From: Aristaeella lactis
GTDB lineage: Bacteria; Bacillota; Clostridia; Christensenellales; Aristaeellaceae
Assembly: GCF_018118585.1 (NCBI RefSeq)
Contig: NZ_CP069421.1
Location: 3,224,001-3,288,000 of the forward strand
Reading direction: 5' to 3'
Length of the DNA stretch: 64,000 nt
Shown: positions 1 to 64,000 of the stretch, in pieces
Numbering within the stretch: the first letter of the stretch is position 1
How the letters are laid out: every line of letters starts with the position of its first letter
Position numbers and translations under genes: made by a program
The notes under the pieces: model-generated
Told to the model about the DNA's origin: nothing
The model's input: only the letters and a program-made list of their open reading frames with translations
Databases searched by the model: none

Positions 1-793
1 CGTCCTTGGGGAAGTGGGCGGGGACCCAATCGAGGATGACCGCTATGCCGGCCTGGTGAAGCCTGTCCACCAGATACCGAAGCTGGTCGGGTGTGCCGTA
101 ACGGGAGGTGGGAGCGTAATAGCCGATTACCTGATAGCCCCAGGAACCATCAAAGGGATGCTCCATGACGGGCATAAACTCCACATGGGTATAGCCCATC
201 TCCTGCAGGTAGGGAACCAGCTGGTCAGCAATTTCAGCGTAGTTCAGGATGCGGCCGTTTTCGCCCCTGCGCCAGGTTCCCAGGTGCATCTCATAAATAT
301 TCATGGGCTCACGGACGGCTTCTTTTTCCCTCCTGGCTTCCATCCACGCACTGTCGTTCCACTGATAGGATGACAGGTCCCGCAGCTTGCTGCCGTTGCT
401 GGGCCGCAGTTCCATCTCAAAGCCGTAGGGGTCGGCCCGCATGTGCCATTCCCCGTTGGCACAGAGAACGGCGTATTTATAGGTGCGGAGCAGCTCTGCG
501 GCTTCAGGACTGGAGGCGTTTTCCTGACCGGGTTCGGGTCGGAACAGGGTATCCGGCAGGCGCAGCTCCCATATGCCGTCATACTGCTTGGCCATGGGGT
601 AAGCTTCCGTGTCCCAGTTGCAGAACCCGCCGACAAGGGAAACCCGCTGGGCATTGGGAGCCCAGACGGAGAAATGCCATTTCAGTTCACCGTTTTCCTC
701 CACGGGATGCGCGCCTAAAAAATCATACGCGTTGACGCAGTTTCCCGCATGAAAGCTGTCACGCCGCTGTCCGTCCGGCGGATTGTACCACAT
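1..793 (-). CDS. glgB: 1,4-alpha-glucan branching enzyme, N-terminal part (cut by window edge)
   Basis: Glycogen branching enzyme, which makes alpha-1,6 branches in glycogen. About 264 codons are present and the frame runs off the left edge. The start is the ATG at 793, preceded by a GGGGG-type ribosome binding site. The protein opens MWYNPPDGQRRDSFHAG, then has a CBM48-like region (HFSVWAPNAQRVSLVGGFCNW), then the family signature NIYEMHLGTWRR, and begins the GH13 barrel (EFMPVMEHPFDGSWGYQ; GYYAPTSRYGTP). The catalytic residues lie beyond the window. The gene is divergent from the PreA-like gene. An extended -10 (TGGTATAAT on the minus strand, 828-836) is a likely promoter. I am confident of the family. 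Confidence 0.93.
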   Translation of the reverse strand, partial: MWYNPPDGQRRDSFHAGNCVNAYDFLGAHPVEENGELKWHFSVWAPNAQRVSLVGGFCNWDTEAYPMAKQYDGIWELRLPDTLFRPEPGQENASSPEAAELLRTYKYAVLCANGEWHMRADPYGFEMELRPSNGSKLRDLSSYQWNDSAWMEARREKEAVREPMNIYEMHLGTWRRGENGRILNYAEIADQLVPYLQEMGYTHVEFMPVMEHPFDGSWGYQVIGYYAPTSRYGTPDQLRYLVDRLHQAGIAVILDWVPAHFPKD

Positions 794-1112
794 ATGCCAG
801 CCCCCTTTTTCTTTTTTCCGTAAGATGATTATACCATATTCATATCCGTATGTATCTTTTCGGTGCAGAATTTTGGATCAGTTCCGGAAAAAACGTGCCT
901 ACGCCGGAAATTTGGATGAAATTCCTGCCAGTAATGTGAATATTGGAAAAACAGGGAACATTTCCGTGAAATTGTGATATACTATATGTACCATACAATA
1001 CAGACCAGTTTTACATTCTTATGATACCGACAGCAGACAGACGGAACGATTCGTTCCGCTGATGTATTCCGGCCCTTTCCGTACAGACGGCCGGACAGGA
1101 GGAGAATCAACG

Positions 1113-2615
1113 ATGATCCGTAACGAGCCATCTATCTCCAGGGCAGATATGATCCGGTGTGCACTATGTGACCGGCCGCCGTGCGACGAGGCATGCAATG
1201 AAGTGAAACCGGCTGCATTACTGCGCAGTATCTGGTTCCGGAACGAACAGACAGCTGCTCAGCGCCTGCCGGAAACCAATCCCTGCCTGACCTGCCCGGC
1301 ACCCTGCGAGCGGGCTTGTGTCCGTGCCGGTGAGGTTCCGGTGCGGGATCTGATCAACCGTCTGTACTACCAGGTGAAACCGGACTGTGAAACGAAGCTG
1401 CCGGAGAATGAAGAACGGCTGCGGTGCGACCTGTGCGGGGTTCCGCTGGAGAATCCGTTTATCCTGGCGTCTTCCGTGGTGGCAAGCACTTATGATATGT
1501 GCGCCCGTGCTTTTGAGGCGGGCTGGGCAGGGATCAGCTTCAAGACGGTCTGTACCCTGGATATCCATGAGGCTTCACCCCGCTTTTCCGCAATTACGGG
1601 CAGCGACGGGAGTATCATCGGCTTTAAGAATATTGAGCAGCTCTCTGATCACAGTGTGGCGGAGAATATGGAAATCTTCCGTCGGCTGAAAAAGAACTAT
1701 CCCACCAAGGTCATTCTGGCCTCCATTATGGGACAGAATGAGGCGGAGTGGAAGGAACTGGCCAGGCTTTGCGAGGAAAATGGCGCGGATGCGGTGGAGC
1801 TGAATTTTTCCTGCCCCAACATGGCGGAGGGCGGCCTGGGCAGCGATATCGGCCAGGTACCGGAACTGGTGGAACGCTTTACCGCGGCAGCCAGGAGATC
1901 CTGCCATATTCCGCTGCTGGTGAAACTGACACCCAACGTGGCTTCCATGAGCGAGGCAGCGGAGGCAGCTATGCGCGGAGGCGCGGATGGGCTCGCAGCG
2001 ATCAATACCATTAAATCCATCGTGGGGGTGAATCCTCATACCTATATCTCCGCTCCTGCGGTCCACGGACAAAGCGCAGTAGGAGGATACAGCGGAAACG
2101 CCGTCAAACCCATAGCGCTCAGGTTTATCGCGGAGCTGGGGAAAAACCCGAAACTGAAAGGAATGCACCTGTCCGCCATCGGAGGCATTGAGACCTGGCA
2201 GGACGCTCTGGAATTCATCCTGCTTGGAGGCCGAAGCCTGCAGGTGGCAACGGCGGTGATGCAGTACGGTTACCGGATCATTGACGACCTGAAGGACGGT
2301 CTGAACCTGTACCTGACGGAAAAGGGATTTTCCGGTGTTCGGGAAGCGACGGGCCTTGGACTGGATGTACTGAATGAAAACACCCAGACACTGGAACGGG
2401 ATACTGTGATCTTTCCGCAGTTTGTTATGGAACGCTGTATCGGCTGCGGCCGGTGCGGAATTGCCTGCAGGGACGGCGGACACCAGGCCATCGGGATGAA
2501 TGAAGAACGCCGGCCGGTTCTGAACGGGAAGCGATGCGTCGGCTGCCACCTGTGCCTGCTGGTCTGCCCGCAGCGGGCGATCATTCCCGGAAACAAAAGG
2601 ATTACGCGTCACTGA
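1113..2615 (+). CDS. PreA-like dihydropyrimidine dehydrogenase subunit with an N-terminal PreT-type Fe-S domain
   Basis: 500-residue flavin/Fe-S oxidoreductase of the dihydropyrimidine dehydrogenase (PreA) family. The ATG at 1113 was chosen because GGAGG lies 10 bases upstream; an in-frame ATG at 1062 has none. Residues about 10-90 hold cysteine clusters (CALCDRPPCDEAC; CLTCPAPCERAC) like the Fe-S domain that normally starts PreT. Then comes a dihydroorotate-dehydrogenase-like barrel with NFSCPN at 231-236 and GGYSGNAVKPIALRF. Two C-terminal CxxCxxCxxxC clusters follow (CIGCGRCGIAC; CVGCHLCLLVCP). The FAD/NAD(P)H domain of PreT is absent and no preT lies nearby. The residue aligned with the catalytic Cys of mammalian DPD appears to be Ile246, so pyrimidine reduction is uncertain. 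Confidence 0.8.
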   Translation: MIRNEPSISRADMIRCALCDRPPCDEACNEVKPAALLRSIWFRNEQTAAQRLPETNPCLTCPAPCERACVRAGEVPVRDLINRLYYQVKPDCETKLPENEERLRCDLCGVPLENPFILASSVVASTYDMCARAFEAGWAGISFKTVCTLDIHEASPRFSAITGSDGSIIGFKNIEQLSDHSVAENMEIFRRLKKNYPTKVILASIMGQNEAEWKELARLCEENGADAVELNFSCPNMAEGGLGSDIGQVPELVERFTAAARRSCHIPLLVKLTPNVASMSEAAEAAMRGGADGLAAINTIKSIVGVNPHTYISAPAVHGQSAVGGYSGNAVKPIALRFIAELGKNPKLKGMHLSAIGGIETWQDALEFILLGGRSLQVATAVMQYGYRIIDDLKDGLNLYLTEKGFSGVREATGLGLDVLNENTQTLERDTVIFPQFVMERCIGCGRCGIACRDGGHQAIGMNEERRPVLNGKRCVGCHLCLLVCPQRAIIPGNKRITRH

Positions 2616-2717
2616 ACCGGACACTGTATACAACTGCCACAGTCCGGGACAGGGCGTATCAACAGGTACCTGACGGGGAACAGCTCCGGCGGGGCAGAAA
2701 GAAGGAGGACATTCCCG

Positions 2718-3653
2718 ATGAAGAAAACATTGTCACTGATCCTGGCAGCGGCTATCCTGCTGGGCAGCCTGGTGATGACCGCTGCGGCGTCAGCGGATGG
2801 AATGTATATTATTACTGACAGCGATACACGGGAACTGACCAGAGACGAACTCTGGGAATACCAGTATGATACGCTCCTGTACGCTTTCAATGAGATCTAC
2901 GCGCGGCACGGATACAAGTTTGAGACCGGAAGCCGCTGCTATAACTGGTTTACGCAGATGCCCTGGTATGTTCCGAATGAAAACGAAAACAGCAAGGATC
3001 ATCATGAAACATACTCCCACTGCTCCGCGACTGAGAACAGGAATGTGGACCTGATTAAGGATGTACGCCGGGAGATGCGGGAGCTGAAGACCACAAACCC
3101 GAAGGGAAAGGGAATGCCCACACCGCCGGCGCAGGATGTGAACAAGCCGCGGGGCTTTAACTACGTGAAGCTGGACGCTAACCAGAAACTGGCGGTTTAT
3201 ACCGCTCCTTCAGCGAAAGCCTACCGGGCGAACAACGGCAAGGCTGCTGTAAGCACAAACGGCGCGGTATACGCACTGGGGTGGGATAACGGCTGGATGC
3301 TGATGCTTTATGAGGCGGACAAGGCCGGACAGTACCGGATCGGCTATGTGGACGGGGCAAAAATCAAAGGGAAGAAGCCCGCACTGGATCAGCTGAGCTG
3401 GGACGGAAGCATGTGTGAAGTGGAAACGGCCACAGCCCTGACGGATGATCCGGCCCTGACCGGCAGGACGCTGGTGCAGCTGCCCGCAGGGACAAGGGTT
3501 ACCTACCTGACCACCATGTACAATTCCACCGCGTGGGATTATATCGAGACGACCATTAACGGGGAAACAGCCCGGGGCTTTGTGCCCGGCGGGATGCTGT
3601 CCATTACGGGCGTGGATATTACCGAACAGCAGACGCCCGAAGGAGACGGCTGA
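2718..3653 (+). CDS. exported YARHG-domain protein
   Basis: 311-residue predicted exported protein. A signal peptide (MKKTLSLILAAAILLGSLVM, with cleavage near ASA) is followed by a YARHG domain (NEIYARHGYKF, residues about 57-67), which in known proteins sits in bacterial extracytoplasmic parts. The C-terminal half (about 155-300) has two beta-rich SH3-like stretches, one containing RIGYVDGAKIKG. The ribosome binding site AAGGAGG lies 10 bases before the ATG. It is the first of four consecutive exported proteins on this strand. The exact function is unknown; a cell-envelope binding role is inferred. Confidence 0.8.
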   Translation: MKKTLSLILAAAILLGSLVMTAAASADGMYIITDSDTRELTRDELWEYQYDTLLYAFNEIYARHGYKFETGSRCYNWFTQMPWYVPNENENSKDHHETYSHCSATENRNVDLIKDVRREMRELKTTNPKGKGMPTPPAQDVNKPRGFNYVKLDANQKLAVYTAPSAKAYRANNGKAAVSTNGAVYALGWDNGWMLMLYEADKAGQYRIGYVDGAKIKGKKPALDQLSWDGSMCEVETATALTDDPALTGRTLVQLPAGTRVTYLTTMYNSTAWDYIETTINGETARGFVPGGMLSITGVDITEQQTPEGDG

Positions 3654-3695
3654 TAAATGCGTCACGGATCCGTGAAACAGGGAGGGAAAAACGGA

Positions 3696-5486
3696 ATGAA
3701 GAGGATGCTTCTTCCTTTGCTGGTGCTTGCATTGCTCTGTATGGGCCTGACAGCGGCGGCAGAGGGAAACGATGCGATCACACTGGAAGTGAATACCGGA
3801 AAGATTGCGGTCTATGCCGCGGATGATCCGTACCTGGCCGGACTGACAGACCAGGCGGACGGCGAAGTGCTTCCGGTGATGGTGATCCCCGCAAAAAAAG
3901 GATTCCAGCTTCGCGCTTCGGTGCAGCCTACCACGGTGAGGAACAGGCGGGTTACCCTGACTTCGGACAACCCGGAGATCGTGAAGATCTATGAGAACAC
4001 TGTAACGGGGCGAAAGGCAGGGGAAACCTTCCTGACAATTGCCAGTGTACAGGATCCGTCCGTAACCGTACGGTACCGGGTGATCGTAACCCAGCCTGTG
4101 AGCAGGATCTCCGTAACCGCACCTGAGAAGAATGTGGCGGTCGGCGGCAGTATCACACTGAATGCCGCGATCCTTCCGGAAGACGCAACGATCAAACAGG
4201 TGACCTGGTCTTCCGCGGATGAGCGGATCGCCACGGTGGACGCAAACGGCACCGTGACCGGTGTGAAACGCGGTACGGCCAGAATTACCGCTGCTGCGAC
4301 AGACGGAAGCAATATCCGGGCGAGCATCAATCTCCAGGTGATCCAGACAGCCGGAGAGATCACACTGGACACAACGGAGCTGACGGTTGATACCGGCAGG
4401 ACGGGCATGCTGAAGGCAACGGTGCTGCCTAAGGATACAAACGATAAGAATGTTATCTGGACATCCTCTGATGAAAGCATCGCAAAGGTGAACGCACAGG
4501 GCCGGGTGACCGGTGTTTCCCTGGGGGATTGCGAGATCACCTGTACCAGCAGGGTGAACGGAGCGGTTCAGGCGAAAGCGGTTGTGCATGTGCAGCAACC
4601 GGTCACAAAAGTGTCTTTCGGGGAGGCGCAGATTGTCTACGCCGGGGAAAGCTGTAAAGTGACCTGGACCATTGAGCCGGCCAATGCTACCAACCAGGCG
4701 GTTAAGCTGAGCTCCTCCAACGAGAAGGTGCTGACAGTCAGCGAAGACGGCACCGTGACGGGTATCCAGGCCGGCGAGGCTTATGTCAGGGCAGTTACAA
4801 CGGACGGCTCCAACCGGCAGGCCAAGGTAAAGGTGCGGGTGCTGCAGCACGTGACCGGCGTTCACATGAGACGCAAGACTGCTTATGTTGACGTGAAACA
4901 GACCTCCACAGCCGGCGCGATCCTGGAACCTGAGAAAGCGACCAACCGCAACATGACCTGGGAAACGGCAGATGCCTCCGTGGCGACAGTGGCGCCTGAG
5001 AAGAAGACACCGAACAAGGTGCGGATCACCGGCGTCAGCAGGGGTGAGACCATTGTGACAGGCACGACGGAAGACGGCGGATTCCAAACCTCCATTCTGG
5101 TCAGGATCGGAGACTGGGAGAAATCCCTGAAGCTGACGGATGCCTATGTCAAGGGAACGGATGCCCGCCTGACGGTGAAAAACAACAGTGATCTGACGAT
5201 CACCTCCATTACCGTGGAAGTATCCGTTTTCGATAATGACGGGAAGCCGGTACCCTGCAATAAGAAGGACAACAGCGGCACTTACAGGATGGTATACAAA
5301 AAGACGCTGGAGCCCGGCGCTTCCACCAGGGAAAAGGACTGGAAGACTGTTGACTTCAAGCTTCCGGATTCAACGAAAGTAAGCGAATATGTGGTGAAGA
5401 TCACGGAATTTGTGATCGACAATGACTGGGTCAAGCTGATCCGGCCAAAGAATCAGCCCACGAAAAAGTGCCCGGTTCACTTATAA
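3696..5486 (+). CDS. exported protein with tandem bacterial Ig-like (BIG2) domains
   Basis: 596-residue exported protein. The start at 3696 has GGGAGGG in front and gives a clean signal peptide (MKRMLLPLLVLALLCMGLTA); an upstream in-frame ATG at 3657 gives none. After the signal come four or five Ig-like group 2 repeats of about 85 residues, each with the pattern ILPEDAT..VTWSS.DE.IATVDANGTVTG...G.A.ITA. The last ~115 residues are a different beta domain (LTVKNNSDLTITSITVEVSVF). Such proteins display adhesion or scaffold domains outside the cell. No catalytic motif or sorting signal is visible, and the ligand is unknown. Confidence 0.82.
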   Translation: MKRMLLPLLVLALLCMGLTAAAEGNDAITLEVNTGKIAVYAADDPYLAGLTDQADGEVLPVMVIPAKKGFQLRASVQPTTVRNRRVTLTSDNPEIVKIYENTVTGRKAGETFLTIASVQDPSVTVRYRVIVTQPVSRISVTAPEKNVAVGGSITLNAAILPEDATIKQVTWSSADERIATVDANGTVTGVKRGTARITAAATDGSNIRASINLQVIQTAGEITLDTTELTVDTGRTGMLKATVLPKDTNDKNVIWTSSDESIAKVNAQGRVTGVSLGDCEITCTSRVNGAVQAKAVVHVQQPVTKVSFGEAQIVYAGESCKVTWTIEPANATNQAVKLSSSNEKVLTVSEDGTVTGIQAGEAYVRAVTTDGSNRQAKVKVRVLQHVTGVHMRRKTAYVDVKQTSTAGAILEPEKATNRNMTWETADASVATVAPEKKTPNKVRITGVSRGETIVTGTTEDGGFQTSILVRIGDWEKSLKLTDAYVKGTDARLTVKNNSDLTITSITVEVSVFDNDGKPVPCNKKDNSGTYRMVYKKTLEPGASTREKDWKTVDFKLPDSTKVSEYVVKITEFVIDNDWVKLIRPKNQPTKKCPVHL

Positions 5487-5515
5487 GCCGGTGGAATAAA
5501 GGAGGTCGGATCTGA

Positions 5516-6148
5516 ATGAATAAGCGTATTGTCCTGCTGATGACCGCCATCCTGATGGCAGTACTGATGATCATTCCCGTATCTGTCGCGGAAGACGACA
5601 CGCCGTCGGACTCCGCCGGATACTACTATGTCTATACCGAGAACGGCAAAGGACTGAATGTCCGGGCAACTCCGGGCGGCGAGATCGTCGGTTCCCTGAA
5701 ATACGGAACAAGGATTTACTGCTACTACAGGGACGGCGGCAATGGCTGGGCTCTGATCGATTATACGTATAATATGCCCGGCTTCGGCAAGGGTACGTAC
5801 GCCTGCTTTATTTCCAGCCGTTACCTGCGCAAGAGCAAGCCTCCGGCCAATCCCGGCTCCGAATCTTCTTCCTCTTCCTCTTCCGGAAGCAGCGACACAG
5901 CAGCGGAGATCAACAGGGAATTCAGGAGCGCGAAGAAGGTGGATCCTTTCACTGTAACAGTGCGGCCTTCCCGTGCCAGCGGATGGGTGAACCTGCGCTG
6001 GGCACCCAGCAAATCAACAGAGGTTATGGCCACCTACAAGCAGAACGAAAAGCTGCTGGTCATCCAGGAAACGAACAACTGGTACCAGGTGGAAGACCAG
6101 GATACCGGAAACGTTGGCTTTATCAGCAAGCAGTTCGTTGTGAAATGA
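5516..6148 (+). CDS. exported protein with two SH3-type domains
   Basis: 210-residue exported protein. The signal peptide (about 1-25) is followed by a first bacterial SH3 domain (KGLNVRATPGGEIVGSLKYG), a serine-rich linker (about 118-127), and a second SH3-like domain (WVNLRWAPSKSTEVMATY to the C-terminus, ending FISKQFVVK). SH3b domains in Gram-positive secreted proteins usually bind cell wall peptides. AAGGAGG stands 9 bases before the ATG. The gap to the preceding gene is 29 bases, so the two are probably co-transcribed. Confidence 0.82.
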   Translation: MNKRIVLLMTAILMAVLMIIPVSVAEDDTPSDSAGYYYVYTENGKGLNVRATPGGEIVGSLKYGTRIYCYYRDGGNGWALIDYTYNMPGFGKGTYACFISSRYLRKSKPPANPGSESSSSSSSGSSDTAAEINREFRSAKKVDPFTVTVRPSRASGWVNLRWAPSKSTEVMATYKQNEKLLVIQETNNWYQVEDQDTGNVGFISKQFVVK

Positions 6149-6179
6149 TGAACGGGGAAGCTGAAGGAGGATTACTGAG

Positions 6180-7268
6180 ATGAAAAAGATTGCGGCTTTT
6201 ATCCTGAGCCTTGTAATGCTGTTCAGCGTGTCTTCCGTCCTGGCGGAGGAGACCGCGGAGAAGGTGAACATCGGTACGGTGAGCATCAACGGCGCGTTTA
6301 CCCTGCAGTGCGGTCTGCCGGAGGGGTATACCCCGATCCCGCTCTCCGTGACACCCGAGCAGGTGACGGCGGTGATCCGGTCAGAGGATCCGAACGCGCC
6401 GGTTATGCAGCTGTCTGTAGCTTATGATGAGAAATACTACGATGTGGACCGGCTGAACGATCTGTCCCAGGAGGAACTGGCCCAGCTGGAGGAAACCTAT
6501 ATAGAGGATGATCCTGAAGTGGAGATCACCTACGGGGAGACCGGCTATGGTACGCTGCTGCTGATCGCCCGTCATGAAACGGAGGAAATGGACTATATAG
6601 CATTCTTCTCCATCTACAAGGGATACTGCGTAGAGTTTGTGCTGGCGCCTTCGGAACAGGCGGAAGACAAGAACCTGACAGAAGAACAGCAGAAGACCAG
6701 CATCGATTTCCTGACAGATCTGGACTTCATTCCTGCAGGCGTGCCTGTTTCCGATCCGGTGGAGCAGATCGCTGACAGGAAATATATCACCAACCTGACG
6801 GATTATAATCCGCAGACCAATACAGTGAAGGCGGAGATCATGCACACGGTTACGCTGGATCCCGAAACGGTGGATGCCCTGAAACCGGGAGACATCCTGA
6901 AGGTCGGACAGTTCAGCGAGAAGATCGACAAACTGGAAAAGGATGAGGATGGCGCCATCCTGATCAATGATTATATCTGCCTTGAGAACTATGGCGGAGA
7001 ATATCATGTTTCCATGTTTGAGGGCAGCTATCTGGAGCCCTTCGTTACCCTGGAGCTGGAGATCCCGGAAGATGTGACCTTTGAGGACAATATCGATCCG
7101 GAGACCGGAGATCCCCTGGAAACACCGACGCGTCATACCGCACAGGAGTTTATTGATATGCTGACCGCAGGCGGATATCCGGATTTTGCTTCGGATAATG
7201 TATATGTCTCTTATGACGAAACCGGCGAAATCATTTCCATTGAACGCGTATACACTCCCTGGCAGTGA
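6180..7268 (+). CDS. exported protein of unknown function
   Basis: 362-residue exported protein that I do not recognise. A signal peptide (MKKIAAFILSLVMLFSVSSV, then LAEE) is followed by an acidic, beta-rich region with no cysteine pair or catalytic signature that I can name. Residues about 25-190 (FTLQCGLPEGYTPIPLSVTP) read like a domain seen in other small secreted clostridial proteins; residues 200-362 form a second acidic region. AAGGAGG precedes the ATG and the gap to the SH3 gene is 31 bases. By position it belongs to the exported-protein group. Confidence 0.7.
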   Translation: MKKIAAFILSLVMLFSVSSVLAEETAEKVNIGTVSINGAFTLQCGLPEGYTPIPLSVTPEQVTAVIRSEDPNAPVMQLSVAYDEKYYDVDRLNDLSQEELAQLEETYIEDDPEVEITYGETGYGTLLLIARHETEEMDYIAFFSIYKGYCVEFVLAPSEQAEDKNLTEEQQKTSIDFLTDLDFIPAGVPVSDPVEQIADRKYITNLTDYNPQTNTVKAEIMHTVTLDPETVDALKPGDILKVGQFSEKIDKLEKDEDGAILINDYICLENYGGEYHVSMFEGSYLEPFVTLELEIPEDVTFEDNIDPETGDPLETPTRHTAQEFIDMLTAGGYPDFASDNVYVSYDETGEIISIERVYTPWQ

Positions 7269-7307
7269 CGGAAAGAACTGAAAACAGAATAAAGGAGGAT
7301 TATGATC

Positions 7308-7604
7308 ATGACCATTACCAGCAAAAAAAACGGAACAGCTCTGGAAATCGCCCTGGAAGGACGGCTGGACACCATGACCGCTCCTGAACTGGAAGCAGAA
7401 CTGGGAAAATCCCTGGAAGGCGCTGACAGCCTGACGCTGGACTTCAGCAAGCTTGAATACATCTCTTCCGCCGGACTGCGGGTACTGCTGTCCGCCCATA
7501 AAACGATGAATGCCAAAGGCGGTATGACGGTAACCCATGTTAACGAGATCGTCCAGGAAGTGTTTGAAGTGACCGGATTTTCGGAAATCCTGACGATTGA
7601 GTAA
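7308..7604 (+). CDS. STAS-domain anti-sigma factor antagonist-like protein
   Basis: 98-residue STAS protein of the SpoIIAA/RsbV type. These are small cytoplasmic switches whose phosphorylation state decides binding to a partner kinase. It shows LEIALEGRLDTMTAPELE at the start and LDFSKLEYISSAGLRVLL, where the serine pair of ISSAGLRVL is the usual phosphoacceptor region. GGAGG lies 9 bases before this ATG; an ATG two codons earlier (7302) is only 3 bases from it and is also possible. The next gene is a related but degenerate ATPase, 16 bases downstream. No PP2C phosphatase or sigma factor gene lies nearby. Confidence 0.88.
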   Translation: MTITSKKNGTALEIALEGRLDTMTAPELEAELGKSLEGADSLTLDFSKLEYISSAGLRVLLSAHKTMNAKGGMTVTHVNEIVQEVFEVTGFSEILTIE

Positions 7605-7620
7605 GAGGAGGAGCCTGAGA

Positions 7621-8226
7621 ATGAAAACAGATGTGATCACGGTTTCCAGCAGAGGCAAACAGATGGAGAAAGCCCTGGAACAGGCGGACAAGGTCGCGGC
7701 CTATAAGGGCCTGTCTGCCAAAGACGCGCTGCATCTCCGGCTGCTGACCGAGGAAATGATGGGTCTGATGCGCTCCATTACCGGGGAAAAGGAAGGAACA
7801 TTCTGGATCGAGGACCAGGACGGGGAATACCAGCTGCATCTGAAGGTCAGAGCCATGCTGACCAGCGAGGAAAGGGAACAGCTGCTGGCAGTATCCAGTT
7901 CCGGGAAAAATGAATCCGCCAAAGGCCTGATGGGCCGCCTGCGGGATTTCTTTGACTGGGGTTCAGACGCGGACCTTTCAGCCTATTCCAGCCCGCTGCT
8001 GCTGCCGGACGCGTTTGAACAGAGCAGTTCCCCGATGCTGGACTGGGAGTGGTCCATGTCCCGGTATGAGCGGGTACTGTCCAGCCAGATGGAACAGGGG
8101 GATCAGGCCGTGAAGGAAGCCTGGGACGAGCTGGAAAAATCCGTGGTATCCCATGTGGCGGATGACGTAAAGGTGGCGATCCGCAGCGGGACTGTGGAAA
8201 TGATCATTATCAAGAAGCTGGCCTGA
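7621..8226 (+). CDS. degenerate anti-sigma-type ATP-binding protein (partner of the STAS protein)
   Basis: 201-residue protein whose place after a STAS gene and pattern LHLRLLTEEMMGLM match the N-box helix of RsbW/SpoIIAB-like ATPases. In active members this helix carries a Mg-binding Asn; here the corresponding stretch reads EEMMGLMRS, with no Asn. No glycine-rich ATP lid is obvious. The segment SSSGKNESAKGLMGRLRDFF followed by an ~60-residue low-complexity part is characteristic of this subgroup in gut Clostridia, as I recall it. The start at 7621 follows GAGGAGG. It may act as a binding partner rather than as a kinase. Confidence 0.6.
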   Translation: MKTDVITVSSRGKQMEKALEQADKVAAYKGLSAKDALHLRLLTEEMMGLMRSITGEKEGTFWIEDQDGEYQLHLKVRAMLTSEEREQLLAVSSSGKNESAKGLMGRLRDFFDWGSDADLSAYSSPLLLPDAFEQSSSPMLDWEWSMSRYERVLSSQMEQGDQAVKEAWDELEKSVVSHVADDVKVAIRSGTVEMIIIKKLA

Positions 8227-8266
8227 GACAGGTAATGCTTTTTGCATAAAGGGATATTTCTGTTAC

Positions 8267-8299
8267 CCGGCAGCAGCGAATCAGCATGCTGCCGGTTTT
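8267..8299 (+). terminator. intrinsic terminator after the STAS/ATPase genes
   Basis: Stem CCGGCAGC (8267-8274) pairs with GCTGCCGG (8288-8295) across a 13-base loop and is followed by TTTT. It closes the 2718-8226 transcript and separates it from the ABC genes. Confidence 0.75.
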
Positions 8300-8302
8300 C
8301 TA

Positions 8303-8331
8303 TTGACCTGACAGGTGTTTTGAGGTATTTT
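8303..8331 (+). promoter_or_regulatory. promoter of the ABCG-like pair
   Basis: TTGACC (8303-8308), 17 bases, TATTTT (8326-8331), directly after the terminator and 42 bases before the ABC gene start. Confidence 0.6.
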
Positions 8332-8372
8332 GGCGGAGAAGCAACCGGAGACGACGGGGAGGAAAATGACGA

Positions 8373-9734
8373 ATGGAAGCAGCTTTGGGAGCGAAGATCC
8401 TGAACGTCCTGCGCATAACCTTTTTAGGCGCATATAACACTACAACAGCAATACTGGGTGCTATCTACCTGATCAGCCTGTGGAGGCTGTTTGTTAAGTG
8501 CGGCGTGAAGGGCTGGTGGGCCCTGGTGCCTGTCGCAAGGGTATATAAGCTCGCCCTGTGCGCGGACCGTGAACAGGAAGGCCGCACACTGACCACCCTG
8601 AATGCGGCGAACATACTGGCGAATGTCATCATGATCTTCACGGAAAGCGGAAGCATCATTTACTTTGGATGCGCGCTGATCGATTTTGCTCTCTTTTTTG
8701 CAATGCTGATCTATGAGGTTCGGGTCTTCCGGGGCCTGGCCAGGATGTTTAACAGGAGAAAGCTGTGGGTGCTTCTTTGGCTGGTCGCGGAGTGGTTTCC
8801 GATCGCTCCCCTGCTCTGGGGATTCAGTAAAAAGTACCAGCCGCTGTGGAAGGCGGAGGAGATCCGGGATGATGATGTTGAGGAGTTCTTTTCCGGCAGA
8901 AAAGCGGCTGTACTGCAGGAGGGCCTGACGATCAACCTGGAGGAACGGACAGCCCGGGAGTTCTTCAGAAAGAAAACCCTGCTGAGGGATATCCATATGG
9001 CTATTGAACCCGGACACATGGTGCTTTTGCTGGGCGGTTCAGGCGCGGGGAAGACCACTTTCCTGAATGCGGTGAACGGATATGAACGGGCACGGGCGGA
9101 AGTGACCCTGAACGGCCGGAATATGTATAAAAACTACAAAGAGATGCAGTACGATATCGGCTTTGTGCCCCAGGCAGACCTGATCCGCGGCAGCGATACC
9201 GTATACCGCACCCTGATGGACACAGCAATGCTGCGGCTTCCGAACAGTTTCTCCCGGTCGGAACGAAAGGACCGGGTTGAAGAAGTTATGGAAATGTTCG
9301 GCCTGACACCGGTTCAGCACAACCTGGTCTCCAAGCTGTCCGGCGGCCAGCGGAAGCGTCTTTCCATTGCCATGGAATTTATTCCCAATCCTACCCTGTT
9401 TATCCTGGACGAGCCGGACAGCGGCCTGGACGGCGTGATGGCGAGAGAACTGTTCAAGCAGCTGCGGAAGATCGCTGACCAGGGCAAGATCATCATTGTG
9501 ATCACCCATACACCGGACCGGGTGGCGGACCTGTTTGACGATGTGATCGTGCTGGCCAAGGACGCGAAGCGAACCGGACGGCTGGCCTGGTTCGGCCCGG
9601 TTGATGAAGCACGGACGTTCTTCGAAAGGAATACCATGGAGGAAATCGTCAAGTCCGTGAACCGGGAGGAAGAAGGCGGCGACGGGCTGGCAGATGAATT
9701 CATCGTCAAGTACGCGGAGGTGCAGCATGCCTGA
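8373..9734 (+). CDS. ABCG-like ABC transporter ATPase fused to an N-terminal DUF5684-like membrane domain
   Basis: 453 residues. The first ~150 residues hold about four membrane helices with the phrase ISLWRLFVKCGVKGWWALVPV, typical of DUF5684-type small membrane proteins. Residues about 180-430 form an ATPase of the eukaryotic-ABCG-like group: Walker A GGSGAGKTT, signature KLSGGQRKRLSIAMEF, Walker B LFILDEPDSGLD, switch VITHTPDRV. The domain order (membrane anchor, then ATPase) is not the usual ABCG order. It overlaps the following permease gene by 8 bases, so the two surely form one transporter. The substrate is unknown. GGGGAGG precedes the ATG. Confidence 0.85.
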   Translation: MEAALGAKILNVLRITFLGAYNTTTAILGAIYLISLWRLFVKCGVKGWWALVPVARVYKLALCADREQEGRTLTTLNAANILANVIMIFTESGSIIYFGCALIDFALFFAMLIYEVRVFRGLARMFNRRKLWVLLWLVAEWFPIAPLLWGFSKKYQPLWKAEEIRDDDVEEFFSGRKAAVLQEGLTINLEERTAREFFRKKTLLRDIHMAIEPGHMVLLLGGSGAGKTTFLNAVNGYERARAEVTLNGRNMYKNYKEMQYDIGFVPQADLIRGSDTVYRTLMDTAMLRLPNSFSRSERKDRVEEVMEMFGLTPVQHNLVSKLSGGQRKRLSIAMEFIPNPTLFILDEPDSGLDGVMARELFKQLRKIADQGKIIIVITHTPDRVADLFDDVIVLAKDAKRTGRLAWFGPVDEARTFFERNTMEEIVKSVNREEEGGDGLADEFIVKYAEVQHA

Positions 9735-10938
9735 AACGAGCACATATACGGAACGCAAAGAGCGTGTGTTCCGGCACAGAGACCGTGCCAATCAGGTCCC
9801 GATCTTCCTGGGCAAGCAGTTTCGGTTTTTTATCAATGAAAGCGACTGGAAAGTGATCCCCATGGCAGCGGTGATCGCAGGGCTTGTCTCCATGGTGATC
9901 CGGAACAGGATTTTTGCCAATATGGAGGGCTGCCTGATCAGCGCCTTCGCCCTGACCTGCGTAGCCCTGTGGAACGGCTGCTTCAACTCCATCCAGGCTA
10001 TCTGCCGGGAACGGGCGATCATTAAGCGGGAGCACCGTTCAGGCATGCATATCACATCCTATATGACCGCGCATCTGATCTACCAGCTTGTGCTGTGCAT
10101 TGCCCAGACGGTGGTCAGTATGTTTGTGATGAAGGCGATGGGCGTTCCTTTTCCGGAAAAGGGAAGATTCATAGTGAGGGCCTCCTCCATGCTGAACCTG
10201 GGGATCTGTATGCTCCTGATTTCGTACGCCGCGGATATGATGAGCCTGTTCATCTCCAGCATTTCACGGACAACCACAGCAGCTATGACGGTGATGCCGT
10301 TTGTGCTGATCTTCCAGCTGGTCTTTTCCGGCAGTGTTTTTCCGCTGCCGGCCCGGGTGCAGCCCCTGTCCAATTTCACCATCTCCAATTACGGCATCAG
10401 GGCGATCGCTGCGGAATGCGGATATAACGACCTGCCGATGGCTGCCGGATGGAACGCGCTGAACAGCATGAAGAACAGCGAGATTGAAGAAACCATTACG
10501 GTGGGCCAGCTGATGGAAGTACTCAACAGCGATACCGCAGCGAAACACAGCGAGGATGTGGTGATCCCCGCACTGACCGCAGGCGAATTCGCTGATCTCC
10601 TGGGAATGAAGGAGATCAGCGAGGAGGAAAAGAAGGAAATCCTGACGAAACCTGTGACGCTGGGGGAACTGACAGCATTTGCGAATAACAGCGAAACGAT
10701 CCGAAAACGGATGGATCGGAGCCGAACCGTCAAATTTTCTGTCGGGGAACTGCTGGATGTTTTCGGAGAAGAAAATGTAAAAACGTTTTTGCAGCAGAAG
10801 ACAGCGGAAGCTGCCCGGAAGCCGGAGTACGGTGAGCGGTTTATTCTTATAAACCTGCTGGCTCTGGCCGGATTTGCCCTGCTTTTCGCGTTGCTGGCCA
10901 CGATCGCCCTGGAACTGATCGACAAGGATAAAAGGTAA
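9727..10938 (+). CDS. ABC-2 type (ABCG-like) transporter permease
   Basis: 403-residue membrane protein pairing with the ATPase just upstream (8-base overlap; GGAGG 5 bases before the ATG). It has about six helices: two near residues 40-85 (PMAAVIAGLVSMVI), three or four at 115-225 (LGICMLLISYAADMMSLFIS; FVLIFQLVFSGSVFPLP), and a last one near 375-397. Between the fifth and last helices lies a ~130-residue hydrophilic insert (about 245-370) rich in Glu and Lys. The motif ICRERAIIKREHRSGMH before the second helix group is typical of ABCG permeases. The direction is probably export; the cargo is not known. Confidence 0.82.
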   Translation: MPETSTYTERKERVFRHRDRANQVPIFLGKQFRFFINESDWKVIPMAAVIAGLVSMVIRNRIFANMEGCLISAFALTCVALWNGCFNSIQAICRERAIIKREHRSGMHITSYMTAHLIYQLVLCIAQTVVSMFVMKAMGVPFPEKGRFIVRASSMLNLGICMLLISYAADMMSLFISSISRTTTAAMTVMPFVLIFQLVFSGSVFPLPARVQPLSNFTISNYGIRAIAAECGYNDLPMAAGWNALNSMKNSEIEETITVGQLMEVLNSDTAAKHSEDVVIPALTAGEFADLLGMKEISEEEKKEILTKPVTLGELTAFANNSETIRKRMDRSRTVKFSVGELLDVFGEENVKTFLQQKTAEAARKPEYGERFILINLLALAGFALLFALLATIALELIDKDKR

Positions 10939-10950
10939 GAATGTAACAGA

Positions 10951-10986
10951 AAAGCCGCCGGAGTGTTCAGCTCCGGCGGCTTTGAT
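10951..10986. terminator. bidirectional terminator between convergent operons
   Basis: An 11-bp stem AGCCGCCGGAG/CTCCGGCGGCT (10953-10963 and 10971-10981) with a 7-base loop lies between the permease gene and the convergent DAHP synthase gene. It is flanked by A-rich and T-rich sides, so it can serve both strands. Confidence 0.8.
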
Positions 10987-11004
10987 ATATATGCAGATGA
11001 TGCT

Positions 11005-12039
11005 TCAGACGGAGTCTGCCAGGCGCAGGATCAGGTCTTTGCTCTTTTCCCAGCCAAGGCAGGGATCCGTGATGGACTGGCCGTAAACGCCGCCGCCCAC
11101 TTTCTGGGCGCCGTCCACGAGGTAGCTTTCCACCATGAGGCCTTTGACCAGGGCGGAAATCTCTGGATTCAGGCTGCGGCTGTGCATAACATCTTTGCAG
11201 ATGCGGATCTGCTCCAGGTATTCCTTGGCGGAATTGTTGTGGTTGGTGTCCACAATGACGGCGGGATTGGAAAGGCTGCTTTCCCGGTACAGCTTCAGCA
11301 GATTCCGCAGGTTTTCATAGTGATAGTTGGGATGGGAACGGCCGAAGCTGTCCACATAGCCCCGCAGGATCGCGTGGGCCAGGGGATTGCCGGAGGTACG
11401 GACTTCCCAGTTGCGGTAGATAAACTCCTGGGGGCTCTGGGCGGCGGCAATGGAATTCATCATGACGGTAATGTCACCGGCAGTGGGGTTCTTCATACCC
11501 ACCGCAATGCCCAGACCACTTGCGACCAGCCGGTGCTCCTGGTTTTCCACGGAACGGGCACCGACGGCCACATAACCCAGCAGGTCGGACAGATAGCTGA
11601 AGTTGGCAGGATAGAGCATCTCTTCAGCGCAGGTGAGACCGGTTTCCCGGATGACCCGCATATGCAGCTGACGGATGGCGATGATGCCGGCCAGCATATC
11701 CTCCTTTTTCTCCGGATCAGGCTGATGAAGCATCCCTTTGTAGCCAACGCCCTTGGTGCGGGGCTTGTTGGTATAGACCCGGGGAACGATCAGCAGCCGG
11801 TCTTTGACCTGTTTCTCAATTTCCGCCAGCCGGTTCATATACTCCAGCACAGCGTCTTCCCGGTCAGCTGAGCAGGGACCGATGATCAGCAGCAGGCGGG
11901 AATCCTTTCCCGTCAGCACGTCAGAGATTTCCCGATCCCGGGTTTCCTTGACTGCCTGCATTTCCGCGGTGGCGGGATAATCCCGCTTGATCTCCTGCGG
12001 AAGAGGCATTTTCCGTACAAATTCCATGGAATTGTTCAT
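11005..12039 (-). CDS. 3-deoxy-7-phosphoheptulonate synthase (DAHP synthase, AroF/G/H class)
   Basis: 344 residues, the normal length for class I-alpha DAHP synthase, which joins phosphoenolpyruvate and erythrose 4-phosphate in the first step of the shikimate pathway. Diagnostic stretches are LLIIGPCSADREDAV, RVYTNKPRTKGVGYKG, GARSVENQEHR, GMKNPTAGD, VDTNHNNSAK and the C-terminal QSITDPCLGWE. It is the last gene of a minus-strand operon with an ABC importer under a T-box, 25 bases after the ATPase gene, so it is probably induced when one aromatic amino acid is short. The E. coli paralogue (AroF, G or H) to which it corresponds cannot be told by eye. Confidence 0.93.
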   Translation of the reverse strand: MNNSMEFVRKMPLPQEIKRDYPATAEMQAVKETRDREISDVLTGKDSRLLLIIGPCSADREDAVLEYMNRLAEIEKQVKDRLLIVPRVYTNKPRTKGVGYKGMLHQPDPEKKEDMLAGIIAIRQLHMRVIRETGLTCAEEMLYPANFSYLSDLLGYVAVGARSVENQEHRLVASGLGIAVGMKNPTAGDITVMMNSIAAAQSPQEFIYRNWEVRTSGNPLAHAILRGYVDSFGRSHPNYHYENLRNLLKLYRESSLSNPAVIVDTNHNNSAKEYLEQIRICKDVMHSRSLNPEISALVKGLMVESYLVDGAQKVGGGVYGQSITDPCLGWEKSKDLILRLADSV

Positions 12040-12064
12040 CGTATTATCCTGCTTTATCTTTTTA

Positions 12065-12874
12065 TCAGGTCAGCAGCATCCGGTCATTGGACAGCTCCCG
12101 GCCGCTGGCTTTCTCAAACTGGGCCAGCAGGTCTTCCACCGTCATGTGCTGCTTCTGTTCCGCATCCAGGTCCAGGATGACCTTGCCTTCATGCATCATG
12201 ATGGTCCGGTTGCCCAGGGCGAGCGCGTCTTTCATGTTGTGGGTGACCATCAGGGCGGTGAGACCGTTTTCCTCGATCAGGTGCTTCGTCAGGCGAAGCA
12301 CTTTTTCCGCTGTTTTGGGGTCGAGGGCGGCGGTGTGCTCGTCCAGAAGCAGCAGTTCGGGCTGCTTCAGAGTGGCCATGAGCAGGGTCAGCGCCTGGCG
12401 CTGTCCGCCGGAAAGGAGACCGACTTTGCTGCCCATGCGGCTCTCCAGCCCCAGGTCCAGAGAAGCCAGTTTCTCCCGGTAAAGGGCCCGTTCCTTTGCG
12501 GAAATGCCCCAGCGGAGACCGCGGTGCTGTCCCCGGCGGTTTGCCAGGGCCAGGTTTTCCTCAATGTTCATGGAAGCGGCGGTGCCGGTCATGGGATCCT
12601 GGAACACACGTCCCAGAAAAGCGGCACGTTTGTGCTCCGGCAGGTGGGTGACGTCCCGGCCGCCCAGGAGGATGGTTCCGTTATCCACCTGGAAGGTACC
12701 GGCAATGGCGTTCAGCATGGTGCTCTTTCCGGCACCGTTGCCGCCGATGACGGTGATGAAATCGCCTTTCCGCAGGGTCAGGTCCACACCGGCCAGGGCC
12801 ATTTTCCGCATGACGGTGCCGGGGTTAAAGGTTTTGCGCAGATCCTGAAGGATAAGCATATCGTTTTCAGCCAT
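12065..12874 (-). CDS. ABC transporter ATP-binding protein (TrpXYZ-type importer)
   Basis: 269-residue ATPase: Walker A GGNGAGKST, Q-loop VFQDPMTGTAASM, signature LLSGGQRQALTLLMA, Walker B LLLLDEHTAALDP, switch VTHNMKDAL. The sequence fits the ATPase of the importer family whose binding protein is of the PF04392 type (TrpXYZ-like). It overlaps the permease gene by 8 bases. With the T-box upstream and DAHP synthase downstream, aromatic amino acid uptake is the best inference. Confidence 0.85.
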   Translation of the reverse strand: MAENDMLILQDLRKTFNPGTVMRKMALAGVDLTLRKGDFITVIGGNGAGKSTMLNAIAGTFQVDNGTILLGGRDVTHLPEHKRAAFLGRVFQDPMTGTAASMNIEENLALANRRGQHRGLRWGISAKERALYREKLASLDLGLESRMGSKVGLLSGGQRQALTLLMATLKQPELLLLDEHTAALDPKTAEKVLRLTKHLIEENGLTALMVTHNMKDALALGNRTIMMHEGKVILDLDAEQKQHMTVEDLLAQFEKASGRELSNDRMLLT

Positions 12875-13811
12875 GATGTTTGCCTCCCTTCAGTTTCCGG
12901 GTAATGATCTTATTCTTCCAGTAAGGCATGGCCAGGAAGACAGCCACGACCAGCGCTGTGAGCAGCTTCAGGTCGTCCGTGCTGAGTCCCAGCCACAGCA
13001 CCACCTGGATGACCAGGTAGTAGATGATGGCGCCGAAGGAAACAGCCAGCAGCTTCAGGGCAAAGTTCCGGAACAGCTTGCCGAAGATCACTTCGCCGAT
13101 GATTACCGCGGCCAGGCCAATCACGATGGCACCGCGGCCCATCTGCACGTCCGCAAAGCCCTGATACTGGGCCATGAGGGCGCCGGAGAAGGCTACGAGG
13201 CCGTTGCTGATCATCAGGCCGATGACCTTACCGGTGCCGGTGTTGATGCCCTGGGCACGGGCCATCTGCTGGTTGGAACCGACGGCACGGAGACTGCAGC
13301 CGTATTCGGTGCCGAAGAACCAGTACATGATGCCGATCAGGACAACCGTAATCAGCAGTATCAGCCAGATGGGGTTATTCAGCGCGAACCTGCCGACATT
13401 CCGCAGAGATACCAGCATGTTCTTGTATTTGTTGATGCTCAGGGGAACATTGGCGCGGGAACCCAGGTCGGTTCCGATGCCCTGGATCCGCAGGTTGACG
13501 GAATACAGGGCCAGCTGTGTCAGGATACCGGCCAGGATGGCCGGGATGCCCATGGACGTATGGAACACACCTGTGACCGCACCGGCAAGCAGGCCGACCA
13601 CCAGGGCGATCAGCGTGGCCAGCCAGGGATTCACACCATTGGTGATCAGGATGGCCGCAACGGCGCCGCCGGTGGCAAAGGAACCGTCCACCGTCAGGTC
13701 GGCGATGTCCAGGATCCGGAAAGTGATGTATACCCCGATGGCCATGATGCCCCAGATAAGACCCTGGGCAACGGCACCGGGAAGCTGGTTGAGCAATTGC
13801 GCGATATTCAA
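12867..13811 (-). CDS. ABC transporter permease (TrpXYZ-type importer)
   Basis: 314-residue membrane protein with about eight hydrophobic segments, starting MNIAQLLNQLPGAVAQGLIW. The stretch FRILDIADLTVDGSFATGGA, a glycine-rich later loop (MGRGAIVIGLAAVIIGEVIFG) and the fold order match the branched-chain-type permeases that work with PF04392 binding proteins. It ends inside the start of the ATPase gene. Confidence 0.85.
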   Translation of the reverse strand: MNIAQLLNQLPGAVAQGLIWGIMAIGVYITFRILDIADLTVDGSFATGGAVAAILITNGVNPWLATLIALVVGLLAGAVTGVFHTSMGIPAILAGILTQLALYSVNLRIQGIGTDLGSRANVPLSINKYKNMLVSLRNVGRFALNNPIWLILLITVVLIGIMYWFFGTEYGCSLRAVGSNQQMARAQGINTGTGKVIGLMISNGLVAFSGALMAQYQGFADVQMGRGAIVIGLAAVIIGEVIFGKLFRNFALKLLAVSFGAIIYYLVIQVVLWLGLSTDDLKLLTALVVAVFLAMPYWKNKIITRKLKGGKHHG

Positions 13812-13841
13812 GGTTTTCCTCCTGCTGTAAAAACCACCTTA

Positions 13842-13868
13842 ACCCCTTCTTCGTAACAAAGAAGGGGT
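13842..13868 (-). other. intercistronic stem-loop between binding-protein and permease genes
   Basis: A 10-bp stem ACCCCTTCTT/AAGAAGGGGT lies between two genes of one operon. No run of T directly follows on the minus strand (the TTTTT is about 8 bases away), so it more likely protects the abundant upstream mRNA segment or gives partial termination. This is a common arrangement after binding-protein genes. Confidence 0.6.
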
Positions 13869-13890
13869 CAGGGTATGGCTGCTGTGTTGA

Positions 13891-14841
13891 TTACTCGATG
13901 GGCAGATATTCGGCGGGAATGGTGACGCCCAGTTCAGCCGCGTTGACGGCGTTGTACTTCTTGGTGAACTTCGGGGCATAGGCAATGGGCATGGCCGCAA
14001 TGTCGGCACCGTTCACGAGAATGTCGTAAGCCATTTCACCGGTCTTGTAGCCGATGTCATAGTAGCTGATAGTCAGGGTAGCCACGCCGCAGCCGGCACA
14101 GATGCCTTCTTCACCGGCAACGACCGGTACACCGGCGGGGATGACCACGTTGGCGATTGCTTCGGTGTTGCCCGCGGCGGTGTTGTCGGTGGGGATGTAG
14201 ATCACATCGCACTCGGTCGCGGTCTGCACAACGGAAGCCAGGTCGTTGGAATCGTTGAAGCCGTAGCGCTTGCACTCATAACCCAGGTCAGCCAGGAAGC
14301 CTTCGATGGTCTTGATCTGGAAGATGGAGTTGGGTTCAGCGTTGCAGTAGAGCAGGCCGACGGTCTTCGCTTCCGGGAACAGTTCTTTGATCATGTCCGC
14401 CTGGCCGTCCAGGGGAGCCAGGTCGCTGGTGCCGGAAACGTTGAATCCGGTAGCGCCTTCCGCGGTCAGTTCAATCTCCATGGCGGATTCATAGTTGGTG
14501 ATGGATGTGGCCAGCACCGGGATATCGGCGGTGGCGGTGGCGCAGGCGAGCATGGCGGGGGTCGCGTTGGCCATGATCAGGTCGACCTGCTTGGAAACCA
14601 GCTGGCCAGCGATCTGGGCGCAGTTGTTGGAGTCGCCGGAAGCATTGCCTTCATCAAAGACAACCTTGTCGCCCAGTTTTTCGGTCAGGGCATCCTTGAA
14701 GCCCTGGGTAGCCTGGTCCAGCGCGGGATGCTGGATCAGCTGCAGGATACCGATGTTGTAGGTCTTTTCTTCGGCGGACGCGCAGGCGCATACGCCCAGG
14801 AGCAGGGACAGAACCATGAGCAGGGATACAAGCTTCTTCAT
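13891..14841 (-). CDS. ABC transporter substrate-binding protein (PF04392 / TrpX-like)
   Basis: 316 residues. The signal peptide has a lipobox-like core (LLLGVCACASAEE), followed by the two-lobed binding fold of the ABC_sub_bind family: YNIGILQLIQHPALDQATQGF, LIMANATPAMLACATAT, VGLLYCNAEPNS, IYIPTDNTA, VVAGEEGICAGCGVATLTISY. AAGGAGG stands 7 bases before the ATG. It is the first gene after the T-box leader. Family members bind Trp or related amino acids; the precise ligand here is inferred from the leader only. Confidence 0.88.
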   Translation of the reverse strand: MKKLVSLLMVLSLLLGVCACASAEEKTYNIGILQLIQHPALDQATQGFKDALTEKLGDKVVFDEGNASGDSNNCAQIAGQLVSKQVDLIMANATPAMLACATATADIPVLATSITNYESAMEIELTAEGATGFNVSGTSDLAPLDGQADMIKELFPEAKTVGLLYCNAEPNSIFQIKTIEGFLADLGYECKRYGFNDSNDLASVVQTATECDVIYIPTDNTAAGNTEAIANVVIPAGVPVVAGEEGICAGCGVATLTISYYDIGYKTGEMAYDILVNGADIAAMPIAYAPKFTKKYNAVNAAELGVTIPAEYLPIE

Positions 14842-14902
14842 GGGAAAACCTCCTTGATAATCAAGTCTATCTTTCTTCCCAAAGGGAAGGAAAAATTGAA
14901 AT

Positions 14903-15165
14903 AAAAAAGCCCTCGGACCCTTCCGAAGGACGATTTATCATCGTGGTACCACCTTGGTTCACCGCGCCATTGCGGCCTCTGAGGCAGACTAGCATCCGCC
15001 CTGCGGAAGATAACGGCCGCATTCCGTCACCGCCTACTTGCCAATGAGGTTTCAACGGGAAGCATACAAGGGGAATTTCACCGACCGGCGGTCTCCCCGC
15101 TTTCAGCAGGCGCGGGGCTCTCTGGACACCGCCATGATCCGGCTACTCGCCTTGATCATCGCTTT
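14903..15165 (-). ncRNA. T-box leader RNA, probable Phe (UUC) specifier
   Basis: On the minus strand the leader holds the T-box sequence AAGGTGGTACCACG (14942-14955). A rho-independent terminator follows (CCTTCGGA pairs with TCCGAGGG, 14910-14929, then six T). Stem I has AGTA at 15144-15147, helix CAAGG/CCUUG beneath it and GCCGG/UCGGU above. This places GAAA-UUC opposite the AGTA turn, so codon UUC (15073-15075) is the best specifier, meaning Phe-tRNA. An 8-bp stem (GGTGACGG/CCGTTATC) and the AGAGAG/TGCTGAAA apical motifs are also present. The class is certain; the specifier is inferred by hand folding. Confidence 0.88.
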
Positions 15166-15171
15166 TGCGGT

Positions 15172-15200
15172 ATTATAAAATCGGAGGTGTACCCTGTCAA
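15172..15200 (-). promoter_or_regulatory. promoter of the T-box operon
   Basis: Consensus elements on the minus strand: TTGACA (15195-15200), a 17-base spacer, TATAAT (15172-15177). Transcription would begin near 15165, at the base of stem I. Confidence 0.9.
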
Positions 15201-15324
15201 GGCAAATGATGATGAAAAAACAGACTGAGAACACAGACAAAATAACAGACATGTTCAATTCTGGAAGATTCTGGTATAATCATTCCAATGCCCGGAAAGA
15301 AGAGGGTAATACGGAGGCCGAAAC

Positions 15325-16125
15325 ATGAAACTGAGAAGCAGCATTCGCCGGATTGACAGCCCTGCCGGCAGGATGAAAATCCTTATCCTGCGCCCGGAAA
15401 AACAGGAGGGACCTGTTCCCGGCATTCTCTGGCTTCACGGCGGCGGATATGTGACCGGAATGGCCTCCATGGTTTATATCACTGCGGGCAGCACACTGGC
15501 GAAGCACTTCGGAACGGTGTTGATCGCCCCGGAATACCGCAGGGCACTCCGCAATCCATACCCCGCAGCACTGGAAGATTGCTACGCGGCGCTGGAATAC
15601 CTGTACAGCCATGCGGATGAGCTGGGCGTGGACCGGAACCGGATCGTGGTCGGCGGGGAAAGCGCCGGCGGCGGACTGGCCGCGGCGGTCTGCCTCCTGG
15701 CCAGGGACGAGGGAGAAATCCCGGTATCCTTCCAGCTTCCGCTGTATCCGATGCTGGACTGCGATGATACAGAATCCTCCCGGCACAGCCATTCCCACGG
15801 CTGGGGTACACGCCGCAACCACTGGGCGTGGCGCAAATACCTGGGTGATCTGTACGGAACGGACGAGGTACCGCCTTATGCCTCACCCGCGAAGGAGACC
15901 AACTATGCCGGGCTGCCGCCCTGCTATACCTTTGTGGAAGACGAAGAGCCTTTCCTGACTGAGACGGTTGCCTATATACAGAACCTGAAGGACGCCGGAG
16001 TGGAAGCCCATATGGACATTTACCACGGCAATATCCATGGCTTTGACACCATGCGATGGACGAAGAACGCGAAGGAAGCCAGGCGGAAGCTGCTCAAAGC
16101 GGCGGAAAAATACCTTAAGTTATAA
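15325..16125 (+). CDS. alpha/beta hydrolase (hormone-sensitive-lipase type esterase)
   Basis: 266-residue cytoplasmic esterase. Oxyanion motif HGGGY (in LWLHGGGYVTG), nucleophile motif GGESAGGGLA, acid residue in the segment VEDEEPF, and histidine in GNIHGFDTM complete the HSL/alpha-beta-hydrolase-3 pattern. The usual substrate is a short acyl ester; the natural one is unknown. GGAGG lies 9 bases before the ATG. It stands alone, divergent from the T-box operon. Confidence 0.88.
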   Translation: MKLRSSIRRIDSPAGRMKILILRPEKQEGPVPGILWLHGGGYVTGMASMVYITAGSTLAKHFGTVLIAPEYRRALRNPYPAALEDCYAALEYLYSHADELGVDRNRIVVGGESAGGGLAAAVCLLARDEGEIPVSFQLPLYPMLDCDDTESSRHSHSHGWGTRRNHWAWRKYLGDLYGTDEVPPYASPAKETNYAGLPPCYTFVEDEEPFLTETVAYIQNLKDAGVEAHMDIYHGNIHGFDTMRWTKNAKEARRKLLKAAEKYLKL

Positions 16126-16167
16126 AATGGAAACTGAAGAGTGAAGAGTTAAGAGTGCGGGAGAAAT

Positions 16168-16197
16168 AAAAAAGACGGCGGGGCCGTCTTTTTTTAT
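16168..16197. terminator. terminator shared by esterase and purF
   Basis: An 8-bp stem AAGACGGC/GCCGTCTT (16172-16179 and 16183-16190) with a 3-base loop has A6 on one side and T7 on the other. It serves the convergent transcripts; the T run overlaps the purF stop codon. Confidence 0.85.
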
Positions 16198-17609
16198 TCC
16201 TCCCGGATAGGCTGCTCGAACTTGCTCTTGCCCTGGCCTTCCGGGATATCAATCGGATATTTTCCGGTGAAGCAGCCGTCGCAGAAGGTGCAGCCTTCAT
16301 CCCCGGCCAGGCGGTGCGCCGCGTCCACGGACAGGTATGCCAGGGAGTCAGCACCGATCTCTTTCGCGATCTCCTCCACGGAGTTCAGGCGGCAGGCGAT
16401 CAGGTTTTCCCGGGAATCCACATCCGTTCCGAAGAAGCAGGGGTAACGGAAGGGCGGGGAAGAAATGCGCATATGGACTTCCTTTGCCCCGGCGTCCCGC
16501 AGGAGGTGGACAATTCGCTCACTGGTGGTGCCCCGGACGATGGAGTCATCGATCAGGATCACCCGCTTATCCCGGACGGTTTCCGCAATGACATTCAGCT
16601 TGATCCGGACGGCGGTTTCCCGCATATCCTGGCTCGGCGCAATGAAACTGCGGCCGATATATTTGTTTTTCAGGAAGCCGACGCCGTAGGGAATTCCGCT
16701 TTCGCGGGAATAGCCCAGGGCGGCGTCAATGCCGGAATCTGGAACGCCGATGACGACGTCTGCTTCCACGGGATTCTCTTTTGCCAGGAAACAGCCTGCC
16801 CGCAGCCGCGCCTGGTGGACCGGGGTGGCCTCGATGACAGAGTCAGGCCGGGCAAAATAGATGTATTCAAAGACGCACAGGGAAGGGGCCTTTCCACAGA
16901 GACGACGGTCCGAAACAACGCCTTCCTTTCCGAAAACAACGATCTCCCCGGGATCAATATCCCGGATCAGTTTTGCCCCGACAGCGTCCAGCGCACAGGA
17001 TTCAGAGGAAACGACATACGCGCCGTCCGGCAGCCGGCCGTAGCAGAGGGGACGAAACCCGTTTGGATCCCGGAAAGCGATCAGCTTGGTGGCGGTCATC
17101 AGGGTGCAGGAATAGGCGCCCTGAAGCTGCTGCATGGTCCGGAAAATGGCTTCTTCCGTGGCGGTTACTTTCAGCCGTTCGGAAACTATGGTATAGACAA
17201 TGGTTTCTGTATCCGCGGTACCGTGAAAGATCCCGCCGTTCAGTTCATGCTTTGCCCGGAGGGACCGGGCATTCACCAGGTTGCCGTTATGGCAGAGGGC
17301 CATGTTGCCCTTCATATGGCTGATGACGATGGGCTGGATATTATTGTGGTTTTTTCCGCCGGTGGTGGAATAACGGACGTGTCCGACGGCAATGTTTCCT
17401 TCTCCCAGGTGATCGAGACTCCGCCGGTCGAAAACTTCGCCCACCAGGCCGTCACCCTTGTAATGATGGAATACGCCGTCACAGGAAACCACAATGCCGC
17501 AGCTTTCCTGACCCCGATGCTGCAGGGCATACAGGCCCAGATACACATCCCGGGGAACGGCTCTTTTTACGGGGGACCAGATACCGAAGACACCGCATTC
17601 CTCATGCAT
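16194..17609 (-). CDS. purF: amidophosphoribosyltransferase
   Basis: 471 residues; it makes phosphoribosylamine from PRPP and glutamine, the first committed step of purine synthesis. The N-terminal nucleophile is Cys5 (MHEECGVFGIW), so a four-residue propeptide must be removed. The glutaminase part shows LYALQHRGQESCGI and GHVRYSTTG. The PRPP loop is VILIDDSIVRGTTS. Cysteines in GCTFCDGCFTGKYP near the end point to the Fe-S form found in Bacillus. The gene stands alone rather than in a pur operon. GGAGGG precedes the ATG. Confidence 0.96.
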   Translation of the reverse strand: MHEECGVFGIWSPVKRAVPRDVYLGLYALQHRGQESCGIVVSCDGVFHHYKGDGLVGEVFDRRSLDHLGEGNIAVGHVRYSTTGGKNHNNIQPIVISHMKGNMALCHNGNLVNARSLRAKHELNGGIFHGTADTETIVYTIVSERLKVTATEEAIFRTMQQLQGAYSCTLMTATKLIAFRDPNGFRPLCYGRLPDGAYVVSSESCALDAVGAKLIRDIDPGEIVVFGKEGVVSDRRLCGKAPSLCVFEYIYFARPDSVIEATPVHQARLRAGCFLAKENPVEADVVIGVPDSGIDAALGYSRESGIPYGVGFLKNKYIGRSFIAPSQDMRETAVRIKLNVIAETVRDKRVILIDDSIVRGTTSERIVHLLRDAGAKEVHMRISSPPFRYPCFFGTDVDSRENLIACRLNSVEEIAKEIGADSLAYLSVDAAHRLAGDEGCTFCDGCFTGKYPIDIPEGQGKSKFEQPIREE

Positions 17610-17638
17610 GAAGCAAACCCTCCGAAAAAAGATAAGGC

Positions 17639-17662
17639 GTCCTTCAGCACAAGCTGAAGGAC
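17639..17662 (-). promoter_or_regulatory. hairpin in the purF leader
   Basis: A perfect 10-bp stem GTCCTTCAGC/GCTGAAGGAC with a 4-base loop begins about 17 bases after the predicted purF transcription start and ends 30 bases before the ATG. TTTTTT follows 8 bases later on the minus strand, so it may be an attenuator or a 5'-stabilising hairpin. Confidence 0.55.
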
Positions 17663-17685
17663 ACCTTTGTCCTTTTGATATGCGG

Positions 17686-17714
17686 ATTGTACATCAGCTG
17701 CTTCCTCCTGTCAA
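17686..17714 (-). promoter_or_regulatory. purF promoter
   Basis: On the minus strand: TTGACA (17709-17714), 17 bases, TACAAT (17686-17691). Confidence 0.82.
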
Positions 17715-17837
17715 TGAGAAGAACTGTTCTTTTACAGCATAAAGTACATAAGAATGGCTTAAGGTTGGCGGAATAGAATATCATTGTGTTCCCACGACGG
17801 TTTTCCTGTGTATAATGGATTCAAGGGGGTGATGCGG

Positions 17838-18512
17838 ATGCGGCTTCTTCTTGCGGAAGACGAAGAGGCGATGGCCGAGGCGATAATCGCCTATCTGGAA
17901 TACCACCACTATGAGGTGGACTGGGCGAACAACGGAACGGATGCCCTGGAAATGGCCCGTGCGGCCAGTCATGATGTCTTTATCCTGGATATCATGATGC
18001 CGGGAACGGACGGGCTGACGGTGCTGCGTACGCTTCGCAGGGAAGGAAACACAACGCCGGTTCTGCTGCTGACTGCCAAAAGTGAAATCCGCGACAAGGT
18101 GGCAGGCTTTGAAAGCGGAAGCGATGACTACCTGACCAAACCCTTTGCCCTGGAGGAGCTGCGGGTGCGGATAGACGCACTGACCCGCCGCGGACAGAAC
18201 TACCAGGGGGAACACACTGCGCTGGGAGACCTGACGCTGGATAAAAGCAGCTGCGCCCTTCGCGTCGGAACGAAATCCTGCCCGCTGAGCAACCGGGAAT
18301 ACCACCTGATCGAACTGTTTATGCGGAATCCTCATGTGTATTTTTCCGCGGATACCCTGCTGGACCGGGTATGGGGCATGGACGCGGAAGTGGAGTACGG
18401 AACGGTGTGGGTTCATATATCGGGGCTTCGGAAAAAAATGGAATCCCTTGGCGCCCATGTTGAGATCCGGTCAAAGCGCGGCGTTGGATACGCGCTGGAG
18501 GAAACGGCATGA
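17838..18512 (+). CDS. OmpR/PhoB-family response regulator
   Basis: 224 residues. The receiver domain (1-~115) has acidic pocket AEDEE, phosphoacceptor Asp51 in FILDIMMPG and Lys in LLTAKSE. The C-terminal winged helix (about 130-222) ends with VWVHISGLRKKME and RGVGYALEE. The ATG at 17838 is preferred because AGGGGGT lies 7 bases upstream; the ATG two codons earlier is too close. It overlaps the sensor kinase gene by 4 bases (ATGA). The signal is unknown. Confidence 0.92.
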   Translation: MRLLLAEDEEAMAEAIIAYLEYHHYEVDWANNGTDALEMARAASHDVFILDIMMPGTDGLTVLRTLRREGNTTPVLLLTAKSEIRDKVAGFESGSDDYLTKPFALEELRVRIDALTRRGQNYQGEHTALGDLTLDKSSCALRVGTKSCPLSNREYHLIELFMRNPHVYFSADTLLDRVWGMDAEVEYGTVWVHISGLRKKMESLGAHVEIRSKRGVGYALEETA

Positions 18513-19732
18513 AAAAGTATTACCGTAACCGGATCATGTTCAGCGCGATCCTTTCCTTCCTGATCGTGCTGGTGATCGCTGTAGCCGGAATCCTGCTTTT
18601 AAGTTATTACCGGCTTGAAAGGAATTCGGACAGCTTTATTGCTTCAAAGCTTGTTCCCCGGGAGGAGGACGGATCCCGATACATACAGGACACGCCTCCG
18701 GCTATGTTCGGGTATAATCCGGGCAGACGGAATACTTCCTTCCATGATTACAAGATCCTGTTTTCACCGGACGGTGAAATGGAAATACAGGAAAGGCCCG
18801 GAGGCACGGACAGCCTGGATGACAGCGTGCTGGAGTATGTCAGAAATGCTTTCGGGAAGGGCATTGAAAGAGGGAAAACAGGATCCTACAAGTTCGGCAT
18901 CCGGGTGAATGAGGACGGTTCCGGCATGGCTGTGCTGGTAGACCTTTATTCGCAGCTGCATTCGCTGTCTGATTTCCTGAAGGCAGCCGGCCTGGTGGGT
19001 ATCGGTATCTTTCTTCTTCTGATCATTGTTCTGTTCCCGGTTTCCGGTAAGATGGCGGACATCTTTGTCCGGAACGCAGAAGAACAGCGCCGCTTTATCA
19101 CGGATGCCGGCCATGATCTGAAAACACCGGTGGCCATTGCCCGGGCTAATCTGGATGTACTGGAACTGCGGGAAGGCCAAAGCAAGTGGAGCGGCAATGT
19201 CCGGGCACAGGTGAACAGAATGGAACACCTGGTGCAGGACCTGATCATGATGGCAAGGCTGGATGAAGGGAAAAATGAGGAAATATTCGGAGATGTGGAA
19301 CTGAGCCCGCTGGCGGAGGAACTCTGGGAGGAGTACCAGCCTTCAATGAAGCAGAAACAGATCCGCGGCACAGCCGAACTGGAGGAAACTACACCAGTCA
19401 GCGGCGCGGAAAGTCTGATCCGGCGGATGTTCTGTCTGCTGATGGACAATGCCGTGCAGTACACGCCGGAGGGCGGCGAAATCCGGATGTCCGTGATGCC
19501 CGGAAAGAAAAAGACAAGGATCGTGCTGGCAAATTCTGTCCTGACCCTGCCGGCCGAAAAACCGGAAAAGCTGACAGAACGCTTTGTGCGGGGCGACAGT
19601 GCCAGGACCCAGAAGAGCGGCGGATCAGGAATCGGTCTGGCAGCGGCCAAACGGATTGCTGAGAAGCATCATGGGAAACTGATCATCGACTATCCCGATG
19701 AACACACCTTCCGGGTGACTGTGGAACTGTGA
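18509..19732 (+). CDS. sensor histidine kinase
   Basis: 407 residues. TM1 at about 10-32 and TM2 at about 158-178 enclose a ~125-residue extracellular sensor. Then comes the H-box with His202 (FITDAGHDLKTPVAI), N-box DNAVQYTPEGG, and G-box GGSGIGLAAAKRIAEKHHG. The usual D-x-G-x-G motif is replaced by a looser stretch (IVLANSVLTLPAEKPEKL), a variant also seen in other clostridial kinases. It is the partner of the response regulator just upstream. Confidence 0.92.
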   Translation: MKKYYRNRIMFSAILSFLIVLVIAVAGILLLSYYRLERNSDSFIASKLVPREEDGSRYIQDTPPAMFGYNPGRRNTSFHDYKILFSPDGEMEIQERPGGTDSLDDSVLEYVRNAFGKGIERGKTGSYKFGIRVNEDGSGMAVLVDLYSQLHSLSDFLKAAGLVGIGIFLLLIIVLFPVSGKMADIFVRNAEEQRRFITDAGHDLKTPVAIARANLDVLELREGQSKWSGNVRAQVNRMEHLVQDLIMMARLDEGKNEEIFGDVELSPLAEELWEEYQPSMKQKQIRGTAELEETTPVSGAESLIRRMFCLLMDNAVQYTPEGGEIRMSVMPGKKKTRIVLANSVLTLPAEKPEKLTERFVRGDSARTQKSGGSGIGLAAAKRIAEKHHGKLIIDYPDEHTFRVTVEL

Positions 19733-19749
19733 TCCGGACAGATAAAGGG

Positions 19750-19788
19750 GCTCCTGCCGTAAAGGCGGGAGCTTTTGCTGATATTTTT
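19750..19788 (+). terminator. terminator after the two-component operon
   Basis: A 9-bp stem GCTCCTGCC/GGCGGGAGC (19750-19758, 19764-19772) is followed by TTTT and, 8 bases on, T8. Confidence 0.85.
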
Positions 19789-19858
19789 TTTGTTCGCCTT
19801 TCAATCATGGCTTTTCCGGAGTAAAATAGAACCGGACAACGGAAAGAAGGAGCAAAAG

Positions 19859-20233
19859 ATGAAAAGAGAACTTGGAATTGCAAGATGCGGTCTGGCCTGC
19901 TGTATCTGCAGCGAGAATGATCATTGCGGGGGCTGCGACTCGGGAGACTGTCCCGGGTTTTCCTGGTGCGAGAACCGGAAGTGTTCGGCAGAAAAAAACC
20001 TGAAGCACTGTTATGAATGCGGTGAAGACTGCCGGAAACAGATGCTCGCGAAGATCAAGCCGTACGGATTTACGCTGTTTGTCAAACGGTACGGAGAAGC
20101 GGATCTGCTGGACTGCCTGGAACGGAACGAAAAGAATGGCGTTGTGTATCACCGGCAGGGGGTTACCGGCGACTATGACGATTTTGACGATGTTGAGGAA
20201 TTGATCCGGTTTATCCGGACAGGGAAAAGATAA
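19859..20233 (+). CDS. DUF3795-type cysteine-rich protein
   Basis: 124 residues with about a dozen cysteines in the N-terminal 60 (CGLACCICSEND, CGGCDSGDCPG, CYECGEDC). This fits the DUF3795 family of presumed metal- or Fe-S-binding proteins of unknown role. The start at 19859 has GAAGGAGC in front; an upstream in-frame ATG lacks a binding site and adds an unlikely N-terminus. It is a monocistronic gene between two terminators. Confidence 0.8.
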   Translation: MKRELGIARCGLACCICSENDHCGGCDSGDCPGFSWCENRKCSAEKNLKHCYECGEDCRKQMLAKIKPYGFTLFVKRYGEADLLDCLERNEKNGVVYHRQGVTGDYDDFDDVEELIRFIRTGKR

Positions 20234-20249
20234 AGAAAGGTGATCTGAA

Positions 20250-20278
20250 GTGACTGCTGCCGGGCAGTCACTTTTTTT
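20250..20278 (+). terminator. terminator after the DUF3795 gene
   Basis: An 8-bp stem GTGACTGC/GCAGTCAC (20250-20257, 20264-20271) is followed directly by T7. Confidence 0.88.
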
Positions 20279-20281
20279 CCC

Positions 20282-20330
20282 TTGACAGCTAATTCAAATT
20301 AGCCTATGATAAGGCTAATTCGGATTAGCC
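20282..20330 (+). promoter_or_regulatory. tetR promoter with two operator palindromes
   Basis: TTGACA (20282-20287), 17 bases, TATGAT (20305-20310). The spacer is itself a palindrome, GCTAATT-CA-AATTAGC (20288-20303). A second copy, GGCTAAT-TCGG-ATTAGCC (20313-20330), covers the expected start of transcription. Both share GCTAATTCRRATTAGC. Confidence 0.85.
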
Positions 20331-20348
20331 ATGCATGAAGGAGGATTT

Positions 20349-20984
20349 ATGGACACGAAAAGCAGGATCCTGGATGCGGCGCTGACGCTTTTCTCCGATA
20401 AAGGCTATGCCAATGTCTTTGTCAGTGAAATTGCTGAACGGGTCGGAATCAAAGCCCCTTCCCTGTATAAACACTTTGAAAGCAAGCAGGCCATTTTTGA
20501 CGCGCTTATCCAGGAAATGAACAATAGCTTCCTGAAGCAGGCCGGTATGCTGCACATCCAGGGGAATGACGCCGCCCGGGACGCGGCGATCTATAAGAAT
20601 CTTTCCGAAGATCAGCTGATCAGGCTCGGAAAGGATCTGCTCCTGTTTTTTCTGCATGATGACTATGCCAGAAGATTCCGGAAAATGCTTTCGATGGCGG
20701 CGTACCATGACAAAGAACTGTCGGAAGCGTATATGAAGCATTATGTGGACGATCCACTGTCCTACCAGGGCATGCTCCTGAAGCTGATGGTTCAGGAAGG
20801 CGTTCTTCATACGGAGAACGCGGAGATCATGACACTGCACTTTTATGCCCCGATTTATATGCTCCTGACGTCCTGCGACCGGGATCCCACCCGTGAAACG
20901 GAGGCAGTTGAAATCCTTGAAAAACATATCCGTCAGTTCAACAGGCTGTACGGACGAAACGCAGATGAAAAGGAAAAACGATAA
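20349..20984 (+). CDS. TetR/AcrR-family repressor
   Basis: 211 residues. The N-terminal helix-turn-helix is typical (ILDAALTLFSDKGYANVFVSEIAE...GIKAPSLYKHFESKQAIFDAL). The ligand domain is not recognisable beyond the family. The ATG at 20349 has GGAGG 5 bases upstream. The twin palindromes in its promoter show autoregulation, and the two following genes (16- and 47-base gaps) are the likely regulon. Confidence 0.9.
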   Translation: MDTKSRILDAALTLFSDKGYANVFVSEIAERVGIKAPSLYKHFESKQAIFDALIQEMNNSFLKQAGMLHIQGNDAARDAAIYKNLSEDQLIRLGKDLLLFFLHDDYARRFRKMLSMAAYHDKELSEAYMKHYVDDPLSYQGMLLKLMVQEGVLHTENAEIMTLHFYAPIYMLLTSCDRDPTRETEAVEILEKHIRQFNRLYGRNADEKEKR

Positions 20985-21000
20985 AGGAGAGATATTCCGC

Positions 21001-21699
21001 ATGAAAATTGTCCTGATTCATGGCCAGAACCATAAAGGAAGCACTTATCATATCGGCAGGATGGTTGCCGAAAAAACAAGCCCGGAGGGAACCATTGCGG
21101 AGTTTTTCCTTCCCGGGGATCTGAATCATTTCTGCACCGGGTGCTACGCCTGCGTGGAAGATGTGACAAAATGCCCGTTTTATGAGGAAAAGATCAGGAT
21201 CATGCGCGAGGTTGAATCCGCTGATCTCCTGATCTTTACAACACCCACCTACTGCCTGAGGGAATCGGCGCAGATGAAAAGCTTTATGGACCTGACCTTC
21301 AATTACTGGATGTCTCACAGGCCGAGAAAATGCATGTTCAGCAAAAAGGCTGTTGTCATATCAACAGCCGCGGGAAAAGGGGCAAAAAAGGCTGCCAAAT
21401 CTGTGGCAAACGCTTTGTTTTACTGGGGTATTCCGCGTATATGGACCTATGGGATCTGCGTCCAGGCGATGAGCTGGGATGGAATCAGAAGCCGGAAAAA
21501 ACAGAAAATAGAAAAAGACATCTCGCGGATTGCCGGGAAGGTTTTACGAAAAGAACATGTAAAAGCAGGGCTGCGGACAAAGGGGCTTTTCCTGCTGATG
21601 CGGATGATGCAGAAAGCAAATCTCGGTTCGGGTGAGGCGGACAGGGCTTACTGGGAAACGAACGGCTGGCTGGCCAAAGAAAGGCCCTGGAAACAATAA
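21001..21699 (+). CDS. flavodoxin-fold NAD(P)H-dependent FMN reductase family protein
   Basis: 232 residues. MKIVLIHGQNHKGSTYHIGRM is the phosphate-binding loop of the WrbA/iron-sulfur flavoprotein group. FCTGCYACVEDVTKCPF carries three cysteines found in many anaerobic members. FTTPTYCLRESAQMKSFMDL is the substrate/FMN loop. The C-terminal ~70 residues are basic and hydrophobic (LLMRMMQKANLG). It probably handles quinones or other electrophiles sensed by the TetR protein upstream (inference). Confidence 0.85.
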   Translation: MKIVLIHGQNHKGSTYHIGRMVAEKTSPEGTIAEFFLPGDLNHFCTGCYACVEDVTKCPFYEEKIRIMREVESADLLIFTTPTYCLRESAQMKSFMDLTFNYWMSHRPRKCMFSKKAVVISTAAGKGAKKAAKSVANALFYWGIPRIWTYGICVQAMSWDGIRSRKKQKIEKDISRIAGKVLRKEHVKAGLRTKGLFLLMRMMQKANLGSGEADRAYWETNGWLAKERPWKQ

Positions 21700-21746
21700 T
21701 CGGACAATATTTCCCGGCAGTTCTGCCGGGTCATCAGGAGGTATTT

Positions 21747-22370
21747 ATGAACAGAACAGTATCCATGACCGGCGCAGCGACAGTCGCGGTCACCGTTTTC
21801 CTTTTCGCGGTATTCATTCTCTGTGATTTCACCTTCGGGTCCTATCTTGTCTGTATGTTTCTGCCCGTTGGTTATATCATGATGGCGGCGGGACTGCGTC
21901 ATGAAAGCGGCAAAGACCGGAAGACGGCTGCCGATACCGGGCTGGTGCTTGCCGGAGTCTATGCGGTGCTGATCCTGCTGGTATACTTTGCGCAGACCAC
22001 TACCGTCCTGACAGAGCCGCTGAACGACCAGGCATCCAGGATTCTCCAATACAATCGGGGCGGCCTGCTGTTCAACTATGACCTTCTGGGGTATGGCATG
22101 ATGGCACTTTCCACGTTCTTCATCGGCCTGTCCATGAAAGCGGAAAACAAAACGGATCACTGGCTCAAACGCCTGCTGATCATCCACGGGGTCTTCTTTC
22201 CCGGCTGCTTCATTATGCCCATGACTGGTATGTTTACCTCCATGGCAGACGGAAAAAGCGGTAACGGCGGGAGTATTGCCCTGCTGTTCTGGTGCCTGTA
22301 TTTCATCCCGGTCGGTATCCTGGCCTGGAAGCATTTCAGAGACCGGGATGAAGAAAAAGAGACTTGCTGA
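21747..22370 (+). CDS. multi-pass membrane protein of unknown function
   Basis: 207 residues with about six hydrophobic segments (near 8-30, 32-50, 66-84, 113-130, 146-163, 178-195). No transport or enzyme motif is recognised. AGGAGG lies 6 bases before the ATG. It is the last gene of the TetR operon and ends just before a strong terminator. Confidence 0.72.
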   Translation: MNRTVSMTGAATVAVTVFLFAVFILCDFTFGSYLVCMFLPVGYIMMAAGLRHESGKDRKTAADTGLVLAGVYAVLILLVYFAQTTTVLTEPLNDQASRILQYNRGGLLFNYDLLGYGMMALSTFFIGLSMKAENKTDHWLKRLLIIHGVFFPGCFIMPMTGMFTSMADGKSGNGGSIALLFWCLYFIPVGILAWKHFRDRDEEKETC

Positions 22371-22380
22371 AGAAATCATA

Positions 22381-22412
22381 AAGCCCCGGAACATGATGTT
22401 TCCGGGGCTTTT
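22381..22412 (+). terminator. terminator of the TetR operon
   Basis: An 11-bp stem AAGCCCCGGAA/TTCCGGGGCTT (22381-22391, 22400-22410) is followed by TT. Confidence 0.8.
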
Positions 22413-22509
22413 GAAACAAGAGACAGAATGATTCATCTTCGGCAGCAGCCGGGGGATGACGGCGCGTTTGACAGAGATTTCCAGTCAACCCAACAGAACC
22501 GGCATTTGC

Positions 22510-23370
22510 TCAGGACTGATATTGACTCCTGAAAATCTGATCGGCTTTCTGAAGCTTAATCATGTACTCATCATATGCGGGACTGAGCCTTCTCATGGCC
22601 GGAATGAAGACTGCATTGTATCCTTTGTCCCGATTGAATTCTTTCAGCAGTTCCATAAGCTTTATCCCCGGTGAGTTACGGTACTCATTTGTTTTCTGTA
22701 ATTCGATATACTGATCAATGATCTCTTTGTTGTTTTTCAGCCAGCCTTCAGGATCATTCACGGCCTCAGCCAGCGCTTCGTCAGCTTTGCACTGTACGAT
22801 ACAGCCACTGCTGCTGTTCATTTCATCGAGCTCGTTTTCAAGCTCTTCCGGAATTTCGAATTGAACGCCATCGAGGTATTCACAGATCTCATGCAGGGCA
22901 TTTTCCTGATCTTCTGTCCGGACAGGATCCAGCAGAAACCGGCCGAAATGCAGTGACAGATACTTTCCCCAGAACCCCGGAAAAGCGCTTGTCAGTCTCT
23001 CTGTGACAGACTGCCTGCTTCCGGCGGCAGCTGCCTTGAGCCCCACTGCGGTCCAGTTCAGGGATGCGGCAAGCTCCTTCAGAAGTTCGTTCTGTGCTTT
23101 TTTTCTCTGAAGCACATCCTCCTGCTCCTGAATGATCCTCTGAAACACAGAGCTGTCATTTCCACTGAGGATTTCCCGGGTTTCTTCGACAGAAACCCCC
23201 AGGTTTCGCAAAAGAGTTATTTTTTTCAGACAGACAACATCTTCCTCGGTGAAATCCCTGTATCCATTCTCTGTGAACGTTGGGTTTAATAAACCTTTCT
23301 GACAATAGTATTCAATCGCTTTCTTCGTTGTTCCTGCGAGTTCAGCGGCTTCATGGATATACACAAGCAT
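22510..23370 (-). CDS. MerR-family transcriptional regulator
   Basis: 286 residues. The N-terminal winged helix is clear (YIHEAAELAGTTKKAIEYYCQKGLLNP; NGYRDFTEEDVVCLKKI), then a coiled dimer helix (about 85-115), then a ~170-residue C-terminal domain that I do not recognise. Start: ATG at 23370 has GGAGG only 2 bases away, while GTG at 23364 has it at 8 bases, so the true start may be two codons later. Its promoter has the 19-base spacer typical of MerR control. Confidence 0.85.
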   Translation of the reverse strand: MLVYIHEAAELAGTTKKAIEYYCQKGLLNPTFTENGYRDFTEEDVVCLKKITLLRNLGVSVEETREILSGNDSSVFQRIIQEQEDVLQRKKAQNELLKELAASLNWTAVGLKAAAAGSRQSVTERLTSAFPGFWGKYLSLHFGRFLLDPVRTEDQENALHEICEYLDGVQFEIPEELENELDEMNSSSGCIVQCKADEALAEAVNDPEGWLKNNKEIIDQYIELQKTNEYRNSPGIKLMELLKEFNRDKGYNAVFIPAMRRLSPAYDEYMIKLQKADQIFRSQYQS

Positions 23371-23383
23371 CACCTCCGCTTAA

Positions 23384-23414
23384 ACCATACACTGCCCCCT
23401 AAGGGTACAGTCAA
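23384..23414 (-). promoter_or_regulatory. MerR-type promoter with 19-bp spacer and dyad
   Basis: On the minus strand: TTGACT (23409-23414), 19-base spacer, TATGGT (23384-23389). The spacer region 23391-23411 is a dyad with ends ACTG...CAGT and core CCCT-AGGG. Confidence 0.75.
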
Positions 23415-23547
23415 GATGTTTTTGAAAAGTTTATCCGGATTAAATACCCTGCCTGTAAATGCTGATTTCCGCTTCATATCCATCTTTCATTTTCCGTTCC
23501 ACGGAGGAAATGCAAACAATATCCAAAGGGATATGACGATGCCCATA

Positions 23548-23574
23548 TGGTTACGGACGCGGAAACATGGTAAA
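23548..23574. repeat. intergenic repeat, copy 1
   Basis: Shares TGGTTACGGACGCGGAAA then CATGGTAAA with 27814-27841, which has one extra A. The two copies flank the reductase/LysR region. The function is unknown. Confidence 0.6.
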
Positions 23575-23575
23575 T

Positions 23576-23611
23576 GCCCGCAGTCCGGTTCTTTCGGGCC
23601 GGATTGCGGGC
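23576..23611. terminator. hairpin downstream of the aldo/keto reductase gene
   Basis: A 13-bp stem GCCCGCAGTCCGG/CCGGATTGCGGGC (one G-T pair) with a 10-base loop. T runs are short on both strands, so termination is probable but not certain. Confidence 0.6.
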
Positions 23612-23633
23612 TTTACATTATTCACTCCGGTTT

Positions 23634-24944
23634 TTACCAGCTTTCATAACGTGCCTGCCGGTCAAGATCTCTGATTTCCATCATTTCCTGATCGGTCAGT
23701 TCAAAATCGAATACGTTATAATTCTCTGCAATATGATCGGGATCGGAAGAACCGGGGATTGTGATATACCCATCCTGAATCTGCCAGCGAAGAATGACCT
23801 GCGCCGGTGTTTTTTCGTGCGCGGCGGCGATCCGCACGATGGTTTCATTGGCGAAGTGTTCACGGGTATGGCCTCTGCCGCCGAATGGATACCAGGATTC
23901 CACCGCGATCCCGTATTGCTGTACATACTCCTGCAGCGTCTTATTCTGATAATACAGATGGTTTTCATTCTGGATCACAGCAGGCATGATCACAGCAAAG
24001 GACAGGATTTTATCCACGGCCTCCGGTGTATAATAATTGGAGATGCCGATGGAACGCACCTTGCCATCCCGCACCGCCTGTTCCATAGCGCGGTAAACCG
24101 CTTCATCGTTCCATCCGGGCTGGTGGATCAGCATCAGGTCCACGTAATCCAGGCCAAGATCCCGAAGAGAGTTATTGATGCCCTGCGCCGCATGATCATA
24201 GTCGCCGGGCATGATCTTGCTGGTGACGAAGATTTCCTTCCGGGTGACGATGCCGTCATCGATCGCCCTGCGGATGCCGCGCCCGACGCCTGTTTCATTT
24301 CCATAATACCGGGCGGTGTCAATCAGCCGCATACCGGTCTTCAGGGCAGCATAAACGGAGGCTTCCGCCTGATCATCGGAAAGCGTCCATGTGCCCAGGC
24401 CGATGACGGGCATGGAATAACCGCTGTTCAGCGTCACATCCGGAATTGTATATTCTTTTTCAACGGACAGTGCCAGTGTGATCGTCACATCATGCTGACC
24501 GAGCATTTCTTTCAGTTCAGCCTGGCTCAGATCACGGATATGTCCCAGCCGTGTATATGCCCAGGAATTGGAACCGTGGAAAACTACGAGCTGATCGCCC
24601 GAATAGAGAACGATATCACCATAATTCGTATGAGTCTGCACATCCTGGCGGGGAAGGCCGGTTCCCAACGGGCCAACCTGCTCGAATCCGCCGTACATGG
24701 ACATTTGAATCGTAAGCGGGTTTAAGGCGACCAACTCCCGGAGCGCTGCTACGGATTCGTTTTCTTCCCAGTCCACTTCAACCTGAACACCGTCAATGGA
24801 TAAAAGCAATTCTTCCTTCAGTTTTTTTCCCTCCGCTTCTGCTGCCGGGATACCCGATGCCATGACCGCACTGAATATTGCGAAGATACACAAAAGCAGC
24901 GCCGCACCCTTACTGCAGCTTCTGACCAAACTCATACGCTTCAT
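23634..24944 (-). CDS. exported aldo/keto reductase with N-terminal cyclophilin-like domain
   Basis: 436 residues. Order: signal peptide (core GAALLLCIFAIFSAVMASG), cyclophilin-like domain (about 45-160; MYGGFEQVGPLGTGLP, YGDIVLYSGDQLVVFHGSNSW), and a complete aldo/keto reductase (about 170-430). The catalytic tetrad can be read: Asp and Tyr in LIDTARYYGNE, Lys in VTSKI, His in LMLIHQP; IPGSS near the end contacts NADP(H). The ATG at 24944 has GAGGAG 4 bases upstream and overlaps the preceding reductase gene by 35 bases. An NADPH enzyme with an export signal is odd, because the cofactor is cytoplasmic. Confidence 0.85.
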   Translation of the reverse strand: MKRMSLVRSCSKGAALLLCIFAIFSAVMASGIPAAEAEGKKLKEELLLSIDGVQVEVDWEENESVAALRELVALNPLTIQMSMYGGFEQVGPLGTGLPRQDVQTHTNYGDIVLYSGDQLVVFHGSNSWAYTRLGHIRDLSQAELKEMLGQHDVTITLALSVEKEYTIPDVTLNSGYSMPVIGLGTWTLSDDQAEASVYAALKTGMRLIDTARYYGNETGVGRGIRRAIDDGIVTRKEIFVTSKIMPGDYDHAAQGINNSLRDLGLDYVDLMLIHQPGWNDEAVYRAMEQAVRDGKVRSIGISNYYTPEAVDKILSFAVIMPAVIQNENHLYYQNKTLQEYVQQYGIAVESWYPFGGRGHTREHFANETIVRIAAAHEKTPAQVILRWQIQDGYITIPGSSDPDHIAENYNVFDFELTDQEMMEIRDLDRQARYESW

Positions 24945-25452
24945 GCTGCTCCTCATTTCTGCCGGACGCTTCCGCCGGGCTGTTGATTCCGCCGCAGAAC
25001 AGTGATCCGGCAAAACCTGCCTTCTCAAAGCAGTCGACCCAGCCTTGCAGGCCGCTAACGGCTTTTTCAGGGACAAACGCTTCATCTTCTGCTGCGACTG
25101 AAAGCATGTATACTTTCCGGAACCGATAGTCTGCCGAGTACAGGGGATTGAGACGGTCAAGCAGCGTTTTCATCTGTCCGCTCATCTCATAGTAATAGAT
25201 GGGCGTTACAAAAACCAATGTGTCTGCATTTATCGCTTTTTCAGCGATCGCAGCGGCGTCGTCATTCTGCACGCACTTTTGTGTTTTCTGGCAAGCCAGA
25301 CAACCCCGGCAGAATCCGATCGTTTTCCCCTTCAGGCTGATACATTCCACCTGATGCCCCGCGTCCCTTGCCCCGGCGGCCATCTGTTCGGCAAGGATGT
25401 CCGAATTGCTCTTTGCGCGAAGACTGGTTGTAATGATAAGAATACGGCTCAT
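24910..25452 (-). CDS. flavodoxin-fold NAD(P)H-dependent oxidoreductase
   Basis: 180 residues: FMN loop ITTSLRAKSNSDILAEQM, cysteine motif FCRGCLACQKTQKC, and VFVTPIYYYEMSGQMKTLLDR. It belongs to the NADPH-dependent FMN reductase family common in anaerobes. Its start overlaps the stop of the upstream hydrolase gene (ATGA), so the two are translationally coupled. It probably reduces quinones or flavins in the same pathway as the aldo/keto reductase. Confidence 0.87.
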   Translation of the reverse strand: MSRILIITTSLRAKSNSDILAEQMAAGARDAGHQVECISLKGKTIGFCRGCLACQKTQKCVQNDDAAAIAEKAINADTLVFVTPIYYYEMSGQMKTLLDRLNPLYSADYRFRKVYMLSVAAEDEAFVPEKAVSGLQGWVDCFEKAGFAGSLFCGGINSPAEASGRNEEQHEAYEFGQKLQ

Positions 25453-26441
25453 TTCAAATACTCCTTAAAGAAACGTTCCAGCTTATCAAAGGGAATGACA
25501 TCCGCCCGGTCATAGAGGTCGGTATGCACTGCGCCGGGAATGATCATCAGTTCCTTGTTATCGGCGTATTTGCTGTCCTTTATCATGGCGGCAAAGGCAT
25601 CCCGGCTGAAATAGCAGGAGTGGGCTTTTTCACCATGAACGATCAGCACAGCGCTGCGAATTTCATGGGTGTAGCTGAGCTGCGGCATGTTCATGAAGGA
25701 CATGGTGCCGATCTTATTCCAGCCGCCGTTGGAGTTGAGACTGCGGGGATGATAACCGCGGGGCGTTTTGTAATAGGCGTGGTAATCTTTTACAAAGAAC
25801 GGCGCGTCCTCCGGCAATGGGTCCACCACGCCGCCGCCCAGTTCATAGAATCCGTTGCGATAATCAATGACGCGCTGGGCGTTCAGAGCTTCCCGGGCAG
25901 CATACCGGGCATCCTCATCCAGAGAGTCAAAATACCCGTTGGCATTCACACGGCTCATATCATACATGGTCATGGCGGCGGTGGCCTTTACGCGGGTATC
26001 AATGGCTGCCGTATTCAGGGCAAGACCGCCCCAGCCGCAGATGCCGATGATGCCGATACGATCCGGATCCACATTTTCCTGTACGGACAGGAAATCCACC
26101 GCTGCCTGAAAATCTTCCGTGTTAATGTCGGGAGAAGCCATGTACCGGGGCTGTCCGCCGCTTTCCCCGGTGAAGGAGGGATCGAAGGCGATGGTCAGAA
26201 AACCGCGCTCCGCCATAGTCTGTGCATACAGCCCGGAGCACTGTTCCTTGACTGCACCGAAGGGACCGCAGACAGCGATCGCCGGGAGCCTTCGTTCTTT
26301 AACTTTGGGTACATACATGTCCGCTGCCAGCGTGATGCCATAGCGGTTCACAAAGGTCACCTTGCAATGATCCACCTTGTCGCTTTCAGCGAATGTTTTG
26401 TCCCATTCCCGGGTCAGATGCAGCGTTTCTGTTTTCATCAT
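25449..26441 (-). CDS. alpha/beta hydrolase (YcjY/dienelactone-hydrolase-like)
   Basis: 330 residues. The nucleophile elbow reads GICGWGG, so the central residue is Cys rather than Ser, as in dienelactone hydrolases. ADMYVPKVKERRLPAI and FDPSFTGESGG are typical of the YcjY-like group. His is in IIPGAVHTDLYD and Asp probably in the YDRADVIPFD region. The start at 26441 (ATGATG) has AAGGAG 9 bases upstream. First enzyme gene of the minus-strand reductase operon; the substrate is unknown. Confidence 0.82.
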   Translation of the reverse strand: MMKTETLHLTREWDKTFAESDKVDHCKVTFVNRYGITLAADMYVPKVKERRLPAIAVCGPFGAVKEQCSGLYAQTMAERGFLTIAFDPSFTGESGGQPRYMASPDINTEDFQAAVDFLSVQENVDPDRIGIIGICGWGGLALNTAAIDTRVKATAAMTMYDMSRVNANGYFDSLDEDARYAAREALNAQRVIDYRNGFYELGGGVVDPLPEDAPFFVKDYHAYYKTPRGYHPRSLNSNGGWNKIGTMSFMNMPQLSYTHEIRSAVLIVHGEKAHSCYFSRDAFAAMIKDSKYADNKELMIIPGAVHTDLYDRADVIPFDKLERFFKEYLK

Positions 26442-26572
26442 GGTTTTATTCTCCTTAATCTGTATATCACAAATGGTTTTCATGATTGCCGGCTGGCCTT
26501 TGTGATTTCGTCAAGCCCGATATGGGGATTCCTGTATCGTTCCATTGCGCTGTTTTCCTTCCGTTTGATCAG

Positions 26573-26785
26573 TCACCGTTTTTCCGTCTCACGGATCAGC
26601 CAGTCCAACTGATCAATCTTCCTTTGGCAGCTGTGCAGCTCGTCCATCAGCTCACAGCGGAGCACCCTGAGCTTTTTCCTGGCTTCATCCCTGCGATTGG
26701 CTTCCAGAAGTGCTGCCACGAAATCTGCATTTTCCCTGTTCAGCCCGATATCAGCCATGCACTGTTTTGCAGTTTCTGCCTGCAT
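26573..26785 (-). CDS. small helical protein of unknown function
   Basis: 70 residues (MQAETAKQCMADIGLNREN...), mostly charged helix, with LRCELMDELHSCQRKIDQLD near the C-terminus. Similar short proteins stand beside oxidoreductase operons in gut Clostridia, as I recall. The start is uncertain: an in-frame ATG at 26824 also exists; neither has a strong binding site, though GGGGTGG precedes 26785. It lies between the hydrolase gene and the divergent LysR gene. Confidence 0.6.
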   Translation of the reverse strand: MQAETAKQCMADIGLNRENADFVAALLEANRRDEARKKLRVLRCELMDELHSCQRKIDQLDWLIRETEKR

Positions 26786-26858
26786 TGCTTTCACCACCCC
26801 GGTTCTGTCTCCTGGCACAATCATATGATAACAGCTTGCTGGATCTCATGCTAATGGT

Positions 26859-26880
26859 TATAATGAATATCAAGATATTC
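26859..26880 (+). promoter_or_regulatory. lysR promoter -10 and LysR-type operator
   Basis: TATAAT at 26859-26864 is followed directly by the palindrome GAATATC-AA-GATATTC (26865-26880), which contains the T-N11-A form of LysR boxes. It lies 27 bases before the lysR start and opposite the reductase operon. Confidence 0.65.
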
Positions 26881-26906
26881 TATTTTGGCATATCATGGAG
26901 GGGATT

Positions 26907-27785
26907 ATGGAGATCAGAATGCTGCGCTATTTTCTTGCTGTCGCGCGGGAGGAGAATATGACACGGGCTGCGGAGCAGCTGCATGTCACCCAGCCTACCC
27001 TGTCCAAGACGCTGAAAGCACTGGAAGATGAGCTCGGGGAAAAGCTTTTTACACGCCACAGCTTTAGCATCCGGCTGACGGAGGAAGGCGTACTGCTGCG
27101 CAACCGGGCGGAGGATCTGGTCGGTATGGCGGATAAGATCGCACAGGAATTTGTGACGCTGGATGATATCAAGGGCGGGGATATTTATCTGGGATTGGCG
27201 GAATCCTATCAGATCAGGCTTCTTGCCCGGGCTATCCGCGAATTCCGGACGCAATATCCGGCACTGCGGTATCACATTACCAGCGGGGATACGGAGCAGG
27301 TAACTGAAAAGCTGGACAAAGGGCTGCTGGACTTTGCTGTGCTGGTGGAAGAACCGGACAGAGCCAGATATGAAGCACTGATCTTTCCCCGGACGGATAT
27401 ATGGGGCCTGGTTTTTCCGGCAGATAATCCCCTGGCAGAGAAAAAAGCCATCACAGTGGATGACTTGATCGACCTGCCCCTGTTCTGCTCGGAACAAAGC
27501 TGGAAGAACGATCTTCCCAGATGGTGCGGAGACAGGATGCAGGAGCTGCGGCTGGAGGGATCCTTCCGGTTATCATACAACGGGTCCTTGTTTGCGATGG
27601 AGGGACTGGGCTATCTGCTGACTTTTGAACGTCTGATCGATACGTCGCCCGATTCCGGACTGGTTTTTCGTCCTCTCACGCCAACACTTGAAAACAAACT
27701 GTATCTGGTCTGGAAAAAGTACCAGACGCTTTCGCCGATCGCAGAACGGTTTCTAAAACACCTGCAAACAAGTTTCACATCATAA
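26907..27785 (+). CDS. LysR-family transcriptional regulator
   Basis: 292 residues. Helix-turn-helix MEIRMLRYFLAVAREENMTR / LHVTQPTLSKTLKALEDELG, then a periplasmic-binding-like effector domain (about 90-290) with IYLGLAESYQIRLLARAI. The ATG at 26907 has GGAGGGG 5 bases upstream; an ATG at 26895 overlaps that site. Divergent from the hydrolase-reductase operon, which it presumably controls. Confidence 0.9.
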   Translation: MEIRMLRYFLAVAREENMTRAAEQLHVTQPTLSKTLKALEDELGEKLFTRHSFSIRLTEEGVLLRNRAEDLVGMADKIAQEFVTLDDIKGGDIYLGLAESYQIRLLARAIREFRTQYPALRYHITSGDTEQVTEKLDKGLLDFAVLVEEPDRARYEALIFPRTDIWGLVFPADNPLAEKKAITVDDLIDLPLFCSEQSWKNDLPRWCGDRMQELRLEGSFRLSYNGSLFAMEGLGYLLTFERLIDTSPDSGLVFRPLTPTLENKLYLVWKKYQTLSPIAERFLKHLQTSFTS

Positions 27786-27813
27786 TATCCTTGTAAAGGT
27801 GCAGGCACCTGCG

Positions 27814-27841
27814 TGGTTACGGACGCGGAAAACATGGTAAA
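27814..27841. repeat. intergenic repeat, copy 2
   Basis: 28 bases nearly identical to 23548-23574 (one extra A), 29 bases after the lysR stop codon. Confidence 0.6.
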
Positions 27842-27930
27842 AGACCGGAACGCGGGAAAACCGTGATTTCCGACACTGCCGGGCACCATTATTCCACGCC
27901 CCTCTTCGGCGTGTAAACAGTTCCGTCAAA

Positions 27931-27964
27931 AAACCGCCTTCCGAAAGAAAGGCGGCTTTTTGCA
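27931..27964. terminator. bidirectional terminator between lysR and antiporter genes
   Basis: A 7-bp stem CCGCCTT/AAGGCGG (27934-27940, 27949-27955) with A6 on one side and CTTTTT on the other. Confidence 0.75.
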
Positions 27965-27975
27965 GTCCGGGCAGA

Positions 27976-29298
27976 TTATTTCCGGAAGGCGGCAGGCACC
28001 GGTTTGGCAGCCTCCTGCACTTCTTTTGTCCGGCGGGAAGCAACCTCATCCGGCATTCTCCGGATATCCCCGGCTCTGGTCAGGGCCCACTTGGTCAGGC
28101 TCGGTCCCACCAGTTCATAGACCAGCACGGAGAAAAGAACAATATTCCGGACCAGCGTGCCGTCGGTTCCGCCCAGCACCCGGTAGGCTGTGGCGCACAT
28201 ACCCAGGGCCACGCCGGCCTGGGGCAGCAGCGTGATGCCCAGGTATTTCCGGACAGGTTCGGGACTGTGAACCATGGAGGAGGACAGGCCGGCACCCAGG
28301 TATTTACCAAGCGACCGGGCAATGATATATACCACGCCGACCAGGAGTACGGCGGGATCACCGAAGACCTGAAACTTCAGTGCCGCGCCGCTGAGCACAA
28401 AGAACAGGGTAACAGCCGGGCCGGACCAGCGGTCCGCCTGCAGCATCAGGTCCTCGCTGAGAGGGCAGAAATTGCAGAACACCGTGCCCAGCATCATACA
28501 GACCAGCAGGGAGGAAAAACCGAAGGTGAAGGAACCCACCGGGATCTTCAGCTGGCTGACGGCAACCGTCAGGATGACGCTGCCGACAATGAGGGCGTTC
28601 CGGTTCCGGTGGGAATGGAAAAAGCGCTCCAGCCAGGTCAGCACCAGGCCTACCAGTCCGCCGAAGGCGAGAGACAGGAGTACCTCCATGAGCGGTTCCA
28701 GGATCAGGGCAGCGATATCGGTATCTCCGTTTTTCAGGGACTGCGCGATGCCGAAGGAAATGGCAAAGATGACCAGGCCTACCGCGTCATCCAGGGCAAC
28801 CACCGGCAGCAGCACATCCGTCACCGGTCCTTTGGCTTTGTACTGGCGGACTACCATCAGGGTGGCGGCCGGGGCGGTGGCCGCAGCGATTGCGCCCAGG
28901 GTTACAGCTACGGGCATAGGCAGGAGGTCCGGCATGATAAAGTGCAGGGCAATCAGCGCCGCGTCCACGCACAGGGTGGCAAAGCAGGCCTGGATGATGC
29001 CGATCACCGTAGCCTGTTTGCCCGTCTGCTTCAGGGCTGAAAGGCGAAACTCATGGCCGATGGCGAAGGCAATGAAGCCCAGGGCAACATCCGAGATCAT
29101 CGAAAGGGAATCCACCTGCTCAAAGGTATTGAAACCCACGCACGGAATTCCCAGCCGTCCCAGGACACAGGGGCCGATCAGCACGCCGGTCACCAGGTAG
29201 GCGGTAACGTCAGGGAGATGGAATTTATCAAACAGACGGGTCATCAGCAATCCGGAGAAAAGGGCAATCGCAATCAGCAGAAGTGTTTGCATAGGCAT
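27976..29298 (-). CDS. Kef/NhaP-type cation:proton antiporter
   Basis: 440-residue membrane protein of the CPA2 family with about 12 helices. Diagnostic parts: LPDVTAYLVTGVLIGPCVLG, IGHEFRLSALK, TLGAIAAATAPAATLM, the ALDDAVGLVIFAISFG segment with the ion-binding DD pair, and LLPQAGVALGMC near the C-terminus. It lacks the C-terminal TrkA-N domain of true KefB. Start: ATG at 29298, with AAAGG 9 bases upstream. It is preceded by a structured leader RNA with a terminator, so expression probably responds to an ion or nucleotide signal. Confidence 0.88.
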   Translation of the reverse strand: MPMQTLLLIAIALFSGLLMTRLFDKFHLPDVTAYLVTGVLIGPCVLGRLGIPCVGFNTFEQVDSLSMISDVALGFIAFAIGHEFRLSALKQTGKQATVIGIIQACFATLCVDAALIALHFIMPDLLPMPVAVTLGAIAAATAPAATLMVVRQYKAKGPVTDVLLPVVALDDAVGLVIFAISFGIAQSLKNGDTDIAALILEPLMEVLLSLAFGGLVGLVLTWLERFFHSHRNRNALIVGSVILTVAVSQLKIPVGSFTFGFSSLLVCMMLGTVFCNFCPLSEDLMLQADRWSGPAVTLFFVLSGAALKFQVFGDPAVLLVGVVYIIARSLGKYLGAGLSSSMVHSPEPVRKYLGITLLPQAGVALGMCATAYRVLGGTDGTLVRNIVLFSVLVYELVGPSLTKWALTRAGDIRRMPDEVASRRTKEVQEAAKPVPAAFRK

Positions 29299-29318
29299 TG
29301 ATCGCATCCTTTCATATG

Positions 29319-29451
29319 AAAAGGCTCACCATGTATCCATGATGAGCCGTGACGCCGTTCTGTCTGATCAGCGATCGGCCGCCCATCCGATGGTGAAGTC
29401 TCATCGAGCACAGGGACGGTGGTTTGTTGGATCGCTGTTCCTTTGTTCGGC
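29319..29451 (-). ncRNA. structured leader RNA with terminator (candidate ion-sensing riboswitch, class not assigned)
   Basis: The leader of the antiporter gene folds into nested stems on the minus strand: P1 GCCG/CGGC (29448-29451 with 29354-29357), P2 CAGCGATC/GATCGCTG (29430-29437 with 29369-29376), P3 CCGTCC/GGGCGG (29414-29419 with 29379-29384), P4 CGATG/CATCG (29402-29406 with 29388-29392). P1 and P2 flank a large purine-rich internal loop (AACAAAGGAA opposite ATCAGACAGAA). A hairpin GGCTCA..TGAGCC (29323-29348) followed by TTTT then forms a terminator just before the gene. A Na+-I (DUF1646) or related riboswitch is possible; I cannot confirm the consensus. Confidence 0.65.
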
Positions 29452-29455
29452 ACCT

Positions 29456-29483
29456 ATTATAATCCTGCAAACAGGGTTGTCAA
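29456..29483 (-). promoter_or_regulatory. promoter of the antiporter leader
   Basis: On the minus strand: TTGACA (29478-29483), 16 bases, TATAAT (29456-29461). It overlaps the 3' end of the DUF1848 gene. Confidence 0.85.
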
Positions 29484-30424
29484 GAGAATGAAAACGGTAA
29501 ATCCATGCATATCTGGGAATCGATCCAGCTTTCCTGCATGGCTTCATGCACCTGATCTTCCGGCTGTAAATGCCCGATCAGCAACGGGGATTCCGGGTCG
29601 TGCAGGGTCATGTTTCTCCTGACGGTATCAGCGTCATAATTCGCATAACAGTACCGGCACAGATGGCCGCAGGTGTTGTATGCTCCTATATCTCCGCCCA
29701 GATAACAGGCACATTCCTTCCGGGCCGGCGCTGTTTTGGGGACCTTCAGCCGCTGATGGAGCGCCTGCTCATAGGCGGCGATTGTCATGCATCCGCTGCA
29801 GTCCGCACCGAAAGCTGCAAGGTCGTTTCCCTCTCCGCAGGGACGGATCGTCATACCGTATGCTTTCCCGATCTCAATAAACGTCTTTCCCAGCAGGAGC
29901 CGCTGCTCCGCGGTGACCTGCCTGGCCTCCGGAAAATTACGCCTTGTTTTCTCATACAGGTCGATAAAGCTGATCACTGCTGTCCGCGTATATCCGGACA
30001 GCGCTTTGGCCATATACTCAAATGCTTTGAAGTGACGTTCAACCGGATACTTATCGCTGATGAAGACCGGATCATACCGCCATCCCATGCTGTCCACGCC
30101 AACTGTATCAGACAGGCGTTTGAAACTCTCCAGTACATTCCGTTTGTCCGGAACGTGCGGTTCGATCTCTTTCCCGTATGGCGTAATTGTCACAAACCAG
30201 TATTGCCCATAGGGACGGAGCAGGTCCATATGCGGAAGCATCGGTGCCGGATTCTTCGTGCAGAAGCCGATCAGATCCACGACATCCGGTGAAAGTTTGT
30301 ATCGGGTGACCGAACGGGGATTGTATGGATTGCGGACCAGCACAAACCCGGCCTTCAGCCGGTTCACCAACCAGTCAGAATAGAAGGCCGGGATATCTGT
30401 GCGCATTCCTGTGTTGATGATCAT
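29480..30424 (-). CDS. DUF1848 family protein (putative Fe-S enzyme)
   Basis: 314 residues. MRTDIPAFYSDWLVNRLKAG and VDLIGFCTKNPAPM match the DUF1848 family. Near the C-terminus CGHLCRYCYANYD places three cysteines in a radical-SAM-like CxxxCxxC spacing, but at the far end of the protein instead of the start; extra cysteines lie in FGADCSGC and KECACYLGG. The start codon overlaps the SirTM stop (ATGA), so the two are coupled. The function is unknown; a redox or radical reaction connected with ADP-ribosylation is speculation. Confidence 0.85.
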   Translation of the reverse strand: MIINTGMRTDIPAFYSDWLVNRLKAGFVLVRNPYNPRSVTRYKLSPDVVDLIGFCTKNPAPMLPHMDLLRPYGQYWFVTITPYGKEIEPHVPDKRNVLESFKRLSDTVGVDSMGWRYDPVFISDKYPVERHFKAFEYMAKALSGYTRTAVISFIDLYEKTRRNFPEARQVTAEQRLLLGKTFIEIGKAYGMTIRPCGEGNDLAAFGADCSGCMTIAAYEQALHQRLKVPKTAPARKECACYLGGDIGAYNTCGHLCRYCYANYDADTVRRNMTLHDPESPLLIGHLQPEDQVHEAMQESWIDSQICMDLPFSFS

Positions 30425-31305
30425 GATACCAACCCTTTGATGATTTCCGCGGAATCCCCGCTGATGAGAATGGATTGATCACGGATCTCATCCGGAACCC
30501 GTTCCTCTTCCATGTTCAGGCAGGCATAAATCGCGTTTTTGTTCTGATACACCTGCTGCCAGAAGTTGTATTTAATAATCCCCGGGGTGTTATAGCCTAC
30601 GCCGATCTCCAGGAAAACAACCTTCCGGCTCCGATGTTTTGTCAGCCAGATCTCATATTCCACAGCGGCGGCCTGCCAGCCTTCGTCCTCTACGAACCTG
30701 CTGTCTGAACGAAGATTCATGGTCAGGGGACGTCCGCAGTTGGGACATTTCGGCAGCAGTTCAGCCGGAATGCTCATTTTTGCTTCAGTACCTTCCGGAA
30801 TGATCAGTTCGTTATGCGCACCGATGGAATATCCCTGGGCCAGGATCATGCTCCGGATCATGCTTTCATTTTCCCATGTCTTCCGGCAGCAGGGTTTTGT
30901 GCACTGGAACAGACCGTAATCCCCCTGGGTATAGAACAGCCGCTTTTTTTCAAAGCCGGCTTTCTGGAAGCAATGGTCCACGTTGGTGGTCAGGACGAAA
31001 TAATCCTTGCCCTTCACCGCCTGAAACAGATCGCTGTAGGTGGATTTCGGCGCATCCATGTACCGATTGATCCAGATATACCGGCTCCAGTAAGCCCAGA
31101 ATTCTTCCTGCGTATTATATGGAAAAAAGCCGCCTGTATACATATCCCGGAAGCCGTACTTCCGGCTGAAATCACTGAAATACCTGTCGAAACGCTCACC
31201 GGAATACACAAATCCGGCAGCCGTGGACAACCCGGCCCCCGCACCGATGATCACAGCATCCGCCTGATCGATCTTTTCTTTCAACAACAATACTTTTTCG
31301 TCCAT
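30421..31305 (-). CDS. SirTM-class sirtuin (protein ADP-ribosyltransferase-like)
   Basis: 294 residues. The NAD-binding start is sirtuin-like (AVIIGAGAGLSTAAG), then LTTNVDHCFQKAGF. The catalytic His of ordinary sirtuins is replaced by Gln127 (FYTQGDYGLFQC), which is the mark of the SirTM class known to ADP-ribosylate rather than deacylate. Zinc-site cysteines are in CTKPCC and KCPNCG. Start: ATG at 31305 with GGAG 6 bases upstream; an ATG at 31317 has none. A zinc-type macrodomain gene lies upstream in the same direction, as in known SirTM operons, but the usual GcvH-like and LplA partners are missing. Confidence 0.88.
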   Translation of the reverse strand: MDEKVLLLKEKIDQADAVIIGAGAGLSTAAGFVYSGERFDRYFSDFSRKYGFRDMYTGGFFPYNTQEEFWAYWSRYIWINRYMDAPKSTYSDLFQAVKGKDYFVLTTNVDHCFQKAGFEKKRLFYTQGDYGLFQCTKPCCRKTWENESMIRSMILAQGYSIGAHNELIIPEGTEAKMSIPAELLPKCPNCGRPLTMNLRSDSRFVEDEGWQAAAVEYEIWLTKHRSRKVVFLEIGVGYNTPGIIKYNFWQQVYQNKNAIYACLNMEEERVPDEIRDQSILISGDSAEIIKGLVS

Positions 31306-31328
31306 GATATTCTCCATTACCGATAAAC

Positions 31329-31355
31329 ACCCCGGTGGAATAATTCCGCCGGGGT
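31329..31355 (-). other. hairpin between the small gene and the SirTM gene
   Basis: A 12-bp stem with one mismatch (ACCCCGGTGGAA/TTCCGCCGGGGT) directly upstream of SirTM. It is followed on the minus strand by GTTTATC, so it is only a weak terminator. It may adjust the ratio of the two halves of the cluster. Confidence 0.5.
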
Positions 31356-31371
31356 ATCCGGAAAGCTGTTT

Positions 31372-31713
31372 TTACTTTGCAATCGGCAGGGCGACTTTCC
31401 TGCCGTCAGCGGTTGCAAACACTCCGTCCTTTCCCTGCACCAGCGGATCGGCGTGGCTTGTGACCGCGGCCGCATTGACAGCATCATACCAGAAGCCGTT
31501 CATACCCAGGACAGCATCGTCCGGCAGGTCGAAAGTATAACCTTCCGCATTTCCGTCAGCGCCTTTTTGAATGGCGGCGATTTCGTCCTTCGTATACGGT
31601 GCGGCGGTCAGGGGATTCACAATACGCTCCCCGGCAAAATACACCCTGCCATAAAAAATGGTACCGACACCATTGATACTCACGCCATACGCCCAGTTCT
31701 TCTGCTTTTTCAT
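31372..31713 (-). CDS. small protein of unknown function in the SirTM/macrodomain cluster
   Basis: 113 residues (MKKQKNWAYGVSINGVGTIF...), no signal peptide, no cysteine, several aromatic residues (GFWYDAV, YTFDLPDD). I do not recognise the family. AAAGGAG 9 bases before the ATG supports translation. It lies between the macrodomain and sirtuin genes, 126 bases after the first and 66 before the second. Confidence 0.72.
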   Translation of the reverse strand: MKKQKNWAYGVSINGVGTIFYGRVYFAGERIVNPLTAAPYTKDEIAAIQKGADGNAEGYTFDLPDDAVLGMNGFWYDAVNAAAVTSHADPLVQGKDGVFATADGRKVALPIAK

Positions 31714-31839
31714 CTGCTTTCACTCCTTTGAGCTTCTTTCCGGCTTTTCCGCCGGCAGGTGAAGCATAAAACAGAGGAGAAGGCAAAACAAGTACGCACT
31801 TTTTTATTACATAGGCACCTTTTGGTAACCGGGCTTTTC

Positions 31840-32619
31840 TCACTTCAGCAGTCTCTGATAGATCTCCAGATCACTGTCTTTGAAGACATTGAAAATTACG
31901 CGCTGAATACCGGTTTCTTTCTGCAGGAACTCCTTTACAGTCCGGATGGCGATCTCTGCCGCAAGATCGGGCGGAAAACGGAAAACACCGGTGGAGATGC
32001 AGCAGAAAGCGACGGAATGCAGATTGTGTTGTTCTGCCAGTTCAAGGCAGGAAAGGTAGCAGGATGCCAGCAGCGATTCGGCTTCCGGGGTGACTTCATC
32101 GTCAATGATCGGGCCGACCGTATGCAGCACATACTTCGCAGGCAGGTTGAAACCGGGAGTGATCTTCGCCTGTCCGGTGGGCTCCTCATGCCCCTGTTTC
32201 TGCATGATCCCGTTACAGGCCAGGCGCAGCTGCACGCCGCTCATGGTGTGGATGATGTTGTCAATGCATCCGTGGCATGGAGAAAAGCATCCCAGCATCC
32301 GGCTGTTCGCAGCGTTGACGACAGCGTCACACTGCAGGGTCGTGATATCGCCCTGCCAGAGGACAAGCCGGTGATCCATGGTACATGGCGGCAGGCTGAC
32401 GGCATCCACAATGCCCTTTCTTTCTGTCATTTCTTTCAGGAAGGCGTCCTGAACCTGCAGGAACTCACCGGAGACCGGCATCGGCGGACGGACATTCATC
32501 AGGCTGCGAAGCAGCCGCCACTGTCGATCAGCGGTATACGGAAATACCGGATACTGATACTGCGGCATTTCTTCCAGCAGACGGTGGATCAGCCAGCGGC
32601 GTCTTTCGTTCTGATTCAT
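31840..32619 (-). CDS. zinc-dependent macrodomain protein (protein-ADP-ribose hydrolase)
   Basis: 259 residues. An N-terminal helical region (about 1-75) precedes the macrodomain: LVLWQGDITTLQCDAVVNAAN, then C111, H116 and C118 in GCFSPCHGCIDN, which form the zinc site of the Zn-macro subclass. GQAKITPGFNLPAKYVLHTVGP and FCCISTGVFRFP complete the ADP-ribose pocket. Such enzymes remove ADP-ribose placed by SirTM. The start overlaps the HxlR stop (ATGA). Confidence 0.92.
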   Translation of the reverse strand: MNQNERRRWLIHRLLEEMPQYQYPVFPYTADRQWRLLRSLMNVRPPMPVSGEFLQVQDAFLKEMTERKGIVDAVSLPPCTMDHRLVLWQGDITTLQCDAVVNAANSRMLGCFSPCHGCIDNIIHTMSGVQLRLACNGIMQKQGHEEPTGQAKITPGFNLPAKYVLHTVGPIIDDEVTPEAESLLASCYLSCLELAEQHNLHSVAFCCISTGVFRFPPDLAAEIAIRTVKEFLQKETGIQRVIFNVFKDSDLEIYQRLLK

Positions 32620-32951
32620 TTGCTTTCACGCACCAGTCGCTGGTATCCGGTTCCCCAGACTTCCATGGCTTTGATAATCGGACGCATGGATTCTCCCAGA
32701 TCGCTCAGCGCGTATTCCACCCTGGGCGGCACCTCGGGGAAAACCGTCCTGGTGATGATCTCATCGTTTTCCAAAGCACGAAGGTTGTCTGTCAGTACTT
32801 TCTGACTGATTCCGGGAATGGAACGGAGCATCTCGTTGAATCTCCACGGACGAGTCATCAGATTGCGAAGGATCAGCATTTTCCATTTGTTTCCGATGAG
32901 CTGCAGGGTGGTGGCCACCGGACAGTCCGGCAGTTCAGATTTTGTCAGCAT
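32616..32951 (-). CDS. HxlR-family helix-turn-helix regulator
   Basis: 111 residues: CPVATTLQLIGNKWKMLILR, FNEMLRSIPGISQKVLTDNLRALE and YALSDLGESMRPII are the HxlR signature. The ATG at 32951 has GGAGG 7 bases upstream. The cysteine in DCPVATTL is the conserved one that senses electrophiles in several relatives. It is the first gene of the macrodomain/SirTM cluster and its likely regulator. Confidence 0.9.
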   Translation of the reverse strand: MLTKSELPDCPVATTLQLIGNKWKMLILRNLMTRPWRFNEMLRSIPGISQKVLTDNLRALENDEIITRTVFPEVPPRVEYALSDLGESMRPIIKAMEVWGTGYQRLVRESK

Positions 32952-33103
32952 GTGCATACCTCCAGGGGAATATAATATGCTGTTTTGCATGTCACATTCA
33001 TATTAGCATGTAATACGGGAAGCATCAAGTATATGACAAAACTGAGGAAATAGTAAGGTCCCGGGAACAGACGTTCCCGGGACCTTCGGAATAAGGGGGA
33101 GGA

Positions 33104-34825
33104 TTATTCATCTTCGGACTGGAGAGCATCATAGCCCTCTTCACCGGTCCGGACACGAACCACATTCTCAACATCCTGCACGAAGATCTTGCCATCGCCG
33201 ATGTGGCCGGTATACAGGACACCACGGGCGGTTTCGATAACTTCGCTGACAGGGACCTTGCTGACAACGATATCCACCTGGACCTTGGGGAGCAGAGTGA
33301 CTTCCACCGGAGTACCACGGTAGTACTCGGGCTTGCCCTTCTGCGCGCCGTAGCCCATGACGTTGGTGACGGTCATACCGGTGATGCCAATACCGTTCAT
33401 GGCCTTCTTCAGGCTTTCCAGGCTGGCCGGACGGCAGATGATCTGTACGCGGGTATAAGTCGGCGCGCCTTCGGCCTTTTCCGCTTTCTTTGCGGCCACA
33501 GGAACGGCTTCGGTAACGGGAGCCGCAGCGACAGCGGGAGCGGGGATCACAGCGCCGGCATCATAGCCTTCTTCAGGCAGAATGGCAAATCCGGAATAAG
33601 CGGTGAGCAGGCCATGTTCGCTGCGGTCGAGGCCCATGACTTCGTCCGCTGCATCCGCCCGCAGGCCGATGGCCTTTTTGATGATCAGGAAAACAACAGT
33701 GATGACGGACGCGGTCCAGGCGATGGTAGCCAGGACGCCGAGCACCTGTACACCGAAGAAGCTGAATCCGCCGCCGTAGAAGACACCCTTGGGAGTGGAA
33801 ACGCCAGTGGCGAATAAGCCGGTCAGGATGGTACCGAGGGAACCGCAGACGCCGTGGACGGAGATCGCACCGACCGGGTCATCGATTTTCACAACCTTAT
33901 CGAAGAATTCCACAGCGAAGACGATCACGAAGCCGCAGGCAAGGCCGATGAGCGCTGCACCGAAGGGATTCACCGCATCGCAGCCTGCTGTGATGCCGAC
34001 CAGGCCGGCCAGAGCCGCGTTGAAGGTCATGGAGACATCGGGCTTACCATAGCGGAGCCAGGTAAAGATCATGGTGGTCAGGGTCGCGACAGCCGCGGCC
34101 AGGTTGGTATTGAAGAACACCAGGGACGCGCTTCCGATCAGTTCATCACTGTCCATACCCACGGTGGAAGCACCGTTGAAACCGAACCAGCAGAACCAGA
34201 GGATGAACACACCCAGGGCAGCGATGGACAGGTTATGTCCGAGGATGGCCCGGGGCTTCCCGTCCTTGCCGTATTTGCCAACGCGGGGCCCGAGGATCTT
34301 TGCACCGATCAGGGCACATACACCGCCGACCATGTGAACCGCGGTGGAACCGGCAAAATCATGGAAGCCCATTTCAGCCAGCCAGCCGCCGCCCCAGATC
34401 CAGTGACCGGAAACCGGATAGATGAAGAGCGAGATCGCTGCGGAGTAGATGCAGTAAGCGGAGAATTTAGTCCGCTCAGCCATGGCACCGGAAACGATGG
34501 TGGCGGAGGTGGCGCAGAAGACTGTCTGGAAGATCGCGTAAGCCCAGAGCGGAACGCCCGCCGGGAGAATATGGCTGTAATCCTTCATGATGAAAGGATC
34601 GATCCAGCCGAACAGCGCGGTGCCGGCACCGAACATAATGCCGTAACCGAACAGCCAGTACAGGGGGGTGCCGATGCAGAAGTCCATCAGATTCTTCATC
34701 AGGATATTACCTGTGTTTTTGGCGCGGGTAAAGCCTGCTTCACACATTGCGAAGCCGGCCTGCATAAAGAAGACCAGTGCTGCTCCCAGGAGCACCCAGA
34801 TTGTGTTGGCTGCCGAGAATGTCAT
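33104..34825 (-). CDS. ammonium transporter fused to a C-terminal PII domain
   Basis: 573 residues. Amt part (about 1-405) with 11 helices: [53 protein letters not shown] (pore His), [13 protein letters not shown]. After an Ala/Pro/Lys-rich linker (about 430-460), a complete PII domain follows ([18 protein letters not shown]-loop [21 protein letters not shown]). It imports ammonium and carries its own nitrogen sensor. The ATG at 34825 has GGAAG 8 bases upstream; an ATG at 34867 would sit against the leader terminator. Confidence 0.92.
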
Positions 34826-34865
34826 ACCATTCACTTCCGTTTCAATGTTTTTCCCAAATGAATAC

Positions 34866-34905
34866 AAAAAGAGGCGCGGGGGTGTTCAGCACACCCTCGC
34901 GCCTC
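34866..34905 (-). terminator. terminator hairpin in the leader of the amt gene
   Basis: A 15-bp stem (34871-34885 with 34891-34905, one G-T pair) and a 5-base loop, followed on the minus strand by TTTTT. It begins about 8 bases after the predicted start of transcription and ends 40 bases before the gene, leaving no room for a separate aptamer. Confidence 0.75.
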
Positions 34906-34919
34906 ATTGGGATGCACGG

Positions 34920-34948
34920 ATTTTATTCCGGATACGGCTGTTTGTCAA
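34920..34948 (-). promoter_or_regulatory. amt promoter
   Basis: On the minus strand: TTGACA (34943-34948), 17 bases, TAAAAT (34920-34925). Confidence 0.8.
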
Positions 34949-35090
34949 GCTGTGATACAATCAAAAAACAAGAATGATGCTTTTCGGCCTGCAGGCTTGA
35001 CTTAGCCCCTGCTTCATGGTTTAAAATAGAAATACCAGATCAAAGTACGCAAAAACCGGCAGATTATTCCAGAAAGGAACAGGATAGCTG

Positions 35091-36710
35091 ATGTTTGATT
35101 TTTATGAAGGTCCTGTGATCCGTGTCAACCAGGAGGGCTACGCGGAGGGACTGCCTGTGTATGCCGCCATCCTGACGAAAGGCCTCGTGGAACTGAAGGA
35201 TGAAACAGGAAAAAACCTGCCGTTCGAGGCCGAGCCGCTGAAGCTGGATGAGGCATCGGATGACCGGGTGACGGTAGCAAACCTGGGCCGGCTGAAAGCG
35301 GGCACCTATATACTTGAAAGTCCTGAGGGAAACCGTACGCTGACCGTAAGCGCGAGACCGTGGAACGCTGTTACCGGCGCACTGATCAAGGGCCTGTATT
35401 ACCAGCGGTGCGGGTGTGAACTGAAACCGGAACATGCGGGGGCTTACACTCATCCGGCCTGCCATACGGCGCCGGCAACAGACTGGGAGGACCGCAGCAT
35501 ACAGCGCCGGATTACCGGAGGCTGGCATGACGCGGGTGACTATGGCAAATATGTGGGCCCCGGAGCCGTGACCGTGGCGCATCTTCTGTATGCCTGGAAG
35601 CTGTTTCCGGAAGGGTGCCCGGATAACCTGAATATTCCGGAAAGCGGCAACGGTGTGCCGGACATCCTGAACGAAGCCCGGTATGAGCTGGAATGGATAC
35701 TGCAGATGCAGCGCTCTGACGGCGCTTTCCACCATAAACTGACCAAGATGCGGTTCGCACCGTTCATTATGCCCCAGGATGATAAAGAGCCGGAATACCT
35801 GATGCCTGTGAACCCCGCTCCCACGGCGGCGGCCTGCGCCTGTCTGGCACTGGCTTCCCGGGTGTACAGGGCTTTTGACAGGGAATTCGCCGAAAGGACT
35901 CTGCAATCCGCCCAAGAGGCCTGGAAATGGCTTCGGAACAATACGGAATACAAACCCTTCCTGAATCCGGAAGGAGTATATACCGGCTGGTATTGTGAAA
36001 AAACGGACAAGGATGACCGCTTCTGGGCGGCCTGTGAGATGCTGGCTGCCACCGGAGAGGAAGAATACCGGAAGGCAGCGGAAGAACTGTACGGTGAAGG
36101 ACAGCAGCTGACGCATTTCGGATGGGCGGACGTAGGCGGTCTGGGGGCCCTGTGCTGCCTGTTTGAGCTGGGTGAAAAAGCGGGAGAGATACTGTACACA
36201 AAACTGAAGGAGGATTTCCTCGGACAGAGCGAGGAAGCCCTGAAGCTGTCACAGGCTTCCGGATACGGTACGGCACTGGCCTGGGACAATTATGCGTGGG
36301 GAAGTATACTGCCGATCATGAGCAACGCGATGGCAATGATCATGAACGCGCTGCTGACCGGACGGCAGGAGATGCGGGACGCGGCGCTGAAGCAGTGGAA
36401 CTACGCCCTGGGCATGAATGCCCTGGATATCTGCTTCGTAACAGGTTTCGGTGAAAACCGGGTTATGCATCCCCATCACAGGCCGTCAGACGCTGACGGG
36501 ATTGAGGATCCGGTGCCGGGACTGATCTCCGGCGGCCCCAATAACAAGATGTGCTTCCCGCAGACAAAGGAGAAGCTGGGAGAAAATACACCGCCGGCCA
36601 AATATTTTGTGGAGGAAACCTTCTCCGCGGATACCAACGAGATCGCCATCTACTGGAATTCACCGGCAATCTTTGTAGGCGCATATTTCAACCGGACTTT
36701 TACTGAGTGA
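35091..36710 (+). CDS. glycoside hydrolase family 9 (endoglucanase/cellodextrinase), no signal peptide
   Basis: 539 residues. An N-terminal Ig-like CelD_N domain (about 1-90; IRVNQEGYAEGLPVYAAI) is followed by the GH9 (alpha/alpha)6 barrel. Catalytic base Asp pair in ITGGWHDAGDYGKYV, substrate loop in MHPHHRPSDADG, catalytic acid Glu in TNEIAIYWNSP. There is no signal peptide, so it probably acts on imported cello-oligosaccharides or beta-glucans in the cytoplasm. It is monocistronic, divergent from the amt gene, and ends before a clear terminator. Confidence 0.92.
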   Translation: MFDFYEGPVIRVNQEGYAEGLPVYAAILTKGLVELKDETGKNLPFEAEPLKLDEASDDRVTVANLGRLKAGTYILESPEGNRTLTVSARPWNAVTGALIKGLYYQRCGCELKPEHAGAYTHPACHTAPATDWEDRSIQRRITGGWHDAGDYGKYVGPGAVTVAHLLYAWKLFPEGCPDNLNIPESGNGVPDILNEARYELEWILQMQRSDGAFHHKLTKMRFAPFIMPQDDKEPEYLMPVNPAPTAAACACLALASRVYRAFDREFAERTLQSAQEAWKWLRNNTEYKPFLNPEGVYTGWYCEKTDKDDRFWAACEMLAATGEEEYRKAAEELYGEGQQLTHFGWADVGGLGALCCLFELGEKAGEILYTKLKEDFLGQSEEALKLSQASGYGTALAWDNYAWGSILPIMSNAMAMIMNALLTGRQEMRDAALKQWNYALGMNALDICFVTGFGENRVMHPHHRPSDADGIEDPVPGLISGGPNNKMCFPQTKEKLGENTPPAKYFVEETFSADTNEIAIYWNSPAIFVGAYFNRTFTE

Positions 36711-36760
36711 TCCTGAGAAAACGATATGCGGCCTTCACAGCTGCCCTGATAAGAGTAAAA

Positions 36761-36794
36761 CAGCATCCGATCACATGACTGGATGCTGCTTTTT
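36761..36794 (+). terminator. terminator of the GH9 gene
   Basis: An 8-bp stem CAGCATCC/GGATGCTG (36761-36768, 36781-36788) is followed by CTTTTT. Confidence 0.85.
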
Positions 36795-36839
36795 GGAGTT
36801 TGATGGTTCTGTATGACCGCTGCCGGAAAAGGCAGGGAA

Positions 36840-37040
36840 TCAACCTTCCCAGAACAGTTCGTCCAGGGTTTTATCCAGTGCGCGACAGATGGCAATACAC
36901 AGGTTGATGGTCGGGTTATAGTCGCCCTTTTCAATGGCGTTGATCGTCTGGCGGGATACATTGCACAGCTGCGCAAGCTGGTCCTGGGACAGATCCTTAG
37001 CTGCGCGGGCGGCCTTGAGCTTCAGGTTTTTCATATTCAT
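36840..37040 (-). CDS. small XRE-family helix-turn-helix regulator
   Basis: 66 residues that form only a DNA-binding domain: LKAARAAKDLSQDQLAQLCNVSRQTINAIEKG and ending LDELFW, as in the YozG/Cro-like short regulators. AAGGAG is 4 bases before the ATG. It is co-transcribed with the membrane protein gene upstream; such pairs are common and probably autoregulated. Confidence 0.9.
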   Translation of the reverse strand: MNMKNLKLKAARAAKDLSQDQLAQLCNVSRQTINAIEKGDYNPTINLCIAICRALDKTLDELFWEG

Positions 37041-37070
37041 TCAGCTCCTTTTCAGTCCATGCGGCAGGTC

Positions 37071-37592
37071 TTACTCAATGTCATCGTCTTCTTTGATCTC
37101 TTCTTCCTGCTCCTTTTTATCCATGCGCTTCCGGATCAGCAGGGTGACACAGATGATGACACCCAGCGCTCCGAGGACGAAGGGAAGAATAATGTCCAGG
37201 GGCCCTTCTTTGCCTTCATTGGAAAGATGACGGAAGCCGTTGAAAAGGTTGAGCAGGGAGACGGAGAGAAACACACCGCCGAAGGGGGATTCCTTTTTGA
37301 CTCCGGTAAAGTAGGCGTTGTTCAGGATGGCGTAAACCGAGAAAACAGTCAGGGAGACAAACATGCTCAGGATCACGCAGACCGGAACATCCAGCCAGGG
37401 AAGGGTCATGGTGCTGAGGATCAGCACGATGAAGAGGCAGATCAGCAGGGTAACGTAGGCGAGGTTTACCGCACGGCTTCTGACAATCAGCTGACGTTCG
37501 TCAAACTGCTTTACTTTTTTGCGGTCTGAGAGACAAAGCAGGATGATGCCAACCAGGATTGCGAGGGCAAGGAACAGTGTGACGATATTCAT
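37071..37592 (-). CDS. membrane protein paired with an XRE regulator
   Basis: 173 residues with four hydrophobic segments (about 3-22, 44-63, 70-92, 127-146) and an acidic tail (KEQEEEIKEDDDIE). KKVKQFDERQLIVRSRAVNL after the first helix is typical of DUF2178-like membrane proteins found before short XRE regulators. ATG at 37592 with AGGAGG upstream. The function is unknown. Confidence 0.78.
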   Translation of the reverse strand: MNIVTLFLALAILVGIILLCLSDRKKVKQFDERQLIVRSRAVNLAYVTLLICLFIVLILSTMTLPWLDVPVCVILSMFVSLTVFSVYAILNNAYFTGVKKESPFGGVFLSVSLLNLFNGFRHLSNEGKEGPLDIILPFVLGALGVIICVTLLIRKRMDKKEQEEEIKEDDDIE

Positions 37593-37683
37593 ATCAGTTT
37601 CCTCCTGTTTTTTCATTTACTGTTGTCCGGGTGTTGCTTCTGCGGAAGGGATGCGGCGCCATGCATCTCCTTTCGACGGTCAT

Positions 37684-37712
37684 ATAGTAACATGAGTTTT
37701 ACACGATGTCAA
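37684..37712 (-). promoter_or_regulatory. promoter of the membrane protein/XRE operon
   Basis: On the minus strand: TTGACA (37707-37712), 17 bases, TACTAT (37684-37689). The region 37713-37862 is AT-rich and otherwise empty. Confidence 0.75.
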
Positions 37713-37862
37713 GTATAGTTTACAAAAAGAATGAAAAATATTTCAAAATGCCAGTCGTATCAGTTCAAAATCCAGGATTTACAATGATCACAGGTATACG
37801 CCTGTTTTTCTTTCAGACGGATGGATGGTATAATAATTCAAAACAAGAAAAAGGGGAAAGAT

Positions 37863-38591
37863 ATGAATTCCGCGGAGATGGATTTTTTTCAGGAGATCAT
37901 TGACCGGTCCCGGCGGATTGTTTTTTTCGGCGGGGCAGGCGTATCCACGGCCAGCGGGATTCCGGATTTCCGTTCTGCGGAGGGCCTTTATGCGGAAGAA
38001 GAGAATGGCCTTTCCCCGGAAATGATCCTGAGCAAATCCTTCTTTTATCTGCAAACGGAGAAATTCTTTGATTATTACCGGAAGCACCTGCTGTATCCGG
38101 ACGCAGAACCCAACGCGGCTCACCGGAAACTGTTTGAGCTGGAACAGAAGGATAAGCTGCGGGGCATTGTGACACAGAATGTGGACGGCCTGCACAGGGC
38201 TGCAGGCAATATCCGGGTTTACGAACTTCATGGAAACGTGCATGAGAATGAATGCATGGACTGCGGCGCCTCCTATCCGATGGAAGCCATCCTGGATTCG
38301 GAGGGCATTCCCCGCTGCAGGGACTGCGGGGGCGTGATCAAACCCAATGTGGTACTGTATGGAGAGGCACTGCCGAAATATGTCTGCATCGGAGCGATCC
38401 GGGAGATCACCAACGCTGATACATTAATCGTTGCAGGTACATCCCTGGCGGTGGAACCGGCGGCATCTTTTATCGGCCACTTCCGGGGGAGAAACCTGGT
38501 GGTCATCAACCGGGATTATATCCCGGCGGAAACACAGGCCACGCTTGTGCTTCGCGGGGATGTGGCGGAGATTATGGGGAGAATCAGATGA
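37863..38591 (+). CDS. canonical Sir2-family NAD-dependent protein deacylase
   Basis: 242 residues: GGAGVSTASGIPDFRSAEGLY, TQNVDGLH, catalytic His in YELHGNVHENECMDCG, zinc cysteines CMDC and CRDC, and FGEAL-like YGEALPK. It therefore keeps the His that the SirTM protein at 30421-31305 lacks. It removes acyl groups from lysines using NAD. ATG at 37863 with AGGGGA upstream. Monocistronic. Confidence 0.94.
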   Translation: MNSAEMDFFQEIIDRSRRIVFFGGAGVSTASGIPDFRSAEGLYAEEENGLSPEMILSKSFFYLQTEKFFDYYRKHLLYPDAEPNAAHRKLFELEQKDKLRGIVTQNVDGLHRAAGNIRVYELHGNVHENECMDCGASYPMEAILDSEGIPRCRDCGGVIKPNVVLYGEALPKYVCIGAIREITNADTLIVAGTSLAVEPAASFIGHFRGRNLVVINRDYIPAETQATLVLRGDVAEIMGRIR

Positions 38592-38679
38592 CCTGATGAA
38601 GATTTTTATACAGGGGTATTGACAGAATAGATATATTTGATAAAATATAATCGTATCAAACAGAAGGGAGATACGAACG

Positions 38680-39222
38680 ATGACGATTTATGATTTCACA
38701 GTGAAGGACAGACAGGGTAATGAAGTCAGCCTGTCAGAATATCAGGGCAAGGTTCTTCTGATTGTCAATACAGCTACCGGCTGCGGATTTACCCCCCACT
38801 ATGAGCCCCTGGAAGCGATGTATAAAGAACTGAAAGATCAGGGACTGGAGATTCTTGACTTCCCCTGCAACCAGTTTGCGAACCAGGCCCCGGGCAGTGA
38901 GGATGAGATCCATCAGTTCTGCACGCTGAAGTATGGTACGGATTTCCCTCAGTTTGCCAAGGTCGACGTGAACGGCGATAACGCAGATCCGCTGTTTGCT
39001 TATCTGGCTGCGGAGAAGCCTTTCGAAGGTTTCGGCAAAGGCCTGAAGATGGCGGCTCTGAACAAGTTCGCAGACCTGAACAATAAAAAGTTCGGTGACA
39101 AGGCCTATATCAAGTGGAATTTCACCAAGTTTCTGGTGAACCGCGAAGGTAAAGTCATTGCGCGGTTTGAGCCTACCGTTGACATGAAGGAAGTCCGGAG
39201 CGCGGTTGCGGCCGCCCTGTAA
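38680..39222 (+). CDS. glutathione peroxidase family protein (Cys type)
   Basis: 180 residues. Peroxidatic Cys in NTATGCGFTPHYEPLE replaces selenocysteine; FPCNQFANQAPGS supplies Gln and the second cysteine, and KWNFTKFLVNREG the Trp/Asn. Bacterial members of this type usually take electrons from thioredoxin. A promoter-like TTGACA (38621-38626) precedes a dyad TTTGATA...TATCAAA. AAGGGAG precedes the ATG. Confidence 0.93.
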   Translation: MTIYDFTVKDRQGNEVSLSEYQGKVLLIVNTATGCGFTPHYEPLEAMYKELKDQGLEILDFPCNQFANQAPGSEDEIHQFCTLKYGTDFPQFAKVDVNGDNADPLFAYLAAEKPFEGFGKGLKMAALNKFADLNNKKFGDKAYIKWNFTKFLVNREGKVIARFEPTVDMKEVRSAVAAAL

Positions 39223-39247
39223 ACAACAGAAAATCCCCGGAATGAAA

Positions 39248-39283
39248 AGAACGCGGTCCCCTTCAAGGGGCCGCGTTCTGTTG
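39248..39283. terminator. terminator between the peroxidase and the duplicated exported protein
   Basis: A 13-bp stem (39248-39260 with 39267-39279, includes a T-G pair), AGAACGCGG at the base, loop CTTCAA. It lies between convergent genes. Confidence 0.75.
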
Positions 39284-39300
39284 TTCCGGTGAAGAAGCAA

Positions 39301-39999
39301 TTATGCTTCGGGAGCGGAGAAGGAGATGGGAGTCGCACCGGTGGTGGCGTCGGTGTCCGTTTTGGCGGGCAGGAGGCTGATCGGCACGGTCTCAAAGTGC
39401 AGGGTTTCAAAGGCTGCTTCATATCCGCTTTCCGTTGTGAAGCTCAGGGTAATGACATAGCCGGGCTTGTTGGTGCCGCTGATCTCAACGGATGCGCCGT
39501 CTTCCAGCCCTTCACCGGCCAGGTTTTCGCTCTTTTCACCGGTCAGGTTGTCGGTGACATACAGGCCGGTAACCTTTTCACCGGTGGTGTTGTACACGGT
39601 GTAGGTGCACACGGGAGCGAAGAAGGAGATGGGGGTGGCGCCAGTGGTGGCGTCAGCTTCTTCCGTTTTGGCGGGCAGCAGGCTGATCGGAACGGTTTCG
39701 AAATGCAGGGTTTCAAAGGCTGCTTCGTAGCCGCTTTCGGTTTTGAAGCTCAGGGTGATGACATAGCCTTCCTTGTTGGTGCCGCTGATCTCAACGATTC
39801 CGCCCTTTTTCAGGCCTTCCTCACCGGCATAGTTTTCACTCTTTTCACCGGTCAGGTTGTCGGTCACATACAGCTCAGTGACTTTCTCACCGGTCTCATT
39901 GAAAATGGTGTAGGTGCAGGTTTCGGTTTCTTCCGCAAGCGCGAAGACGCAGGTCAGTACCAGACTGAGCGCGAGAAGGAGGGAAAATACCTTTTTCAT
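39301..39999 (-). CDS. exported protein with an internal tandem duplication
   Basis: 232 residues: signal peptide (MKKVFSLLLALSLVLTCVFA) and two copies of a ~102-residue beta domain (28-130 and 131-232) with about 80% identity by eye. Each copy runs from CTYT, through ELYVTDNLTGEKSEN or GLYVTDNLTGEKSEN, to FETVPISLLPAKT and ATTGATPISF. GGAGG precedes the ATG. I do not recognise the domain; a role outside the membrane is inferred from the signal peptide. Confidence 0.82.
   Translation of the reverse strand: MKKVFSLLLALSLVLTCVFALAEETETCTYTIFNETGEKVTELYVTDNLTGEKSENYAGEEGLKKGGIVEISGTNKEGYVITLSFKTESGYEAAFETLHFETVPISLLPAKTEEADATTGATPISFFAPVCTYTVYNTTGEKVTGLYVTDNLTGEKSENLAGEGLEDGASVEISGTNKPGYVITLSFTTESGYEAAFETLHFETVPISLLPAKTDTDATTGATPISFSAPEA
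39304..39918 (-). repeat. two tandem ~300-bp coding repeats
   Basis: Unit A 39610-39918 and unit B 39304-39609 encode nearly the same domain and stay similar at the DNA level, which indicates a fairly recent duplication. Confidence 0.8.
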
Positions 40000-40120
40000 A
40001 CCAGAATCCTCCGTTTTGTCTTTCTTCGGATCAGATGTCTGATCCTGACCTCATTCTACATGACAACGATGATAAAATCAATAGATAAATAGAAATGTTT
40101 CTATGAATACAGAGCAAAGA

Positions 40121-40148
40121 AAAGCACACCGGAAAACCGGTGTGCCGG
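40121..40148 (-). terminator. terminator of the ArsR gene
   Basis: A 9-bp stem GCACACCGG/CCGGTGTGC (40124-40132, 40137-40145) with loop AAAA. The minus strand continues TTTTCTTT. Confidence 0.8.
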
Positions 40149-40152
40149 GATG

Positions 40153-40452
40153 TCAGCGATGACTTTTATCAGCGTTGTTCCGCTGGATCTCATCGATATG
40201 CTTACGGATGTCCTCCAGCGTTTTCATGTTCAGGGAGTACAGGGTTCTTTTTCCTTCCCGACGGCTGGTGACAACTCCGGCCTCGGTCAGCACCTTCATA
40301 TCGTGGGCCAAAGTGGGCTGGGTGACTTCAAAACATTTCAGCAGTACGCAGCCGCACATTTCCCCGCAGGAAAGCAGATCGACAATCCTGACCCGTTTGG
40401 GATCGGACAGGGCTTTGAATATTTTGGCGTAGTTTCCGTATTGCTTGTTCAT
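40153..40452 (-). CDS. ArsR-family regulator
   Basis: 99 residues: IFKALSDPKRVRIVDLL, then a cysteine-rich switch helix CGEMCGCVLLKCF, then VTQPTLAHDMKVLTEAGVV and REGKRTLYSLN. The cysteines in the recognition region suggest metal or arsenite sensing, as in ArsR. GAGGT precedes the ATG. No resistance genes are adjacent, so the target is unknown. Confidence 0.9.
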   Translation of the reverse strand: MNKQYGNYAKIFKALSDPKRVRIVDLLSCGEMCGCVLLKCFEVTQPTLAHDMKVLTEAGVVTSRREGKRTLYSLNMKTLEDIRKHIDEIQRNNADKSHR

Positions 40453-40484
40453 GCGCTTACCTCATCATCGGGTTCTTCGGTCAT
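40449..40484 (-). CDS. very short ORF overlapping the arsR start
   Basis: 11 codons (MTEEPDDEVSA) with a perfect AAGGAG 8 bases upstream and a stop that overlaps the arsR ATG (ATGA). The arrangement suggests translational coupling of arsR; it could be chance. Confidence 0.4.
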   Translation of the reverse strand: MTEEPDDEVSA

Positions 40485-40598
40485 GATCATACTCCTTGTG
40501 TGACATTGTACCATATCCTGCGCCGCCTGTCACACTTGCAATTGGCTGAAGGATCGGGGATAATAAACCGGAGAGAAAGAAAAAGGACAGGAAAGCCT

Positions 40599-41561
40599 AT
40601 GAAATATGATCTGGTCTGTATCGGCATGGCACTGGTGGATTCCATTATCCGGGGATTTGATCCGAAACCGGTATCGGCTTCCGGATATCTTGCAGAATCC
40701 TGTACCCTGAACCCCGGCGGTGAAGCGGTGAATGAGGCAGTCGCGGCGTCGAAACTGGGACTGAAGACGGGGATCCTCTGTGCGCTGGGAAGTGACGCCG
40801 CGGGAGAAATAGTGCTGAACGAACTGGAAAAGAACGGGGTGGATACATCAGCTGTGATCCGGACGGGAGCCACACCGGTGACCACCATGTTTGTGCGGGA
40901 AGACGGAACCAGGAAGTCTATTACCAACCAGGCACACCGGCTCAATTTCCATCCGGAAAAGGATCATGCGCTGTTTACGGATGCCCGGGCGGTGATGCTG
41001 GGCTCCCTGTTCCGGGCACCATTTGATGATCCGGCTGTTATCCATGCCGTGGTGAGCGCCACAAAGCAGGCAGGTCAGTTGGTGATTGCCGATACCAAGC
41101 TGCCGAACTTTCGCATCCTAACGCTGGAGGATATCCGGGAGTCTCTGCCGCTGATCGACTATATTACGCCTAACGAGGACGAAGCCCGGTACTTTACCGG
41201 CAGGGAAGAACCGGAAGAAATGGCTGACGTTTTTCTGGATCACGGTGTGAAGGGCGTGATCATCAAGCTGGGAGGCAGGGGCTGCCTGCTGAAGAACAGG
41301 AATACCGTGATCCGGCTTCCTGCCTGTCCTGTCCGGGCGGTGGACGCCACCGGCGCGGGAGATAACTTTGCGGCAGGGCTTGTTTCGGAAATCCTCCGGG
41401 GCGCTGGTGAAAAAGAAGCCCTGGACTTTGCCAACGCGTGCGGCGCGATCTGCACCACAGCGGCAGGCGCGGGAACGGCTCTGCAAAGCAGGGAACAGGT
41501 GCTCGGATTCATGCGGGAGAATGAAAAAAACATACCGGCAGAAGAAAAAAGCCCCTCATAA
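40599..41561 (+). CDS. PfkB-family carbohydrate kinase
   Basis: 320 residues. LVCIGMALVDSIIRGFD at the start, GGEAVNEAVAASKLG sugar-binding glycine pair, and C-terminal DATGAGDNFAAGL with the catalytic Asp. These match the ribokinase/PfkB fold. The sugar cannot be told from sequence and there is no linked transporter. ATG at 40599 with AGGA upstream. Confidence 0.9.
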   Translation: MKYDLVCIGMALVDSIIRGFDPKPVSASGYLAESCTLNPGGEAVNEAVAASKLGLKTGILCALGSDAAGEIVLNELEKNGVDTSAVIRTGATPVTTMFVREDGTRKSITNQAHRLNFHPEKDHALFTDARAVMLGSLFRAPFDDPAVIHAVVSATKQAGQLVIADTKLPNFRILTLEDIRESLPLIDYITPNEDEARYFTGREEPEEMADVFLDHGVKGVIIKLGGRGCLLKNRNTVIRLPACPVRAVDATGAGDNFAAGLVSEILRGAGEKEALDFANACGAICTTAAGAGTALQSREQVLGFMRENEKNIPAEEKSPS

Positions 41562-41659
41562 TTCTACGGAACGGCCCTTTTCATTTCAGCGGGTTTCTGT
41601 TATCCTATAAAAATACCGCTGATAAACGGTATATGTTTTGGCAAGGAGGAACCCGGATT

Positions 41660-42019
41660 ATGAGCTGGTTAATGTCACTGATCGCAGGCCTTGGAATCGG
41701 ATATTTTATTTATCAGTCAATGAACAGCGGAAGGAGCGGTAAAAAGTTGACAGGCCGCCTCCACAAGAGCATAAAGGATAAAAAGATCTGCGGCGTCTGC
41801 GCCGGTATCGCGGAATACCTGAAGGTGGATCCCACGATCATCCGCTTTATTTTCGCCATGATGGTCCTGGGCTGGGGCACAGGTATTATGGCCTACTTCC
41901 TCTGCGCGCTGATCCTTCCCGCGGGAGATGACGCGGAAGAAGAGGAAACAGAAGAGGAAGAAACGGAAAACGAAACTGAAGAATACTATCCCGAAAACCG
42001 GAATACCAGGACATTCTGA
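41660..42019 (+). CDS. PspC-domain membrane protein
   Basis: 119 residues. A first hydrophobic segment (2-21) precedes the PspC domain (about 35-92: GRLHKSIKDKKICGVCAGIA, a second long hydrophobic stretch), and a strongly acidic tail of Glu repeats follows. PspC proteins take part in envelope stress responses. ATG at 41660 has GGAGG 10 bases upstream. Confidence 0.88.
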   Translation: MSWLMSLIAGLGIGYFIYQSMNSGRSGKKLTGRLHKSIKDKKICGVCAGIAEYLKVDPTIIRFIFAMMVLGWGTGIMAYFLCALILPAGDDAEEEETEEEETENETEEYYPENRNTRTF

Positions 42020-42054
42020 TGCGTGCGGATAAAGAAACAGCGGCATAACGGATA

Positions 42055-42110
42055 TGCTCCCTTCATGAAAGACAGTGAAACAAAAACTGTCACATGAAGG
42101 GAGCATTTTT
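42055..42110 (+). terminator. long terminator after the PspC gene
   Basis: A 13-bp stem TGCTCCCTTCATG/CATGAAGGGAGCA (42055-42067, 42093-42105) with an inner 6-bp stem GACAGT/ACTGTC, then TTTTT. Confidence 0.88.
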
Positions 42111-42206
42111 ATGCACAAAAGGAAGACTTTGCCGGAGAAACTCATATTCATTTCCGGGGTATCGGGTTAACACGGGCCAAAGCTGTTATGGGAATGAATC
42201 TCCGGA

Positions 42207-43670
42207 TCAACTGATGCCTTCAAGCGCAGTGCCGTTCACGTACAGTGTATAGCCATTTCCGGTAACGCGGGAAGCATCTCCCTCAAAAGCGTCAATCCAG
42301 GTATCCGCTGTCAGGGTCCAGGTGCTGGTGCTGTCCAGTGTGACACTGACGGAACCGACTTCGGTGGAGATCAGTTCATTTTTCGCATTTTCGATCCTGC
42401 CGCTGACTGTTCCTTCAAAAGCGGAGCCATCGGATAGCGTCAGCTTCAGCACGGAATTATCACCTGCCAGGATGGTTCCCTCCAGTTGCTGATTATGAGT
42501 AACCAGCTCCGCAACATTGGAAGCTCCATGCCATCCGTCATCGCAGACGGAAAGCAGGATATCGCTGCCCTGGTTGGAAAGCTCCACACCGTTCAGCGTA
42601 ATGACCGCGTGGGTGTTGGTCACGTGGAACATGTGGCCGCTGAGACTTGTGAGGCTGCCGCCTGTCATTGTGAAGGACGAGGTGCCGCTGTCCGCGTCGC
42701 CGGACATGGACTGATAGATCATGATCGTATCATGGAAGGTGGCGTTGCCGTTGCACTGCGTGTTGGAAGCAGTCAGGTTGCTGTTCTCCAGGGTAATGGA
42801 GTTCATCCCTTCGATACAGACACCTTCCGACAGATTGGATACCAGGGAAGCATTATTCACTGTGATATCCGCGGTTGAATAGATCGCAGGTGATCCCAGC
42901 CCGCTGGTTGTATAAGTGCCGCCGTCCACGACTACTGTACCGCCGCCGCGGTCTGTGCGGATGGCCGCGGAGGAGCGGCCGGAGGTAGTGACAGCCAGGT
43001 TGTCGGCATAGGTTATTCCGCCGCCTGTGGTCATGATCCCGCCTGAGCCGTCGCCGTCAGTGACAATGGTCGTATCTGAAATAACAACAGTTGTGCCGTC
43101 CCCGGCAGCACCGTTTCGTCCGCCATTTCCGCCGTAAGAGAAAACGCCGTTGGCGCCGGAAGCGGAGGTCTCAATAGTTCCGCCGGTGATGGTTGTTGTG
43201 GAGCCGCCCATAACCAGGAGTGCCGCGTTCAGTCCGTAGAAATTGCAGTTGTCACCGCCGCTGGAATCACCGGTTTTGGTAATTGCCGGTTCAGTAATGG
43301 TAACCGTATCCGCGGTGTTGATAAGGAGAGCACTTTCGTCCGCTGTTTCGGAGACAAAGGACTGGCTATTCAGCTCCGCTGCTTCCGTTACTTCGGTGGA
43401 TGCGGCATACTCAAAAGAGGACGTGCCGCCTCCGGGCGGTGTTCCACCGCCGAATCCGCCGGGAGCCCCGTCCGGGGGCGTACCGCCGCCAAAGCCGTCC
43501 GGAGGTGTGCCGTCAGGGGGAGTTCCTCCGCCGAAACCATCCGGAGGCGTACCTTCCGGGGGCGTTCCGCTGAAACCATCGGGAGGCGTACCTCCCGGAC
43601 TGTCTTCCGCCAGGGCGGTTATACTGAACATCATGGCAGCAGCCAGAATAAAACACAGCATTTTCTTCAT
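42207..43670 (-). CDS. exported beta-helix-type protein with Gly/Pro-rich repeat linker
   Basis: 487 residues. The signal peptide is followed by a linker of GTPPDGF/GGGTPPDG repeats (about 25-82), then a Ser/Thr/Gly-rich region made of short beta strands (AALLVMGGSTTTITGGTIET; TYTTSGLGSPAIYS; AVITLNGVELSNQG), the pattern of a parallel beta-helix. Many gut Clostridia carry such proteins, sometimes called carbohydrate-binding. No catalytic motif or anchor is seen. AAGGAGG precedes the ATG. Confidence 0.8.
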   Translation of the reverse strand: MKKMLCFILAAAMMFSITALAEDSPGGTPPDGFSGTPPEGTPPDGFGGGTPPDGTPPDGFGGGTPPDGAPGGFGGGTPPGGGTSSFEYAASTEVTEAAELNSQSFVSETADESALLINTADTVTITEPAITKTGDSSGGDNCNFYGLNAALLVMGGSTTTITGGTIETSASGANGVFSYGGNGGRNGAAGDGTTVVISDTTIVTDGDGSGGIMTTGGGITYADNLAVTTSGRSSAAIRTDRGGGTVVVDGGTYTTSGLGSPAIYSTADITVNNASLVSNLSEGVCIEGMNSITLENSNLTASNTQCNGNATFHDTIMIYQSMSGDADSGTSSFTMTGGSLTSLSGHMFHVTNTHAVITLNGVELSNQGSDILLSVCDDGWHGASNVAELVTHNQQLEGTILAGDNSVLKLTLSDGSAFEGTVSGRIENAKNELISTEVGSVSVTLDSTSTWTLTADTWIDAFEGDASRVTGNGYTLYVNGTALEGIS

Positions 43671-43803
43671 GGAAAAACCTCCTTGTGATAAAGGTAATCA
43701 ATCTGATTATCCGGTCTGCCGGAAACTGCTTCCGGCAGGATTTATTATCACCAGAAACCTTTAATGAACCTTAAATCGAATATGAACATATGATGAACAG
43801 AAA

Positions 43804-43833
43804 AGCCGCCTGGAGAAGCGGCTCCAGGCGGCT
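43804..43833 (-). terminator. terminator of the eight-gene minus-strand operon
   Basis: A 12-bp stem AGCCGCCTGGAG/CTCCAGGCGGCT (43804-43815, 43822-43833). The minus strand continues TTTTC. Confidence 0.82.
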
Positions 43834-43840
43834 CTGTGTG

Positions 43841-44161
43841 CTATTTCCGGATGTATTTCTCATCTGCCCCGAGGTCTTCACTGACAAAGCGCTCCACTGT
43901 CATATGCAGGTCATACTTTTCCCGCAGCGCGGCCAGACGGGTCATCATCGGGGAGACGTGATGCGCATCGATGGCTGCCTGGTCTGTCCAGCTGTCGATG
44001 AGCAGGACGGTTTCCGGATCGTCCAGGGGCTGAAAATACTGATAACGCAGGTTGCCCGGCTCCTTCCGGATGTCCGCGGCAATGCCGGACTTTTCCATCT
44101 CTTCAGCGAACGCCCTGGCGCTGCCGTTTACGCCTTTGTAATACAGATTCACGGTGATCAT
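43841..44161 (-). CDS. antibiotic biosynthesis monooxygenase (ABM/YgiN-like) family protein
   Basis: 106 residues: ITVNLYYKGVNGSARAFAEEM, YQYFQPLDDPETVLLIDSW and IDAHHVSPMMTRL fit the dimeric alpha/beta barrel ABM fold, usually quinol or heme-related monooxygenases. Last gene of the operon, 34 bases after the SDR gene. Confidence 0.88.
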   Translation of the reverse strand: MITVNLYYKGVNGSARAFAEEMEKSGIAADIRKEPGNLRYQYFQPLDDPETVLLIDSWTDQAAIDAHHVSPMMTRLAALREKYDLHMTVERFVSEDLGADEKYIRK

Positions 44162-44195
44162 ATTCAGACCTTCCTCCTGCTGTCCATTCTGTGTT

Positions 44196-44906
44196 TTATG
44201 GGGTCATTGTCCAATGGTGCTCTCCATGGTAGATCATCTGCCGGGTCATGCCGCCGTCAACGCAGATGTTTTCCCCGGTGATAAAGCCTGCTTTGTCAGA
44301 ACAGAGGAACAACACCATTTCCGCGATATCTTCAGGCTTGCCGACACGTCCTACGGGCTGCTGCAGGGCATCCGCACCGGCAATCGTACTGCCGGTGGTG
44401 TCAATCCAGCCGGGAGAAATACTGTTTACCCTTGCCTTTCCGGCAAGGCTGACAGCCATGGCATGAGTCAGTGCCGCAATACCTCCCTTGGCTGCCGTAT
44501 AGCTTTCTGTCTGCGGCTGGCTCATCCGGTCGCGGGAAGAAGAGATGTTGATGACGGACGCTCCCGGAGCAAAGTGATTCATCAGCAGTTTGGTCAGATA
44601 GAATGGCGCAGTGACGCCTACAGCCAAAGCATAGGAGAACTCTTCCCAGGAGCATTCATCAATTCCCTTCATCAGAGGAAGGGCGTTGTTGACAAGATAA
44701 TCGATGCTGCCGCTTTTCTCAATAACAGACGCAGCGAAACGCTCCAGGGTTTCCCTGTCTGACACATCGCCGACAAACCAGTCTCCCGGCTGCCTGTCAA
44801 TGATATGAACAGCGGCGCCTTCCCGGGCGAACGCATACGCGATGGCTTTGCCGATACCATGGGCACCGCCTGTGATGACTGCGGTTTTTCCATCAAAGGC
44901 TTTCAT
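44196..44906 (-). CDS. short-chain dehydrogenase/reductase
   Basis: 236 residues. Cofactor motif TGGAHGIGKAIA, NNALPL, catalytic Ser and YTAAK (SSSRD; ESYTAAKGG), then SPGWIDTTG. This is the classical SDR layout. Asp and Arg after the second strand (HIIDRQ) suggest NAD(H). GGAGG is 7 bases before the ATG; the start overlaps the upstream stop (ATGA). The substrate is unknown. Confidence 0.92.
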   Translation of the reverse strand: MKAFDGKTAVITGGAHGIGKAIAYAFAREGAAVHIIDRQPGDWFVGDVSDRETLERFAASVIEKSGSIDYLVNNALPLMKGIDECSWEEFSYALAVGVTAPFYLTKLLMNHFAPGASVINISSSRDRMSQPQTESYTAAKGGIAALTHAMAVSLAGKARVNSISPGWIDTTGSTIAGADALQQPVGRVGKPEDIAEMVLFLCSDKAGFITGENICVDGGMTRQMIYHGEHHWTMTP

Positions 44907-45265
44907 TTGACAACCTCCAGTTTGTCCTTCCATTCTTCTTCCCTAAAACCGGTGAGAACGAAGGAATCACCAACCAGCAACGGCCGTTTGACCAGCATTC
45001 CGTCGGTCGCCAGGAGGGCCAGCTGCTCATCCTCGCTCATGGACGGCAGCTTCTTTGACAGTTCCATTTCCCGGTAGGGGATGCCGCTGGTGTTGAAGAA
45101 ACGCTTCAGCGGAAGACCGCTCGCGGTATAGTATTCCCGGAGCGTTTTTTCATCCGGATGATCGGCTTTGATGTCAATGATCGTGTGCTCAATTCCCTGG
45201 TCTTTCAGCCATTTCAGGGCTTTCTGGCAGGTGGTGCAGCGACTGTAGCAATAGACTTTCAGCAT
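44903..45265 (-). CDS. ArsC/Spx-family thioredoxin-fold protein
   Basis: 120 residues. The N-terminal CTTCQKALKWL redox pair, YYTASGLPLKRFFNTSG and LVKRPLLVGDSFVLTGF correspond to the ArsC/Spx family (YffB/MgsR branch). It could be an arsenate-type reductase or a regulator; the context of small stress enzymes does not decide. AAGGAGG lies upstream. Confidence 0.9.
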   Translation of the reverse strand: MLKVYCYSRCTTCQKALKWLKDQGIEHTIIDIKADHPDEKTLREYYTASGLPLKRFFNTSGIPYREMELSKKLPSMSEDEQLALLATDGMLVKRPLLVGDSFVLTGFREEEWKDKLEVVK

Positions 45266-45293
45266 TCCCTTATCCTCCTTGTATTTTCAAAGG

Positions 45294-45806
45294 TTATGGC
45301 TTTTTCCAGACCGCCCTGAAGACAGGACGCTTCTCACCCTGGTAGTCTCCGATCTCTTCAGAAACCGTCTCAAATCCGCATTTTTTCAGGACATGTTTTG
45401 ACGCTGTGTTATCGCTGAGACAGACACCGTATATTTCGCTGATTCCTGCTGCGTCTGCCATAACCGGCAGGAAAGCCCGGACGGCTTCAGAAGCGTATCC
45501 TTTTCCGGTATACTTTTTCGCGATGTGGTAACCGATCTCCCACAGACCATCCTCAAACGGAACCAGCTGGACATAGCCGATGTTTTCTCCGCTGTCTTTG
45601 ATCAGGACAGGATAGGTGAACGGGCCTTCGGTGCCGCTGTACCGGGACATCAGGAATTCAACGGCTTCCCGGGCGTCCTCAACTGTTTCAAACACCTCAT
45701 CCGGCACAAAACGCCGGTTGTCCTCATCCAGGGAGTTTTCATGGACGGCCTGAGCCATATCCGCCGTAAACTCAGCAATAATCAGCCGTTCAGTTTCAAT
45801 TCTCAT
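45294..45806 (-). CDS. GNAT acetyltransferase (RimJ/RimL type)
   Basis: 170 residues: TERLIIAEFTADMAQ start, IGYVQLVPFEDGLWEIGYHI, acetyl-CoA loop KKYTGKGYASEAVRAF and ASKHVLKKCGFE. This is the pattern of the RimL-like ribosomal/small-molecule acetyltransferases. The start overlaps the upstream stop (ATGA). Confidence 0.9.
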   Translation of the reverse strand: MRIETERLIIAEFTADMAQAVHENSLDEDNRRFVPDEVFETVEDAREAVEFLMSRYSGTEGPFTYPVLIKDSGENIGYVQLVPFEDGLWEIGYHIAKKYTGKGYASEAVRAFLPVMADAAGISEIYGVCLSDNTASKHVLKKCGFETVSEEIGDYQGEKRPVFRAVWKKP

Positions 45807-46252
45807 CTGTTTTCCTCCGTCAGTGCGATCAATTGTTCAAAGCTTTCCGCAAAACGCCGGTCATCTTCATCAGTGCGTTTTGCCGGCCCTTTCAGGTGAT
45901 GCTTTCCGCTCTGCCTGGCTTTTCGGGCCAGGTGCCGTTCCATAAGCAGCCTGTCTATGTTTTCATCCGTATACCACATACCGCTCTGGTGGATCGCTTT
46001 TGCGCCTTTGCCCAAAGCCAGCGCGGCCACACCGTAATCCTGTGTGATGACGATGTCCCCGCGGCAGCAGAGGTTGATCAGGGCGAGATCCACGGCATCC
46101 GCTCCTGCACCGATGACTTTGACAGTGCTGTAGTCAGAGGTCAGCAGGTGACTGGTGTCGCAGAGAAGGACGACCGGGAGGCTGTGCTTTTTGGCAATGC
46201 CTTCAGCGATCCGGATGACCGGACAGGCATCCGCGTCAATGTATACTGTCAT
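45803..46252 (-). CDS. YaiI/YqxD family (DUF188) protein
   Basis: 149 residues: IDADACPVIRIAEGIA, GADAVDLALINLCCRGDIVITQDYGVAALAL (read in two parts), and RHLARKARQSGKHHLKGP. This is the conserved DUF188/YaiI family, with a PIN-like acidic pocket; the function is not established. Confidence 0.93.
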   Translation of the reverse strand: MTVYIDADACPVIRIAEGIAKKHSLPVVLLCDTSHLLTSDYSTVKVIGAGADAVDLALINLCCRGDIVITQDYGVAALALGKGAKAIHQSGMWYTDENIDRLLMERHLARKARQSGKHHLKGPAKRTDEDDRRFAESFEQLIALTEENR

Positions 46253-46257
46253 GTGCT

Positions 46258-46641
46258 TTACTCCGTTATTTCAATCTGGTTGCCTTCAAGAGCAATGATG
46301 CAGCTTTCATAATATCCGTCGCCCGTGATACGGGGACCGCTGATCACCTCATATCCGGCGGCCCGCAGCTTTTCGGTCAGTTCATCCACCTTTTCCCGGC
46401 TGCCGGCAGAAAAGGCTATATGCGCGTATCCCGTGCGATTCAGCGGCTTATCCATATCAGCCAGTTCCGGCTTTGTCATCAACTCCAGCCGGGCGCCGCC
46501 GGCGAAGGAGATGAAATAGGAACGGAATCCTGTCTTTGGATTGTGATATCCCCCGTTGGCCCTGCCTTCCAGGTGAGTGACAAAGAAATCCCTGGCTGCT
46601 TCCAGATCGCTGACATAAAGGGCAGTGTGCTCAATCCTCAT
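46258..46641 (-). CDS. VOC (glyoxalase/bleomycin-resistance) family protein
   Basis: 127 residues. MRIEHTALYVSDLEAARDFF, a second half beginning GYAHIAFSAGSREKVDEL, and ending GNQIEITE. Metal ligands His5 and C-terminal Glu are visible, as in SMU1112-like members. It overlaps the MmcQ gene by 11 bases. Confidence 0.9.
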   Translation of the reverse strand: MRIEHTALYVSDLEAARDFFVTHLEGRANGGYHNPKTGFRSYFISFAGGARLELMTKPELADMDKPLNRTGYAHIAFSAGSREKVDELTEKLRAAGYEVISGPRITGDGYYESCIIALEGNQIEITE

Positions 46642-47026
46642 TCGTTTTCTCCTTGCTTGTTTTCCTGACTTTTGAAGCGGTCATGCTGTAGCTCATATCC
46701 AGCAGGGATATGAGCTCCTCCTGACCGGCTGATCCGTCCAAAAGGACGGTGATCCATTTATCCTTATTCATGTGGTAGGCCGGACAGAAACCGGGTTTTC
46801 CCCGGAGGGAACCGGCGATGATGGGATCGCACTTGATGTTCAGGATGTCAACGTTTCCCTTCCGGCTGATACCGAGGGTTCTGTAAGGGATCACCATGGC
46901 GATGCCAAACCATTTCCGGTTATCAATATGGCGGAACACACAGGATACATCATCCCGGGGGAACGGATAGTCCGGTTCCACGCTGTAGGTGTCAAAAATG
47001 TAGTCGATCAGTTCCTGTTTGGTCAT
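46631..47026 (-). CDS. MmcQ/YjbR family protein
   Basis: 131 residues: MTKQELIDYIFDTYSVEPDYPF, FRHIDNRKWFGIAMVIPY and MNKDKWITVLLDGS are the MmcQ/YjbR signature. These are presumed DNA-binding by fold, function unknown. The C-terminal tail is Lys/Thr-rich. It starts 3 bases after the HAD gene. Confidence 0.92.
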   Translation of the reverse strand: MTKQELIDYIFDTYSVEPDYPFPRDDVSCVFRHIDNRKWFGIAMVIPYRTLGISRKGNVDILNIKCDPIIAGSLRGKPGFCPAYHMNKDKWITVLLDGSAGQEELISLLDMSYSMTASKVRKTSKEKTNED

Positions 47027-47029
47027 GGC

Positions 47030-47731
47030 CTACTCCTTATTATCCGGCAAAAGCAGGGGGATCAGTTCGTGCAGATCAGAGATGACCAGATCCACCGTAT
47101 ATTCAGCAGGAAGCGGTTTCCGGTCAGGATTATACCAGCAGGTGCGGATCCCGGCATTGATCCCGCCCTGTATGTCGCTGGTGAGGGAATCACCGACGAT
47201 CATGACATCAGACAGGCTTTCCGGGGAAACAGCTTCCAGGACTTTATCAAAAAAAGCCTTGTTGGGCTTCTCAACGCCCAGCTCATCAGAGAGGAAGATT
47301 CCGTCCATCTGCGCGCCAAGGCCTGAAAGCCTGAGCTTTTTGGTCTGTGCGGCAACGGTGCCGTTGGATACGACATACTGCCGCACTTTTCCCCGAAGGG
47401 AGCGGACCAGGGCCAGACTGTCATCCCGGCAAACGGCCGTATCCCCGAGGCGCAGCTGGTATTTCGTGTTGAAGGGACGGGCCAGACCGGGATCGATTCC
47501 CTGTTCGGCAAAGAAAGCCTCAAACCGTCCGATCAGCACCTGCTCCTTGGTGATCTCGTTCCGCTCCAGACGCTGCCAGAAACCTTCATTGATCTTCGAG
47601 TACCGGCGAACCATCTCATCTGTGCACTCGCCCAGGTCAAACTCACAAAACAGGGAACGGATGGCGGTGCTTTCAGCGATGGAAAAATCCAGCAGCGTTC
47701 CGTCCACATCCCATAAAACCGTCCTGATCAT
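47030..47731 (-). CDS. HAD-superfamily phosphatase, YjjG-like nucleotidase
   Basis: 233 residues. Nucleophile WDVDGTLLDF, VVSNGT (motif II), GVEKPNKAFFDKV (motif III Lys), and IVGDSLTSDIQGGINAG (motif IV). Overall the text matches YjjG-type pyrimidine 5'-nucleotidases. It is the first gene of the eight-gene operon. Confidence 0.9.
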   Translation of the reverse strand: MIRTVLWDVDGTLLDFSIAESTAIRSLFCEFDLGECTDEMVRRYSKINEGFWQRLERNEITKEQVLIGRFEAFFAEQGIDPGLARPFNTKYQLRLGDTAVCRDDSLALVRSLRGKVRQYVVSNGTVAAQTKKLRLSGLGAQMDGIFLSDELGVEKPNKAFFDKVLEAVSPESLSDVMIVGDSLTSDIQGGINAGIRTCWYNPDRKPLPAEYTVDLVISDLHELIPLLLPDNKE

Positions 47732-47904
47732 TTCTGTTTCCTTTCACCCGAACCATTTCATACTGATATGATAATATGGATCCCCTGCCTGTAGCAAGCC
47801 AAAAGCCGGTGTTCTTCCCTTTTTCAGCGGAAAGATGGTATAATGCCATCAGCTTTTCAGCATTACGGGCACAGCGTTTTATAACCATCGGGGAGGAAAC
47901 TGCC

Positions 47905-48429
47905 ATGAAAGAGAAAATCAATGCTTTTGATTACGCGGAACAGCTGAACAAAGCGCTTCCGCAGGGAATCCTGCTCAATACCAACGGGGACAAGTTCAAT
48001 ACCATGGTCATCGGGTGGGGACACCTGGGAACCCTCTGGAATCTGCCGACCTATACGGTGTATGTGCGCCAGAGCCGGTATACCAAGCCGCAGCTGGATA
48101 AGACAGGAGAATTTACGATCTCCGCGCCCGTGTCCGGCAGGCTGGACAGGGAAGTGTTCAGCATCTGCGGTACTCAGTCCGGACGGGATATTGATAAGGA
48201 AAAGGCTGCGAACCTGACCCTGGTGGATGCGGATGAGATCCATACGCCTGGTATCAGGGAATATCCCCTGACACTGGAATGCAGGGTGCTGTATCAGCAG
48301 GACCAGGATCCGGACCGCATTCCGGAAGCGATCCGGAAGCGGTTTTACGGAAACGGAAAGGATGCGGAGGATCTTCATACCGCGTATGTCGGTGAAATCG
48401 TCAGCGCGTATATTATCCGGGAGGATTAA
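47905..48429 (+). CDS. flavin reductase-like domain protein
   Basis: 174 residues: GILLNTNGDKFNTMVIGWG, YVRQSRYTKPQLDKTGEFTI, and FSICGTQSGRDIDKEKAANL match the FMN-binding flavin reductase-like (split barrel) family common in anaerobes. The ATG at 47905 has GGGAGG 8 bases upstream. It is followed 2 bases on by an acetyltransferase gene. Confidence 0.88.
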   Translation: MKEKINAFDYAEQLNKALPQGILLNTNGDKFNTMVIGWGHLGTLWNLPTYTVYVRQSRYTKPQLDKTGEFTISAPVSGRLDREVFSICGTQSGRDIDKEKAANLTLVDADEIHTPGIREYPLTLECRVLYQQDQDPDRIPEAIRKRFYGNGKDAEDLHTAYVGEIVSAYIIRED

Positions 48430-48431
48430 CC

Positions 48432-48923
48432 ATGGAGAAGATACAGATCCGGGAATACACCGGAGCGGATCTGGAAGGGATGATCCCGATCTGGAATGAG
48501 ATTGTGGAGAATGGGATTGCTTTTCCGCAGAAGGACTGCCTGGACCGGGAAAGCGGGAAGGCTTTCTTTGCCTCCCAGAGCTATACCGGTGTGGCGGAAA
48601 CGGACGGGAAGATCCTCGGCCTGTATATTCTGCATCCCAACAACGTTGGCCGGTGCGGGCATATCTGCAACGCCAGCTATGCGGTTTCTTCCAAAGCCAG
48701 GGGACAGCATATCGGGGAAAAGCTGGTGCTGGACTGTCTGCGGAAAGCGAAGGAACTTGGATTCCGGGTATTGCAGTTCAACGCGGTGGTGGAAAGCAAC
48801 ATCCATGCCAGGCACCTGTATGAACGGCTTGGCTTTACACAGCTGGGAACCATTCCCGGAGGCTTCCGGATGAAAGACGGAAGCTACGCCAATATCTGCC
48901 CGTATTACCGGGTGCTGGAATAA
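48432..48923 (+). CDS. GNAT acetyltransferase
   Basis: 163 residues: REYTGADLEGMIPIWNEIV, VSSKARGQHIGEKLVLDCL (acetyl-CoA loop ARGQHIG), and ARHLYERLGFTQLGTIPGGF. GGAGG lies 7 bases before the ATG. Substrate unknown. Confidence 0.9.
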   Translation: MEKIQIREYTGADLEGMIPIWNEIVENGIAFPQKDCLDRESGKAFFASQSYTGVAETDGKILGLYILHPNNVGRCGHICNASYAVSSKARGQHIGEKLVLDCLRKAKELGFRVLQFNAVVESNIHARHLYERLGFTQLGTIPGGFRMKDGSYANICPYYRVLE

Positions 48924-48962
48924 GCTGTTCACAAACAACATTTTAACAGGGAAACGTAACTG

Positions 48963-49016
48963 TTGACAAAGAAAAGGTAATATGTTACATTAACGAAGCG
49001 ATGTGTAACATATTAC
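48963..49016 (+). promoter_or_regulatory. marR promoter with two palindromic operators
   Basis: TTGACA (48963-48968), 17 bases, TACATT (48986-48991). Operator GTAATATGTTAC (48977-48988) overlaps the -10. Its reverse complement GTAACATATTAC (49005-49016) lies 28 bases downstream, so the two also form an 11-bp inverted repeat TAATATGTTAC...GTAACATATTA. Confidence 0.85.
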
Positions 49017-49044
49017 ATATTATTGCGCGGATCGGGGTGGAAGC

Positions 49045-49515
49045 ATGAATTACGATGAAGCTATGAACATGGAACAGGTTGAATTCGGCAGTATGCCGCC
49101 GCAGGCATTCCTGCTGGGCCTGCTGAGCGCATTTGACAACCGGTATCAGGCCAGTGCGGATGCTTTTTTTGAGGGGATCACCTGGAAACAGTTTTTCGCC
49201 ATCATCTGCGTCAATCTCTGCAAGGAGCCTCCGACGCTGAATGACCTTTCAGAAGTGATGGGAAGCTCCCACCAGAATGTGAAGCAGATCCTGCTGAAAC
49301 TGGAAAAGAAAGGCTTTGTCACCCTGGAACCGGATGAGAAGGATAAGCGAAAACAGCGGATCCTGATCACAGATCAGTGCAGGGAATTCTGCGATAAGAA
49401 TGATGAACAGAGCCGCAGGATCATCAGCCGCATTTTTGCGGATGTCGAAGAGGATGACCTGACGGTGACGATCCGCACGATCATGAAAATGGAAAGGAAC
49501 GTGAGCAACCTATGA
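49045..49515 (+). CDS. MarR-family regulator
   Basis: 156 residues: FFAIICVNLCKEPPTLNDLSEVMGSSHQNVKQILLKLE (helix-turn-helix, read in parts) and the wing LEPDEKDKRKQRILIT. It is translationally coupled to the flavodoxin gene by ATGA. Twin palindromes in its promoter imply autoregulation of both genes. Confidence 0.92.
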   Translation: MNYDEAMNMEQVEFGSMPPQAFLLGLLSAFDNRYQASADAFFEGITWKQFFAIICVNLCKEPPTLNDLSEVMGSSHQNVKQILLKLEKKGFVTLEPDEKDKRKQRILITDQCREFCDKNDEQSRRIISRIFADVEEDDLTVTIRTIMKMERNVSNL

Positions 49516-50054
49516 AAACACTGGTGATTTATACATCACAGACAGGATTTACCCAAAGGTACGCACAGTGGATCGCCGGGAGAACAAATGGCGACCTGAT
49601 GGAACTGAAGGAAGCCGGGAAGCGGGAGGACGGTTTCTTTGCGGCGTATGACGCGATCGTATACGGCGGATGGTGCATGGGCGGAAAAATCGTCAAACTG
49701 AACTGGTTCCTTGAAAAGGCGGCGAACTGGAAGGACAAGCGCCTGGCTGCCTTTGCCACAGGCGCCAGTCCCAATGACAATCCGGAGATCGATGAAGTAT
49801 TCGGGAAAATGCTGACAGAAGAGCAGAGAAAATATATCCGGCTGTTCTACTGCCAGGGCGGACTGAATTATGATAAGATGAAGCTGCCCTTCAGACTGAT
49901 GATGAAGATGTACGTTTCCGCCATGAAGAAAAAGAAGGATGCCACAGAGGCAGAAAAGCAGAAGGCGGCTATGATCGCAAAGTCCTATGATGTGGCGGAT
50001 GTCCGGTATACAGATCCGATCGTGGCATACCTGACCGGTGCGAACGATCAGTGA
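49512..50054 (+). CDS. flavodoxin-domain protein (HemG/flavodoxin-like)
   Basis: 180 residues. FMN phosphate loop LVIYTSQTGFTQRYAQWI and VYGGWCMGGKIVKLNWFL, typical of the flavodoxin_5 group. The C-terminal part is Lys-rich (VSAMKKKKDATEAEKQK). Second gene of the MarR operon; probably an electron carrier or protective reductase. Confidence 0.87.
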   Translation: MKTLVIYTSQTGFTQRYAQWIAGRTNGDLMELKEAGKREDGFFAAYDAIVYGGWCMGGKIVKLNWFLEKAANWKDKRLAAFATGASPNDNPEIDEVFGKMLTEEQRKYIRLFYCQGGLNYDKMKLPFRLMMKMYVSAMKKKKDATEAEKQKAAMIAKSYDVADVRYTDPIVAYLTGANDQ

Positions 50055-50157
50055 TTTGTCCGGAGACCTGAAAAAAATAAATGTGAAAAATACTGAAAAA
50101 AAGTGCTTGACCTTGCACTTAACTACAATGATAGCCTGCGGGTGAGGAGGAAGAGAT

Positions 50158-51027
50158 ATGATTACGATCCAGGGTTTCGCCAAGCTTTGCGGATGCAATA
50201 CCCAGACGCTGCGTTACTATGACCGGATCGGCCTGCTTGCCCCCGCGAAGGTGGACCAGTGGACCGGATACCGGTACTACGAGGAGGAACAGGCTATGTT
50301 GTTTGTGAAAATCAAAAACCTTCAGATGGCTGATTTTTCCATAGGGGAGATCAAGACGCTTCTCAATGAAGACGAGGATCACCTGATGGCAGCATTTGAC
50401 CGGAAGATCGAGGAGCAGAAGCAGAAACTCGAACAGATGGAAAATATCCGGAAATCATATCTCGATGAAGCAATGAATATGCAGAGGATGGTCAACACAA
50501 TTATCGATTTCGTGGAAGGACGTATGAGCAGCCCGGAACTCTGGCAGGAGTTCGGCCTGGACCAGGAGAAGGATACGGAAATCAGCGCCCGGGTGCATGA
50601 GCTGCTGGCCGAGTGGATGGAACAGTGTAAGAACGCCGGAGCCGACATGGCCCAGTATATGGACACCATGCAGGAAATGGTGGAGAAGCTGAAGAACGGC
50701 ACGCTGGATGAAGAACAGCGGAAGATGCTGCTCAGCGATGAGGACGACCTTGAGAAAGATATTCCTGAAGGCGCGGAGAAGATTTTCGCCAGGGACGGCT
50801 GGACGCATGTTTCCGATTGGATCGGGGAGATTCCGGCACCGGAAAAGGGAAAAGAGAGCTTCTTCCTGTTCAGCGTGCCCAGGGACAGCCTGATCGTTGA
50901 TCCCGGTTTCCCCACGCTGATGCTGGCCGTGATGGGCGCACGCTACAACACCCAGGAAGGCGGGATGACCTGCAAGGTCGGCCTGAGCAAGGATGGACTC
51001 AATCATTTCAGCCTGCTGCAGAAGTAA
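50158..51027 (+). CDS. MerR-family regulator
   Basis: 289 residues. ITIQGFAKLCGCNTQTLRYYDRIGLLAP and WTGYRYYEEEQAML form the winged helix; a coiled coil follows (about 80-115), then a ~160-residue acidic effector region ending GMTCKVGLSKDGLNHFSL that I do not recognise. GAGGAGG precedes the ATG. Upstream, TTGACC (50107-50112) lies within a GTGC...GCAC dyad. It ends before a strong terminator. Confidence 0.9.
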   Translation: MITIQGFAKLCGCNTQTLRYYDRIGLLAPAKVDQWTGYRYYEEEQAMLFVKIKNLQMADFSIGEIKTLLNEDEDHLMAAFDRKIEEQKQKLEQMENIRKSYLDEAMNMQRMVNTIIDFVEGRMSSPELWQEFGLDQEKDTEISARVHELLAEWMEQCKNAGADMAQYMDTMQEMVEKLKNGTLDEEQRKMLLSDEDDLEKDIPEGAEKIFARDGWTHVSDWIGEIPAPEKGKESFFLFSVPRDSLIVDPGFPTLMLAVMGARYNTQEGGMTCKVGLSKDGLNHFSLLQK

Positions 51028-51050
51028 GCAGCTGATTCACATAAACCGAA

Positions 51051-51093
51051 AGCAGGAACAGCGGTTCATAAAGGCCGCTGTTCCTGCTTTTTG
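51051..51093 (+). terminator. terminator of the MerR gene
   Basis: A 14-bp perfect stem AGCAGGAACAGCGG/CCGCTGTTCCTGCT (51051-51064, 51075-51088) is followed by TTTT. Confidence 0.9.
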
Positions 51094-51239
51094 GGCTCAC
51101 TTTATCGGTTTAGTAACCGCGGAAACACGGTGTTACAGGCAAATGCAGACAACTATACTAAAATCAAGTAATAGTGCGGGCGATTGAAAAGACAGACATA
51201 ATTAGAACAAAACGGGAGAAAAAATCCAACAGAATCCAT

Positions 51240-51290
51240 TTGACAAACAAGGGGTTCTGTGTTTATATGAAATTGGAGCAAAACCGTTTT
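51240..51290 (+). promoter_or_regulatory. lacI-type promoter and candidate operator
   Basis: TTGACA (51240-51245), 17 bases, TTATAT (51263-51268). A short dyad AAAACCGTTTT (51280-51290) follows the expected start, and CGGTTTAGTAACCG lies upstream near 51106-51119. Confidence 0.6.
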
Positions 51291-51310
51291 AGTAAAAAGA
51301 GGCGTAAGAA

Positions 51311-52342
51311 GTGAGTGTAACAATAAGGGATGTGGCCCAGTACTGCGGTGTTTCTGTATCAACTGTATCCAGGGTGCTGAACGGGTATACAGACATCAGC
51401 GAGGAGACGGCTGAAAAGGTCTATGCAGCCATTAAAAAGCTGGATTTTGTTCCGAGCAATACCGCCCGGATGCTGTCCAAAAAGAAAACAAAGATCATCG
51501 GTCTGACCATTCCGGATATCAAAGATCCGTTTTTTTCCGAGAATGCCTCCGGAGCGGAAAAACTGCTCCAGGAAAACGGATACGAAATCTTTTACGGAAA
51601 TATGGAACGCAGCGCTGAAAAGCTGCTGAATTTCCTGCAGCAGGCCCGGCAGATGCGGTTTGACGGCCTGATCATCACTCCGGATGAGTGGACAGAAGAA
51701 CTGCTGGACACCATCCAGAAGCTGCCCATGCCCGTGGTGGCGCTCCGGAGAAGGCCGCCGCAGAGCAGCGGTGTGCCCTATGTGGATAACGACCATTATA
51801 AAGGCGCGATGGAGATGATGAGCTACCTGAGCGACCTTGGCCACACGAAGATCGCACATATTGTCCTGCCGACCGCCATCGGCGAGATCCGCCGGGAGGC
51901 CTATTACGATTTCTGCCGGATCCGCGGCATTGATATCCGGGATGTCCGGGTGAACCTGCGGGCGAATAAACTGGATGAAGCGAAAGAAAACGGCTACCAG
52001 GCCATGAAGATCATTCACGAAAAGTATCCCGACACAACGGCGGTTTTCGCAGGGACAGACCAGCTGGCCATCGGCGCCATGGTCTACCTGCGGGAAAAAG
52101 GCCTGATGGTTCCGAAGGATATTTCGATCTGCGGTGCCAATGACATGGACTATTCCTCCCTTCCGTGGTTCGACCTGACAACCACCTCCCTGAACCGTAT
52201 GGAGATGGGACGGGCCGCAGCACAGATGCTGCTGGACATCATCGAAAAGAGACAGACACATCCGGAAAACCTGCTGCTGGGAACGACCATCATTGTGCGA
52301 GGAAGTACCCGGAGCATCAAACCGAAAAACAAAGGAAAATAA
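51311..52342 (+). CDS. LacI-family transcriptional regulator
   Basis: 343 residues. The helix-turn-helix and hinge are clear (VTIRDVAQYCGVSVSTVSRVLNG; AAIKKLDFVPSNTARML), then a sugar-binding-protein-like domain with IIGLTIPDIKDPFFSE, FAGTDQLAIGAMVYL and TTTSLNRMEMGRAAAQMLL. Start codon GTG at 51311, with GAGG 9 bases upstream. No sugar genes are adjacent. Confidence 0.93.
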   Translation: MSVTIRDVAQYCGVSVSTVSRVLNGYTDISEETAEKVYAAIKKLDFVPSNTARMLSKKKTKIIGLTIPDIKDPFFSENASGAEKLLQENGYEIFYGNMERSAEKLLNFLQQARQMRFDGLIITPDEWTEELLDTIQKLPMPVVALRRRPPQSSGVPYVDNDHYKGAMEMMSYLSDLGHTKIAHIVLPTAIGEIRREAYYDFCRIRGIDIRDVRVNLRANKLDEAKENGYQAMKIIHEKYPDTTAVFAGTDQLAIGAMVYLREKGLMVPKDISICGANDMDYSSLPWFDLTTTSLNRMEMGRAAAQMLLDIIEKRQTHPENLLLGTTIIVRGSTRSIKPKNKGK

Positions 52343-52353
52343 ACAGCCGGCTT

Positions 52354-52386
52354 CCGGGGAAAAGCTTCCGGAAGCTTTTCCATTTC
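52354..52386 (+). terminator. palindromic terminator after the LacI gene
   Basis: A perfect 24-base palindrome at 52358-52381 built on AAAAGCTTCCGGAAGCTTTT. The rest of 52387-52681 holds no gene, only the promoter below. Confidence 0.7.
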
Positions 52387-52518
52387 CCCTGAAAAACGGA
52401 AATGACCGGTTTCGGATGATGCATGCCTGTATTACAGCAGATACAAGCGATCATCAGAAGAAACGGTCCTGTTTCGATGCCCGTATACTTCTGAAAAACG
52501 CAAAAAGTACGCACAATC

Positions 52519-52547
52519 TTGACGAAAATTGCAAATGCAATTATTAT
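52519..52547 (+). promoter_or_regulatory. promoter before the 52682 gene, with a dyad in the spacer
   Basis: TTGACG (52519-52524), 17 bases, TATTAT (52542-52547). The spacer contains the palindrome ATTGCA-AA-TGCAAT (52528-52541). Confidence 0.6.
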
Positions 52548-52681
52548 ATTACACAACAAGGATGGTTGTATTCACAGGAGAACAGAGAAAAACATACAGG
52601 CAGCAAAAGATTCCGGAAACACGTCTGTCAGTATAAAAGATGATAAAATACCGGGCCATTATCGGACAGGGGAGAAGCATT

Positions 52682-53359
52682 ATGTTTGAGTTTCTGAAGA
52701 TCAGAAGGGCATCCATGATTCAGCAGGCGGAAAAAAGAATGGTGCAGATGCTGAAGAGTGAACTGGGAATTGAAATTATAGGAATCAGGATCGTGTCCAG
52801 GAATGAAAGTATTATAAGTATAAGCAGGGACGAAAGCCATATCAGGATTCCGTGCCTGTATCTCCTGATGGCGGAGGATGAATACAACAAGATCCTGGAT
52901 ACGCCTGACAGCAGGAGAACGGAAATTCTGAATGATGAGATCCGGAATAAGGTGATCATGGTCTGGCTGAAGGTCATACGGGAGACCGGCCTTTCTCCGG
53001 AAAACTATTATGATAATGCCATGCAGATCGGGACAACCAATGTGGACAGACGGTACTATACGGAATTTGCCAGAAACCAGAAGGAACAGATCAGGGATTA
53101 CCTGGTCAAAAAGCTTCACATGGGCCCGAGGGACGTATTCGCGTCCTCCCTGCCGGGCGTCAGTATTGTTTACGAAACGGATGACTATATCAGACTGAAG
53201 ATCGAAGAATGCCAGGATGAACTGACGGAAGGGATCCGGAAAATGGCGGAAGAGTATGTACGGAAAAAATACGGATACGTTCCCTGTGTTCTTTCGGTGC
53301 GGTTTTATCATCCGGGAATGGCCGGATATAACGGATACGGATTGTCAAGGGAAGACTGA
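52682..53359 (+). CDS. conserved-looking protein of unknown function
   Basis: 225 residues, no signal peptide. An N-terminal helix (FLKIRRASMIQQAEKRMVQM) is followed by regular alpha/beta text with conserved-looking stretches (IRDYLVKKLHMGPRDVFASS; KYGYVPCVLSVRFYHP). I do not recognise a family. GGGGAG 8 bases before the ATG and good codon use support it. No close neighbour explains its role. Confidence 0.7.
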   Translation: MFEFLKIRRASMIQQAEKRMVQMLKSELGIEIIGIRIVSRNESIISISRDESHIRIPCLYLLMAEDEYNKILDTPDSRRTEILNDEIRNKVIMVWLKVIRETGLSPENYYDNAMQIGTTNVDRRYYTEFARNQKEQIRDYLVKKLHMGPRDVFASSLPGVSIVYETDDYIRLKIEECQDELTEGIRKMAEEYVRKKYGYVPCVLSVRFYHPGMAGYNGYGLSRED

Positions 53360-53550
53360 AACAACCTTGCAGAAACGGATAAAAAAAGGCAGCACAGCGA
53401 TCCGGACAGACAGGCTGTATTTTTCATACCGGACGGGAATAAACGGATATAACGCTCGCAAGTGAATCTGTATTTCGGGAGCAGGTGGTGATACCCTGTA
53501 AGCACAGTGAGGAAATGCTCACTGAATCTGACGCAGGGAGGGTGAAGGAG

Positions 53551-53757
53551 ATGCCGCCTGTTTTTCTGATCCGAAAGAGACATATCCTGTATAAACTGGC
53601 CGTTTCAGGTGCGGTTTCTCCGGAATCAGCCAGGACACTGGATGACGCCGGAGTGCTCAACCCGAATGCATTTATATTTTTCACAGATATGCTGGCCCGG
53701 AAGGGATTCATATGCAGGACCGCGGATGGCAGGTATTACCTGCCGGAGAAAAAGTGA
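53551..53757 (+). CDS. small protein of unknown function, possibly a winged-helix fragment
   Basis: 68 residues (MPPVFLIRKRHILYKLAVSG...), with AARTLDD-like helix text and an ending GFICRTADGRYYLPEKK that looks like a helix followed by a wing. GGGAGG lies 9 bases before this ATG; longer starts at GTG 53485 are possible but poorly placed. It lies 34 bases before the DUF6054 gene. Confidence 0.6.
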   Translation: MPPVFLIRKRHILYKLAVSGAVSPESARTLDDAGVLNPNAFIFFTDMLARKGFICRTADGRYYLPEKK

Positions 53758-53791
53758 CAGGTTATTCAGACGGATAAGGAGTGAATGAGAC

Positions 53792-54127
53792 ATGGCAAAG
53801 ATGGAAAAAGTCCTGAGAGGGGATTTTAAAGAGATACTGTCTGTGATCGAGGATGGTATTCTCCGGGGAAGCGCTACCGCATCCCTGGAAGACAGCAGTG
53901 ATTTTGCCGGAGGAGGCAGCCGCTGTTCAGTGCGTGTGTTTGAACGCTACAGCATGCTTGGCAGCAACCGTGTTTCCATGAGCGTGACACTGTTCCAGGG
54001 CGGGGATGATCTCATTTACCTGAGCGCGATCACCTCGGGCGGATCCCAGGCGATGTTCATGAAACTCAACACGTTCGGAGAAGAGGCTTTCCTGGAAAAA
54101 CTGGATGAAGTGCTGGGACGACTCTGA
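53792..54127 (+). CDS. DUF6054 family protein
   Basis: 111 residues: VLRGDFKEILSVIEDGIL, ASLEDSSDFAGGGSRCSV, VFERYSMLGSNRVSMSVTL and ITSGGSQAMFMKLNTFGEE. This fits the short DUF6054 proteins of Clostridia, whose function is not known. AAGGAG precedes the ATG. Confidence 0.8.
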   Translation: MAKMEKVLRGDFKEILSVIEDGILRGSATASLEDSSDFAGGGSRCSVRVFERYSMLGSNRVSMSVTLFQGGDDLIYLSAITSGGSQAMFMKLNTFGEEAFLEKLDEVLGRL

Positions 54128-54138
54128 CAACCGGCGAA

Positions 54139-54174
54139 AAACAGCCCCGTTCCTTATGCGAACGGGGCTGTTTG
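54139..54174. terminator. terminator between the DUF6054 gene and the convergent hydrolase gene
   Basis: A 14-bp perfect stem AAACAGCCCCGTTC/GAACGGGGCTGTTT (54139-54152, 54160-54173), usable in both directions. Confidence 0.85.
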
Positions 54175-54179
54175 TATGC

Positions 54180-54806
54180 TTATAGCAAGCCGGCTTCGGT
54201 CAGCTTTTTCAGGATGGCGGAAGCCAGGTGGACATGACCTTCAACGCTGAGATGCTCCTCGTCAACAGGGGAGGGGGCAGTATAATCGGAAGCGGCCAGG
54301 AAAAGGCAGCCTTTTTTTGCCGCAACGGCCCGGTAGATTTCCTTCAGTGCGGCACTGGTTTCAACGGACTGCCGGTCGAAGGCCGGATCCTTGTCCGGAC
54401 GCCAAACGTTCTCTCCCAGCAGAATCGGGGAGAGAACCAGTATTTTTTCGGGAGGAATAAACTCTTCAAAACGGGAAATACACTGCTCAATACCGCCGCC
54501 GATCTGCTCCGGTGTATTGCGCAGTGCCTTTTTACAATCGTTTGTACCAAGCATCAGGATCACGGTGTGCAGGTCTTCCGTGCTCCGGTAATGGGCGATG
54601 GAATCAATGCCTTTCCGAAAGGGACGCGCCGGGTCCTCGAAGACGGTGGTCCTTCCGACCACCCCGTCCTCGAGGATCCGGTATCCTTTCGGCGTAACGA
54701 TCCTCCGCAGAATACCCGTCCAGCGGGTGTATTCCGGATATCTGTCTATGGCCCCGGGAATCAGGCCCCAGGTGTTTGAGTCCCCAAAGGCGAGTATCTG
54801 CTTCAT
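54180..54806 (-). CDS. SGNH/GDSL-family hydrolase
   Basis: 208 residues. Block I FGDSNTWGLIPG (nucleophile Ser), block III LMLGTNDCKKAL, and block V DEEHLSVEGHVHLA give the Ser/Gly/Asn/His set of SGNH esterases. No signal peptide, so it is cytoplasmic. The ATG at 54806 lies 34 bases after the end of the cysteine importer operon, of which it may be the last gene. Confidence 0.9.
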   Translation of the reverse strand: MKQILAFGDSNTWGLIPGAIDRYPEYTRWTGILRRIVTPKGYRILEDGVVGRTTVFEDPARPFRKGIDSIAHYRSTEDLHTVILMLGTNDCKKALRNTPEQIGGGIEQCISRFEEFIPPEKILVLSPILLGENVWRPDKDPAFDRQSVETSAALKEIYRAVAAKKGCLFLAASDYTAPSPVDEEHLSVEGHVHLASAILKKLTEAGLL

Positions 54807-54840
54807 TTCCGCTTCTGTCCTCAGATTGCAATAGATTTGA

Positions 54841-55680
54841 TTATTCGGCCAGTCCGCCGCCTTCCAGCACAAGGCTGTCTTCATAATCCAGGCCGTAGGT
54901 GTCAACCAGGGTCTCTTCATAATCCTTGTGGAAGAAGTTTTCGGCGGCCAGGGCCTTAATCTCATCATTGATCCAGTTTAGCAGGCTTTCATTGCCCTTG
55001 CTGACGGCGGGAGCAATGGTGTCCTGGCTGCCCAGGGAAGGAATGCCGACGGTGTAGCCTTCATTCTGCAGGGCAAAGGCGATCACCTCGGTGTTGTCAT
55101 TGGCCCAGGCAACGGCATTTCCGTTTTCCAGGGCGTTCTTGGCATTGGCGTAGGTGTCATACTTCTGCAGGGTGATCTCAGGATTATTCTTGATCAGGTA
55201 ATCTTCGGCGGTGGTGCCGGAGATGACGATCACCTGGTCATCGGCAGTGATCTCGGACAGGTCTTTGATGATACGGCTGTCCGGGGAGACAACGCCCAGG
55301 GCCACGTTCATGTAGGGCAGGGCAAAGTCCACTTTCTCAGCGCGCTCAGGGGTGACGGTGAAGTTGGCCAGGACGATGTCCACTTTACCGGTCTCCAGGT
55401 ATTCAACGCGGTTGGCAGCTTCGGTGGAAACGTAGTTGACGGTCACACCGAGATCCTCACCGATGCGGCGGGCAAAGTAAACGTCATAGCCCTGGTATTC
55501 ACCGTTCTCATCCACATAGCCAAAGGGATTCTTATCGGAGAAAACGCCGATGTTGATGATTCCGGAAGCCTTAATCTCATCCAGGGTGCGGTAAACCACA
55601 TCCGCGGAAGCGGTAATGACAAGGGAAAGAGCCAGTACGAGGGCGATCACGAGGGCGATGATATTACGAATGGTTTTCAT
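54841..55680 (-). CDS. cysteine/polar amino acid ABC transporter substrate-binding protein (CjaA-like)
   Basis: 279 residues: signal peptide (IALVIALVLALSLVITASA, no lipobox cysteine), then a type-3 solute-binding domain. Phrases INIGVFSDKNPFGYVDENGE, STEAANRVEYLETGKVDIVL, ANFTVTPERAEKVDFALPYM, DTIAPAVSKG and FFHKDYEETL follow, as I remember it, the Campylobacter cysteine-binding protein CjaA almost phrase by phrase. It therefore probably binds cysteine. Last transport gene of the operon. Confidence 0.88.
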   Translation of the reverse strand: MKTIRNIIALVIALVLALSLVITASADVVYRTLDEIKASGIINIGVFSDKNPFGYVDENGEYQGYDVYFARRIGEDLGVTVNYVSTEAANRVEYLETGKVDIVLANFTVTPERAEKVDFALPYMNVALGVVSPDSRIIKDLSEITADDQVIVISGTTAEDYLIKNNPEITLQKYDTYANAKNALENGNAVAWANDNTEVIAFALQNEGYTVGIPSLGSQDTIAPAVSKGNESLLNWINDEIKALAAENFFHKDYEETLVDTYGLDYEDSLVLEGGGLAE

Positions 55681-55700
55681 GGGGATTCTCCTTTCGGGCT

Positions 55701-56462
55701 TTAAGCCTCTGCTTTATTTTTTCTGTTGAATTCAAAAGACTGCAGGAACTTCTTCGCCTGCTCCGTTTTGGGAGATGTGAAGAAGGTTTCCGGGTCGCTT
55801 TCCTCAAGAATGTTCCGGTCTTCCAGCAGGATGATCCGGTCAGCTACGGCCCGGGCAAAAGACATTTCATGGGTGACGATGAGCATCGTCTTTCCCTGGT
55901 CCGCCAGGGAAACGATGACATCCAGCACCTCCCGGACCATTTCCGGATCCAGGGCGGCTGTGACTTCGTCAAAAAGCAGGATTTCGGGATGCGTGCACAG
56001 GGCCCGCACAATGGCGACACGCTGCTTCTGTCCGCCGGAAAGCTGCCGGGGATAACTGTCAGCCTTTTCTTTCAGGCCGACCCGGTCCAGCAGTGCCAGC
56101 GCTTCCTCCCGGACTTCCGTCCGGGAACGTTTCTGCGCCTTCACCGGCGCGAGGAGGATGTTCTCCAGCACGGTCAGGTGAGGGAACAGTTCGTAATTCT
56201 GGAATACCATTCCGACTTTGCGGCGCATCTCCGGCAGGTTTTTGCTTCCCTGACGAATCAGCTCACCCCGGAGCCGGATTTCTCCGCCCTGGATATCCTC
56301 CAGGGCGTTAATACATCGCAGGAGTGTGCTTTTGCCGCATCCGCTGGAGCCGACGATGACGACAACTTCACCTTCACGGACCGCCAGAGAGAGATCCTCC
56401 AGGATCGTCTGATCATCAAACCGCTTCGTCAGATGCGAGATGCTCAGGACTGTTTCCGCCAC
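55701..56462 (-). CDS. amino acid ABC transporter ATP-binding protein
   Basis: 253 residues: Walker A VGSSGCGKSTLLRC, Q-loop VFQNYELFPHLTV, signature LSGGQKQRVAIVRAL, Walker B LLFDEVTAALDP, switch VTHEMSFAR. It belongs to the polar amino acid group (GlnQ/TcyN-like). The GTG at 56462 has GGAGG 7 bases upstream and lies 4 bases after the permease stop. Confidence 0.93.
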   Translation of the reverse strand: MAETVLSISHLTKRFDDQTILEDLSLAVREGEVVVIVGSSGCGKSTLLRCINALEDIQGGEIRLRGELIRQGSKNLPEMRRKVGMVFQNYELFPHLTVLENILLAPVKAQKRSRTEVREEALALLDRVGLKEKADSYPRQLSGGQKQRVAIVRALCTHPEILLFDEVTAALDPEMVREVLDVIVSLADQGKTMLIVTHEMSFARAVADRIILLEDRNILEESDPETFFTSPKTEQAKKFLQSFEFNRKNKAEA

Positions 56463-56466
56463 GCGC

Positions 56467-57141
56467 TTACCTCCAGTGCTTTTCAAGTTTCTTTGCTGCC
56501 AGGCTCAGAGGCCGGCAGGCCAGGTAATACATTACGAAGATGGTCAGGTAGACACCGAACGCCGCGTTCGGGCTTGCCTTCCGGTTGGCCTCAATGATCT
56601 GCTGGGCAACCTTCAGGATCTCCACCACACCGATGAGGGTCACCAGGCTGGTGGTCTTGATCATCCGGGTAATCAGGTTAATGGATAATGGAATCAGCCG
56701 CCGTACGGCCTGGGGCAGGATGATCCAGCGGTAAACCTGGGCCGGTTTCAGCCCCAGCGCTTCCGCACTTTCCCGTTGAATGACTGGTATGCTGCTGACC
56801 GCGCCGCGGACCAGGTCACCCATTTCCGCCGTTCCCCAGAGGGCAAAGACGATGATGGCAGCCGCTTCTCCGGAAAGATTCCAGTTGAAGGCCCGGGTTG
56901 TTCCGAAATACATGAGGAACAGCAGGACCATCTGGGGCATGATATGGATAATGCCCAGCCAGACGCGCAGGATAACGGAAGAAACGGAATGTTTCCGGCT
57001 TGCGGCGATTCCCAGCAGGATGCCTGCGACCATGCTGATAGCAGCGGCGATCAGGCTGATGCGGAGAGCCACCCAGAGACCGCCCAGCAGCCGGACGAAG
57101 TTTTTTCCCTTGAAAAGGACCTCAAGTCCCAAATCCGGCAT
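56467..57141 (-). CDS. amino acid ABC transporter permease (second)
   Basis: 224 residues, about five helices; the HisM-type motif reads ESAEALGLKPAQVYRWIILPQAVRR (in parts), i.e. the EAA loop. It overlaps the other permease gene by 20 bases. It would form a heterodimer with the first permease. Confidence 0.92.
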   Translation of the reverse strand: MPDLGLEVLFKGKNFVRLLGGLWVALRISLIAAAISMVAGILLGIAASRKHSVSSVILRVWLGIIHIMPQMVLLFLMYFGTTRAFNWNLSGEAAAIIVFALWGTAEMGDLVRGAVSSIPVIQRESAEALGLKPAQVYRWIILPQAVRRLIPLSINLITRMIKTTSLVTLIGVVEILKVAQQIIEANRKASPNAAFGVYLTIFVMYYLACRPLSLAAKKLEKHWR

Positions 57142-57781
57142 GCCGCAGCCTCCTTTCCAGGAAGATCCCCAGCAGCGAGAGCGGCAGGAGGATCAGCAGG
57201 TAGGCTCCGACCAGCAGAAACAGGCTTTCCGTTGTCCGGTAATAAAGCCCGATCTGGTCCTTGGCCGTGAACATAAGGTCCATCAGACTTACAGCGGAGA
57301 ATACGCTGGTTTCCTTCATCAGGAAGATCACATTGGCCATGAAGGCGGGGACGCTGATGGCTGCTGCCTGGGGAAGGATCACATGGAGAAAGGCCTGCTT
57401 CCGGGTGAGTCCGAGGCTCAGGGCGCTCTCTTCCTGAATCTTCTCCACAGCTTCTATGCCGCTGCGGAAGGCTTCGGTCATGTATCCGCCGCCGAGAAAG
57501 GCGAGACCGGCAATACCACAGGCTTCCGGGTTGGTTTTGATCCCGATCTTCGGCAGACCGTAGTAGATGAAGAATAACTGCACAAGCAGGGGTGTGTTCC
57601 GGCTCAGTTCCACATAGGCGGCTGTGATCCTGCGAAGCACCGGAATCCGCCAGTGGAGTGCCGCGGCACACAGCAGACCCACAAGGGTGGCGAGCAGGAT
57701 GCCCGCGGTACCTGTCCGCAGGGTGAGCCAGGCGGCTTTCCCGTAAAGCGGCAGAACCTTTTCAATGTACGCCCAATCCAC
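57122..57781 (-). CDS. amino acid ABC transporter permease (first)
   Basis: 219 residues, about five helices: YVELSRNTPLLVQLFFIYYG and the EAA loop EESALSLGLTRKQAFLHVILPQA (in parts). It starts at GTG 57781, preceded by a purine-rich GGAAAGGAAG. First structural gene after the attenuator leader. Confidence 0.92.
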   Translation of the reverse strand: MDWAYIEKVLPLYGKAAWLTLRTGTAGILLATLVGLLCAAALHWRIPVLRRITAAYVELSRNTPLLVQLFFIYYGLPKIGIKTNPEACGIAGLAFLGGGYMTEAFRSGIEAVEKIQEESALSLGLTRKQAFLHVILPQAAAISVPAFMANVIFLMKETSVFSAVSLMDLMFTAKDQIGLYYRTTESLFLLVGAYLLILLPLSLLGIFLERRLRHAGFGT

Positions 57782-57820
57782 TGCGCTGCTTCTTCCTTTC
57801 CTGCTGATGCGGCCGCCTTC

Positions 57821-57858
57821 AAAGAAAAGCCCGGCAGCCGTTTTGAAGCTCCCGGGCA
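57821..57858 (-). terminator. attenuator terminator before the cysteine importer operon
   Basis: Stem 57847-57857 with 57829-57839 (minus strand GCCCGG plus AGC pairing with GCT and CCGGGC, one mismatch), then TTTTCTTT, 40 bases before the first permease gene. Its 5' arm TGCCCGGGAG is perfectly complementary to CTCCCGGGCA inside the leader ORF. Confidence 0.8.
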
Positions 57859-57887
57859 GATATGACTTTATCCGATCCTGCGGCGGA

Positions 57888-57995
57888 TCATTCAGAGCGC
57901 AGACACATACACGCTGACGCCCCAGCCATAATACATGCCCGGGAGATCAGCATTCGACAGGTGGTCCTCAGAATGATTTCCTTTTCGGTAAACAT
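57888..57995 (-). CDS. cysteine-containing leader peptide
   Basis: 35 codons with a very strong binding site (AAAGGAGG, 6 bases before the ATG). Cysteines stand at 13, 21, 29 and 31 of MFTEKEIILRTTCRM... (four UGU codons). It is followed by a terminator and then by genes for a CjaA-like importer. The segment of codons 17-20 (57936-57945) can pair with the terminator's 5' arm over 10 bases. This is the layout of ribosome-mediated attenuation; Arg and Met codons are equally frequent, so Cys as the sensed amino acid rests on the transporter type. Confidence 0.7.
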   Translation of the reverse strand: MFTEKEIILRTTCRMLISRACIMAGASACMCLRSE

Positions 57996-58045
57996 GCCTG
58001 CGCCTCCTTTCTGTTTCATACGCTTCTGTGTGAAAGCTTGAGGGC

Positions 58046-58074
58046 ATATTATCACTATCAGCCTACTATGTCAA
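58046..58074 (-). promoter_or_regulatory. promoter of the cysteine importer leader
   Basis: On the minus strand: TTGACA (58069-58074), 17 bases, TAATAT (58046-58051). The leader would be about 255 bases long. Confidence 0.85.
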
Positions 58075-58223
58075 TAGGTAAAAACAGGAAAACACAAAAA
58101 AGATCTCATGCTGGCATAATACCTGCTTTTTACAGGCAGAAAAGACAGGAGTTTCCCCCGGAAGCAATTCATGTATAATATACAGTAAGTGACGGAGTAT
58201 ATAAAGCAAGGAGATATTTGTAT

Positions 58224-58841
58224 ATGAAGAAGGTCCTGATCCTGTTGATGAGCCTGATGCTGGCCTGCGGATGCGCTTTCGCGGAGGATGCTGTTACCTC
58301 GGCAACGCTGGAAATTGACAAACTGTCGGAAGCGGAGGCGGAGGAGAACGGGATCCTGGTGGTCTGGTTCTCGCCGGATGATACGACGAAAGCCGCGGCT
58401 TATGCCATTGCGGCAGAATTGAAAGCCGATATGTTCGAGATTGCTGCGGAGGAACCCTATACCGCGGATGACCTGAATTATTTCGACAGCAAATCCCGCA
58501 GCATGACGGAACTGAAGGACAACAGTATCCGGCCGGCCATAGCTGCGCTTCCGGAAGACCTGTCCCGATATGATACGATCTGGCTGGGTTACCCGATCTG
58601 GAGCGGGCAGGCACCGAAGATCATGTATACATTCCTGGAAAGTGTGGACCTGTCCGGGAAAACGATCATTCCGTTCTGCACATCCAATTCCTCCGGGATC
58701 GGCAGCAGTGCCGTGAACCTGCAGAAGGCAGCAGGAGAAGACGTGAAGTGGGAAAAAGGCGGAAGAATAAAGAAAGGCAGCAACGCGGAGGACATCGCGC
58801 GCTGGGTGCGGGAAATCTGTACAACGGAAGCATCCGAATAA
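58224..58841 (+). CDS. exported flavodoxin-like protein
   Basis: 205 residues. The signal peptide (MKKVLILLMSLMLACGCAFA) is followed by a Flavodoxin_4-type domain: GILVVWFSPDDTTKAAAYAI, EEPYTADDLNYFDSKSRSM, IWLGYPIWSGQAPKIMYTFL and GKTIIPFCTSNSSGIGSS. The family is usually cytoplasmic or lipid-anchored; a cysteine near the cleavage region (ACGC) might be lipidated, but the box is weak. AAGGAG precedes the ATG. It may carry electrons outside the membrane. Confidence 0.85.
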   Translation: MKKVLILLMSLMLACGCAFAEDAVTSATLEIDKLSEAEAEENGILVVWFSPDDTTKAAAYAIAAELKADMFEIAAEEPYTADDLNYFDSKSRSMTELKDNSIRPAIAALPEDLSRYDTIWLGYPIWSGQAPKIMYTFLESVDLSGKTIIPFCTSNSSGIGSSAVNLQKAAGEDVKWEKGGRIKKGSNAEDIARWVREICTTEASE

Positions 58842-58915
58842 TGAGTGCACAGGATGTCGGGACGGAAAATGCACCCGGCAGTATACTGTGAATGCAGCAA
58901 GGGGAGGTGAACGCA

Positions 58916-59746
58916 GTGGAAAGCTGGGTGGAAGGATTTCAACAGTCTATCGATTATATAGAAGGAAACCTGGCCAGTTCCCTGGAAATCGAGGACATTG
59001 CCCGGTTTGCCGCGCTTTCTCCGTTCTACTATCAACGGATGTTCAGCGCGCTCTGCGGGATGACGGTGGGGGAATATATCCGGGCACGCCGGATGACACT
59101 GGCGGCACAGGAGCTTTCGGGCACTGATGCAAAGGTCATCGATACGGCACTGAAATACGGATATGATTCCCCGGACAGTTTCGCGAAAGCCTTCCAGCGC
59201 TTTCATGGCATCCAGCCATCAAAGGCACGGGAGAAAGGCGCACCTCTCCGGTCTTTAGCCCCGCTGCATATTAAAGTATCACTGGAGGGTGGAAGCATGA
59301 TGGATTACCGCATTGTTGAAAAGGCACCGTTCACGATCGTCGGTGTAAAGAGACCGTTCAATTCAGATACGAGTTACCAGGAAATCCCGAAATTCTGGGA
59401 CGAGTGGCTGGCGCAGGGAGAGAACCGCCCGGTCATGGGGACATTCGGCATCTGCACAGACATGACGGGCAAGGACTTTGACTACTGGATCGCAGATCTC
59501 TATTTTCCCTGGGAGGACATCCCGGAGAGCTGTGAGACCCGGGTGATCCCCGGAAGCTTTTGGGCCCAGTTCCCATGCACGATCAGTACACTGCAGGACA
59601 CGAATACCAGAATCTGGTCGGAGTGGCTGCCGTCGCTGAAGGGATATAAACTGGCAGGGGATTATGATATCGAGGTTTATCTGCCGCCGGAAGGGGATTC
59701 CGGGGAGATGAAGGTCTATATCTGGATCCCGCTGGAAAAGAAATAA
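58916..59746 (+). CDS. AraC-family regulator with GyrI-like effector domain
   Basis: 276 residues. Two helix-turn-helix units (about 1-105: LEIEDIARFAALSPFYYQRM; TALKYGYDSPDSFAKAFQRF, FHGIQPSKAR), then a GyrI-like small-molecule-binding domain (about 125-276: VGVKRPFN, FGICTDMTGKDFDYWIADLY). Start GTG at 58916 with GGAGG 8 bases upstream; an ATG at 58892 lies before the binding site. This domain order matches multidrug-sensing AraC regulators such as Rob. Confidence 0.9.
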   Translation: MESWVEGFQQSIDYIEGNLASSLEIEDIARFAALSPFYYQRMFSALCGMTVGEYIRARRMTLAAQELSGTDAKVIDTALKYGYDSPDSFAKAFQRFHGIQPSKAREKGAPLRSLAPLHIKVSLEGGSMMDYRIVEKAPFTIVGVKRPFNSDTSYQEIPKFWDEWLAQGENRPVMGTFGICTDMTGKDFDYWIADLYFPWEDIPESCETRVIPGSFWAQFPCTISTLQDTNTRIWSEWLPSLKGYKLAGDYDIEVYLPPEGDSGEMKVYIWIPLEKK

Positions 59747-59770
59747 GCCCTGCGGGGGACAGAAATGAAA

Positions 59771-59801
59771 GGTACCGGGACGGAAGGTCCGGTGCCTTTT
59801 T
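59771..59801 (+). terminator. terminator of the AraC gene
   Basis: An 8-bp stem GGTACCGG/CCGGTGCC (59771-59778, 59789-59796) is followed by TTTTT. Confidence 0.82.
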
Positions 59802-59914
59802 CAGCGGTCAACCATGGCAAGAAGCTATAGAACGAATCTATAGCTCTTTATTAATCCCCGGTATTAGACAAAAACCCATTGATATAGTAGATTAATGCCA
59901 ACGCAAAAACGCGC

Positions 59915-59958
59915 AGCTTTAATTCAGAATTCAGAATGAAGAATTCAGAATTAAAGCT
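59915..59958. repeat. AT-rich inverted repeat upstream of metY
   Basis: Two 18-base arms (AGCTTTAATTCAGAATTC and GAATTCAGAATTAAAGCT) with one mismatch and an 8-base loop. A related AATTCATAATGAAGAATCC stretch lies at about 60051-60069, and a small 9-bp hairpin AGCTATAGA/TCTATAGCT near 59823-59845. The remainder of 59802-60115 shows no other clear feature except the short ORF listed separately. Confidence 0.65.
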
Positions 59959-59984
59959 ACTGATCCGGCAAGGAGGAAAGGACC

Positions 59985-60038
59985 ATGAAGTGCAGGCATA
60001 CGCTGAAGGCGGCACAGTTAAGCAGAAACCGAATGTGA
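59985..60038 (+). CDS. short ORF upstream of metY (possible leader peptide)
   Basis: 17 codons (MKCRHTLKAAQLSRNRM) behind a good AAGGAGGAAAGGACC site, 77 bases before metY. It contains one Cys and a terminal Met but no visible terminator follows, so regulation is only a possibility. Confidence 0.35.
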   Translation: MKCRHTLKAAQLSRNRM

Positions 60039-60115
60039 ATGTTTATTCATAATTCATAATGAAGAATCCGGATTCCGGGAAACATTCAAAAAAGTAATAA
60101 AGGAGAATAAATACA

Positions 60116-61420
60116 ATGTCTGATATTAAGAATTCCGCCAACTGGTCCTTTGAAACCAAACAGCTGCACATCGGCCAGGAGCAGGCCGATCCCGCTACCG
60201 ATTCCCGCGCGGTTCCGATCTACGCCACCGCCGCCTATGTTTTCCATAACGCCCAGCACGCCGCCGACCGTTTCGGACTGCGGGACGCCGGCAACATCTA
60301 CGGCCGGCTGACCAATCCGACCCAGAGTGTGTTTGAAGAACGCATTGCTGCCCTGGAGAACGGTTCCGCTGCTCTGGCAGTTGCTTCCGGCGCTGCGGCT
60401 ATCACCTATACGATCCAGGCACTGGCCAAGGCCGGGGAGCATATTGTGGCTTCCAAGACGATCTACGGCGGCACCTTTAACCTGCTGGAGCATACCTTGC
60501 CGCTGACTGCAGGCATTACCACCACATTTGTGGACCCGGATGAAGATGGCGCTTTTGAAGCGGCCATCCAGCCGAACACCAAGGCCCTGTATGTGGAAAC
60601 CCTGGGCAACCCCAACAGCAATATCGCTGACATTGAAAAGCTGGCGAAGATTGCCCATGCTCATGGCATTCCGCTGGTGGTGGACTCCACCTTCGCGACA
60701 CCTTACCTGGTAAGGCCTCTTGACTGGGGTGCCGATATTGTGGTGCACAGCGCGACAAAGTTCATCGGCGGCCATGGCACGGCCATTGGCGGCGTGATCG
60801 TTGAAGGCGGAAAATTCAACTGGAAGGAAAGCGGCAAGTATCCGTGGATCAGCGACGCGAATCCCAGCTATCACGGTGTCAGCTTCTATGATGTTGTCGG
60901 CCCCGCGGCCTTTGTGACTTACATCCGCGCGATTCTGCTGCGGGATACCGGTTCCACTCTGTCTCCCTTCCATGCATTCCTGTTCCTGCAGGGCCTGGAA
61001 ACCCTGTCCCTGCGCGTGGAACGCCATGTGGAGAATACCCTGAAGATCGTGGATTACCTCAGCAAGCATCCGCAGGTGGAAGCGGTTCATCATCCGTCCC
61101 TGGAAAGCGAACCCAGCCACGCACTGTACAAGAAGTACTTCCCAAACGGCGGCGGCAGCATTTTCACCTTTGAAGTGAAGGGCGACAGTGAAACCGCCAA
61201 GAAGTTCATTGACAACCTGGCGATCTTCTCCCTGCTGGCCAACGTGGCTGACGTGAAGAGCCTGGTTATCCATCCCTTCACCACCACCCATAGCCAGCTG
61301 ACCGAAGAGGAACTGCTGGACCAGGGCATCAAGCCCAACACGATCCGTCTGTCCATCGGCACGGAGAATGTGAAGGATCTGATCGCAGCGCTGGACGCCG
61401 CGTTCGAAGCAGTCAAATAA
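60116..61420 (+). CDS. metY: O-acetylhomoserine sulfhydrylase
   Basis: 434 residues, the usual length of the long MetY type (O-acetylhomoserine aminocarboxypropyltransferase), which makes homocysteine from O-acetylhomoserine and sulfide. PLP Lys in HSATKFIGGHGTAIGG, FETKQLHIGQEQADPATDSR at the start, YGRLTNPTQSVFEERIAALE, GLETLSLRVERH and SIGTENVKDLIAAL. AAAGGAG precedes the ATG. It fits a sulfur-amino-acid region together with the cysteine importer. Confidence 0.95.
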   Translation: MSDIKNSANWSFETKQLHIGQEQADPATDSRAVPIYATAAYVFHNAQHAADRFGLRDAGNIYGRLTNPTQSVFEERIAALENGSAALAVASGAAAITYTIQALAKAGEHIVASKTIYGGTFNLLEHTLPLTAGITTTFVDPDEDGAFEAAIQPNTKALYVETLGNPNSNIADIEKLAKIAHAHGIPLVVDSTFATPYLVRPLDWGADIVVHSATKFIGGHGTAIGGVIVEGGKFNWKESGKYPWISDANPSYHGVSFYDVVGPAAFVTYIRAILLRDTGSTLSPFHAFLFLQGLETLSLRVERHVENTLKIVDYLSKHPQVEAVHHPSLESEPSHALYKKYFPNGGGSIFTFEVKGDSETAKKFIDNLAIFSLLANVADVKSLVIHPFTTTHSQLTEEELLDQGIKPNTIRLSIGTENVKDLIAALDAAFEAVK

Positions 61421-61429
61421 GCAAAAAAG

Positions 61430-61477
61430 AGATATGGCAAAGGGGTGCGGCTACTCCCGCATCCCTTCGTCATATCT
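61430..61477 (+). other. intergenic hairpin between metY and the symporter gene
   Basis: A 7-bp outer stem AGATATG/CATATCT, 3-base internal loop, then an 11-bp stem (61440-61450 with 61457-61467). No T run follows, so it is not a standard terminator; it may be an RNA-stability or processing element in a shared transcript. Confidence 0.6.
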
Positions 61478-61507
61478 GTGAATATACGCAGACTGGAGAC
61501 AGAAACA

Positions 61508-62728
61508 ATGGCCAAAACATATCAGACGAATAAAAAGGCGATCAGGCTCAGCCTTGCGATCCTGGCCGGGCTCATCCTCGGCGCGCTTTTCGGACTGGTG
61601 ATGCCTGCCTGGGCGGAGCCGGTCACGAGCTTTATCAGTACGGTTTATCTTCACGGACTGACCATGATGATCTATCCGCTGGTTTTCTGCTCCCTGATCG
61701 TGGGCATCAAGGGAATCGGCAGCGTTTCAGCTACCGGCAGGGTGGGCGGACAAGCCCTCCTGTACTTTATCGGTACCACCCTGTTTGCCAGCCTGCTGGG
61801 CCTGTTCCTGCCCAAGGCGCTGAATATCGGTGCAGGCGTCGCGGTGGAAATGGCGGAGGCGGAGGTTCAGGCCGCAGAATTCACCAGTGTGCTCGATACG
61901 CTGAAAAATCTGATTCCGGCCAATCCGTTCGCATCCTTTGCCAACGGGAATATGCTGCAGGTGCTGGCATTCGCGATCATCATCGGCATCACCTGCCTGG
62001 TGCTCGGTCCCAAAGCGGAGCCCTTTGTGAAACTGTGCGAAGCGGTGGATCATATCTCCGTGAAAATCATTTCCGCCGTGATGTATACCACGCCTGTCGG
62101 CGTGTTCTGCTCCCTGGCCGGCACGGTGCATGTGAACGGGCTGCAGACCATTCTTTCGCTGGCTGCGGTGCTGGGCACACTGTATCTGGTGATGCTGCTG
62201 AATATTGTGATTGTATACGGTCTTGTCCTGGTTAAGGGAATCGGGAAATTCAGCCTGAAGCGCTTCTTTGTGACATCTCTTCCGGCAGCACTGAACGCTT
62301 TCGGCACGGCATCCTCCTCCGCGACGCTGCCGATCAGCAAACGCTGCACAGACGAGATGGAAGTGCCGAACGAAATATCCTCCCTGGCTTTGCCGCTGGG
62401 GGCGACAATCAATATGGACGCTGTGTCCATCGTGATGTCCTTCATGATTGTATTCTTCGCCAACGCAACCGGAACGGATCTGCCGTACGGACTGCTGGCA
62501 GTGGTGCTGCTGAGCAATACGCTGCTGAGCATCGGCGCGCCGGGAGTGCCGAACAGCGCCATCGCGTCCTTTGCGGCGCTGGCGGCGATTGCCGGACTGC
62601 CGGTCGGGATTATGGGCATGTATGTGAGTGTGAATATCCTGGTGGATGCGGGCGCCACCTGCTGCAATGTGCTGGGGGATATCGCCAGCGCGGTGGCCAT
62701 GAAAAGAACATGCAGACTGCATCAGTGA
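61508..62728 (+). CDS. dicarboxylate/amino acid:cation symporter (DAACS family)
   Basis: 406 residues, about eight helices plus re-entrant loops: MMIYPLVFCSLIVGIKGIG, serine-rich HP1 motif FGTASSSATLPISKRC, LPLGATINMDAVSIVM (cation site NMDA) and LVDAGATCCNVLGDI near the end. It imports dicarboxylates, or Glu/Ser-type amino acids, with Na+ or H+. The ATG at 61508 lies 87 bases after metY. Possible roles include cystine or serine uptake, but this is not shown. Confidence 0.92.
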   Translation: MAKTYQTNKKAIRLSLAILAGLILGALFGLVMPAWAEPVTSFISTVYLHGLTMMIYPLVFCSLIVGIKGIGSVSATGRVGGQALLYFIGTTLFASLLGLFLPKALNIGAGVAVEMAEAEVQAAEFTSVLDTLKNLIPANPFASFANGNMLQVLAFAIIIGITCLVLGPKAEPFVKLCEAVDHISVKIISAVMYTTPVGVFCSLAGTVHVNGLQTILSLAAVLGTLYLVMLLNIVIVYGLVLVKGIGKFSLKRFFVTSLPAALNAFGTASSSATLPISKRCTDEMEVPNEISSLALPLGATINMDAVSIVMSFMIVFFANATGTDLPYGLLAVVLLSNTLLSIGAPGVPNSAIASFAALAAIAGLPVGIMGMYVSVNILVDAGATCCNVLGDIASAVAMKRTCRLHQ

Positions 62729-62749
62729 GAAGAATTTGACGGATCAAAA

Positions 62750-62780
62750 AACGGCGGCGCAGGAATGTGCTGCCGTTTTA
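62750..62780 (+). terminator. terminator of the symporter gene
   Basis: An 11-bp stem with G-T pairs, ACGGCGGCGCA/TGTGCTGCCGT (62751-62761, 62766-62776), is followed by TTTT. Confidence 0.75.
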
Positions 62781-62998
62781 AACGTCGATCGGTTATTCAT
62801 GCGTTTATGCATATGAATGCTCCCCTCCGTGTGACAGTTTTTTTGTTTCAGTGTTTCTCATGGAGCGGGCCTGTCATGAACCGCGTCCTGTGCGTTGTAA
62901 ACAAAATGTAAAATATTCTGTAATTTGACGGCTTGTCGTTTTTTTATGGTAAAGTAATACAGAAAAGTATCAGGAAAACCAAAGAGGCGGTGACCAAT

Positions 62999-63775
62999 AT
63001 GAATGGTTCAATGTATCAGATGATGAAAATAGTGTCCTATGTGAAGAAAAGAATCAGAGAAGGCACAGAATCATCTTTAATAATGCCGGATAGTAATCGA
63101 AGCATATTCTTTGAATTTCTGGAAGAAGGGTTTCTTTTTGCAAAAAAAAATAAAACGGCAGCCAATGTACAGGACTGGTATAGGATCTTACAGCAGAAAA
63201 ACATAAAAACTGTAAAGATGCATATTTCCGTCGCTAATAATGATCCCCGAATGGCAGGCTTTGCCAATGGAGAGGCGGAGGGCCTTGTGACAGCCTATGG
63301 GAAAGGAGCAGTTACCTACTGGAAACCGTCCTGGTCATATAACCAGGAAGCGCATGCGTGGGATATATGCTATAAGGAAATCCTTTGGGAAAACATGCGC
63401 ATAGAGTACCTTGAACAGGAAGATGATCCGACAGATGATTTTAAAGAAGCACTGAAGAAAATTGAAACATTTGCCGATGAGATTGGGTTTGACCATTATG
63501 CCCGCGATTTCCGTGAAGCATATGAAATCCTGTGCGGAATAAAACCAGCTGATTATCCGAAATGGATGGAAAGAGACCGGCACTTATTCAATCCGGAAAC
63601 TGCCCGGTTAGTATTAGCTGTTGAGAAAGCGGACGTATTCGGCGGAATGGGTTCCTGGAATGATTCACCTCCTTATTATGCGCATGATCGGGGAAGAGAC
63701 GAGGAATATGATCAGGTAACATATGAACTGTATGTTCAGAGCCGGCGAGCGGCAATGTATGCGGTGAATCACTGA
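62999..63775 (+). CDS. protein of unknown function, lower GC than neighbours
   Basis: 258 residues (MNGSMYQMMKIVSYVKKRI...), soluble, no signal peptide. Notable pieces are DNRSIFFEFL-like text near 32-41, ITVSV-like KTVKMHISVANN, and the C-terminal FGGMGSWNDSPPYYAHDRG, a phrase I associate with some immunity or DUF families but cannot name. Codons are richer in A/T than the rest of the window. GAGGCGG stands before the ATG. It lies alone between terminators. Confidence 0.7.
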   Translation: MNGSMYQMMKIVSYVKKRIREGTESSLIMPDSNRSIFFEFLEEGFLFAKKNKTAANVQDWYRILQQKNIKTVKMHISVANNDPRMAGFANGEAEGLVTAYGKGAVTYWKPSWSYNQEAHAWDICYKEILWENMRIEYLEQEDDPTDDFKEALKKIETFADEIGFDHYARDFREAYEILCGIKPADYPKWMERDRHLFNPETARLVLAVEKADVFGGMGSWNDSPPYYAHDRGRDEEYDQVTYELYVQSRRAAMYAVNH

Positions 63776-63785
63776 AAAAGAGAAG

Positions 63786-63814
63786 AAAACGGCCTGCGTT
63801 ATGCAGGCCGTTTT
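63786..63814. terminator. bidirectional terminator
   Basis: A 12-bp perfect stem AAAACGGCCTGC/GCAGGCCGTTTT (63786-63797, 63803-63814) lies between convergent genes. Confidence 0.88.
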
Positions 63815-63831
63815 GAGGTGAAAGTGAAAAG

Positions 63832-64000
63832 TCAAGCGTTGGCTTTCGAAGCTTTCCGGGCTTCGTAATCCTCCAGGGCGGACTTGATCGCTTCCTCCGC
63901 CAGAACGGAACAGTGGATCTTATGGGCGGGAAGACCGTCCAGGGCTTTGGTGACCGCCTGGTTGGTCAGCTTACCGACTTCAGAGAGGGGTTTGCCCTTG
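63832..64000 (-). CDS. NifU/IscU-type Fe-S scaffold protein, C-terminal part (cut by window edge)
   Basis: Only the last ~55 codons are present. The translation reads ...KPLSEVGKLTNQAVTKAL, then DGLPAHKIHCSVLAEEAIKS, then ALEDYEARKASKANA. The HCSVLAEEAIK motif with the third scaffold cysteine is diagnostic of NifU/IscU N-domain scaffolds, which assemble Fe-S clusters. No NifU C-terminal domain follows, so it is the short IscU/clostridial NifU form. Confidence 0.88.
   Translation of the reverse strand, partial: KGKPLSEVGKLTNQAVTKALDGLPAHKIHCSVLAEEAIKSALEDYEARKASKANA

Follow-up and report, generated by a model that had tools for sequence, protein, structure and literature searches.

The window, by which we mean the whole stretch of 64,000 nucleotides of Aristaeella lactis DNA that was analysed, contains an amino acid importer operon preceded by a short, cysteine-rich open reading frame and an intrinsic terminator. 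The question raised by this arrangement is whether the reading frame encodes a leader peptide whose translation decides between termination and readthrough into the importer genes. The initial annotation had proposed such a leader, with cysteine codons and mutually exclusive RNA pairing, and its proposal is supported by the comparative data described here, compensatory changes in the first antiterminator helix included. We put at roughly 0.85 the probability that the element is a cysteine-responsive, ribosome-mediated transcription attenuator that serves as a portable, regulon-wide cassette before sulfur amino acid genes. It is probably a shared switch by which gut and rumen Clostridia turn such genes on when cysteine is short.

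The importer operon and the parts of its leader

The operon, like all other features of this section, lies on the minus strand. Its first gene encodes an amino acid ABC permease (57122-57781) and is followed by genes for a second ABC permease (56467-57141) and a GlnQ/TcyN-like ABC ATPase (55701-56486), all three assigned by Pfam and sequence family, and for a substrate-binding protein of family 3 (54841-55680). The nearest solved relatives of the binding protein are 2yjp (best match, E 1.3e-67), presumably a cysteine receptor of Neisseria, and 1xt8 (E 1.3e-63), which we take to be the cysteine receptor CjaA; the CjaA-like character noted initially agrees with these matches. Judged by these resemblances, the operon behind the leader is a probable cysteine importer.

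The leader element as a whole extends from 58078 to 57820. At its upstream end is a sigma-70 type promoter (58046-58074), TTGACA-17-TAATAT with TG ahead of the -10 box, which scored 10/12 in a consensus scan, and over its -35 box lies the inverted repeat CCTATTGACATAGTAGG (58062-58078), a candidate operator for an Rrf2-family (CymR/IscR-like) protein by the site counts given below. The Shine-Dalgarno sequence AAAGGAGG (58003-58010) ends 7 nt 5′ of the ATG of the leader ORF MFTEKEIILRTTCRMLISRACIMAGASACMCLRSE (57888-57995), which has 35 codons plus a stop, with UGU at codons 13, 21, 29 and 31, and which is read from the sequence and from family-wide conservation of the frame. The presence of the Shine-Dalgarno sequence and the 51 nt between the end of the -10 box and the ATG exclude a leaderless start. 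Among Shine-Dalgarno-led ATG ORFs of 20-55 codons in the 64-kb window, a description that the leader ORF matches, 1/10 contain at least four cysteines. Counts of frame and cysteine positions, together with a folding scan, make Cys13 (UGU, 57957-57959; position 0 of the family numbering used below) the proposed control codon. It forms one end of the conserved core TGTCGAATGCTGATCTCCCGGGC (57937-57959), defined by a degenerate-pattern search of family genomes.

Two exclusive structures can be drawn downstream. The 5′ arm of antiterminator helix P1, CTCCCGGGCA (57936-57945), is the exact reverse complement of TGCCCGGGAG (57849-57858), which is both the 3′ arm of P1 and the 5′ arm of the terminator; when the 187 nt that precede the arm were shuffled base by base, 39 of 200,000 shuffles contained an exact complement of it. 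RNAalifold and covariation counts add helix P2, with the 5′ strand ATGGCT (57924-57929) and the 3′ strand AGTCAT (57867-57862), and helix P3, with the 5′ strand GGGCGT (57917-57922) and the 3′ strand GCGCTC (57900-57895). The intrinsic terminator, GCCCGGGAGCTTCAAAACGGCTGCCGGGC followed by TTTTCTTTG (57820-57857), has arms GCCCGGGAGC/GGCTGCCGGGC and the tail TTTTCTTT that are readable in both sequence and fold; it is absent from the output of a consensus terminator scan. A possible sequestering hairpin, TCCCGG/CTGGGG (57920-57944), appears in the leader's own minimum-energy fold and would bury the P1 arm. The total folding energy of the leader is unremarkable (z -1.71; 11 of 200 shuffles fold equally well). 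The strong promoter, the 35-codon ORF with its good ribosome binding site and four UGU codons, and the terminator followed by importer genes are thus all present as first described. The 10-base exact complement of the terminator arm is also confirmed, on the minus strand, and proves to be conserved, but the antiterminator is not these 10 base pairs alone and comprises P1, P2 and P3.

A leader family before sulfur amino acid genes

The leader of the window is a member of a large conserved family that stands ahead of many other genes. In a DNA search 30 of 45 genus genomes matched, often by short matches to block 116-159 of the query and at several loci per genome, and when aligned these matches are the leaders of different genes with the common core TGTCGAATG-N6-TCCCGGGC. 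A degenerate core pattern matched 27 of 308 family genomes, at 32 places in all, and its reversed control matched none. The core together with the terminator arm occurs in at least 119 stretches of public genomes, 118 of which have an in-frame leader peptide. Among the first 80 of these stretches an in-frame leader ORF with RMxxSRA is present in 79, and 75 of those have a ribosome binding site by our script rule; the other 39, which lie outside the covariance model, have RMxxSR in frame in 39/39 and a binding site in 38/39. By the record titles among the matches listed, 116 of 119 belong to Clostridia or other Bacillota, the rest being Phycisphaerales, Sutterella and one record titled bacterium. 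The Phycisphaerales match (L171) was rejected as a chance match whose frame contains no such leader. The locus titled uncultured Sutterella sp. (L210) encodes the leader peptide MAQRNFFSMCRMQHSRARMRSGGIACCCRQ, has neither Shine-Dalgarno sequence nor operator, and may be a misbinned contig, a transfer or a chance match. A covariance model built from 106 leaders matched 54 of 308 family genomes (81 matches), 13 of 391 class genomes and 5 of 398 phylum genomes, three of the last outside the class; the own genome is included in each of these counts.

The counts that follow come from two samples. For the 38-leader set, taken by a regular expression that required most of the core, duplicate or truncated core-bearing loci were dropped. 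For the 107-leader set, ten duplicates or near-duplicates and L171 were removed from the first 80 loci of the public-genome pattern; one leader (L139) was too short for the 106-leader alignment. A further 39 loci (L175-L213) were kept outside the 107, and some of them repeat genomes already represented. Because the public-genome pattern required GAATG, TCCCGGGC and CCCGGGAG, and the regular expression most of the core, these letters are in part invariant among the 107 leaders by design of the search; searches by BLAST and by covariance model were less restrictive than the letter patterns. All counts are of sequences and not of independent events, and the sample behind the model and the 106-leader alignment is not tree-aware.

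By sequence, the genes behind the leaders appear to have functions connected with the cognate amino acid. A downstream gene was called for 103 leaders, 53 of which precede members of one cluster of PLP-type enzymes of cysteine and methionine metabolism, mostly MSxYxFETLQLHVGQ proteins resembling the O-acetylhomoserine (OAH) sulfhydrylase of the window. The other targets include 26 binding proteins (family 3, NlpA and fusions of both), 15 importer permeases, three MetN-type ATPases with an NIL domain, three M20 peptidases, two GST-like proteins and one cysteine-synthase-like fragment. These types were assigned by clustering, with Pfam run on seven representatives and the permease and PLP types recognised by resemblance to the window's proteins. 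Binding proteins like that of the window stand directly behind the leader at distant loci such as L131 and L155, as judged by eye.

Some further observations concern individual target genes. Long proteins that are apparent fusions of a family 3 and an NlpA/MetQ-type domain follow the leader in L095 (by Pfam), L152 and L170 (both by eye). A GST-like protein (PF13410 in L108) follows a variant leader with MCMYMMRM in L108 and L157, and L201 has the same leader. In the window itself the OAH sulfhydrylase gene lies on the plus strand at 60116-61420, and the stretch upstream of it (59876-60115, plus strand) contains a degenerate inverted repeat, CCCATTGATATAGTAGA, and a short Shine-Dalgarno-led ORF with one cysteine, MKCRHTLKAAQLSRNRM; the covariance model has no match at 59876-60115.

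Importer orthologues lacking the core were also examined. The permease is present in 53 family genomes, and of 30 loci fetched, 12 have the core directly upstream and 18 do not. The initial annotation had named as evidence against its proposal orthologous leaders in which the transporter is kept and the ORF, its cysteine codons or the complementarity are lost, and here the outcome is mixed and mostly favourable: 13 of the 18 core-less loci carry a different Shine-Dalgarno-led ORF with clustered cysteines (for example MAVRRTYVEYAYDCCRMAGFAMPVRR and MAGKHFCGAYALMCCRRACFAMSARR) and a terminator of other sequence, and 5 of the 18 have none directly upstream. The importer of L048 has the operator and no leader, that of L044 sits behind a sulfhydrylase gene which itself bears the core leader, and on visual inspection those of L045, L046 and L058 seem to follow another gene. 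Judged by the sequences, loci in which this RNA element has given way to another thus seem mostly to have kept cysteine codons and a terminator. The loci L047, L049-L057 and L059-L061 make up a second class of cysteine leader, often with CCR or ACC followed by FAM, and mostly with a GCGGCC-type terminator. In several core-less leaders a GGCGGC/CGCCGCC pairing lies near the cysteine codons; when an arm of the P1 type was sought in the core-less cysteine leaders, this other fold was found instead.

Reading frame, pairing and the proposed switch

The leader ORF looks coding in its pattern of conservation. The nearest Shine-Dalgarno-led ATG is in frame with the core in 100 of the 101 leaders that have one (6 of the 107 have none) and in 34/34 of the further set, five of whose 39 members have none. 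A cysteine codon immediately ahead of CGA-ATG, at -1 or 0, is present in 105/107 and 37/39 leaders, respectively, and is often tandem; the exceptions noted are L108, L157 and L201, with cysteine only at -4 (MCMYMMRM), and L207, with cysteine at -2 (GCMRRM). Runs of CC, CCC and CCCC occur, CCC and CCCC among others in L263 and L265, which belong to a different class of the phylum, and cysteine makes up 11.8% of the residues outside RMxxSRA in the 107 leaders. Frame, cysteine codons and complementarity are kept together in these leaders. Two codons of the core vary (LI, QE, QS, FF, LN) while the frame is kept, and TCC, CGG and usually GCA are fixed because these codons form the pairing arm. The stop codon precedes the terminator arm in 107/107. 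In 28/107 a late CGATGTTG block, mostly read as Arg-Cys-stop, lies at the end of the ORF, a recurrence for which the pairing gives no explanation. A fourth hairpin on this block, in which 21 of 28 leaders pair at least five of seven bases against 12.2 ± 2.6 with shuffled 3′ parts (maximum 20 in 100 repeats), was weakly supported and left out of the model.

The conservation of CRMxxSRA could in principle mean that the ORF encodes a small, functional, cysteine-rich peptide and that the terminator sets a fixed ratio of transcripts. We regard this as extremely improbable, since it is the sequence of the pairing arm that imposes SRA, which is missing from leaders with an altered arm (L229, L230, L232), and the N-terminal and C-terminal parts vary in sequence, with total lengths of 29-55. 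In L219 the peptide ends after CRMR, at a TAA two codons beyond the methionine at +2 and ahead of the pairing arm, as in textbook attenuators. A ribosome terminating there would cover the arm, which counts in favour of the attenuator reading.

The antiterminator consists of three helices with compensatory changes and is mutually exclusive with the terminator. RNAalifold, given 38 leaders and no prompting, returned P1 (CUCCCGGGCA with UGCCCGGGAG), P2 (around AUGGC with GCCAU/GUCAU) and P3 (GGGGCG with CGCCUC), with double changes in 14 of 26 pairs. In a separate count over the 38 leaders, 92.9% of cells are paired and 13 of 25 pairs are changed on both sides; the covariation score is 0.302 against 0.176 ± 0.009 for shuffled and 0.05-0.11 for slid controls, and the 36 pair types (31.4 in shuffles) were reached by 8 of 500 shuffles. 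With 106 leaders, 89.8% of cells are paired, the covariation score is 0.181 (0.127 ± 0.005 shuffled, 0.05-0.09 slid), and there are 12 doubly changed pairs against 8.7, with 4 of 500 shuffles reaching 12; the pair types number 35, a value that three of the slid controls (range 22-40 or 26-40) exceed (36-40). P1 is almost invariant, yet compensatory changes occur in it. In L013 and L219 GGGC has become GGAC together with GCCC to GUCC, a change from G-C to A-U; in L226 CCCGGG has become CCCAGG opposite GCCUGGG, where the central G-C is replaced by A-U; and L223 and L224 pair GGGUG with CGCCC. The divergent leaders L229-L232 keep CCRM and the final Arg-Cys, and have other letters in P1, of whose 10 positions 6 to 9 still pair in the model alignment. 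They precede a gene of the cystathionine lyase type, which is followed in L229 and L231 by a cysK-like frame.

The nested multi-helix fold and the near-invariant nucleotides, among them the third base of CGA, would also be expected of a metabolite-binding riboswitch, in which a ligand would bind directly to UGUCGAAUG and P1-P3 and the ORF would be present only incidentally. Of the 107 arginine codons that follow the control codon, 106 are CGA, a near-invariance that the pairing does not explain. We nevertheless consider a riboswitch very unlikely. The Shine-Dalgarno-led frame is kept across variable N-terminal parts (100/101; 34/34) and across the two varying core codons, cysteine is enriched, and L229-L232 retain CCRM and the final Arg-Cys while the letters of P1 change. 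A pairing partner for UGUCGAAUG was sought by eye in the alignments and none was found. At gathering score, Rfam places no known RNA family in the window, in 8 leader loci or in 20 further loci, and its SAM and other riboswitch models have no match in the window, its leader or these 28 loci. At E <= 5 a plant-virus pseudoknot is the sole, weak match of the window leader (E 0.4), which we take to be chance, and the family was found in no Rfam 15 model.

The cysteine attenuator reading was pursued by folding 104 of the 107 leaders (the script found no T-run in the other 3) with a ribosome assumed to cover -17 to +12 around its A-site. When the ribosome is placed at position 0 and the RNA upstream is absent, 94 leaders have the antiterminator as their minimum-energy fold and 10 the terminator. 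The corresponding numbers are 41 and 60 for a ribosome at the stop codon, and 53 and 51 in the absence of a ribosome. When the ribosome is moved along the ORF and the upstream RNA is left free to pair, the antiterminator fraction lies between 0.51 and 0.62 for the codons tested in the range -8 to +1, with its peak (0.62) at 0, falls to 0.20 at +2 and to 0.00-0.01 at those tested from +3 to +12, and is 0.40-0.63 from +14 to +24. Position 0 is thus the edge of a permissive zone and not a unique optimum, since stalls from -8 to +1 all give 0.51-0.62. In this simple model a ribosome waiting at the conserved cysteine would leave the arm free, and one a few codons later would bury it. The four cysteine codons first described are all present in the window leader, but the scan singles out Cys13 as probably the one that exerts control. 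At Cys21 (+8) a stalled ribosome would sit over the arm and promote the terminator fold, and Cys29 and Cys31 (+16 and +18) are predicted to be permissive again (0.53 and 0.63). For the window leader the terminator is the minimum-energy fold in all three ribosome states. With the ribosome at Cys13 it reaches -51.3 kcal/mol, and forcing the antiterminator gives -48.1 kcal/mol, a difference of 3.2 kcal/mol. Since its best fold is the terminator even with a stalled ribosome, kinetic, co-transcriptional folding must be assumed.

The scan also bears on the possibility that the signal read by the leader is methionine, alone or jointly with cysteine. Methionine stands at -2 in 60/107 leaders and at +2 in 107/107, where ATG was required by the search patterns, and the targets include NlpA/MetQ and MetN-NIL proteins and homocysteine-forming enzymes. 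A ribosome at the methionine of +2, however, would cover part of the arm, and the antiterminator fraction there is 0.20, compared with 0.62 for a ribosome at codon 0. No methionine stands at -1 to -3 in the window leader, and L263 and L265 have CCC and CCCC without methionine directly before them. The core-less orthologues likewise keep tandem cysteines, preceded by methionine in L052, L053 and L059 (MCC) and not in those with ACC or DCC. We therefore give methionine sensing little credence.

In the mechanism that we favour, cysteine-responsive attenuation, transcription would start at the promoter, probably also under a CymR/IscR-like repressor of the Rrf2 family, and a ribosome would translate the leader ORF. 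With ample Cys-tRNA the ribosome would pass across CTCCCGGGCA and the RNA that makes up P2 and P3, the terminator would form and transcription would end. When Cys-tRNA is short the ribosome would pause on the UGU that occupies position 0 or a neighbouring codon, the first base of which is 14 nt upstream of the arm. The arm would then remain available to pair with TGCCCGGGAG, the P1-P2-P3 antiterminator would be built and the importer would be transcribed. A more speculative extension, to which we attach a rather low probability, is that an ancestral cassette of operator, promoter, CC-R-M leader and P1-P3 spread as a unit to unrelated sulfur genes throughout Clostridia, and that the near-invariant UGU-CGA-AUG context sensitises the stall through a slow CGA or the nascent chain, possibly reading cysteine and methionine jointly.

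Known attenuators and the repeat at the promoter

Leaders of the classical trp, his and ilv type are generally gene-specific. The Clostridia leader shares with these attenuators the Shine-Dalgarno-led ORF, the cognate codons, the terminator with an exclusive antiterminator and the cognate pathway downstream. In contrast to them, it is one near-invariant block, with a constant core peptide, that recurs in different families and upstream of many genes unrelated to one another, and its three-helix antiterminator reaches into the coding part. Mycobacterial Cys-rich upstream ORFs are reportedly named cysteine-responsive attenuators in the title of Canestrari 2020. Such ORFs precede sulfur genes, are leaderless and have a cysteine run near the stop codon (PMC4633059, PMC1262725), and for Mycobacterium no conserved terminator hairpin is reported (PMC1262725). 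Compared with the mycobacterial ORFs as described there, the Clostridia leader has a Shine-Dalgarno sequence, cysteine codons placed before the pairing arm, and a conserved terminator and antiterminator.

Two other systems are also related in kind. The uORFC-8-2 motif before cysS in Rhodobacterales combines a short ORF containing two tandem cysteine codons with a terminator and is predicted to act by ribosome-mediated attenuation; it belongs to Alphaproteobacteria, is found only before cysS, and differs in sequence and structure from the Clostridia leader, judged by the text description (PMC8632094). A histidine leader peptide before hisS and hisZ in bacilli is likewise a leader peptide attenuator of Firmicutes, presented in 2010 as new outside Proteobacteria and Actinobacteria; it differs in responding to histidine, in belonging to Bacilli and in serving one gene family (PMC2965389). 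Leader peptide attenuators were long considered rare in Bacillota (PMC2965389), where T-boxes do much of such work. In our own search of open-licence full texts, the core peptide string was found in no paper searched and no report was found of a cysteine leader family in Clostridia. Cysteine attenuation by a leader peptide is thus known as a kind, and what is new, as far as searched, is its probable use in gut and rumen Clostridia as one sequence-conserved, regulon-wide cassette. Such a leader marks the sulfur amino acid regulon in many uncultured species and helps to assign the specificity of transporters, namely cysteine importers and those with NlpA-type binding proteins.

Cysteine T-boxes and the CymR regulons of Bacillota respond to the same signal, and their target genes overlap those of the Clostridia leader. 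The initial annotation had named T-boxes and CymR as the usual controls of Bacillota. The T-box covariance model finds nothing at gathering score in the window, in the 8 leader loci or in the 20 further loci, and nothing at E <= 5 in the leader. Control of the CymR type probably acts in addition to attenuation, through the repeat over the -35 box, and is not replaced by it. The repeat CCTATTGACATAGTAGG is present within 4 mismatches in 89/107 leaders, 53 of them exact, against 0.15 of 107 in shuffles, and in 31/39 of the further leaders. With up to 2 mismatches allowed, the own genome has three such sites, namely the one at the importer leader, one upstream of a gene that resembles cysK, and one that separates a desulfurase-like gene from a gene of the Rrf2 type (the names of these genes were assigned by eye). 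Because the repeat over the -35 box is conserved and also adjoins the Rrf2-type gene, an added layer of repression is likely, and the leader accordingly offers a testable case of two-layer control, in which a repressor and an attenuator would act on the same genes. At the last of the three sites (L094), about 1.5 kb past the end of the window, the Rrf2-type gene is divergent from the desulfurase-like gene, with the inverted repeat between them, and the protein that it encodes is a candidate regulator of the importer promoter.
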